From: a virus
Length of the DNA stretch: 30,502 nt
Virus record (IMG/VR): IMGVR_UViG_3300028571_000081
Span: 1 to 30,502 of that record
Reading direction: 5' to 3' (one strand)
Shown here piece after piece: positions 1 to 30,502 of the stretch. The notes below the pieces were generated by a model. That model searched no databases. It was not told the DNA's origin and saw only the letters and a list, made by a program, of their open reading frames with translations. Each line of letters opens with the position of its first letter. Position 1 is the first letter of the stretch. The translations under genes were made by a program, and so were the position numbers.

Positions 1-2356
1 CGTTGGCGGCGACTTGGTTGACCTGAATGACCGTCGTGCTGAAGATGTTGACGATGACGTGCTCGCCGTTGAACGAGTTGTCGGCGACTCCCTTGACCGT
101 GATTTTGCGTCCGACATGGGAGAGATTGGTGTAGCCGTGCGCCGTCGAAGTGGTGATGGCGACCACGTTGCCGGTGCGGGAGATACCCGCCAACGGGCGT
201 TCGACATCGTTGCCCGCGATGGTAATAGTGTCGGACCCGCCCAGCGTGATGGGGGCATCGGTCTTGATGGAGAGGTAGGCGCCGTTGTTCGCGTAGGGCG
301 ACGCGGTGCCGAAGTAGGGAAGGGCGACCAGCACGGTTTTGGTTGGATCGACCGAGGTCAGTCCGGATTGCACAACGTAGAACTGGGCATAGGCCGCTGT
401 CGCGGGCGCCGCGAAGCTGAACGAGACATAGGTCCAGTCGCTGCCGGCGGGCACCGACGCGGAGCCGATGCTGGCCACCAGCACGCCTGCCGAGTTCACA
501 TAGCGAGTCACGATCTGGCAGTTGTGCGTCGTGCCCTGGGTGTTAAGCCAAGCACCCTTCCGATAGGTCGTGCCGACCACCACCGGCATGGACCGCGCAA
601 CGTCCACGTAGCCCCAGTAGAGGCGCGGCGAGTTGGACTTCAGCGCCGTCCGCCAAGGCCGGTCCATGACCGTCGCCACCGCCGGGCGGATTTCCGTCGA
701 CGTGGAAGCTGCGTTGGATACGTTCCACCAGCCGAGCGGGGTCTGGTCTTCGAAGGTCGCGTCGGTGATCCAGTTCGTGCCCGGCGCGATGCACAGATCA
801 TCCATCGGCGCGATGCGCCCACCCAGGCGGGCACCGTCAATCGCGGGGTCGCGGATTTCGATGATCTGTCCGGGGCGGGCGAGGATATGGTCCAGCGAGG
901 CCGTGTAGTTGACCGCCTCGGTTTCCAACTGTTCGCTCAACAGCATCCACAGGCCGAGGCGGTAGGCTTGCGTCCGCGAGGTGCAGCCCATCGACGCTAC
1001 GTCAATCGGACGATAGCCGTAGCGGGCCAGTGCGGTCGGGTTCTCGACCACCTCGATCGCCGGACGGTAGAAGTCCCCGGGATCGTTCCACGTCACCAGG
1101 GCGGTGCTGTGCCGCTCCTTGAGTGCGGTCGACGAGTAGTTGAACGTGCCGCCTTTGACGTTGGCCGGTGCAACGAGTTGCACGGGTGCCTTCGGGCTAT
1201 CCTGCGTCGCATAGATGGTGCCGTTCGCCCAGTAGACCATGCCCCGGAACACGGAGGCGAGGTTCTGCAGGACGGTGTAGGCTTCTTCGCGGGTGCTGAG
1301 GATGCCGTTGAAGGTGAACCGTGCCTCGGTCCCGCCGCGCCCGTCCGAGACCAGTTCGTCGCAGTATCGGGCGATCTCGTAGAGCGCATACTTGTCGACC
1401 GACGACGCGGTGATGACGTCGCCGAGACCGTAGCGCGGGTTGGTCAGGAGATCGTAGAAAATCCAGGCGGGGTTGTCCGTCCACTGCTTGGTGCCAGAGA
1501 ACAGGCCGTTCCAATAGGTGCCACTGTATGCCCGGGTGGCAGGGGTGTAGTTCGACGGAACCGAGACCTTCAGCCCCTTCACCTTGTAGGCGCGGGACGG
1601 CAGGCTTTCACCGAAGCTCGACGTGTCGATGGTGATGCCGACCAGGGCCGAGTAGGGGTAGGTGAACTTGTCGTCGCGCAGGCCGACCACGCCGGACACC
1701 CGGGTCGTGCGGCTCTCGGAACTGTCGGTCGGGTCAGACGTCAGACGACGCACGCGCACATACCACGGGTTGGTCGCGCCGGCCGGCTTGTTCACCCGGT
1801 AGCCCCGCTGGTAGGGGCTCATCGTCTTGCCCTGGATGGTGTCGTTGTAGACCTGCACCCAGAGTGAACCATTGGTGCTGGTCTCGATGATCACGTCGAC
1901 GCTGCTGCCGTGCATGTCGCCGTTGGATTTGTCCTGCGCGAACAGAGCGTCGATCTGGTAGACGATCCGCACCGCGTCCACGGTCGTGTCGCTCACCGTG
2001 CCGATCCAGAAGGTAGTCGAGTTGCCGGCGATGTAGAACTTGACCTCACCGCCCGGGATCGACAGGCCGCTGTCCGCCGACACGCCCTGGATGAAGGTCT
2101 GCTGAGGCAGGCCGTTGCGGGTGTCGACGACGATGCCCGAGAAGTTGAAGCTGTTGTCTTCGTTCTGCAGCGGCGTCTCGTCGAGGTAGATGCCTTTCAT
2201 GCCCCCAACGATGCCCTCGATCTCCCCCTCTCCGATCAGGTCGACCACGTAGGCGATCGTCTTTGACCGCAGCGTGTTGGGGTCTTCCTGGGCCGACCGT
2301 TGGCCCTTCGGGGCCTTGCCACCGCCGCCGGCACCGTAGGGAGTGATGGCGTTCAT
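1..2356 (-). CDS. J: Lambda gpJ-like tail tip/central hub protein (3' end outside window)
   Basis: This encodes the host-contacting tail-tip protein, the last gene of the M-L-K-I-J set. The reading frame is open from the ATG at 2356 to the window edge, so only about the first 785 residues are present. The start overlaps the stop of the I-like gene (ATGA). The N-terminus (KTIAYVVDLIGEGEIEGIVG, then YLDETPLQNED) is typical of J hubs, as is the later LYEIARYCDELV and ARPGQIIEIRDP stretch. Around residues 525-690 there is an extra segment starting TNWITDATFED and containing aromatic-rich beta-strand sequence, resembling a carbohydrate-binding module. It is followed by a small TAHGYT...ITVKG module also seen in the tail-tube proteins. 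Receptor-binding sequence would lie in the missing C-terminus. The J assignment rests on sequence plus gene order; the CBM call is inference. Confidence 0.93.
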   Translation of the reverse strand, partial: MNAITPYGAGGGGKAPKGQRSAQEDPNTLRSKTIAYVVDLIGEGEIEGIVGGMKGIYLDETPLQNEDNSFNFSGIVVDTRNGLPQQTFIQGVSADSGLSIPGGEVKFYIAGNSTTFWIGTVSDTTVDAVRIVYQIDALFAQDKSNGDMHGSSVDVIIETSTNGSLWVQVYNDTIQGKTMSPYQRGYRVNKPAGATNPWYVRVRRLTSDPTDSSESRTTRVSGVVGLRDDKFTYPYSALVGITIDTSSFGESLPSRAYKVKGLKVSVPSNYTPATRAYSGTYWNGLFSGTKQWTDNPAWIFYDLLTNPRYGLGDVITASSVDKYALYEIARYCDELVSDGRGGTEARFTFNGILSTREEAYTVLQNLASVFRGMVYWANGTIYATQDSPKAPVQLVAPANVKGGTFNYSSTALKERHSTALVTWNDPGDFYRPAIEVVENPTALARYGYRPIDVASMGCTSRTQAYRLGLWMLLSEQLETEAVNYTASLDHILARPGQIIEIRDPAIDGARLGGRIAPMDDLCIAPGTNWITDATFEDQTPLGWWNVSNAASTSTEIRPAVATVMDRPWRTALKSNSPRLYWGYVDVARSMPVVVGTTYRKGAWLNTQGTTHNCQIVTRYVNSAGVLVASIGSASVPAGSDWTYVSFSFAAPATAAYAQFYVVQSGLTSVDPTKTVLVALPYFGTASPYANNGAYLSIKTDAPITLGGSDTITIAGNDVERPLAGISRTGNVVAITTSTAHGYTNLSHVGRKITVKGVADNSFNGEHVIVNIFSTTVIQVNQVAAN
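1168..1183. promoter_or_regulatory. Palindromic element GTGCAACGAGTTGCAC (within J)
   Basis: A perfect TGCAAC-GA-GTTGCA core inside the J coding sequence, over the VQLVA codons. CAA, GTT and GCA are used there instead of the GC-ending codons common in this gene. Confidence 0.6.
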
Positions 2357-3081
2357 GTCGTCGACCTCACCACGCCCCAGAAGTTCGACTCCTCGGGGTC
2401 GTCATTGCCGGCGACGTCGACGGGCATATCCTCGGGGTTGATCCCCATGGCGATGCTTTTGCTGCCGACGATCATGGTGCCGTAGATCAAGGGCACCGGG
2501 CCGCCCTGTTCGGACGTGTTGACCGGGCCGTTGTAGAGCGCCGAGTTGTCGTCGGCCTTCTCGCGGTTGTCGTAGTTGGTCTTCGGCTGGGGCGAGAGAA
2601 GCTGGGTGATACCACCGAGCGCCATCATCGCGCCGAGCATGGCGACGCCCTTGAACGACACGAGCCCGAAGGTCCCCGGGATCGCGGCCCCCATCATGGC
2701 GCCGAAGCCGGCACCGGGGGCGAGACCCAGGCCCGCCGCGCCGATGGCATACGGGGCGGCGATCGCGATGGCGATCAGCGCGATGCCCATGATGACCTTG
2801 CCACCACCGCCCCGGCCCGCGCCGGCCACCGCCGGGACGATGTGCAGGGTGCGCTCCTTGCGGCCCATGAAGGGCAGCTTGACCTCGTCCTCGCCCAGGC
2901 GCCGGCCGGTCTTGCGATCGCCGGCAATCACCCGCCACGTGCCGGATCGCAGGGCCTGCTCGAAGCCCGGGACCATGTGCAGCAGGGCGCGCACAGCCTC
3001 TCCCGGGGTCTGCGCGTCGATCTCGTAGTGGGGATCGAAGCCGTGCTTCAGGCGACCATGCAGGTGGATCGTGCGGAGCAT
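2353..3081 (-). CDS. I: Lambda gpI-like tail assembly protein
   Basis: The product is 242 residues. ATG at 3081 lies in a TAATG overlap with the K-like stop, and the gene's own stop overlaps the J start, so the three genes are translationally coupled. The N-terminal 90 residues (MLRTIHLHGRLKHGF, TPGEAVRALLHMVPGF) match the ubiquitin-like fold region of lambda gpI-type proteins. Two glycine/alanine-rich hydrophobic segments follow at about residues 95-165. The C-terminal part has the family-typical YNGPVNTSEQGGPVPLIYG and IVGSKSIAMGI stretch. In lambda gpI is needed for tail-tip assembly but is not found in the virion. The assignment rests on that C-terminal signature and on order; its exact role here is inference. 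Confidence 0.9.
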   Translation of the reverse strand: MLRTIHLHGRLKHGFDPHYEIDAQTPGEAVRALLHMVPGFEQALRSGTWRVIAGDRKTGRRLGEDEVKLPFMGRKERTLHIVPAVAGAGRGGGGKVIMGIALIAIAIAAPYAIGAAGLGLAPGAGFGAMMGAAIPGTFGLVSFKGVAMLGAMMALGGITQLLSPQPKTNYDNREKADDNSALYNGPVNTSEQGGPVPLIYGTMIVGSKSIAMGINPEDMPVDVAGNDDPEESNFWGVVRSTT

Positions 3082-3836
3082 TATCCCTCCTCGGGAACCT
3101 GAAGCGAGGCGTGTCGGACCCACAGAGCAACGTGCGACGCCCACGTATGTAGGGGCACGTGGTGCGATAGATACCCCTCCAGATGATGCAAGATCAAGCC
3201 ATCACCGGTGTAGATGCCGGCGTGGTTGAGCACCGGCGAACGCAGCTTCATCAGGAAGCAGTCTCCGGGCCGGATGTTGGCGAAGTCGCTCTCGGTTTCG
3301 ACCGGCGAGAAGCCCCAGTCGCGGTAGAAGGCGTAGAAATCCTGGCCCTTCTTGAACCAGTCCTGATCGCGGGGTTGGTCCGGCAGGATGATCCCGTGGG
3401 TTTGGCGGAAGTAGTCGCGCACCAGCGCGAAGCAGTCCGCCACGCCATGGACGAAAGGTCGGCCGAGGAGGGGCAGGGGCTCCAACTGGTCCCCGAACCA
3501 TGTCGGGTCGGAGCACCCTTCGGCGCTCGACTGCATCACCCCCCACGGCACGTTGCTGTCGATCTGGCTGCGCATGTCCGCCTCGCTCGGGACCGGATCG
3601 GTGCGCGGGTGCGAGTGCAGGATCGCCAGGATCGGCCCCTCTGCCAGCAGCCATTCCGCCGGCGCGATCGCGAAGTGGGTTTCCTTGTTCTCCGCGATAT
3701 TGGCGACGGGTTTGAAACCCGTTGCAAGAAGGAACCCCACACCCTCTTCCGGCCAGACGGAGGCGAAGTGCCTCTCGGCGTCGAGGATCATCTGGCCCGT
3801 GACGAACGGGGGTGCGCGAAATCCGATACCAGCCAT
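3081..3836 (-). CDS. K: Lambda gpK-like tail protein: JAMM/MPN peptidase plus NlpC/P60 domain
   Basis: The product is 251 residues, with ATG at 3836 overlapping the L stop (TGATG). Longer upstream readings overlap the L gene and are not needed. The N-terminal half carries a JAMM-type metal site: Glu31, then His74-Ser-His76-Pro and Asp87 in HSHPRTDPVPSEAD. The C-terminal half is an NlpC/P60 fold, with the likely nucleophile Cys135 in VADCFALVRDYF and the partner histidine in LNHAGIYTGDG. Such two-domain proteins act at the tail tip in assembly and in local peptidoglycan cleavage during DNA entry. All expected key residues are present, so both active sites look intact. Confidence is high from motifs plus order. 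Confidence 0.94.
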   Translation of the reverse strand: MAGIGFRAPPFVTGQMILDAERHFASVWPEEGVGFLLATGFKPVANIAENKETHFAIAPAEWLLAEGPILAILHSHPRTDPVPSEADMRSQIDSNVPWGVMQSSAEGCSDPTWFGDQLEPLPLLGRPFVHGVADCFALVRDYFRQTHGIILPDQPRDQDWFKKGQDFYAFYRDWGFSPVETESDFANIRPGDCFLMKLRSPVLNHAGIYTGDGLILHHLEGYLSHHVPLHTWASHVALWVRHASLQVPEEG

Positions 3837-4576
3837 CAGCGTGTCCTCGCGACTGCCGGGAACCCGCCGAAGGGCAGGCTCCCGTATTGACCGAAGCGGA
3901 CCTTGCAGCCCGAGACTTTCTTGGAGCACTGGTCCTGCGCCGCCGTCGCAACCGTGTTGTCGTGGCGGTCGAAGTAGTTCGCGTCGGCGTAGGGGCACGT
4001 CACCAGCGGCGCGCGGGCGTCTGTCGGGTCACCGTTGTCAAAGCGCCCCAGCGCGGCGTCCCAGGTCCGGTATCTGAACATGCAGTTGTCGCGCACGATC
4101 TGCCGGTTGGGCAGCATGCGGCCCTGCTGGTCCAGCGCCGAGGAGAGCCGCCATTCGATCGCAGTGGCGTTCTGCTGGACCTTCTGCTCGACGACGAAAA
4201 CGTCGGCGATGTAGGCGTAGGGGGCTTCGGCCGAGTCCTCGTGGCCGTCGAGAAACCGGGCGAATGTCCGGATGCGGGTCAGCTTGCAGCCGATCAGGTC
4301 GTTGTAGTCGAGCAGGTAGGTCGTGAGCAGCCCGGCCACGTTGCTGACGCGGATGGTCGGGCGCGGCATGGGGCCGGAGCCGGCCCACTCGAACCCGTTC
4401 GCCTCGACGTCGACCTGCTGGTAGTCCTGCCCCCGGAAAGCAACCAGCGCAACGCCCTGCGAGTCCTTGGTGAAGTGGATCGTCCCCGGGCCGCCGACCG
4501 TGGTCAGGTCAAGCTGAAACAACGTGATCAGCGCCTCGCCGCTGAGCCGCATGGTGACCTGGGGCAGGGTTGTCAC
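3836..4576 (-). CDS. L: Lambda gpL-like tail-tip protein with four-cysteine Fe-S site
   Basis: The product is 246 residues. A GTG start at 4576 overlaps the M stop in GTGA; the reading frame extends upstream but would run through the M gene. The C-terminal domain has four cysteines at about 165 (RDNC), 194 (VTCPY), 217 (QDQC) and 224 (SGC). This matches the four C-terminal cysteines that bind an iron-sulfur cluster in lambda gpL. The N-terminal domain (ITLFQLDLTT, QDYQQVDVEANGFEW) forms the ring layer of the tail tip in the lambda family. A further Cys lies in LIGCKLTR. The cluster is inferred from family and spacing, not demonstrated. Confidence 0.92.
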   Translation of the reverse strand: MTTLPQVTMRLSGEALITLFQLDLTTVGGPGTIHFTKDSQGVALVAFRGQDYQQVDVEANGFEWAGSGPMPRPTIRVSNVAGLLTTYLLDYNDLIGCKLTRIRTFARFLDGHEDSAEAPYAYIADVFVVEQKVQQNATAIEWRLSSALDQQGRMLPNRQIVRDNCMFRYRTWDAALGRFDNGDPTDARAPLVTCPYADANYFDRHDNTVATAAQDQCSKKVSGCKVRFGQYGSLPFGGFPAVARTR

Positions 4577-4926
4577 TGGTCGAATACCTGGGTGAAGGTT
4601 GCCTGGATGCTGTCCAGCGTAACGGTTGTGTGCGTCCTCGTCCAGTTGTCGCACACCCACAAGAGCGGGGTCGATGCACCAGGGGGCGTCCAGTAGAACG
4701 CCTCGGCCGCGCTGCGGGCCGCGAAGAAGTCGTCGATCAGGTTGGCGTCAACCCGACTGATATCCTCCCATGACACGTTGTAGATGCGACGGATCGCGTT
4801 GATCCCGTCCACCACGCGCTGCCCGTATCCATCCCCGAACTCGGTCTTGAGGATGCGGGGCTGGACAGTTCGCGCAGCGCTGGTGGTCGGCCCCAACGCG
4901 TAGGGGAAGGTGAGAAAGCTGGGCAT
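4573..4926 (-). CDS. M: Lambda gpM-like minor tail protein
   Basis: The product is 117 residues. ATG at 4926 is in a TGATG overlap with the tape-measure stop, with GGAGGG just upstream as ribosome binding site. The sequence carries the Phage_min_tail (gpM) family pattern: RILKTEFGDGYGQRVVDGIN early, a central tryptophan (VSWEDIS), then FFAARSAAEAFYWTPPGA and WVCDNWTRT. The protein is expected to cap the tail tube at the tip, between the tube/tape measure and gpL. Its position directly after the tape measure and before L is exactly the lambda order. Confidence 0.93.
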   Translation of the reverse strand: MPSFLTFPYALGPTTSAARTVQPRILKTEFGDGYGQRVVDGINAIRRIYNVSWEDISRVDANLIDDFFAARSAAEAFYWTPPGASTPLLWVCDNWTRTHTTVTLDSIQATFTQVFDQ

Positions 4927-7900
4927 CAAACCCTCCGGTCAGCGGCGCGGCTGAACAACCCACCGGGTCGCATGTTCCGCTCGGCGAACGCGTTCATCTT
5001 CATCTCCAGCGCCGCGTCGAGTTCGCGGCTCATGGTCTTCGCCAACGCCGCCTGCGCGTCGGCATCGCCGCCGGCCGCACCGCCCTCGATGTTGATGACC
5101 ACGCTCGGGGCGAACACCGCCTGTCCTCCGCCGCCCATGCCGCCGAGGGCGCCCGGGAGCCGCACGGCGTTGCCTCCTCCTGTCCCCAAAGCGGCTACCG
5201 GCGAGCCCCCGACAACGCCGCCGGTGTGGAAGCGTTGGGCACGGCTGAAGACCCCCATTTCCCGGGCCTGGAAGGCACCCCCAGCCGCCTGGGCGCGAAG
5301 GGCAGGGGACATAGCCCCACGAGCCTCTACGGCCGCCCTGCGCCCATCCAGGCCCAACGTGCCGTCCTTCAGGCGCTTGAGGGGGACCATCACCTCCTGG
5401 CCGCGCATCATCATCATGCGCACGCCGCGCTCGCCACGCTCGACGACGGTCGGGAGAACCGCTTCGTTCTTCAGGGCGATGATGGGGACCTCGTTTGGCT
5501 TCAGGCCGGGGACACCACGACGGTTGTCGTTGGCAGCACGGGCCTGCTTGGCGGCACCGACGATGCCCCCCGTGTGGTAACGGGCCGCGCCTGCGAACAC
5601 CGCGTTCGGCACCGTGCGTCGAGCGCCCGAGCCGTCCCCCGCCATGCCGCCGGTATGTCGGACAACAGCGGCACCGACGCCAATCGGCGGCACGGTGGTC
5701 GCGCCACCTCCACCGCCCGGAAGCAGTCCCATCACCCCCTGCACCGCGTTGAGTATCAACTGCGTGGAGATGATCTTCATCAGGTTGGCGATGACGGAGA
5801 GCGCGAAGTCCTTGAACGCGAACTTGCCCGTCTTAGCGAAGCCGACGATGGCGTCGCTCATCGTCGTCGCCATTTCGGTAACACCCTGCTTGGCGATCGA
5901 TAAGCTGTCCTGTGCATTGAGGATGAATTCGTCGATGCCTTCCTTCATGCCGGCCGCGAAAGTGCGTTTCTCGTTCAGAACCGCTTGCGCGGTGCGGACC
6001 TTGGTGACCAGTTCGTCGAGCTTGGCGAGGTCCTGCGGCGATACGATGCCGCCTGGACTGTTCTTCTGGAGGTCGTAATACGCTTCGGCGTAGAACTTCG
6101 CCCGGTCAAACTCCTGCCCCACCTTGCCGACCAATGCGGCCTGGATGGTCAGTTCGCGCACCGTGCTTTCGGCTTCTCCGGCGGCCTGATTGCGGGTGGT
6201 ATTCAGGGCCTTGGTCCGGGCGATCTCCTGCTCGGCCGGCAAGATACCATCACGGATGAGTGCGAGGTCCTTTTCGGTGTAGCCAAGGCCCGAGGCACGA
6301 AGCTCGTTGATCGTGACGATCGTCGCCTTGTGCGCCTCGTATTCCGTGCCGGTGAGGTAGGCGATGTTCTGCTCGGTCTGGGTTTCCTTTACGCTCTGTC
6401 GCACCTGCTCCAGTTTCTGACTGGTGAGGTCGATGCGCTCCTTCTCGAACCTGATCTTGGCCAGTTCGTTCGCCTGGGTGATGACGCCGGGGTCATCCAT
6501 CTTCGTGCCGGCGGCGCCCGCGATTTCGCGGCGCAGTTCGATGACCCGGCGCAGCGAAGCCCGCATGTCGATCGGGGCGGAAGCCAGTTCGCGGAAGGCG
6601 GCAAGCTCGGCCTTGGCTTCCATGAACAGCTTGGCGATGCCGTTGCCTGCCTTGGCGCTGCCTTCGGCCGCCAGGGCCGTCTGCAGGTCCTTCAGCATCG
6701 CGTCGACGTTCTTGCGCATCTCCTCGGCGCCGGCCGCGTCCAGCTTGGACAGGGCAGCGACCATCGCCAGGAGCGGGATAGCTGCCTGGAGATATTTGTT
6801 GCGCTGCTCGGCCGACAGGTTGGTCAGGCCCGAGGTCTCGCGTAGGATGCGCTCGCTGGTGATCGCATCCGCCGCCGCCTGCCCGGCCTTCTGCGTCGCC
6901 GTGGCGATGCCCTGCTTCAGAAGGAGGGTCTTCTGCAGGGTCGCGGCTTGGTCGATCGCCGGGTTGGCGGCGTCCGCGATCTGGGTTCGACCGGTTTCGT
7001 CGGGCAGGTAAAGGTTCTTTTCCTTGGCCTTGGCCTGCCGGAACTCCATGACCGCTTGCTCGATGGCGGCCACGTCGGACGACACGGCAGTCAGGCGAGC
7101 GGCACCCGTGGACGCATTGCGCACCTTGAACATCTCGGCGAAGGCCCGGTTGGACGCCTCGACCGCCTGGGTCTGCTCGATGATCTTCTGGGTCTCTTGT
7201 TCGGTCGCCAGGGCGAAGCCGGACGCGGACCCGCGCAGGCGGGCGAGCACGGCTTCGTAGCCGCCCATCGCCTCGACCGCCCGCAGGACCGCCGGGTTCT
7301 GGCTCTCGATCGCCGCGTTCAACGTCGCCTCGGCATCGGCCAACTGCTTGGCGTAGGCGATCGCGGGGGCCAGCCCTTCGGCCATCTGCATGAAGTTGCC
7401 GGCGGCGTCCGCGTTCACCTTGACGTTCGCCGTGTTCCGCAGCACGGCCAGCGTCTTCTCGTATGTCGACAGTATCCCGGCCGCCTCGGCGCCGTCCTTG
7501 TCGGATAGCGCCGACATCAGGGCGCGGATCGGCGCGGCCTGCTTCTCGAATTCGAGCAGCTTCTGTTTCGCCACCGCCGTCATGCCGACCGTGCGCAGTT
7601 CGAGCCCCGCCTGATTGACCGTCTCGGCCGACGCCTCATTGCCCTTTGCAACGAGTTGCACGATCCGGTCGCGGATCAACTGGATTTCCCGCAGGCGGCC
7701 GACGCGCTGGACGTCGGCGTCGTTCATGTCAGGCATGGCCTGCCCGGTGCGGTCAAGCGCCGGGTTCTGCATGTCGTCGAGCAGGAACTTGTTGTTCTTC
7801 GTCGCATACGACCGCGAGAACACCTCGACGTCCTTGGCGATGGCCGCCATGTCGGTCGACAGGAACCCGGCGCCGCCGGCCTGATCGCGGGCCGCGAACA

Positions 7901-10900
7901 TCTTCTCGTAGGCTGCCGCCTGCGCCAGGGTCGCGGCGGTCTGGTCGCGCAGCTTGACCGTCTCTTGTTCGACGAAGCCGGCGAACTTCGAGTAGCCCGA
8001 GCCCAGCATGGCCGCCGCGCGCCGCAGGCCATCCATGCCGCCTACAGCTTTGGACAAGTCCTCGGTCATCCGAAGCAGCGGCTTACCCTTCTCGTCGAGG
8101 TTCAGCAGCTTGTCGAAGATGCCCTGGATTTCCAGCAATTCGCGGGCATTGCCCATGTCCGGGAACAGGTTCCCAATGGCCGACTGGAGCTTGGTCTTCG
8201 CATCACCGGAGATGTCGGCCGGCACACGCTCCTTGCTCGTGTCCAGGGACGCCTCGCGGTTGAGCTTCCGTGCAAAAAGCACGTCGGCCAGCGCCCTGCG
8301 AAGCCGTGAAAGCATCCCGACTTCTTTTTCGATGCCGTCCGTGTTCTCGAATACACGGATTTCCGTTGCCACGATCTGCCGGCGTAGGTCCACGATGCCC
8401 TTGAGCATCCGGGACAGCGGGGACATGCCGTTGAGCGCGGTGCGCATGCTGTCTGGCAGAGCCACCCCTACAGCACGTGCCGCTTCCTCCGCCGACTCGG
8501 CGTAGTCCACCATCCGCTCTTTGAGCAGGATCGTTTGCTCAAGGGGCAAGTTTTCCTTGGCAAACATTGTCCCGTATTGGCGGGTAAAGCCCTCCAGTTC
8601 GTCCTTCATTCGCGGAAGGTTCTTGGTCGTGTCTTCCTTGAGCGTCGAACGACGCGTGGCGATATTCTTCTCCAGTTCGGGGATCGACTGTTGTGTCTGC
8701 TTGATCGCGTTGTTGCGCTGCAACTCGCTCATCTCGCGCAACTGCGAAATGGACTTGTCGCGAACGTCCTGTAGCGCCCGCTCGCCGGCCTCGGCGTTGC
8801 TGATCATCTCCTCGTTGCTAAGGCGGACCTCGCGGAACATGGCGTAGGCCGCCATGCCAGCGGTGACCATCGCCGCGATGACCGTCAGGACAAGGACGAA
8901 CGGGTTCGCCCGGACGGCTACGTTGAAAGCTATCATGGCAAGGGTCGCCGATCGGATCGCCAATACGATCCGTGCGCCGAAGGCGCCGGCCATGACGACT
9001 CCGAGAACCTGCGCCGACATTACGACCGCGTCAATATTATCACGCAGGAAACGGAAGGCGGCCACCATCTGCGTTCCGACGAAGGTCGCAACCTCTGCCA
9101 TCTTGTTGCCGAACTCGGCCGCGCCCTCACGGAACTCGGGCGACGCCATGGTCTGGCCGATGGTGGCCAGCATCCGGCCCAGGCCGTTGGTCGCACCAGT
9201 GGCGTCGTCGAAGCTGGCGATGAACAACTGCAAGCCGTTGCGCGCGACCACCCACCCCTGGCTGACGGTCAGGGGCATCTTGGCGAACTCGGCCTGGATT
9301 TGCGGCGCGGCGGTCTGGATCGCCTTCACCACGTCCAGCACGGTCAGCTTGCCTTCCTCGGCCAGCGCCTTCAATGCGCCCGGGGTCGACTTGCCAAGGC
9401 CCTCGGCGATCGCCTGGGCCAGTCGGGGCATCTGCTCCAGCACGGAGTTCAGTTCTTCACCGCGTAGCTGCCCGGTGCCGAACGCCTGACCCAACTGCAT
9501 CAAGCCGAAGGCGGCGGAGGCCGCCGTGGTGCCCGAGATGGCGATGGTCTGGTTGATCGTCTTGGTGATGTCGATCATCGCGTTCTGGGACAGGCCCAGC
9601 GCCGCGTTCGACCGCGCCAAGGTGTAGTAGGTGTCCGCCGTGCCCTTCAGGGTGACGCGGATGTCCATCGAGATCGCCGACAGCCGCTCCATGACGGCGG
9701 CGTGCTGGGTCTCGTTGTCGGTCACCAGCTTCACGCGGGCGGCGAGGTTGCGATACTCGTCCGCCATCTTCACGGCTTCGGTCACCGCCTGGGCACCACC
9801 GGCCACCGCGAGGATAGCCCCCGCGCCGCGCATGAGGGGCGCCACGGGGTTCAGGGAGGGTGCCCCACCTCCGCCACCACCTCCCCCGCCGCCGGCCGCC
9901 TGACGGGCCTGGAGGGCCTGCTGGAGCGCCTGCTGGCGCATCTGCTGCATCTGGAGCGAGACCTGCGCCCGCGACGACTGGGTGCCCGCCGACTGGGCAC
10001 GCGCCTGGGCCGTCGCCGTCCGTGCGGCGTTGATCGCCACCTGGGCCTGGGCCGCTGCCTGCTGCTGCGTCAGACGCACGCTCTGCTGCTGAAGCTGGAC
10101 CTGGGCGCGCTGCTGGCGCACCTGCGCGGTGACGCCGTTGGTTGCCGCCGTCTGGGCGCTGATCTGGGCGCGCTGGCCGACCGTCTGGGCCGTGGCGAGG
10201 CGCTGTAGGTCGGTCGCCGCACGGGTCTGGTTGCGCTGCTGCTCGCTGGACAGCCGGGTCTGCTCGCGCTGAAGCGCCACCCCCGACTTGGCTGCGTTGT
10301 TGCCGTCGATCGTCGCACGCGACGTCGCGGTTGTCGCCGCCTGCTGCTGCTTGATCTCGGCGGTGGTCTGGCGTGCGGCCTGGGCCTGCAGCCGAGAGTC
10401 GTCGAGCAGTTCGTTGGCAACGCGTCGGTTCGCGGTCTGGGCAGCGACCTGTTGCGCCGCATTGGTCCGGGCTTCGGTCGCCTGGATGCGCAGGCCGTTG
10501 ACGGCGGCCTGGGTGGTGACCCGGCCCTGGAGCAGCACCTGCCCTGCCTCGGTGCGGGACTGCTGCGCCGTGGTGCGGGAGGCGGCCTGCTTGACCGCTT
10601 CGCCCTGGAGAACTGCCTGGGTCTCGGCGCGCTGCTGGAGCATCGCCCCGCTGATAGAGGCACGGGCTTCGGCTTCCCGGGCGCGGGCGCGGATGGACCG
10701 GAGCCGGGCGCGGTTGGCGGCGACCTGGGTCTCGACGACGTTCTCGCGCTGGGCGGCGGAGAGGACCTGCTGGCTCTCGGCGTTGCGGGCCGACGCCTGC
10801 TCGCGCCGGATGCGTGCCCGGCCTACGGCAAGCTGCTGCTGGGCACGGGCTTCGGCCCCGGCGGCTTGTGCCGAGGCGTTGGCCTGCTGTTGGGTGAGGG

Positions 10901-10994
10901 CGATGGCGGCCCGGATGTCCTGCGCCATCTGACGAACGGCGGCTGCCGTCTCGTTCTGTAGGCGCAGGACGAAGGCGATCTCGCGGTTGCGCAT
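4926..10994 (-). CDS. Tail tape measure protein (2022 aa)
   Basis: This determines tail length and helps pass DNA through the membrane. The start is supported by GGTGGAG eight bases before ATG at 10994. Residues 1-365 are an Ala/Gln/Arg-rich coiled coil with almost no aromatic residues. A run of ten glycines follows at about 367-376. Residues about 390-595 form the tape-measure N-terminal domain (ADEYRNLAARVKLV, GTADTYYTLARSNAALG, LRGEELNSVLEQMPRLAQAI). Hydrophobic segments at about 660-715 could span a membrane. The middle is long helical repeats, and the C-terminus has FKDFALSVIANLMKIISTQL plus three HTGG[MIV] repeats typical of tape measures. At about 1.5 angstrom per residue the tail would be near 300 nm. 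It contains one of the palindromes (7646-7661). An internal weak homology repeat (RNASTGAAR versus RDQAGGAGF segments) suggests domain duplication. Confidence 0.96.
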   Translation of the reverse strand: MRNREIAFVLRLQNETAAAVRQMAQDIRAAIALTQQQANASAQAAGAEARAQQQLAVGRARIRREQASARNAESQQVLSAAQRENVVETQVAANRARLRSIRARAREAEARASISGAMLQQRAETQAVLQGEAVKQAASRTTAQQSRTEAGQVLLQGRVTTQAAVNGLRIQATEARTNAAQQVAAQTANRRVANELLDDSRLQAQAARQTTAEIKQQQAATTATSRATIDGNNAAKSGVALQREQTRLSSEQQRNQTRAATDLQRLATAQTVGQRAQISAQTAATNGVTAQVRQQRAQVQLQQQSVRLTQQQAAAQAQVAINAARTATAQARAQSAGTQSSRAQVSLQMQQMRQQALQQALQARQAAGGGGGGGGGGAPSLNPVAPLMRGAGAILAVAGGAQAVTEAVKMADEYRNLAARVKLVTDNETQHAAVMERLSAISMDIRVTLKGTADTYYTLARSNAALGLSQNAMIDITKTINQTIAISGTTAASAAFGLMQLGQAFGTGQLRGEELNSVLEQMPRLAQAIAEGLGKSTPGALKALAEEGKLTVLDVVKAIQTAAPQIQAEFAKMPLTVSQGWVVARNGLQLFIASFDDATGATNGLGRMLATIGQTMASPEFREGAAEFGNKMAEVATFVGTQMVAAFRFLRDNIDAVVMSAQVLGVVMAGAFGARIVLAIRSATLAMIAFNVAVRANPFVLVLTVIAAMVTAGMAAYAMFREVRLSNEEMISNAEAGERALQDVRDKSISQLREMSELQRNNAIKQTQQSIPELEKNIATRRSTLKEDTTKNLPRMKDELEGFTRQYGTMFAKENLPLEQTILLKERMVDYAESAEEAARAVGVALPDSMRTALNGMSPLSRMLKGIVDLRRQIVATEIRVFENTDGIEKEVGMLSRLRRALADVLFARKLNREASLDTSKERVPADISGDAKTKLQSAIGNLFPDMGNARELLEIQGIFDKLLNLDEKGKPLLRMTEDLSKAVGGMDGLRRAAAMLGSGYSKFAGFVEQETVKLRDQTAATLAQAAAYEKMFAARDQAGGAGFLSTDMAAIAKDVEVFSRSYATKNNKFLLDDMQNPALDRTGQAMPDMNDADVQRVGRLREIQLIRDRIVQLVAKGNEASAETVNQAGLELRTVGMTAVAKQKLLEFEKQAAPIRALMSALSDKDGAEAAGILSTYEKTLAVLRNTANVKVNADAAGNFMQMAEGLAPAIAYAKQLADAEATLNAAIESQNPAVLRAVEAMGGYEAVLARLRGSASGFALATEQETQKIIEQTQAVEASNRAFAEMFKVRNASTGAARLTAVSSDVAAIEQAVMEFRQAKAKEKNLYLPDETGRTQIADAANPAIDQAATLQKTLLLKQGIATATQKAGQAAADAITSERILRETSGLTNLSAEQRNKYLQAAIPLLAMVAALSKLDAAGAEEMRKNVDAMLKDLQTALAAEGSAKAGNGIAKLFMEAKAELAAFRELASAPIDMRASLRRVIELRREIAGAAGTKMDDPGVITQANELAKIRFEKERIDLTSQKLEQVRQSVKETQTEQNIAYLTGTEYEAHKATIVTINELRASGLGYTEKDLALIRDGILPAEQEIARTKALNTTRNQAAGEAESTVRELTIQAALVGKVGQEFDRAKFYAEAYYDLQKNSPGGIVSPQDLAKLDELVTKVRTAQAVLNEKRTFAAGMKEGIDEFILNAQDSLSIAKQGVTEMATTMSDAIVGFAKTGKFAFKDFALSVIANLMKIISTQLILNAVQGVMGLLPGGGGGATTVPPIGVGAAVVRHTGGMAGDGSGARRTVPNAVFAGAARYHTGGIVGAAKQARAANDNRRGVPGLKPNEVPIIALKNEAVLPTVVERGERGVRMMMMRGQEVMVPLKRLKDGTLGLDGRRAAVEARGAMSPALRAQAAGGAFQAREMGVFSRAQRFHTGGVVGGSPVAALGTGGGNAVRLPGALGGMGGGGQAVFAPSVVINIEGGAAGGDADAQAALAKTMSRELDAALEMKMNAFAERNMRPGGLFSRAADRRV
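7646..7661. promoter_or_regulatory. Palindromic element TTGCAACGAGTTGCAC (within tape measure)
   Basis: A perfect core (centre GA) over the VQLVAKG codons of the tape measure, the same five residues (VQLVA) as under the J copy. Confidence 0.6.
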
Positions 10995-11019
10995 TGTATC
11001 TCCACCACCATCGAGCCGG

Positions 11020-11382
11020 TCAGGACTGTTTGCCCTTCATGGCTGCACGACGGCGTTCCCGCTCCTGATGCTCCTCCGTCGCCTCGTGTTTTGCCCGGTC
11101 GATGACCGAGAAATATTCGAGGAGGCGGTGAGGCTGCGAGAGAAGACCACCTTCTTCGGGCAGGATACCCTTATCGACGTGGGAGTAAAACCCGAAAATG
11201 CGGCCCCACTTCTCGCCCTCGTCGAGGAGGGGACGGCGAGGGCAGCGCGATGACGCCTCGCCGTCGAGTACCATCGGCTGAATGGGCGGCTCGGTGCATC
11301 CCCTGGTCCGTTTCTGCGTTGCCGAGCACTTTGCGCAATCCCACTCGGGCAACAGGATCAGGGCATAGACCAGCCGCCTTAG
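11020..11382 (-). CDS. Tail assembly chaperone, -1 frameshift extension (gpT-like part of G-T fusion)
   Basis: This frame has no convincing start of its own: the only nearby initiator is a TTG at 11352 without a Shine-Dalgarno sequence. It is continuous in the -1 frame with the slippery site at 11382-11388 of the preceding gene. Ribosomes slipping there would read CTA AGG CGG and continue for 120 codons, giving a 263-residue fusion. The extension holds a CxxC...C set (WDCAKCSATQKRTRGC), a feature seen in some T-domain proteins, and a highly charged C-terminus (EEHQERERRRAAMKGK). In lambda the G-T fusion loads tail-tube subunits onto the tape measure. The place, directly before the tape measure, is the classical one. 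Confidence 0.85.
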   Translation of the reverse strand, partial: LRRLVYALILLPEWDCAKCSATQKRTRGCTEPPIQPMVLDGEASSRCPRRPLLDEGEKWGRIFGFYSHVDKGILPEEGGLLSQPHRLLEYFSVIDRAKHEATEEHQERERRRAAMKGKQS

Positions 11383-11810
11383 TTTTTTCCCTCGACCTCT
11401 GCGATCTCGTTATCGCGGCGGATTTCCTCCGCCAGTTCCATGATGATCGCCTGCGGAATGCGCGACATCACCGCCGGGTCGACCACGTTGTAGCTCTTGC
11501 CGCCACGGTTCATCTTGATCGTCCGGTAGACGATCTCGTTGCCGCCGCCGTCGAGGAAGTTGGTCCAGCCGCGCAGGCCGAACTGCACCGTCTCGTAGGC
11601 CACTTCGTTGGCGTTGATGTTGGTCGAGACCATGCCATCGGGGTTGGCGGTGTCGACGTCCATGGTGGTCGAGCGATCCCGGATCATGCCGAAGATGCGG
11701 CTGTCCAGGGTGCCGATGCGCCACTTGGTGGCGGTGTCCTTGCCCCGATCCGAGTCATGGCGGGACTCGTAGGTCCGCTCGGCATCGAGGGTAATTCCGA
11801 CGATAGGCAT
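11379..11810 (-). CDS. Tail assembly chaperone (gpG-like, zero-frame product)
   Basis: The product is 143 residues, ATG at 11810 preceded by a strong AGGAGGT. The frame ends GAG GGA AAA AAC TAA, so the last sense codons form the slippery heptamer A-AAA-AAC. The sequence (MPIVGITLDAERTYESRHDSD, then WTNFLDGGGNEIVYRTIKM) is not closely recognised. Position between the tube genes and the tape measure, plus the frameshift signal, identifies the role. A perfect palindrome TTGCAACGGGTTGCAA lies in its leader just before the ribosome binding site. Confidence 0.87.
   Translation of the reverse strand: MPIVGITLDAERTYESRHDSDRGKDTATKWRIGTLDSRIFGMIRDRSTTMDVDTANPDGMVSTNINANEVAYETVQFGLRGWTNFLDGGGNEIVYRTIKMNRGGKSYNVVDPAVMSRIPQAIIMELAEEIRRDNEIAEVEGKN
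11382..11388 (-). promoter_or_regulatory. Programmed -1 ribosomal frameshift site A_AAA_AAC
   Basis: Read on the minus strand, the heptamer is in the correct phase (X_XXY_YYZ) at the very end of the chaperone gene, one codon before its TAA stop. A-AAA-AAC is among the known efficient -1 slip sites in bacteria. The -1 frame stays open for 120 codons beyond it. Confidence 0.87.
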
Positions 11811-11827
11811 TGTTGCTACCTCCTAGA

Positions 11828-11843
11828 TTGCAACGGGTTGCAA
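11828..11843. promoter_or_regulatory. Palindromic element TTGCAACGGGTTGCAA
   Basis: An intergenic copy of the dispersed palindrome (core TGCAAC-NN-GTTGCA, centre GG). It lies 3 bases after the TAG stop of the 62-residue gene and just before the AGGAGGT of the chaperone gene. Confidence 0.7.
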
Positions 11844-11846
11844 AAA

Positions 11847-12035
11847 CTACTTCTGGGCGACCTGTTTTTCGATGTAGGTGCCCGAAGTCGTATCGACCAC
11901 GCTCTGGGCCGCCGCACGGGTGAGGCGTGTCGCCACAATCCGCACGTTCGGCTCGCCAGGGCGGGGTAAATTGATGCGCTGCAGCACAAGGTAGACCTTG
12001 ATCTGCATCTTGCCCTTCTCGGGCTCACTGACCAT
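11847..12035 (-). CDS. Small conserved-position tail protein, unknown (62 aa)
   Basis: This small gene sits between the second tail-tube gene and the chaperone. The ATG at 12035 is chosen because GAGGTG lies six bases upstream. A GTG at 12044 and an ATG at 12008 (with AGAAGG upstream) are alternatives. The product is basic, with IKVYLVLQRINLPRPGEPNVRIVATRLTRAAAQSVV in two halves: a beta-strand-like stretch, then a helix. No known domain is recognised. Its place suggests a tail-tube accessory or assembly factor, which is inference only. Confidence 0.65.
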   Translation of the reverse strand: MVSEPEKGKMQIKVYLVLQRINLPRPGEPNVRIVATRLTRAAAQSVVDTTSGTYIEKQVAQK

Positions 12036-12045
12036 GCGCGTCACC

Positions 12046-13233
12046 TCACGGGAAGAAGAGGGTGATTTCGTCGTTCCCGCTGGTGCTGCGGCGAAGCCCG
12101 AGCGAGATGTCGTAGGCCCGGATGTTGTCGCGGTCGGTGTAGGAGATGCCGGTGACCTGGGCAGCGGGCAGCACGAAGTTCACCTCGTTGCCGAGCGTCG
12201 CCCCGAACTCCGCAGAGATCGAGCGGACGGTGGACGCCTCCCAGTCGGCGAAGAAACGCGCACTCAGCGCCGCGTCCACCTCGGGCGTGAAGTTGCCGGT
12301 CGGAGTGCGGCCCGAGATGTAGACCGAGTGCATCCCCAGCACCGAGTTCATGTCTTTACGCACCGCGATCTGGTTGCCCATGTCGATGCTCATCGACGCG
12401 GAATACAGGGTGGTGAACCCCGCCGTGTGGGGATAGGCGAGGTCGACGCTGCCGACGATCGGCGGGATGGTGCTCTGCAGCGTCTGCGCCGGAATGGCAG
12501 CGAGCGAGGGCGTATTGTAGGTGCCCGTGAAGGTCCATTCGATGCTGGCAATGCCGCCCGCCTCGGCGGTCAGCGTCCACGTGCCCATGGTGCCTGTCAG
12601 CGTGTGCAGGATGCCGTCCCAGTAGAGCCGCATGGTCAGCGTGTCCATGTTGTCGGTCTGGGGGGCGTAGAGCGCGCCTGCCATCAGCGTTGCCGTGCCG
12701 CCGCCACCCGTGGCACTGCCAACGCCGGGGTTCGAAACGGTGAACGTGGTGGATGTCGGGACCGTCAGCACCATGAAGGAGCCGTTGAAGCCGGCAGTGG
12801 CTCCTGCCACCGTGACCCACTGGCCCACCAGAAGCCCGTGTGCGCCGGATGTGGTGAAGGTGCTGGTCATGCCAGACCCGGCCCGCACGGCACCGGCCGG
12901 CGCTGCTGTGATGGTCGCCGGGGTGCCGATTGACTGCGCAGTGGCGGAGAACCCGCACCCGCGCAGCAGGACCGCCCAGTCGGGGGCGATAGCCGCCGTG
13001 CCCGACCCGCGAAGCTCGGTCTTGAAGGACAAGGTGGCGCGACGCGCCGTGTAGACGCTGGGGTGCGTGGACATGTCCCCACGCGTGAACGCGCGGATGA
13101 TCTCCTCCGCTTCGATGGACCACATCGGCTCGGATACGAGGATCGCGTCAGTGGCCCCCGACGTCGAGATGGCCGTTCCCGACGTCGTCTCGACCTTGGC
13201 GAGCAGGGCAGCTTTCTGGGTAAGGATCGGCAT
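12046..13233 (-). CDS. Major tail (tube) protein, copy 2
   Basis: The product is 395 residues with a strong GGAGGT before ATG at 13233. It is clearly paralogous to the upstream gene: the first 25 residues are identical apart from isolated changes, and RRATL.FKTE.RGSGTA, PDWAVLLRGCGF, YISGRTPTG.F.PEV and the C-terminal RDNIR.YD/NDE.TL.FP blocks are shared. A variable module at about residues 115-180 (SGAHGLLVGQWVTVAGA..FNGSFMV) interrupts the conserved frame. The position just after the tail-terminator gene and before the chaperones fits a tail-tube subunit. Whether both copies build the tube, or one forms an initiator or terminal ring, cannot be told from sequence. Confidence 0.8.
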   Translation of the reverse strand: MPILTQKAALLAKVETTSGTAISTSGATDAILVSEPMWSIEAEEIIRAFTRGDMSTHPSVYTARRATLSFKTELRGSGTAAIAPDWAVLLRGCGFSATAQSIGTPATITAAPAGAVRAGSGMTSTFTTSGAHGLLVGQWVTVAGATAGFNGSFMVLTVPTSTTFTVSNPGVGSATGGGGTATLMAGALYAPQTDNMDTLTMRLYWDGILHTLTGTMGTWTLTAEAGGIASIEWTFTGTYNTPSLAAIPAQTLQSTIPPIVGSVDLAYPHTAGFTTLYSASMSIDMGNQIAVRKDMNSVLGMHSVYISGRTPTGNFTPEVDAALSARFFADWEASTVRSISAEFGATLGNEVNFVLPAAQVTGISYTDRDNIRAYDISLGLRRSTSGNDEITLFFP

Positions 13234-13258
13234 GGTGAACCTCCTACTCGCCTAGGTG

Positions 13259-14431
13259 TTACGGGAACAGAAGGGTCAGTTCGTCGTTGCCGGCAGACGA
13301 CAGTCGCCGCAACGCGATATTCAGATCGTAGGTGCGGATGTTGTCGCGGTCGCCATAACCGATGCCCGTGATCTGCGCGGCAGGGGCGGAGAAGATCACC
13401 GTGGCGCCGGCACCGGACCCGAACTCGGTCGAGAACGGACGCGTCGTCGACGCCTCCCAGTCGGCCAGGAACGCGGTGTTCAGCGCCGTCGAGACCTCGG
13501 GCGAGAAACTGCCCGTGGGGGTGCGGCCCGAAATATAGACCGAGTGCATGCCCTGGGCCGAGTTGACGTCCTTGCGGACGGCGATCTGGTTACCCCAGTC
13601 GATGCCGACGTTACCGGCGAACAGGTTCGACGCCGAGGCGGACCACGACAGGTCGAGGTTGCCGACGATCGGCGGGATCAGGCTCTGCAGCGTCTGCGAC
13701 GGGAAGGACTGGGAGATCGGGGTGATGTAGGTGCCGGTGAAGGTCCACTCGATCATGCCGATGCCACCGGCTTCCGCCGTCATCTTCCACGTGCCCATCG
13801 CACCTGCGATGGCGTGCTCGATGCCGTCCCAGAACAGACGCATGGTCAGCGTGTTCATGCTGTCGGTCTGCGGGGTGTAGAGCGCGCCGGCAACGACGGT
13901 GGCCGTGCCGCCGGTGGCAGCCTGGGAGCCGGTGCCGGCATTCGCCACGGTGAACGTGTTGGCGGTCGGGGTCGTGGCGACCTGAAAGACGCCGTGCATG
14001 CTGGACTGGGTGGTGCCAGCGATGGTCACGAACTGGCCGGCGGTCAGGGCGTGCGCCGTGGCGGTGTGGGTGACGATGGCGCCGCCCGCATCCCGCGCAG
14101 ACGAAGTGATCGTCTTGGCCGCACCGGCCGACTGCGCCGTCGCACCGAAGCCGCATCCGCGCAGCAGGACCGCCCAGTCAGGCGCCGTCACCGCCGTGCC
14201 GGAGCCGCGCACCTCGGTCTTGAACGTCAGGGTGGCGCGACGCATCGTGAAGATGCTGGCGTAGTTGGAGAGATCGCCGCGCGTGAAGTTGCGGACAACT
14301 TCATCGGACTCGATCGCCCACATCGGCTCGGACACGAGGATCGCATCGGTCGTGCCGGACGTGGAGATCGCAGTGCCGCTGGTCGTCTCGACCTTGGCGA
14401 GCAGTGCGGCTTTTTGCGTGAGGATCGGCAT
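13259..14431 (-). CDS. Major tail (tube) protein, copy 1
   Basis: The product is 390 residues with AGGAGG upstream of ATG at 14431. It shares its opening MPILTQKAALLAKVETTSGT and most beta-strand blocks with the following gene; I judge identity well above half over most of the length. The module at about residues 112-175 (ATAHALTAGQFVTIAGT..HGVFQV) is diverged from the corresponding module in copy 2. The gap between the copies is only 25 bases and holds just a ribosome binding site, so they are probably co-transcribed at similar levels. The tail-tube role is inferred from context, length and the duplication; no tube motif was matched by search. Confidence 0.8.
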   Translation of the reverse strand: MPILTQKAALLAKVETTSGTAISTSGTTDAILVSEPMWAIESDEVVRNFTRGDLSNYASIFTMRRATLTFKTEVRGSGTAVTAPDWAVLLRGCGFGATAQSAGAAKTITSSARDAGGAIVTHTATAHALTAGQFVTIAGTTQSSMHGVFQVATTPTANTFTVANAGTGSQAATGGTATVVAGALYTPQTDSMNTLTMRLFWDGIEHAIAGAMGTWKMTAEAGGIGMIEWTFTGTYITPISQSFPSQTLQSLIPPIVGNLDLSWSASASNLFAGNVGIDWGNQIAVRKDVNSAQGMHSVYISGRTPTGSFSPEVSTALNTAFLADWEASTTRPFSTEFGSGAGATVIFSAPAAQITGIGYGDRDNIRTYDLNIALRRLSSAGNDELTLLFP

Positions 14432-14440
14432 CAGGGCCTC

Positions 14441-14899
14441 CTAAACAGAGCGGGGGTCATCCAGCAGGTGCTTGTAGTCGACGCGGTATTCGATGATCCC
14501 TGCTACCAACCGGTCTGCCGGGCCGCTGATGTCCAGTTCATTCTCGACCTCCAATACATTATACGTCAGCCCCCCACAAGTGTGGTCGACGCGCATAACG
14601 CGCTGGATGTCAAGGAGCAAGCGGTTCAACTCCGTGCTCGGCTCGTCTCCGATGTTCGGACGGTAGAAGAACTCGATGCGCACCGACAGGATCGAACGAT
14701 AGCGACCGATCTCGGCCGTCTTCTCCTCGCCCACGTCGTAGACGCCGACCGCGCAGTTGAGCTTGGCTTCGTCGGCCTTCAGCGGCCGGCGCACGACGGC
14801 ACCCCAGGTCACGCTGTAGTCGTCGACGCTCGCGCGCATGTCCGTGAACAGGCCCACGATGTAGCGCATGATCTGCTCGCGGCGGGACAGGGCGCTCAT
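14441..14899 (-). CDS. Tail terminator-type protein
   Basis: The product is 152 residues, with its start overlapping the upstream stop (ATGA at 14896-14899). The first part, REQIMRYIVGLFTDMRASVDDYSVTWGAVVRRP, and the strands LSVRIEFFYRP and GIIEYRVDYKHLLDD fit the alpha/beta layout of lambda gpU-like tail terminators. Position between a gp10-like gene and the tube genes supports this. A terminator caps the tube and sets the end of tail polymerisation. The identification is by context and secondary-structure pattern only. Confidence 0.65.
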   Translation of the reverse strand: MSALSRREQIMRYIVGLFTDMRASVDDYSVTWGAVVRRPLKADEAKLNCAVGVYDVGEEKTAEIGRYRSILSVRIEFFYRPNIGDEPSTELNRLLLDIQRVMRVDHTCGGLTYNVLEVENELDISGPADRLVAGIIEYRVDYKHLLDDPRSV

Positions 14900-15546
14900 C
14901 GGTTGGCTTCCATCAGCGCAGCGGCGGCCTTGTCAGGGAAGGCGTCCGCCATGGCTTCGATCGCCTCCTTGAGCCCCAGGCGTGCCTTCAGCCCCACCAT
15001 GGTGCGCATCAGGAACAGGGGCACAGGCGCTTCGCCCTTCACCCGGCGGAACAGGAACAGGTTGCCCGCCTTGGTCATCCGAAAGAAGGTGTTGCGCGCC
15101 TTGCCGGGCGAGGTGCGGGGATTGCCCCGCGACGTCAGAGCGTAGACGGTCGGGATGGCAAGATACTTGCCCCTGCGCGGGGTGATGGTCGCCCCGGTCT
15201 CGTGCACACCCATGGTGCCGGTGTCGATAGTGGCGACCACGCCCATCTGATTGTCGTAGTTGACCGAGATGCTGTCGCGGATCGACTTCAGGCCCTCGCC
15301 GGAACGCAGCTTCAGGTCCGGCCCGCCATGGCTGCCGAACAGGCCCGTGCCCTGCCAACGATTGCCGTGCCGCTTCTTCAGCGACTGGTAGACCCCCTGA
15401 AGGGACTTCTCCATCGCCGGCTTGATGCGCCGCACGCCCCGGGAGACGGTGGCGGTGACGCTATGCTCGATCACGGAGGGCGCGTTGCGGGCGGGGATGT
15501 ATTGTCCATCCAGGCGCAGGCTGACAAGGCGGGCCGAGACGGGCAT
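14896..15546 (-). CDS. HK97 gp10-like tail completion/neck protein
   Basis: The product is 216 residues, coupled to the connector gene by a TAATG overlap. Its N-terminal helix/strand pattern, the central basic region (KPAMEKSLQGVYQSLKKRHGNRW) and the GTGLFGSHGG and MGVHETGATITPRRGKYLAIP segments are typical of gp10/gpZ-type proteins. In these, the phrase around HETGATI and P is well conserved. These proteins sit between connector and tail terminator and complete the head-tail joint. Confidence is good for the family and moderate for the exact role. Confidence 0.78.
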   Translation of the reverse strand: MPVSARLVSLRLDGQYIPARNAPSVIEHSVTATVSRGVRRIKPAMEKSLQGVYQSLKKRHGNRWQGTGLFGSHGGPDLKLRSGEGLKSIRDSISVNYDNQMGVVATIDTGTMGVHETGATITPRRGKYLAIPTVYALTSRGNPRTSPGKARNTFFRMTKAGNLFLFRRVKGEAPVPLFLMRTMVGLKARLGLKEAIEAMADAFPDKAAAALMEANR

Positions 15547-16238
15547 TAGACGCGGCCCATGCGCGGCTGGCGATACCCCACCAACATCATGCCGACTTCG
15601 GGGGCCAGCCCACGCGAGGTGAAGCGGGCCTTCATGGTCGCACCCTCGCCTCGGTCGATGTCGATACCGATGTTGGACGGGGCCAGCCGGTTGAACAGGA
15701 AGATGGTCTGGAGCACGCAGGCATAGCGCAGGTCTTCCGGCGCCGCGACGCGCAGCGTGTCGCTGTCGGTGTCCACCTCGTAGCCGGCGGTGTAGATCAC
15801 CTTGAGCCCGGCGGGGGTCTCGGCGGTGCCGAAACGCAATTCGATGTAGCCCTGCTCGGCCGTGGGGCGGATCATGTAGTCGAAGTCTTCGCGCAGCGTG
15901 TCGGCCCCGTATTCCTCGCGCGGATCGTAGAACACCTGCATCGCGGGGCTGGTCTGGATTTCACAGCCGCGCAGGTTGTAGCGGATGGGGCGGAAACTGG
16001 CGAGCACGCCGTCGACGTTGCCGGGCGAGCCGAAGTCGTATTGCACCTGCATCCCGTCATAGGTCGGGAACACCTGGGTGAATTCCTGCCGGGTGAACTT
16101 CCGCCCGGTGGCGGTCTCGATCTGTTGGGTGGCGATCGCGATCAAACCCCTGATCCGGTCGTCGTAGTCCTCATCCCCGGCCCGAATGGCCATCAGGGGG
16201 CGGACGTCGGCGACCGAAACCAGGGGTTTGCTGATCAT
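15546..16238 (-). CDS. Head-tail connector (gp6-like adaptor)
   Basis: The product is 230 residues from ATG at 16238. The reading frame continues upstream into the end of the previous gene, so the internal ATG is preferred. The N-terminus (SVADVRPLMAIRAGDEDYDDRIRGLIAIATQQIETATGRKF) is the standard opening of gp6-type adaptors, with the helix ending in an IE..TGR signature. It binds below the portal to extend the DNA channel. Oddly, no Shine-Dalgarno sequence is visible: the place where it would be is filled by a palindrome 5 bases upstream. Translation may rely on coupling to the gene ending 22 bases before it. Confidence 0.82.
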   Translation of the reverse strand: MISKPLVSVADVRPLMAIRAGDEDYDDRIRGLIAIATQQIETATGRKFTRQEFTQVFPTYDGMQVQYDFGSPGNVDGVLASFRPIRYNLRGCEIQTSPAMQVFYDPREEYGADTLREDFDYMIRPTAEQGYIELRFGTAETPAGLKVIYTAGYEVDTDSDTLRVAAPEDLRYACVLQTIFLFNRLAPSNIGIDIDRGEGATMKARFTSRGLAPEVGMMLVGYRQPRMGRV

Positions 16239-16242
16239 CAGG

Positions 16243-16258
16243 GTGCAACGCGTTGCAC
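16243..16258. promoter_or_regulatory. Palindromic element GTGCAACGCGTTGCAC
   Basis: A perfect 16-bp copy of the dispersed palindrome (centre GC). It lies 2 bases after the TAA stop of the 103-residue gene and 4 bases before the connector ATG, occupying the ribosome-binding position. Confidence 0.7.
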
Positions 16259-16260
16259 GG

Positions 16261-16572
16261 TTACTGGCGGGCGCGCTGGCGGCCGGGGCGGGCCGGGGTA
16301 TTGCCCGGAGCGCCACCCAACTGCCCGAAGCGGAAGGCGAACTTGGCGCGGGGCTGGAATTCGCTCTCGCCCTCGACGGAGACCTCGTCGACGGCGGACT
16401 CCTCCAGATACAGCTTGTCGGCCTCGGACACCGGCTGCTCGACGCCCGTCTCGAACAGACGATCGCGCAGGTAGTAGACCCGGCCGCGCTTCAGCGTGGC
16501 GAACCACTGGTCGGGGGTTTTGGTGGCGTCGGCGTTCGCGATGACGTTCGCAGCCGTGGTCGTGGTGCTCAT
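16261..16572 (-). CDS. Unknown small head/neck-region protein (103 aa)
   Basis: ATG at 16572 is preceded by GAGGAG. The product starts with a Thr/Ala-rich stretch, has KTPDQWFATLKRGRVYYLRDRLFETG in the middle, acidic residues (EADKLYLEESAVDEVSVEGESEFQP) next, and ends in a basic Arg/Pro tail (NTPARPGRQRARQ). No family is recognised. Its position between the decoration-type protein and the connector suggests a head-decoration or head-completion role, inferred only from neighbours. Confidence 0.7.
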   Translation of the reverse strand: MSTTTTAANVIANADATKTPDQWFATLKRGRVYYLRDRLFETGVEQPVSEADKLYLEESAVDEVSVEGESEFQPRAKFAFRFGQLGGAPGNTPARPGRQRARQ

Positions 16573-16596
16573 GAAGGGCTCCTCGTGGGTTCAGGG

Positions 16597-17298
16597 TTAC
16601 TGCGCGACGACCGGGGCATTGCCCGGACCGGCGAACAGCGCGTTGATGCGGGTGGCCACCGTGGTGAGGTTGGTGCGCATCGACGTCAGGCGGGCATCTG
16701 CGATCGCCTTGGTCACGCCCGGATCGGCGGCGGTGCCGGTCGAGGTCGAGATCGCGGCCACGGTGGTGACCGGCGTGCCCGAGTAGTTCAGCACCAGGGG
16801 CGCCACATCGGCGGCCACGGCCACCTTGTTCACCAGCACGGCGAGGTTGTAGGTCGCCTCGTTCACCGCCGCGATGAAGGTGTTGAAGGCGGTCGCCGGC
16901 ACACCGGTGGCAGCGGCGGTCACCGCCACGGTCACGGCGGCTGCGGTTCCATCGGCCGCCGTGCCGCCGCCGCTGTAGGTGATGTTGGCCAGCCCGACCT
17001 TGGTCGCCGCCGCGTTGGCCTTGGTGTAGAGTTCGAGCAGGGCGTCCTTGACCGTCTCCATCGCCGCCTCGGTCGCGGCCTTCTGCGCGAGGTTGGTGGC
17101 CGCGTTGGCGACATTGGTGGCATCGGCCGCCACGGTCGCCACGGCGAAGCCGCTGTCGGGCGTGCCGCCGATCGAGTTGGTCAGGTCGGTGACACTGTCG
17201 AGCGCGGTGCGCGCCTGGAACTGTGCCATCGCGCGCAGCGCGTCGAAGGGCAGAGCCGAGCCCACCATCATGCCGCCGCTCTTGAGGTAGATCGTCAT
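16597..17298 (-). CDS. Unknown Ala-rich head-associated protein (233 aa)
   Basis: The start is taken at ATG 17298, because GGAGGTG lies five bases before it; a GTG three codons upstream overlaps that ribosome binding site. The product is very rich in Ala, Thr and Val, with long helices (DALRAMAQFQARTALDSVTDLTN, AATNLAQKAATEAAMETVKDALLELY) flanking a beta-prone centre. No enzymatic motif is seen. It directly follows the capsid gene and the GAAA hairpin, a place often held by decoration or head-completion proteins. That role is only a context guess. Confidence 0.65.
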   Translation of the reverse strand: MTIYLKSGGMMVGSALPFDALRAMAQFQARTALDSVTDLTNSIGGTPDSGFAVATVAADATNVANAATNLAQKAATEAAMETVKDALLELYTKANAAATKVGLANITYSGGGTAADGTAAAVTVAVTAAATGVPATAFNTFIAAVNEATYNLAVLVNKVAVAADVAPLVLNYSGTPVTTVAAISTSTGTAADPGVTKAIADARLTSMRTNLTTVATRINALFAGPGNAPVVAQ

Positions 17299-17344
17299 TT
17301 GGTTCACCTCCGCGCCGCTGCGCGATCAGAAAGGTAGGAGAAGC

Positions 17345-17368
17345 GGGGCTACCTTTTCAGGTAGCCCC
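17345..17368 (-). terminator. Perfect 10-bp hairpin with GAAA loop after the capsid gene
   Basis: On the minus strand the RNA forms GGGGCUACCU-GAAA-AGGUAGCCCC, a 10-bp perfect stem closed by a GNRA tetraloop. It starts 21 bases after the capsid stop. It is not followed by a U-run (next bases GCUUCUCC), so it may be a partial terminator, an RNase barrier protecting capsid mRNA, or both. Confidence 0.65.
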
Positions 17369-17389
17369 GTCGTTGTGTCCGCCGCTGGA

Positions 17390-18325
17390 TCAGCCGAGGT
17401 TGATCACCTTGGCCATCGCGGTCTCTTCCTCGATCGTGATGCCCACGCGGCAGGTCAGCACGATGATGATCTCGCGCGACCGGATGTCCCGGTCCTGCTC
17501 GATGCGGATGTTGCGCTGCACGCCGAAGATCACGTTCTTCGGGTCGGACAGCACGATGTTGGCGTTCGGCATCAGCGCCGCCGACACCAGCGGGACGCCG
17601 AGGACCGGCAGGGGCACGTTGCTGGTCATCAGCGCGTCGCCCAGGTCTGTGCCGCGCGAGGCCACGGTCACGCGGTAGTCGCTCTCGCGGTCCATGGACG
17701 AGAAGAAGCGCATCGCACCCATGTTGCGGCGGTAGCGAGTCGGGATCGCCTTCTTCAGGTTGTTGAAGGTGCCGAGCGCGATCGTGCCGGAGGCGGCGTC
17801 GACCACGTTGGAGGTGATGCGCTTCAGGATGCCGTTCATCAGGGCGAGGTAGTTGTCGCCGCTGGCGGTGTCACCCTTGATCAGCAGTTCCTCCAGATCG
17901 AGAGCAGCGCGCTCGGCGATCAGGGTGAGGATGGTGTTCTGCAGGTCGCCGCGCTCGATGTTGTCCTCCAGCACCTCGTAGGGGATGCGGACCTCGGCCA
18001 TGATCTCCTTGGTGGTCAGGTTGATATGGCTGGTCGTCACCGCCGAACGATCGGCCGCGAGCAGGTAGCGATCGTTGGTGCCGTCATCGGCCTGATACGG
18101 GACGGTGCCCTGCGGCGCCACCTTCAGGATGCGGGAGCCGAAGCCGATCTTGTTCAGCTTCATCTCGGGGGCGTTCATGGGCACCGCGCGAACGAGCCCG
18201 ATCATCGTCGGCTGGTCGATCAGCAGACGGATGAAACGGTCGTTCTGCTCGGCGCTGAGAATGCCGCCGTTGCTGGTCAGACCGGCGAGCGCGAGGTCGG
18301 CGCGTTGGGAAAGAACCTGGGACAT
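17390..18325 (-). CDS. Major capsid protein (probable HK97 fold)
   Basis: The product is 311 residues, ATG at 18325 with AGAGG upstream. The typical capsid order is seen: an N-terminal helix region, strands MKLNKIGFGSRILKVAP and TTKEIMAEVRIPYEVLED, the long spine helix NIERGDLQNTILTLIAERAALDLEELLIKGD, an A-domain with SSMDRESDYRV and LGVPLVSAALMP, and a final strand set (REIIIVLTCRVGITIEEETAMAKV). No N-terminal pro-domain of HK97 size is present. That agrees with a separate scaffold from the preceding gene. Placement after portal, protease and scaffold makes the assignment firm; the fold is inferred from family knowledge. Confidence 0.9.
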   Translation of the reverse strand: MSQVLSQRADLALAGLTSNGGILSAEQNDRFIRLLIDQPTMIGLVRAVPMNAPEMKLNKIGFGSRILKVAPQGTVPYQADDGTNDRYLLAADRSAVTTSHINLTTKEIMAEVRIPYEVLEDNIERGDLQNTILTLIAERAALDLEELLIKGDTASGDNYLALMNGILKRITSNVVDAASGTIALGTFNNLKKAIPTRYRRNMGAMRFFSSMDRESDYRVTVASRGTDLGDALMTSNVPLPVLGVPLVSAALMPNANIVLSDPKNVIFGVQRNIRIEQDRDIRSREIIIVLTCRVGITIEEETAMAKVINLG

Positions 18326-18353
18326 GTGGGTAACCTCTCGTGTGTGCAGATGG

Positions 18354-18902
18354 TTATCGCTGCGCCGACTTCAGCGGGGTCCGAAGGCCGAGCATGCCGG
18401 ACGTCCGAAGGGATGCGATGTGGTCGCTGTCCTTGGTCGTCTTCTGCCCGGGTGCCGTGCCCGTCGCTTCGTCCGCGTCTGCGCCCTTCCGGGTCTGCCG
18501 CACCTCTTCGATGGCGGATACCCGCTGCGCCAGCTTCTCTTCGTTGGCGGCAGCTTCGGATCGCATGGTTGCCACAGTTGTGGCCAGCACGTCAACAGTT
18601 GACGTCAACTTGCCGACGAGAGCGAACACATCGGTCATCGTCGGGTCGGCTGCCTTGCCGGTGCCCTCGCCCTGGCCGGCGGGCTGGGTGTCGTTGCCGT
18701 TCTCGACCGGCGGGGCAGGGGCATCGGTGACGGGAGCCGACGGAGCGCCCGGCTGGGGCTCGCCGCCCTCGGCGCCTTCGGTGCCTTCGGTGCCTTCCGC
18801 CTTGGCGGCGGGAGTCGTGGCGTCGGCGGCGGGAGCGGTGTCGGACTTCACGGCCGGGGCGCCATCGGCGCCTGCAGCCGACGCAGCGGCCTTCGTGGTC
18901 AT
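18354..18902 (-). CDS. Nested scaffolding-type protein (internal start, 182 aa)
   Basis: Within the larger gene and in the same frame, ATG at 18902 is preceded by CCAGGAGACCACCAAC, a good AGGAG nine bases upstream. The product would be the low-complexity acidic segment plus coiled coil, directly upstream of the capsid gene. This is the arrangement of lambda Nu3 inside C. The internal ribosome binding site is visible; expression is inference. Confidence 0.4.
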   Translation of the reverse strand: MTTKAAASAAGADGAPAVKSDTAPAADATTPAAKAEGTEGTEGAEGGEPQPGAPSAPVTDAPAPPVENGNDTQPAGQGEGTGKAADPTMTDVFALVGKLTSTVDVLATTVATMRSEAAANEEKLAQRVSAIEEVRQTRKGADADEATGTAPGQKTTKDSDHIASLRTSGMLGLRTPLKSAQR

Positions 18903-19697
18903 GTTGGTGGTCTCCTGGAGAGTGGCGGGGGCGAGGTCGGGGGCGAATGCCTTGATCACCAGGGCCATCGCGTCGGTGTCGGTGGCGGACTTCTGCGCCG
19001 GGAGGGGGAACATCTCTGCCATCCTGGCGACGAGATCACCCCATTCCGCGCCCACAGCGCGCATGCCGGCGAAGTCTCGATCCAGGGCGCAGTTACGCAT
19101 GGCGGCGTAGGCCACCTCGGTCACCTCGTAGAGGCCCGGGGGCAGCCCGTCGTTGCACCACGCCAGCAGGCCATCCATCGTCTTGATGTCCTGATCGGCA
19201 TACTTCGCATACCACGAGTCGAACTTCACGCGCATCTCGGCGCCGGCAGGGCTCGGTTCCGCGTCCTTCCGTGCAACCGGTTGCACGGAGACGATGTTGG
19301 ACGGGGCGCTCTCGACGGGGGACTCGACCGTCTTGGTGGTCTCGGCGGCGCGGGGTGCCACGAAGATGGACAGGCCGTCCATCTTGACTTCGCGCAGATC
19401 GTCGCCGTCGTAGGTGCCGGCGACCGTGAAGCCCTCGTCGGACTTGATGATGGTGTAGCCCTCGTAGCCGCCGTCATCGAGCCACGCCTTGACGGCGGCC
19501 TCGTCGGCGAACTTCTCCGACCGGAAGGCGATCTTGGCGACGTCGTGGCTGTCGGCCTTCGCCGCCACGGTCTTGGCGGACTTCACCGCCAGGAACGGAG
19601 TCATGTTGGCGCCGGTCTGGACCAGGGAGACGAACTGCGGGTGCGGGTCCGTCAGCGCCTTGGCGGTGGCCGTCACGATCTTGGCTTTACGCTGCAT
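18354..19697 (-). CDS. Large head protein with C-terminal scaffold-like domain
   Basis: The product is 447 residues, ATG at 19697, lying between protease and capsid. Residues 1-110 form a globular region (LTDPHPQFVSLVQTGANMTPF, then DEAAVKAWLDDGGYEGYTIIKSDEGFTVAGTY). Residues about 150-245 form a second helical domain (KFDSWYAKYADQDIKTMDGLLAW). From residue 266 the sequence is acidic, Ala/Pro/Glu/Gly-rich and ends in a coiled coil (SEAAANEEKLAQRVSAIEEVRQ). The last part looks like a scaffolding protein and can start internally at 18902. A perfect palindrome (19271-19286) lies in the linker at about residues 137-142. The N-terminal function is unknown. Confidence 0.7.
   Translation of the reverse strand: MQRKAKIVTATAKALTDPHPQFVSLVQTGANMTPFLAVKSAKTVAAKADSHDVAKIAFRSEKFADEAAVKAWLDDGGYEGYTIIKSDEGFTVAGTYDGDDLREVKMDGLSIFVAPRAAETTKTVESPVESAPSNIVSVQPVARKDAEPSPAGAEMRVKFDSWYAKYADQDIKTMDGLLAWCNDGLPPGLYEVTEVAYAAMRNCALDRDFAGMRAVGAEWGDLVARMAEMFPLPAQKSATDTDAMALVIKAFAPDLAPATLQETTNMTTKAAASAAGADGAPAVKSDTAPAADATTPAAKAEGTEGTEGAEGGEPQPGAPSAPVTDAPAPPVENGNDTQPAGQGEGTGKAADPTMTDVFALVGKLTSTVDVLATTVATMRSEAAANEEKLAQRVSAIEEVRQTRKGADADEATGTAPGQKTTKDSDHIASLRTSGMLGLRTPLKSAQR
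19271..19286. promoter_or_regulatory. Palindromic element GTGCAACCGGTTGCAC (within head protein)
   Basis: A perfect 16-bp palindrome (centre CG) over VQPVA codons in the long head protein. The sequence is of the style bound by LacI-type repressors. Confidence 0.6.
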
Positions 19698-19709
19698 CTC
19701 AGGCCCCCT

Positions 19710-20342
19710 TCAGAGGAAGAAACGGTGGGAGTGCCCCGCCGTGATGTCGGTGATCGACGCCTTGGTGATGATGTGCGAGTGGCCGTCGACCTCATCAGTC
19801 TTACCGCCGACCACCTGCCCGTCTTCGCCGACCTGCACGAAATAGACATGCGTGTGGTCGGTATCGAGCCCCATGGCGGTCGACCCCACGTGGTCTCGAA
19901 TGACCTCGTATTCGATCTCCATGTCGACCGGGCGCACCAGCGACTGGAAAGAGAACGCGTTCAGTTTGCCATCCAGCACGTCTGGCCACCGTTCGTCGGA
20001 CACCTTCACGCCCATCACCCATGCTCCAGGCGTATAGTCGGGGTCGCCGTCGCGGGCGATGAAGGTCTCGACCGGGAAGGAGCCGTTGGGTTCGTTGTCG
20101 TGCTGAGTGTCGATCGCCTTGGTGACGTCGAGGCGCATGAAACGATGCGCCATCATCTCGATGTCGTCGGCCAACATGAACTCGCCCCAGGTGTCCAGCA
20201 CGTTGGGCGCGTAGACCTCGCCGTAGACGATCTGCTTGGCCTTGTTGATACGCTTGATAGCGACGCGAATTTGCGCCTTGCTGCCTTCCGTCTTGGCGGC
20301 AGCGTGGGCGTCTCCGGGCGAAACAGGTGCGGTCTTCGGCAT
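19710..20342 (-). CDS. XkdF-like prohead protease
   Basis: The product is 210 residues from ATG at 20342, preceded by GAGGACATTC. The XkdF-like pattern is clear: VYGEVYAPNVLDTWGEFM, DIEMMAHRFM, a conserved histidine at about 81 in AIDTQHDN, VETFIARDGD, PGAWVMGVKV, and the serine region at about 131 (NAFSFQSLV) where family members usually have G-x-S. These residues would form a serine-type active site for scaffold removal, by family knowledge. The C-terminus holds two histidine-rich strands (DGHSHII and AGHSHRFFL). It lies between portal and scaffold, as expected. Confidence 0.88.
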   Translation of the reverse strand: MPKTAPVSPGDAHAAAKTEGSKAQIRVAIKRINKAKQIVYGEVYAPNVLDTWGEFMLADDIEMMAHRFMRLDVTKAIDTQHDNEPNGSFPVETFIARDGDPDYTPGAWVMGVKVSDERWPDVLDGKLNAFSFQSLVRPVDMEIEYEVIRDHVGSTAMGLDTDHTHVYFVQVGEDGQVVGGKTDEVDGHSHIITKASITDITAGHSHRFFL

Positions 20343-20377
20343 GAATGTCCTCGTCGGCGGCACTCTGGTCAAAACAT

Positions 20378-20391
20378 CGTCTACATGTCAA
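20378..20391 (-). promoter_or_regulatory. 14-bp repeat CGTCTACATGTCAA with TTGACA (minus strand)
   Basis: The 14 bases are identical to 22267-22280. On the minus strand they read TTGACATGTAGACG, which contains a consensus -35 hexamer. No good -10 hexamer follows at 16-18 bases here, so a promoter is uncertain. The element sits 3 bases from the palindrome at 20395. Confidence 0.45.
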
Positions 20392-20394
20392 GCC

Positions 20395-20410
20395 GTGCAA
20401 CGCGTTGCAC
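20395..20410. promoter_or_regulatory. Palindromic element GTGCAACGCGTTGCAC
   Basis: A perfect 16-bp copy (centre GC), 11 bases after the portal stop and upstream of the protease gene, adjoining the 14-bp TTGACA repeat. Confidence 0.7.
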
Positions 20411-20421
20411 GGGAAAAAGTC

Positions 20422-22221
20422 TCAAAAATCGGCGGTCTGTGTCTCGCGCACGTCTTCGAGCAGCTTGCGCAGGGTCGCCACACCTATCGACGCCTCGTTC
20501 ATCAGGGCCTGCCCACGTGCTCGCTTCGGGCGGGCAGGGGCGGCGCCGTTTCCACTGCCCTCGCCATTACCCACGCCGCTGGGTCGCCCACCCGCATCGT
20601 TCGGATTGCCGCCGGGGTCGTCGGACGTGTCGACCGGGGGCAGGAACAGCTTGCCCAGTTCGCCCATTTTTTCCGGGTCCAACTGTCCAGTCTGGGCCAA
20701 GGTCTGCACTAGGGCGAACGGATAGTCGCCCCAGAACTCGCCCACCGGGGTGATCTCCAGATCGAAGAACTCGTTGGCCATCTGGATGGCGACGTTGGGG
20801 GTCAGCGCGCCGACGCGCTCGAACACATTCACGGCACGGATGATGTCCTCGCGCGCGGCGAGGCGCGGCGGCATGGAGCGGAACTGCCAGAACACGGGGT
20901 TGTAGGTGGACAGCACCAAACGGTTGATCATGTCGTCGAACAGCTTGCGCTCGGGCCGGAATACCTGACCCTCGGCGATCTCGTAGCTCGTGCGCGCGGT
21001 GGCGAAGGTGTAGTCGGTGCTCTTGCCGAGGAAGATCGGCGGCAGACGAAACGACGACCTGATCTTCTCCTCGTTGGCATTCTCGTAGTTGGCGAACAGG
21101 GCATCTCCCTGGCGATCGCCCTGCAGCGGCTTCAGTTCGACACGGGGCACCGGGATCGCGCCACTTTCGGAGGCGGTCGACACGTCGCCGCCGACCTCGA
21201 CGATCGCCACCCGGTTCATCGACTTGCGGCCCCTCGCATTGCGGAAGCTGTTCTCGATCGCGGTGATCGACTCCTCGGTGACCAGTCCGCCCGAGACCAG
21301 CAGGACCATGGCCGGGATCGCGTTCTCCTTGAAGAAGTCGAGGTTGGTCAACTCCGCCTGCCGGCCGCCCATGATCGCGGGCAACTGGTTGAACCAGCGC
21401 GGCACGCCGTAGGGCAGGCCGGGGGTGTAGCGCGAGTAGAAGATGACCTCGGTGGCGCTGTCTTCCAGCGACAGGCTGTTGTTGACCAGCCCCGTGTTGG
21501 GGTCGATGGTTCGCGGATCACCGAACTCCTTGAAGAACACCTTGCGGTTGCCGATCATCTGCACGAAGCGGCAGAACCGCTTGTCGACCGTGACGCTCTC
21601 CTGCTCGCCACGGGGCAGGGTCATCGTGACCCGGGTGGTCTGGGTGTCTCGCGCCGTGCGGCGCATCGTGTGCGCTGGCAGATGGTTGAGACCTACGATC
21701 TGCTTCTTCTTGTCGCGCGGCGTCTCCATGGTGAAGAAGCCAAGCGTCTCGTAGTCGCGCCGCAGCCGGTTGCGCAACTCGCCGAAGGTGTAGTCTTCGT
21801 TGGGGTAGTCGAGAAGCTGGGCGAGCTTCGCCTTTTCCTTCCTGGCCGAGGGGGTCGTTTCTTTGCCTTCGGGGCCGACGTAGTAGAGCATATGGCCGTG
21901 CCCATCGACGTTGGTGGCCATGGCGTCGATGCACTGGGCCAGGATCGAGTTTTCCTGCGGCAACCGCATCAGGGCGTAGAGGTTGTAGGCCGGCTCGATG
22001 ATGTTCAGCGCCCCGCCGAGGCCACCGCCGGTGTAGAGGTCCTTGAACGGATCATCGAGACCCTTGCTCTCGTGGTATTCCTTCAGCACCGCGACAAGTG
22101 GATTTGCCTCCGCCTTCGCAGCCCCCATATCGCGGATCGAGGAACTGCGAGTCGCCGAGCGGAGGGAGTGCGCGCCATGGACGGGAGAGGGCGCGGCAGC
22201 GGGCTTACGAACGGCGGCCAT
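20422..22221 (-). CDS. Portal protein
   Basis: The product is 599 residues, ATG at 22221 with AAGGG upstream. The portal-family signature runs through the centre: IIEPAYNLYALMRLPQENSIL, YGVPRWFNQLPAIMGGRQAELTNLDFFKENAIPAMVLLVSGG, and RLPPIFLGKSTDYTFATARTSYEIAEGQVF. The last blocks (PPIFLG, ATARTS.E.A) are characteristic of PBSX-type portals. The last about 90 residues are a low-complexity tail (DDPGGNPNDAGGRPSGVGNG) plus a helix (LATLRKLLEDVRE pattern). It forms the twelve-subunit ring through which DNA enters and leaves the head. No terminase lies upstream, which is unusual for this module. Confidence 0.94.
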   Translation of the reverse strand: MAAVRKPAAAPSPVHGAHSLRSATRSSSIRDMGAAKAEANPLVAVLKEYHESKGLDDPFKDLYTGGGLGGALNIIEPAYNLYALMRLPQENSILAQCIDAMATNVDGHGHMLYYVGPEGKETTPSARKEKAKLAQLLDYPNEDYTFGELRNRLRRDYETLGFFTMETPRDKKKQIVGLNHLPAHTMRRTARDTQTTRVTMTLPRGEQESVTVDKRFCRFVQMIGNRKVFFKEFGDPRTIDPNTGLVNNSLSLEDSATEVIFYSRYTPGLPYGVPRWFNQLPAIMGGRQAELTNLDFFKENAIPAMVLLVSGGLVTEESITAIENSFRNARGRKSMNRVAIVEVGGDVSTASESGAIPVPRVELKPLQGDRQGDALFANYENANEEKIRSSFRLPPIFLGKSTDYTFATARTSYEIAEGQVFRPERKLFDDMINRLVLSTYNPVFWQFRSMPPRLAAREDIIRAVNVFERVGALTPNVAIQMANEFFDLEITPVGEFWGDYPFALVQTLAQTGQLDPEKMGELGKLFLPPVDTSDDPGGNPNDAGGRPSGVGNGEGSGNGAAPARPKRARGQALMNEASIGVATLRKLLEDVRETQTADF

Positions 22222-22250
22222 GGGATGCCCTTTTGCAGCAGATCATCCCA

Positions 22251-22280
22251 CAAATAGGGCGGCAGACGTCTACATGTCAA
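22251..22280 (-). promoter_or_regulatory. Candidate head-operon promoter (TTGACA-18-TATTTG)
   Basis: On the minus strand TTGACA (22280-22275) is followed after 18 bases by TATTTG (22256-22251). Transcription would begin about 20-25 bases before the portal ATG. A perfect palindrome lies 1 base upstream of the -35 hexamer, suggesting control by a DNA-binding protein. Confidence 0.5.
22267..22280 (-). repeat. 14-bp repeat CGTCTACATGTCAA, second copy
   Basis: Identical to 20378-20391 and likewise placed next to a palindrome; here it provides the -35 hexamer of the portal promoter candidate. Confidence 0.55.
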
Positions 22281-22281
22281 C

Positions 22282-22297
22282 TTGCAACGCGTTGCAC
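22282..22297. promoter_or_regulatory. Palindromic element TTGCAACGCGTTGCAC
   Basis: A perfect TGCAAC-GC-GTTGCA core just upstream of the TTGACA of the portal promoter candidate, between the 150-residue gene and the portal gene. Confidence 0.7.
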
Positions 22298-22329
22298 GGC
22301 CCGAGAAGGACAGGTCGGGCCTTTCGGCC
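22298..22329 (-). terminator. Overlapping hairpins after the 150-residue gene
   Basis: On the minus strand GGCC-GAAA-GGCC begins in the stop codon and shares its second arm with a 7-bp stem GGCCCGA...TCGGGCC. The two stems exclude each other. There is no U-run, so this is a weak terminator or attenuator candidate between the lysis-type block and the head operon. Confidence 0.35.
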
Positions 22330-22781
22330 TACGCCCATCCCTCCTTCAGAGACCCGTCGATCTGCACCGTGACCTTGTCGCCCGAGCCCGGCTTGTAGAG
22401 AAAAACCTTGCTGTAGGGTCGACGAGCCTTCGTGTCACGGTCGGTCTGGATGCGATAGCCCTGCTCGATGAAAGGGCGCAGCTTCACCACCAGGGGGTGC
22501 TGGTCAAGGTTCAGCCTCTCGATCATCTCGTGACTCAGCGCCATCGACCCCACGCGGCGATCGAGGGACACGGGGGTTCGAGAATACTTCGTGAGGCGAC
22601 ACAGCAGGCTGGTCATGAGTGTGCGCAGATGGCTCGGCAGACTGCCGGTGACGTAGACATACGCCGCCCGGTCCCGCAGGTCCTGGTAGTCCTTGCTGTC
22701 TGGGTCAGAAAGGATGGAGTTCACTTCATGGTCGTCGGCGGTGATACGAGATCGCAGTGCCCTGTCCACGATTGTTGTCAT
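22329..22781 (-). CDS. Unknown protein upstream of portal (150 aa)
   Basis: ATG at 22781 has GGGGAA upstream. The product is mixed helix/strand: DHEVNSILSDPDSKDYQDLRDRAAYVYVTGSLPSHL, a basic LLCRLTKYSRTPVSLDRRVGSMALSHEMIERLNL segment, and a C-terminal strand-rich part (IEQGYRIQTDRDTKARRPYSKVFLYKPG). No domain is recognised. In most related phages the gene before the portal is the large terminase, but this protein has no ATPase or nuclease motif and is far too short. It could be a regulatory or small-terminase-like factor, but nothing in the sequence proves that. Confidence 0.65.
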   Translation of the reverse strand: MTTIVDRALRSRITADDHEVNSILSDPDSKDYQDLRDRAAYVYVTGSLPSHLRTLMTSLLCRLTKYSRTPVSLDRRVGSMALSHEMIERLNLDQHPLVVKLRPFIEQGYRIQTDRDTKARRPYSKVFLYKPGSGDKVTVQIDGSLKEGWA

Positions 22782-22854
22782 CGGTAGTTCCCCGTCTGCC
22801 CGTGCGAAACGGACTGCTGTTACTACGGCGAGGGCCGGTCGGTCCTTGCGGGCT

Positions 22855-22884
22855 TACATATGCAAGCGGGAGCGCGAAGATCAA
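22855..22884 (-). promoter_or_regulatory. Weak promoter candidate upstream of the 150-residue gene
   Basis: On the minus strand TTGATC (22884-22879) and TATGTA (22860-22855) are 18 bases apart, inside a 136-base gap between the lysin and the 150-residue gene. Both hexamers are imperfect. A 6-bp hairpin (CCGTAG/CTACGG at 22903-22923) overlaps the lysin stop. Apart from these I see nothing in this gap. Confidence 0.3.
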
Positions 22885-22917
22885 CGTCAATCGTGCGGCA
22901 GACCGTAGATTTTTGGG

Positions 22918-23364
22918 CTACGGCATCAATTCCACGAAAATGTGACCACCTACCCGGGCGACGACGCGGCCTTTGGCTGCCCATGTAGGCCGCAGGTTCT
23001 TCCGATAGAAGTGGGTGCCGCTGTGTAGGCGAGGAGCAAAGCCTGCGAGTCGGAACGATGCCACCCGCACTGCGATGCGCCACGCCTCGCGCTGCGCCGG
23101 TTTATGGAGCGAGACCGGCCGCCGAGTATAGGTGAACTGCCCGGGCTGCCGGATCACGCCACAGGCGGTTGCCGGATACCCGGGCCGTGCAACGCGGTTC
23201 AAAATCACGTCGATCACCATGCGCTGGCCGTGCTCACCTTCGCCGCGCGCTTCGTGAAACGCGGTCTCGGCCAGACAATGCACCTGCTGCGGGTCCAGCG
23301 CGGGCAGGGGGTGCTGCGTGGACAGCACCCCCAGCATCGCGATCGTGGTCGACAGGTCGGCCAT
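22918..23364 (-). CDS. SleB-type cell wall hydrolase (endolysin candidate)
   Basis: The product is 148 residues, coupled to the lipoprotein gene by a TAATG overlap. The Hydrolase_2/SleB family pattern is complete: LAETAFHEARGEGEHGQRMVIDVILNRV with likely catalytic Glu38, a CGVIRQPGQFTYT motif, and the C-terminal HSGTHFYRKNLRPTWAA...VGGHIFVELMP with its conserved histidines. The enzyme would cleave peptidoglycan glycan strands at lysis. No signal peptide or membrane segment is evident, so release would need a holin or other help. The two tiny membrane peptides upstream are candidates. A degenerate version of the phage palindrome (23187-23202) falls in the NRVARPG codons and is probably chance. 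Confidence 0.9.
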   Translation of the reverse strand: MADLSTTIAMLGVLSTQHPLPALDPQQVHCLAETAFHEARGEGEHGQRMVIDVILNRVARPGYPATACGVIRQPGQFTYTRRPVSLHKPAQREAWRIAVRVASFRLAGFAPRLHSGTHFYRKNLRPTWAAKGRVVARVGGHIFVELMP

Positions 23365-23564
23365 TACCGACGACCGCGTCCGTAGCCATAGCCGCGCCCG
23401 ACGCCGCCGGCACGGTTCATCCGGTTCTGGTATTCCAGGCCGCGCCCGAGCGGGCCGACCGCGAAATGGTCATACCCTGGCGTTCCCGGCGCTGACCCGT
23501 TCGCCCCACATCCGGACATCAGAAGAAGTGCAATGACGGCTACACTTGTCAGTATGGTCTTCAT
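23364..23564 (-). CDS. Small lipoprotein (Rz1-like candidate)
   Basis: The product is 66 residues, ATG at 23564 with AAAGGGA upstream. A lysine, then a hydrophobic segment (ILTSVAVIALLLMSGC), and Cys19 form a signal peptidase II lipobox; the -3 residue is Met rather than the usual Leu. The mature part is Gly/Arg-rich with a YGYGRGRR tail and no folded domain. Placement immediately before, and coupled to, the lysin suggests an outer-membrane spanin component. It lacks a typical proline-rich Rz1 body, and no inner-membrane partner is evident, so this is inference. A virion-exclusion lipoprotein is an alternative. Confidence 0.6.
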   Translation of the reverse strand: MKTILTSVAVIALLLMSGCGANGSAPGTPGYDHFAVGPLGRGLEYQNRMNRAGGVGRGYGYGRGRR

Positions 23565-23622
23565 GGTTTTCCCTTTTTACTTTGATCTTGACGAACGCGA
23601 CCGAAAATGTGCCAATGTGCAC
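23565..23622. promoter_or_regulatory. Divergent control region between lipoprotein and HTH genes
   Basis: Only 58 bases separate two divergent starts. They contain TTGACG on the plus strand (23588-23593), two direct repeats AATGTGC (23606-23612, 23614-23620) and a 10-bp perfect palindrome ATGTGCACAT that runs into the plus-strand start codon (23615-23624). This looks like an operator placed for autoregulation by the HTH protein. The -10 boxes are poor on both strands, so promoter positions are uncertain. Confidence 0.4.
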
Positions 23623-24075
23623 ATGCCCTCCATAGATATTGACTCTATCGTTGCCAAACTCGCCTTCACCTCCGTCACCCCGGACGGTAGTCGACGGCCA
23701 GTGCTCCTGAAAGCTGTGCTCGATGCCGGCCTGCGGGCCATGCGTCCCGGCCAGGAGCCGGGGCAGGGGGGCCGGAACCTTCTGGTCCAACTGGTCGAGG
23801 CTACCTCCAAACTGGCGGAGGCTCAATCCGCCACGGAATTGTCGGCACTTCGCCGCCGGACAGAGGAACTGGAGAAGCGGGTCGCCTCTACTGCGTCCGA
23901 ATTTACACCCGACGAGATCGCCTACATCCGCGTTTGCCACGAATACGGCATGAGCCTGCGCCAACTCGCGGAATTCTACGAAGTCGACGTCCGCCGTATC
24001 GCAGTGGCGTGTGGCAAGAAAATGGTTGGTCGACCGCCGGGCAAGAAGAACCGCCGCCAGCTACAGCTTGGCTAG
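23623..24075 (+). CDS. HTH-type DNA-binding protein, the only plus-strand gene
   Basis: The product is 150 residues from ATG at 23623. An earlier ATG at 23533 would overlap the lipoprotein start and add a hydrophobic, non-coding-like stretch. The N-terminal half is helical (PVLLKAVLDAGLRAM), followed by a coiled coil (LVQLVEATSKLAEAQSATELSALRRRTEELEKRV). A homeodomain-like helix-turn-helix lies at about 98-135 (DEIAYIRVCHEYGMSLRQLAEFYEVDVRRI), and a basic VGRPPGKKNRRQ tail resembles an AT-hook. No Shine-Dalgarno sequence precedes the start. The gene ends convergent with, and overlapping by 15 bases, the minus-strand gene. It is likely a regulator; a small-terminase role is less likely given strand and domain order. 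Confidence 0.65.
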   Translation: MPSIDIDSIVAKLAFTSVTPDGSRRPVLLKAVLDAGLRAMRPGQEPGQGGRNLLVQLVEATSKLAEAQSATELSALRRRTEELEKRVASTASEFTPDEIAYIRVCHEYGMSLRQLAEFYEVDVRRIAVACGKKMVGRPPGKKNRRQLQLG

Positions 24076-24363
24076 GGCTTCGCTGAACGATGCAAAGACC
24101 CCGACCGCCTGATACTGGCCGCGCCAGCGCCAGACCTTGAACCGACCCTTGTCTTCTCTGACGACACGGCCCTGGAACCCTGGGCGCTGCTCTGCAGGAA
24201 CCCAGGTGCCTCCTTTGGCCGCACCGCTTTCGAACACCGCCGATCCGTTCGGCCACACATGTGGGGTGGACGGGGCAGGGCGCACGCGCTCGCGCAGAAC
24301 TGGGGTGGGCTGCACGACAATGGCCACCGGCCGCACGCGTTGGCGCAGCACAACTTCGGTCAC
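24061..24363 (-). CDS. Unknown basic protein (100 aa)
   Basis: The frame is open further upstream, but the GTG at 24363 overlaps the membrane peptide's stop (GTGA), as in other couplings here. The N-terminal 40 residues are Pro/Arg/Val-rich (RQRVRPVAIVVQPTPVLRERVRPAPST). The C-terminal 55 residues look folded: HVWPNGSAVFESGAAKGGTWVPAEQRPGF, then GRFKVWRWRGQYQAVGVFASFSEALAKL. The repeated V-x-F/W strands and final helix suggest a small alpha/beta domain, but no family is recognised. It belongs to the promoter-proximal block of small genes. Confidence 0.6.
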   Translation of the reverse strand: MTEVVLRQRVRPVAIVVQPTPVLRERVRPAPSTPHVWPNGSAVFESGAAKGGTWVPAEQRPGFQGRVVREDKGRFKVWRWRGQYQAVGVFASFSEALAKL

Positions 24364-24491
24364 GGCGTCACCCAGTTCACGAAGCCGACGAACAGGATGA
24401 AGCAGACGACGAACCACGGCAGCAACTCGCGCACCCTGAAGACGGGTCTGCCTCGGCCAAGGAACGGTCCAAGGTGACTGGGGTCAGCCAT
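24360..24491 (-). CDS. Small single-span membrane protein (43 aa), holin-like candidate
   Basis: This short gene opens at ATG 24491, overlapping the stop of the 83-residue gene, and stops at 24360, overlapping the next GTG. The product starts hydrophilic (MADPSHLGPFLGRGRPVFRV) and then has one clear membrane segment, LLPWFVVCFILFVGFVNWV, ending TP. The basic residues before the segment predict N-terminus inside. In a block leading to a lysin, a small membrane protein may act as holin or pinholin, but one span alone does not prove it. Confidence 0.55.
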   Translation of the reverse strand: MADPSHLGPFLGRGRPVFRVRELLPWFVVCFILFVGFVNWVTP

Positions 24492-24735
24492 TGATGATCT
24501 CCATGTATTCCTCCGGGGTCAGAAAGATGTCCCGATCGCAGTCGTAGTAGGCATGGTCTCCGTTGCGCCGGTTCCACATGTAGTGGAGGCGCCGGCCGCG
24601 CACGGTGAAAGGCTCCTCGGTGCCGCCACACGCGGCTACCCAGTCGTCGCGGTTCTCACCCCTGGGCGGGATGCGCACCGGAGGCAGTAGCGGAAGCTCG
24701 TGTTCGCGGGGTTCGAGGTCTAGTCGACGCGGCAT
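24484..24735 (-). CDS. Unknown small protein with aromatic-rich C-terminus (83 aa)
   Basis: ATG at 24735 is chosen; a TTG four codons upstream would overlap the previous stop. The N-terminus is Pro/Arg/Leu-rich (PRRLDLEPREHELPLLPPVRIPPRGENRDDW). The C-terminal half is probably the folded part: VRGRRLHYMWNRRNGDHAYYDCDRDIFLTPEEYMEIING. It has alternating aromatic and charged residues and one Cys. No known domain is recognised. It is the first reasonable-sized gene after the promoter at 24932-24960, packed between two tiny membrane peptides. Confidence 0.6.
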   Translation of the reverse strand: MPRRLDLEPREHELPLLPPVRIPPRGENRDDWVAACGGTEEPFTVRGRRLHYMWNRRNGDHAYYDCDRDIFLTPEEYMEIING

Positions 24736-24739
24736 GGTG

Positions 24740-24829
24740 CTACTCAATTAATCGCAAGAACAACATAGCCAGACCACACAGATACACGACAACCAGCAGT
24801 GAAAGACCGTAGTCTGCCAGTATGTCCAT
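24740..24829 (-). CDS. Tiny single-span membrane peptide (29 aa)
   Basis: The frame from ATG 24829 to TAG 24740 encodes one hydrophobic segment, LLVVVYLCGLAMLFL, flanked by MDILADYGLS and RLIE. Its third codon positions are about 55% G or C, higher than the competing 49-residue frame on the same strand (about a third), which favours this one. The ribosome binding site is weak. It ends 4 bases before the next ATG, suggesting coupling. A membrane or lysis-related function is only inferred. Confidence 0.35.
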   Translation of the reverse strand: MDILADYGLSLLVVVYLCGLAMLFLRLIE

Positions 24830-24931
24830 TGTGTAAGTCAGATAACCTCGTAGATATTTCTTGGTCGATGACGGCACGTGCTCGACTTTCCATAATGTTC
24901 CTTCTGCGACGTTCCCTTGTCGCGTATTGTA

Positions 24932-24960
24932 AGACTAGCACAGTGTAAATCGTTTGTCAA
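24932..24960 (-). promoter_or_regulatory. Promoter, minus strand (TTGACA-17-TAGTCT)
   Basis: A consensus -35 TTGACA (24960-24955) and a -10 TAGTCT (24937-24932) with the ideal 17-base spacer lie just after a terminator. Transcription would start near 24925 and read the small-gene/lysis block. The region 24740-24960 is AT-richer than its surroundings. Confidence 0.65.
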
Positions 24961-24991
24961 GGAAAAGGCCCGGGGTGATCAGTCCCGGGCC
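24961..24991 (-). terminator. Rho-independent terminator
   Basis: On the minus strand GGCCCGGG and CCCGGGCC form an 8-bp stem followed by TTTTCC. It lies 35 bases after the coiled-coil gene stop and directly before the next promoter, so it separates the tail-fibre block from the small-gene block. Confidence 0.75.
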
Positions 24992-25004
24992 TCCCTTCAC
25001 GTCG

Positions 25005-25020
25005 GTGCAACCAGTTTCAC
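25005..25020. promoter_or_regulatory. Imperfect palindromic element GTGCAACCAGTTTCAC
   Basis: One mismatch from the TGCAAC-NN-GTTGCA core. It lies 5 bases after the stop of the coiled-coil gene, the same placement as the perfect intergenic copies, which is why it is listed. Confidence 0.45.
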
Positions 25021-25025
25021 TCGGG

Positions 25026-25484
25026 CTAAGGCGTGCCTGCCGGGGGGGACAACAGGTCGCCAGTGTCGCTGGGACTCGACGGAACGGCAACGGGGGTGAT
25101 GCGCGACTGAACCACGCGGCCGGCTTCCTTCTGGGTTTCCTTCTCGGCGCGCAGGGCGGCTACCTCGGCACGAAAGAACGCCAAATTCTCGTTGTGCATG
25201 GCGATTTCTTGTTTCATCTCGGCCAAGGACGCGTCCGTCTGGGCGGCCTCGGCCTGTCGCGCCGCCTCACGCATCGAGGCGTCCTTCAGCATCGCGCCGA
25301 TCTGGCGGTTCAGCAGGTTCACCTGGGCTTCGAGTTGCCCAAGGAGGTCGAGGGCTTGGTTGCGCTGGCGACTGAGCGATCCGACCAACTCGGTCAGAAA
25401 CGCGACGGCTTCGAAACCCTGGCCGTTCGGCGCGGCGACCTGTTGGGCGGGTGCCGGAGTGGGCGGGTCGGGGGGCTGCTGCAT
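25026..25484 (-). CDS. Coiled-coil protein downstream of the radical SAM gene (152 aa)
   Basis: ATG at 25484 has CAGGAG upstream; longer readings start within the preceding gene's end. The first about 30 residues are Pro/Gln/Ala-rich (QQPPDPPTPAPAQQVAAPNGQ). Residues about 35-125 form a long heptad coiled coil (LLGQLEAQVNLLNRQIGAMLKD, ENLAFFRAEVAALRAEKETQKEAG), and the end is again Pro/Ser-rich. No cysteines are present. It could be a virion structural stalk or chaperone, or a substrate of the adjacent enzyme; neither is shown. The gene is the last before the terminator. Confidence 0.65.
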   Translation of the reverse strand: MQQPPDPPTPAPAQQVAAPNGQGFEAVAFLTELVGSLSRQRNQALDLLGQLEAQVNLLNRQIGAMLKDASMREAARQAEAAQTDASLAEMKQEIAMHNENLAFFRAEVAALRAEKETQKEAGRVVQSRITPVAVPSSPSDTGDLLSPPAGTP

Positions 25485-25527
25485 GTGCTGCTCCTGTTTG
25501 CGTGGCAAATATGTAGCCGAAAGATCG

Positions 25528-26874
25528 CTAGACTGCAAGAGCAGTTTGTTCGCCTTCGGACACTGTGTCGCCGAAAATCCAGCGGCGTTCCTGGCGCAAT
25601 GGCGCTGTGATGTAGTAGGGCACCGCCCCGGTCAAGAATTCGATCGCGGCGGCGAAGAAGACGATGTTGTCACTGAAGGCATTATCGCAAGCGGCGTCCC
25701 ACAACTTGCCTTCGAGGAACATGCATGAGCCCTGGCACAACTGCAGCACAGGGCAGGCCGCGCACTCCTTGCGCGTCGACCAATGCCGGGCGGTGTCCAG
25801 TTTCACTCCTGCGAGATCGGCCACTGTCCCGATCTTGTGCGACTTGCCATTGGGGGCCTTGCCGGCAGGAGACGTGTTCTGGCAGGTGATGACGTCGCCT
25901 CGCAAGGTCACCGCGATGTTGGTGGGTCGGTCCATCCCGCACTTCTGCCACACTGCCTCACCGGGGCGGCGGTAGGTGAGCGTGTTGACGAACGCACCGA
26001 TTTTCATGCTGGCGATCTCAAAGCGGTCCGCCCTGCCCTCCCTAAGCTCCCTGAAGGCTGTCTGACGGAAGGCGAGATGGTCAGCCCGCTTGAGGCTATA
26101 GGCCATCCCACCCTCGTCGTAGGGGTCTATGAAACCACCCTCGCCGAGCACCACTTCGTCGCCGAAGCGGGCCTGGAACCACGTCTGGATCGCCGCACGG
26201 GACGGATTAGTGCGATGGAGCATTGGGTTGATCGTGATGCGTCCGGACGGCTTCAGGCGGGCGTAGAGGTCGTAGATGCTCCGGGCCTTTTCTGCATCGT
26301 CGAACGGGTCCGGTCCACGCACTTTTTGTCCCGGCCCGTCATGGGACAGCCCAATCTGGAACCCCATCCGGTCGATCCAGGAATTCTTTTCCTCGTCGAG
26401 CAGAGAGCCGTTGGTGACCATCAGGAAAGAGGCGTTTGGCATGCGCTCCCGCAGCGCCTCGGCCAGCGGTTTGAGCGTCTTCCAGTAGACCAAGGGCTCG
26501 CCACCCCAGAACTCGATCTTGAGCCCCCTGCCCCGCCCATCTGTCCCTCGGGTGTCGAACCACGAGTCCAGGCCGGTCAGAAACGGCTCGATGTCGCGGT
26601 GCGCCGTCTCAGCCGCGTGGGGAACAAACCGCTGGCTGCAGTAGGTGCAGGAGTAGTTGCAGGACAGGCCGAGGCTGATCTTCAGCGTGGTCACCGTCTC
26701 TTTGCGGCCGGGCGCCTCGGGTGAAACGATCGTGGCCGCCGGCCAGTTGCGCTCTACAGGCGCCACGACTCTTTCGCCGGTCTCCCGCCACCGCAGATCG
26801 CTGGTCAGGTTGTTGTAAGTCAGACCGACCATCTCGCCGTTCTGGCGTCGCGCCAGGATCGTGAAAACCGCCAC
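25528..26874 (-). CDS. Radical SAM/SPASM enzyme (putative protein maturase)
   Basis: The product is 448 residues from GTG 26874, which follows the upstream stop after 1 base; a GTG 11 codons earlier is the other option. The radical SAM cluster motif is C72-NYS-C76-TY-C79, followed by the GGEP-type motif FWGGEPLVYW and the SAM-binding strand FLMVTNG. The C-terminal third is a SPASM domain: Cys312, then G-x4-Cys331 (RGDVITC), then C371-x2-C374-x5-C380-x3-C384-x11-C396, enough to bind two auxiliary Fe-S clusters. SPASM enzymes modify peptides or proteins (sulfatase activation, thioether or C-C crosslinks). All cluster cysteines are present, so it should be active. Its position among tail-fibre genes suggests a virion protein as substrate, which is inference. 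Confidence 0.93.
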   Translation of the reverse strand: MAVFTILARRQNGEMVGLTYNNLTSDLRWRETGERVVAPVERNWPAATIVSPEAPGRKETVTTLKISLGLSCNYSCTYCSQRFVPHAAETAHRDIEPFLTGLDSWFDTRGTDGRGRGLKIEFWGGEPLVYWKTLKPLAEALRERMPNASFLMVTNGSLLDEEKNSWIDRMGFQIGLSHDGPGQKVRGPDPFDDAEKARSIYDLYARLKPSGRITINPMLHRTNPSRAAIQTWFQARFGDEVVLGEGGFIDPYDEGGMAYSLKRADHLAFRQTAFRELREGRADRFEIASMKIGAFVNTLTYRRPGEAVWQKCGMDRPTNIAVTLRGDVITCQNTSPAGKAPNGKSHKIGTVADLAGVKLDTARHWSTRKECAACPVLQLCQGSCMFLEGKLWDAACDNAFSDNIVFFAAAIEFLTGAVPYYITAPLRQERRWIFGDTVSEGEQTALAV

Positions 26875-26875
26875 G

Positions 26876-27745
26876 TCAGTCCACCCGGATGCTGATCTCG
26901 TCCGCACCTGGGTAATAGCGCCAGCCTGCCTTCACCCGCAGTTCTTCGCCCGGCAGCAGGCCCATCGCCGAGACGCGGAACGTGCCCTGCCCTTCCTTCA
27001 GCCTCGCCCGTGTGTGCGGCAGGTAGCCGGAGACGGCTTCGAGGTAGATCGTTGAATTGCAACGCGTGTCAATCTGCTGGGTGATATTGTCGAAGACCCG
27101 CATGGTGACCTCCGTCGATCCGTCCGCCGCGATTTCGGTCGGCCCAGACAGACTCAGGATCGGCCACCGGTAGATTTCGCTCGCGATCCCCTTCTCTCGT
27201 AGCCCCGCCTTGAATGGGTGGTGCACTCCCTGCGCGCGATTGCCGGAGACCACGATTGTCGCGTCGGCGAACGGGCTGTCGGCGTAGGGCATGCAGACGA
27301 TCAGAGGGGTGTTGACCCTGTCGCGGCGGTAGATAAGGCCGGCGGCCTCTCGTCCGGGGAGAGACTGCAGCGTGCGGTTGAACGGAGTGCGCAGGGCGCC
27401 ACTGGGTTCCGCCGGGAACATCCACATGCCACGGTCAGACATTTCGGCGCCATGACGGCGGGGGTCCGGCTCCCACGCCAGAGCGGAGACAACCTTGATG
27501 CGCCCATGCTCCGCGCCGGGGTATACCGACTTCGCGTCGTAAGACAGGCCACCGAAGATGATCATGTCCCCTCCCAGGTAATCGCCTACCCACGAGAGAA
27601 GCGCGCTGGTTTCGCTCTCACTGGCTTCTCGCAGCGCGTCGCTCGCCGTCACTGGCGCGGTGGTGCGCAAGCTGATCCTGTTTTCGTCCAGGGCGACGAT
27701 GACCCCGTGCGACAGGGCCGTGTTGTGTAGCTCGAAGGTGCGCAT
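26876..27745 (-). CDS. Putative tail/adhesin protein with Ig-like C-terminus (289 aa)
   Basis: ATG at 27745 has AGGAG upstream. Residues 1-190 are unrecognised, with strand-rich sequence (FELHNTALSHGVIVALDENRISLRTT, MIIFGGLSYDAKSVYPG). Residues about 195-289 resemble a bacterial Ig-like domain: ILSLSGPTEIAADGSTEVTMRVFD, IDTRCNSTIYLEAVSGYLP, LKEGQGTFRVSAMGLLPGEELRVKA. The stop sits 1 base before the radical SAM start, so the two are tightly coupled and the pair may function together. It contains Cys in NTPLIVCMPY and DTRCNS. It may be the enzyme's substrate or partner; no direct proof. Confidence 0.55.
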   Translation of the reverse strand: MRTFELHNTALSHGVIVALDENRISLRTTAPVTASDALREASESETSALLSWVGDYLGGDMIIFGGLSYDAKSVYPGAEHGRIKVVSALAWEPDPRRHGAEMSDRGMWMFPAEPSGALRTPFNRTLQSLPGREAAGLIYRRDRVNTPLIVCMPYADSPFADATIVVSGNRAQGVHHPFKAGLREKGIASEIYRWPILSLSGPTEIAADGSTEVTMRVFDNITQQIDTRCNSTIYLEAVSGYLPHTRARLKEGQGTFRVSAMGLLPGEELRVKAGWRYYPGADEISIRVD

Positions 27746-27754
27746 GAAGTGCTC

Positions 27755-28549
27755 CTAGCCAGAAATGATCGACTGGTAGAACGGCGTAGCAAGCGGAGGC
27801 CCGCCGTTGTGACCAATGCCGGGCATTGTTTCTATCCACCACCACTTGTCCACCTCGGCCTCGGCCCATTCGGCGGCCGACAGTTCGCGGTCGAAGATCA
27901 AGAGGTATTGGATCGAGGCATCGCCGGTCTTGTCCCAGCTTTCGTTGCTGCCGGTGTTTGGGTGCAAGTGGCCAACTGTAAACGGCGTGCCGTTGGTCGC
28001 GGAAAGACCCGTGCTAGCATTGCTGGCGACCGCGCGCCCCTTGACCCAAGCGGTCTGCCCGGACGCTCCCCAGGAAGTGCCCATCGTTAGGAACTCGCCG
28101 GGGTCCCATAGCCCTACATTGGAAAAAATGACGCGCTTATCGCCGCCGCTGATTATTCCAAAATAGCAATTTCCGTCGTTATACTTCAGAACTTCAACGC
28201 CGGGACCGGACGGATAGTTGTTGGCCTGCGAAAACAAATAGTGCGACGTCGCCGAATTGCTTGCGAAGCTGGGAGTTGCCGCACCGATGATGGTCCCGGC
28301 AGTCGTCGGAACGCTCCAAGTGACCCCAGAGGCGGCCTGCCAATACCCGTTCGTCCCGCCCAGCCCCCAGCCGGCTTTGCTAGTGACGCGATCGCCGCCA
28401 TTGCCGAACGAGCCCGGCACCACGCCGGTATCGCGGTCCCTGATCCAGGGCTCCGCCTCGGGGTTGGCGAAATCCAACGCGAACACCAGCCCCCGCGACT
28501 TGGCGATCTCATTGGGCCGGACGCGACCGCCGGGACGCATCACGCCCAT
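27755..28549 (-). CDS. LamG/concanavalin-like tail protein (264 aa)
   Basis: ATG at 28549 follows the previous stop by 3 bases (TAGCCCATG), with AGGGGG upstream. The middle and C-terminal parts are a LamG-like beta sandwich: GLVFALDFANPEAEPWIRD at the start, then a lectin-type ending DASIQYLLIFDRELSAAEWAEAEVDKWWW. That ending is the characteristic LamG finish (L.I.DR.LS..E). It probably binds surface carbohydrate. After the domain comes METMPGIGHNGGPPLATPF-like sequence; the short motif IGHNGGPPL recurs, as I recall, in many alphaproteobacterial and phage proteins, usually near N-termini. Here it lies near the C-terminus, which is unusual. Confidence 0.75.
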   Translation of the reverse strand: MGVMRPGGRVRPNEIAKSRGLVFALDFANPEAEPWIRDRDTGVVPGSFGNGGDRVTSKAGWGLGGTNGYWQAASGVTWSVPTTAGTIIGAATPSFASNSATSHYLFSQANNYPSGPGVEVLKYNDGNCYFGIISGGDKRVIFSNVGLWDPGEFLTMGTSWGASGQTAWVKGRAVASNASTGLSATNGTPFTVGHLHPNTGSNESWDKTGDASIQYLLIFDRELSAAEWAEAEVDKWWWIETMPGIGHNGGPPLATPFYQSIISG

Positions 28550-28552
28550 GGG

Positions 28553-29065
28553 CTATACCCCCTGTGACTTCAGCGGCGTGTAGCGGAGTTCGTGGTTGCT
28601 GCCGGTCGAGTTGAGCGCGACGCCGGTGTTGTGATCCACGAAAATACCCCACCGCGCCGGCAGGATCAGGCCGCCGAATGCTTGGCGCAGGGAGATGCCC
28701 GCGAAATTGTAGGTGAAGTTGCTGGTGCCGTTGGTGTCGATATGGTGCAGCAGCACCAATCCGGTTTTGTAGTTCCCGACTGGGGTCAGGCCGGCATCGC
28801 TGCCGGTGACGCCGGCCGGCCTGCGTGCGGTGCTGCCGTCATAGGCGCCGGCCCATGCCCAGATACGGATGCGGCGTGCATTCGTGGGGCTGGTGCCGGT
28901 GGTGATCTTGCCGTCGATCAACACCTCCTCGGCGAGGTCGGTGCTCTGCAAGACCTCCGTGCTCTCCCGCCCAACGGGGGGATCGGCCGTGGTGCTGGCG
29001 AGCGACGCCACCGTGATCGTGATGGCGGTGCTGTTCGGGTAGGTGTTCGGGCTGAAGATCGTCAT
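28553..29065 (-). CDS. Unknown tail-region structural protein (170 aa)
   Basis: Start ATG 29065 overlaps the previous stop in ATGA and has GGAGG seven bases upstream. The product is strand-rich with many Thr, Ser and Gly (SPNTYPNSTAITITVASLASTT, TGTSPTNARRIRIWAWAGAYDGS, NFTYNFAGISLRQAFGGLILPARWGIFVDHNTG). This composition suits a beta-structured virion protein. The ending NHELRYTPLKSQGV is short. No known family is recognised; the context is the tail fibre block. Confidence 0.65.
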   Translation of the reverse strand: MTIFSPNTYPNSTAITITVASLASTTADPPVGRESTEVLQSTDLAEEVLIDGKITTGTSPTNARRIRIWAWAGAYDGSTARRPAGVTGSDAGLTPVGNYKTGLVLLHHIDTNGTSNFTYNFAGISLRQAFGGLILPARWGIFVDHNTGVALNSTGSNHELRYTPLKSQGV

Positions 29066-29607
29066 GCCAGCGCCTCCGCGATCAGCGCCTCATCGGCCGC
29101 ATTCGGCGCGCCGCCGATGCCCTCGATCAAGGCGGACCATCGCGGCGCCTGGACAGTCGGCGGCCCGGCCGGCGCCAGCGTCATCGCGGCGATCTCGGCG
29201 TAATGCTCCATGGTGAGCCCGCCGGCTCCGGTCTGCGCCAGCAGCGCGAACAGGCCGAGGATATTGGCGCGCCCCGCATCATCGCCGGTTCGGAACTCCG
29301 AGAGGCCGGGCGCCGACGTGACGCGCAGCAGGGTGCGGGCGGCGTCGCGCGCATCGCCCTTTGGCGTGGCGGGGTCCGCGACCCAGTCCTCCAGCCGCAC
29401 CAGCACCAGACGCGCTTCCAGGTAGCCGCGCACATCGCTGATGAGGACATTTCGGTGCTTGACCGGCGCCGCCACCACGATGGGAGCGTTGAGCAGCGCC
29501 GTGATCTGCCCCGGCGACTTGCCCGCATATCCGCGCTGGGTGGGATCGCTCTCCACCTCGGCGCGGATGGCCGCCAGCAGCGTTGTCTTGGTGTCGAGGT
29601 GCATCAT
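29062..29607 (-). CDS. Unknown tail-region helical protein (181 aa)
   Basis: The frame is open 15 codons further, but ATG at 29607 lies 11 bases after the previous stop with an AGGAA upstream. The product is helical: TTLLAAIRAEVESDP, KSPGQITALLNAPIVVAAPVKHRNVLISDVRGYLEARLVLVRLEDWV, then ILGLFALLAQTGAGGLTMEHYAEIAAMTL and a short Pro-rich C-terminus with APRWSALIEGIGG. No domain recognised. Together with the surrounding genes it is likely part of the fibre or baseplate-like accessory assembly; this is inferred from position only. Confidence 0.6.
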   Translation of the reverse strand: MMHLDTKTTLLAAIRAEVESDPTQRGYAGKSPGQITALLNAPIVVAAPVKHRNVLISDVRGYLEARLVLVRLEDWVADPATPKGDARDAARTLLRVTSAPGLSEFRTGDDAGRANILGLFALLAQTGAGGLTMEHYAEIAAMTLAPAGPPTVQAPRWSALIEGIGGAPNAADEALIAEALA

Positions 29608-29618
29608 CCGTCGTGTTC

Positions 29619-30149
29619 CTATTTCCGCTGCACGCGCAGCGAGAGCGTGCACATCTGCGCGGTCGCAGGTGCCGTGGTTACTTGAAAGCCAAGGATGTCA
29701 CCGGCCGAGATCGCCACGCTGGTCCAGCTTGCGGGGGCGCCCTGGTTCTTGGTCGCCGAGGACGTCCCCGGCTTGGTGCCGGCCCCCACGATCGAGGGAA
29801 TGGTGGCAAAGCCGGAGTAGGTCGAGCGCAGGATGTCGATGGCCACCGTCTCGGCCGCCGTTGCCCCCGCGCCGGACGCAAGGAGGACGGTCCAGTAGAC
29901 GATGTCGCAGGCATAGGGGACTTCGATGAACCCCTTGATCCCGGTAGTGAGCGCCACTCCGCCGCCGTTCATCTGAAAGTTCAAGCTGGTCAGCGCCGAA
30001 TTGCCGACGTCGACGACGGTGCCGTCTCCTTTTTTTAGGAACAGCCGGCCATCCGCCGTGTTGATCGCCAGTTCGCCCAGCGCCAGAGAACCGCCGCTGG
30101 GGACGGCGCTAGCTGTGGAGCTTTTACGGTGCGTGATGATGTTTGCCAT
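29619..30149 (-). CDS. Tail fibre-type protein with Mtd-N-like start (176 aa)
   Basis: ATG at 30149 has GGGGGTAGGG upstream. The N-terminus (ITHRKSSTASAVPSGGSLALGELAINTADGRLFLKKGDGTV) matches the short beta unit common at the start of phage tail fibres and major tropism determinants, where LALGELAINTADG.LF.K is characteristic. The rest is a strand-rich single domain (VPYACDIVYWTVLLASG, AISAGDILGFQVTTAPATAQMCTLSLRVQRK). It is short for a fibre, so it may be an adaptor or a small receptor-binding knob. A perfect palindrome lies just upstream. Confidence 0.75.
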   Translation of the reverse strand: MANIITHRKSSTASAVPSGGSLALGELAINTADGRLFLKKGDGTVVDVGNSALTSLNFQMNGGGVALTTGIKGFIEVPYACDIVYWTVLLASGAGATAAETVAIDILRSTYSGFATIPSIVGAGTKPGTSSATKNQGAPASWTSVAISAGDILGFQVTTAPATAQMCTLSLRVQRK

Positions 30150-30160
30150 ACCCTACCCCC

Positions 30161-30176
30161 GTGCAACGGGTTGCAC
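30161..30176. promoter_or_regulatory. Palindromic element GTGCAACGGGTTGCAC
   Basis: A perfect 16-bp copy (centre GG) lying 1 base after the TAA stop of the fibre gene and just before the ribosome binding site of the next gene. Confidence 0.7.
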
Positions 30177-30177
30177 G

Positions 30178-30502
30178 TTAGAAGGTGCCGCCATCGACCG
30201 TATTGCCATCGAACGTCGTCAGGTTGGTGATGGACCCTCCGGTGATCGCCACGTTGCTGGCTGCCTGCGTCGCGATCGTGCCCAGCCCAAGCGTGGTGCG
30301 CCCTGCCGAGGCGTCCGCGTCATCCACCAGGGACCGGCCAAAGGCGGTGAAGTCTGCCACGCTGGCCGTGCCGGAACCGGTGAAGTAGGGGATTTTGTCG
30401 GCCGCCGATGCCAGCCCGGCGATCGCGGCCAGTTCGGCGTCGTATGCCTGCACGTTGGTGCCGATGACCAGCCCGAGATTGACCCGCGCCCCTGCCTGAT
30501 CG
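30178..30502 (-). CDS. Tail fibre repeat protein (5' end outside window)
   Basis: The C-terminal 107 residues are visible; the frame is open to the right edge. It shows fibre repeats: [23 protein letters not shown] and [26 protein letters not shown] are units of the widespread R-x-x-LGLG-x-x / QAYDA-L tail-fibre repeat. It ends [15 protein letters not shown] followed by TAA. These repeats build the fibre shaft; receptor domains would be elsewhere. Confidence 0.82.

Follow-up and report, generated by a model that had tools for sequence, protein, structure and literature searches.

Fibres determine which bacteria a phage infects and are usually regarded as composed of the twenty standard amino acids. 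The closest named relatives of the radical SAM/SPASM enzyme analyzed here are encoded by two Achromobacter phages, JWF (gp30) and 2-1, whose proteins belong to the same family (PHROG 1802), share 45-47% identity with it and are located in a fibre block preceding the lysis genes. The fibre of these phages carries the sequence NCNCDCNCSC before a Hint domain. Their enzyme is annotated simply as a radical SAM protein and the records propose no role for it. JWF also has a relative in Xylophilus phage Lumi (PMC9959647). Pelagimyophages have radical SAM cassettes and fibres in one variable region, their host recognition cluster, and the passages describing this cluster propose neither a link to cysteine tails nor a maturation role (PMC7029224). 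A description of this enzyme paired with a fibre ending in Asn-Cys (NC) units was not found in the open-access literature.

Outside phages, the nearest described systems are CteB and the SPASM maturases of ranthipeptides and sactipeptides (SCIFF, PapB, TigE), with which the phage enzyme shares a radical SAM core, SPASM clusters and, presumably, a Cys-rich ribosomal substrate. These systems operate on short leader-core peptides, whereas the presumed substrate here is a tail forming part of a large virion protein; in addition, the phage enzyme reaches no NCBIfam equivalog cut-off, and an RRE was not recognised in it or its phage relatives. The anaerobic sulfatase maturases (anSME) are similar in their SPASM fold and in acting on whole proteins but differ in an active-site residue and in their substrate motif, as discussed below.

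The window, i.e. the whole stretch of DNA analyzed, is a virus record of 30,502 bases corresponding to a linear fragment (Table 1). On the minus strand, transcription would proceed from the end of a tail fibre through genes for proteins of 176, 196, 170 and 264 aa to the 289-aa protein, the radical SAM enzyme, the coiled-coil protein and a small protein, followed by endolysin, portal, capsid, connectors and tape measure. The enzyme lies within a block of siphovirus-type tail, head and lysis genes. The portals closest to that of the window belong to Rhizobium phages of 108-110 kb, so the window perhaps represents one third of the genome. Only 3.6 kb separate the enzyme from the fragment edge at 30502; exact matching found no contig overlapping the window ends, and a contig 100% identical to the window covers the capsid and portal region only. 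The enzyme was present in 0/17 records of portal relatives of the window phage, many of these records being short, and this absence fits a mobile cassette.

Table 1. Features of the radical SAM locus and its surroundings in the window
Feature	Position	Strand	Remarks
Coiled-coil protein downstream of the enzyme	25026..25538	-	170-aa ORF; 152 aa from first ATG 25484
Radical SAM/SPASM enzyme, PHROG 1802 family	25528..26874	-	448 aa from GTG 26874; intact ORF
SPASM region, seven invariant Cys	25687..25941	-	CX13GX4C - CX2CX5CX3C - C; alignment of relatives; TIGR04085
CxxxCxxC radical SAM motif, C83/C87/C90 (459-aa ORF numbering)	26638..26661	-	Invariant in 29 relatives
289-aa protein with C-terminal Ig-like domain	26876..27745	-	Family in 76/162 radical SAM loci, usually directly after the NC-tail gene
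Ig-like domain of the 289-aa protein, most conserved part	26879..27163	-	Predicted fold, pLDDT above 90
264-aa protein in the slot of the relatives' NC-tailed fibre	27755..28549	-	Terminates in GIGHNGGPPLATPFYQSIISG without a Cys tail; uncertain role
C-terminal part of tail fibre, cut by window edge	30178..30501	-	Resembles fibre repeats of relatives

The listed ORF of the enzyme (459 aa) begins at GTG 26907. Since its relatives begin with 'MAxFxI', the real start is the GTG at 26874-26872, one base past the TGA (26878-26876) of the 289-aa gene. The protein matches the PHROG 1802 profile over residues 69-433 (E 2.6e-60) and SPASM TIGR04085 above its cut-off, while the Pfam Radical_SAM match (3.6e-6) falls just below the Pfam threshold; the CxxxCxxC motif and the core fold nevertheless place it in the radical SAM superfamily. 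In the numbering of the 459-aa ORF, the SPASM cysteines are arranged as C323-x13-G337-x4-C342 / C382-x2-C385-x5-C391-x3-C395 / C407, in agreement with the subfamily motif CX9-15GX4C - CX2CX5CX3C - C, and all ten cysteines of the two regions are invariant and canonically spaced among 29 relatives. The AlphaFold model has a mean pLDDT of 90, the first 55 residues being predicted mainly as strands, and the top Foldseek hits among peptide and protein maturases are CteB, anSMEcpe, ChlB, TigE, SkfB and SuiB. The window proteins scanned gave no match to a PqqD domain. The original prediction had described a complete radical SAM/SPASM enzyme embedded in a tail-fibre block, one base after an Ig-like protein and ahead of a coiled-coil protein, with no typical short precursor; this description holds, and neither strand of the window encodes a short leader-core precursor like those of ranthipeptide and sactipeptide systems.

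The 289-aa Ig-like family was recovered solely through the loci of the enzyme, where it directly follows the NC-tail gene in 61/70 testable cases. It has no conserved Cys-rich segment, and a structure search returned generic Ig folds only. Neither an exact peptide scan nor tblastn detected relatives of the 289- and 264-aa proteins in phages. Three side observations concern these neighbours. The C-terminal GIGHNGGPPL of the 264-aa protein (window 27755-27820) also occurs in Roseobacter phage terminases; it seems to be a general motif and was rejected as an enzyme-specific one. In L150 (8946-9866), an N-terminus resembling a tail tube protein is joined to the Ig-like domain, perhaps through recombination or misassembly. 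The sequence LEAQVNLLNRQ of the window coiled-coil protein resembles LEAQVDLLTTW in the 240-aa protein preceding the enzyme in JWF and 2-1, to which it is possibly related; unlike the 289-aa protein of the window, this 240-aa neighbour did not group with the Ig-like family in the search applied.

Relatives of the enzyme were sampled in IMG/VR (80 of 136) and in species genomes (79 of 92). Most are apparently carried by prophages of Limnohabitans, Polynucleobacter, Rhodobacterales, Rhodospirillales and others. Their typical cassette runs from a fibre or other receptor-binding protein, whose C-terminus is an (Asn/Asp/Ala-Cys)n tail, through the Ig-like protein and, in many cases, 2OG-Fe(II) oxygenases to the enzyme; among these partners, the window holds only the enzyme and the Ig-like protein. 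The usual upstream neighbour is a fibre protein whose tail is made up of NC, DC and AC units. An N-C-rich cluster lies on the enzyme strand in 119/142 non-redundant loci, against 14/142 in the antisense control, and under a strict definition of C-terminal NC tails the same 142 loci yielded 92 sense and 3 antisense cases. A first, looser tail criterion had been dropped in favour of these stricter ones as it also matched 95/142 antisense sequences. Loci devoid of an NC cluster are mostly truncated contigs or belong to Bacteriovoracales. The window enzyme nests in the NC-tail clade, with a sister group of 22 members (17 with a tail, 4 truncated and 1 without). Campylobacter phage radical SAM genes, 27-28% identical over the core, were set aside as their annotation contains no adjoining fibre or Cys-tail gene.

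The residue preceding cysteine in 112 tails is Asn (62%), Ala (18%) or Asp (15%). Mixed synonymous codons were found in 36/40 tails, so selection appears to act on the protein and not to maintain a DNA repeat. Among the tail-bearing proteins are Peptidase_S74 proteins as well as collagen, Mtd_N and Shufflon_N proteins, the last three being known receptor-binding or pilus-tip types. The tail forms either the last segment of the protein or a run directly preceding the start of a Hint or Peptidase_S74 domain, e.g. CNCDCNCDCFWSDDTLK. The run directly before a Hint start was observed in eight loci (CFPAGT, or CFPAAT in L157), with a Hint domain detected by Pfam in L002 and more weakly in L031; the run before a Peptidase_S74 start was observed in L033, L060, L062, L063 and L068, with Pfam confirmation for L033 and L060. 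Both families are known for self-cleavage, so different proteins may come to carry the tail at a new C-terminus. Additional viral contigs have their NC region in front of a domain that Pfam does not recognise.

The association was also examined in the reverse direction. IMG/VR was scanned for DNA coding for CNCNCNC, blind to the enzyme, and 80 stretches were taken from the matches listed; a tail was considered real when the motif lay close to the C-terminal end of an ORF no shorter than 60 aa, and whole records were searched for the enzyme. Among the matches listed, 37/80 stretches contain a real C-terminal tail, and the enzyme is present in 32/37 of these records versus 2/43 of the others; as related loci are not independent, the Fisher p of 9e-15 overstates certainty and should be read as strong, not literal. 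In both enzyme-bearing records of the second group, the motif is situated deeper inside real ORFs. The five tail records lacking the enzyme among these matches comprise L229, a 5.5-kb contig, L239, whose motif is at the contig edge, and L186, L192 and L201, which encode other radical SAM proteins. The radical SAM proteins of these last three NC-tail records are several in number and of a different family, possibly reflecting a convergent pairing.

Genes for further enzymes accompany the cassette. Among 63 non-redundant viral loci, 2OG-Fe(II) oxygenases are found in 35, tryptophan halogenase in 11, B12-type radical SAM proteins in 10 and a desaturase in 4, while 11 contain a cluster in which the member tested matches Asp/Asn hydroxylase. 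The fibre blocks of L034 (7816-14124) and L061 hold, besides the SPASM enzyme, 2OG-Fe(II) oxygenases, a tryptophan halogenase (Pfam 7.8e-95) and another radical SAM protein whose B12-binding match is weak. In L145 (Bradyrhizobium; 7324-7557 and 11259-12745), proteins of 76-78 residues with NC tails are encoded along with two Asp/Asn-hydroxylase-like genes downstream of the enzyme. The halogenase of isolated Pelagibacter phages and cyanophages is located among oxygenases, with no radical SAM gene annotated beside it.

The phage relatives carry their Cys core on fibre proteins and not on a short precursor; a short peptide is found in L153 only. This locus (11294-11911, 62-aa peptide ending GACACACGGPCY) belongs to the Bacteriovoracales, the only branch with a PqqD-type protein beside the enzyme (PF05402 above cut-off in L156 and just under it in L153). 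L156 (11326-13218) has an apparent ABC transporter in addition. The Bacteriovoracales loci resemble a RiPP cluster, which supports a maturase role for the enzyme family.

Taken together, the genomic comparisons argue that the enzyme is probably a virion-protein maturase acting on the C-terminal NC tail of a fibre or other receptor-binding protein encoded in its own operon. With the help of SAM and its Fe-S clusters, the enzyme would most likely abstract hydrogen from residues of the (Asn/Asp/Ala)-Cys tail and join the Cys sulphur to carbon, probably forming thioether-type crosslinks; the product would be a rigid modified tip, exposed either directly or after Hint or S74 self-cleavage. A thioether is preferred in view of the Cys-rich tails and of the nearest fold, CteB, being a thioether former. 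The analysis establishes the gene, its motifs, a fold prediction and the genomic association in both directions; we infer the tail to be the substrate, the thioether to be the product and the tip to serve adsorption or stability. This conclusion can be held with good confidence for the family and with somewhat less, on balance in its favour, for the window phage, because the fragment contains no NC tail and an unusual 264-aa protein precedes the Ig-like gene. No Cys-rich or NC tail was found anywhere in this truncated window, and none is present in the gene directly before the Ig-like gene, where 61/70 relatives have one, which counts against the proposal for this phage. Its substrate must be encoded past the window end at 30502, unless it is the atypical 264-aa protein. 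The original suggestion that a SPASM maturase modifies a virion protein of the tail block is strongly supported at the level of the family by the two-way association with N-C-tailed fibres; the substrates then named are not supported. The 289-aa protein is a conserved neighbour without a conserved Cys-rich segment, the 264-aa protein occupies the usual substrate slot without a tail, and no evidence points to the 152-aa protein. Homologues are not confined to sites outside tail blocks next to a precursor, only the Bacteriovoracales branch resembling a cellular peptide cluster.

Other explanations deserve consideration. In the window phage, the enzyme could modify the Cys-poor tail of the 264-aa protein instead, which stands directly before the Ig-like gene where the substrate is normally encoded, and SPASM enzymes with non-Cys acceptors exist; the motif shared with terminases is not specific to the enzyme, however, and the protein is without detected relatives, making this alternative unlikely. 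The presence of anSMEcpe among the nearest structures raises the idea that tail cysteines are converted to formylglycine, as by anaerobic sulfatase maturases, yielding reactive aldehydes for covalent attachment. This chemistry is disfavoured because the position of Asp277, the catalytic Asp of anSME, directly follows a SPASM Cys and is an invariant Gln in the phage enzyme (Cys-Gln-Asn); moreover, the NC tails lack the CxPxR motif, and we regard this conversion as quite improbable.

The tail might also be nothing but a metal-binding or disulphide tip, metal binding being possible for Cys-rich tips, while the enzyme would merely travel with fibre genes and have a different function, for example in host takeover or defence. 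Viperin models do match the radical SAM core weakly, but these matches are partial and confined to the core, and viperin has no SPASM domain, whereas the enzyme family keeps a complete one, which places the window enzyme outside the viperins. The two-way association across distant phages and the RiPP-like cellular branch also speak against such a scenario, which is improbable. Finally, a bacterial maturase gene captured by chance, or joined to fibre genes by assembly, could be imagined for a 30.5-kb fragment; JWF and 2-1, both isolated phages, and numerous independent contigs show the same arrangement, which contradicts this reading, and we consider it scarcely credible.

Maturation of the NC-tailed fibre thus remains the preferred reading, and a broader one can be put forward tentatively: a widespread phage system might turn receptor-binding proteins into RiPP-like hybrids, in which a C-terminal Cys-Asn core would be crosslinked by a radical SAM enzyme, in some phages tailored further by 2OG-Fe(II) oxygenases, Asp/Asn hydroxylases, a desaturase, B12-type radical SAM proteins or tryptophan halogenase, and exposed by Hint or S74 self-cleavage as a chemically modified adhesive tip. 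The sequence pairing makes the hypothesis directly testable in isolated phages. If it is true, candidate natural substrates would become available for the radical SAM enzymes, oxygenases and halogenases that phages encode. The genomic evidence suggests that many phages may chemically remodel the fibre tip with which they grab their host; if fibre tips are indeed remodelled by radical chemistry, host recognition would have a layer missed by sequence-based prediction.
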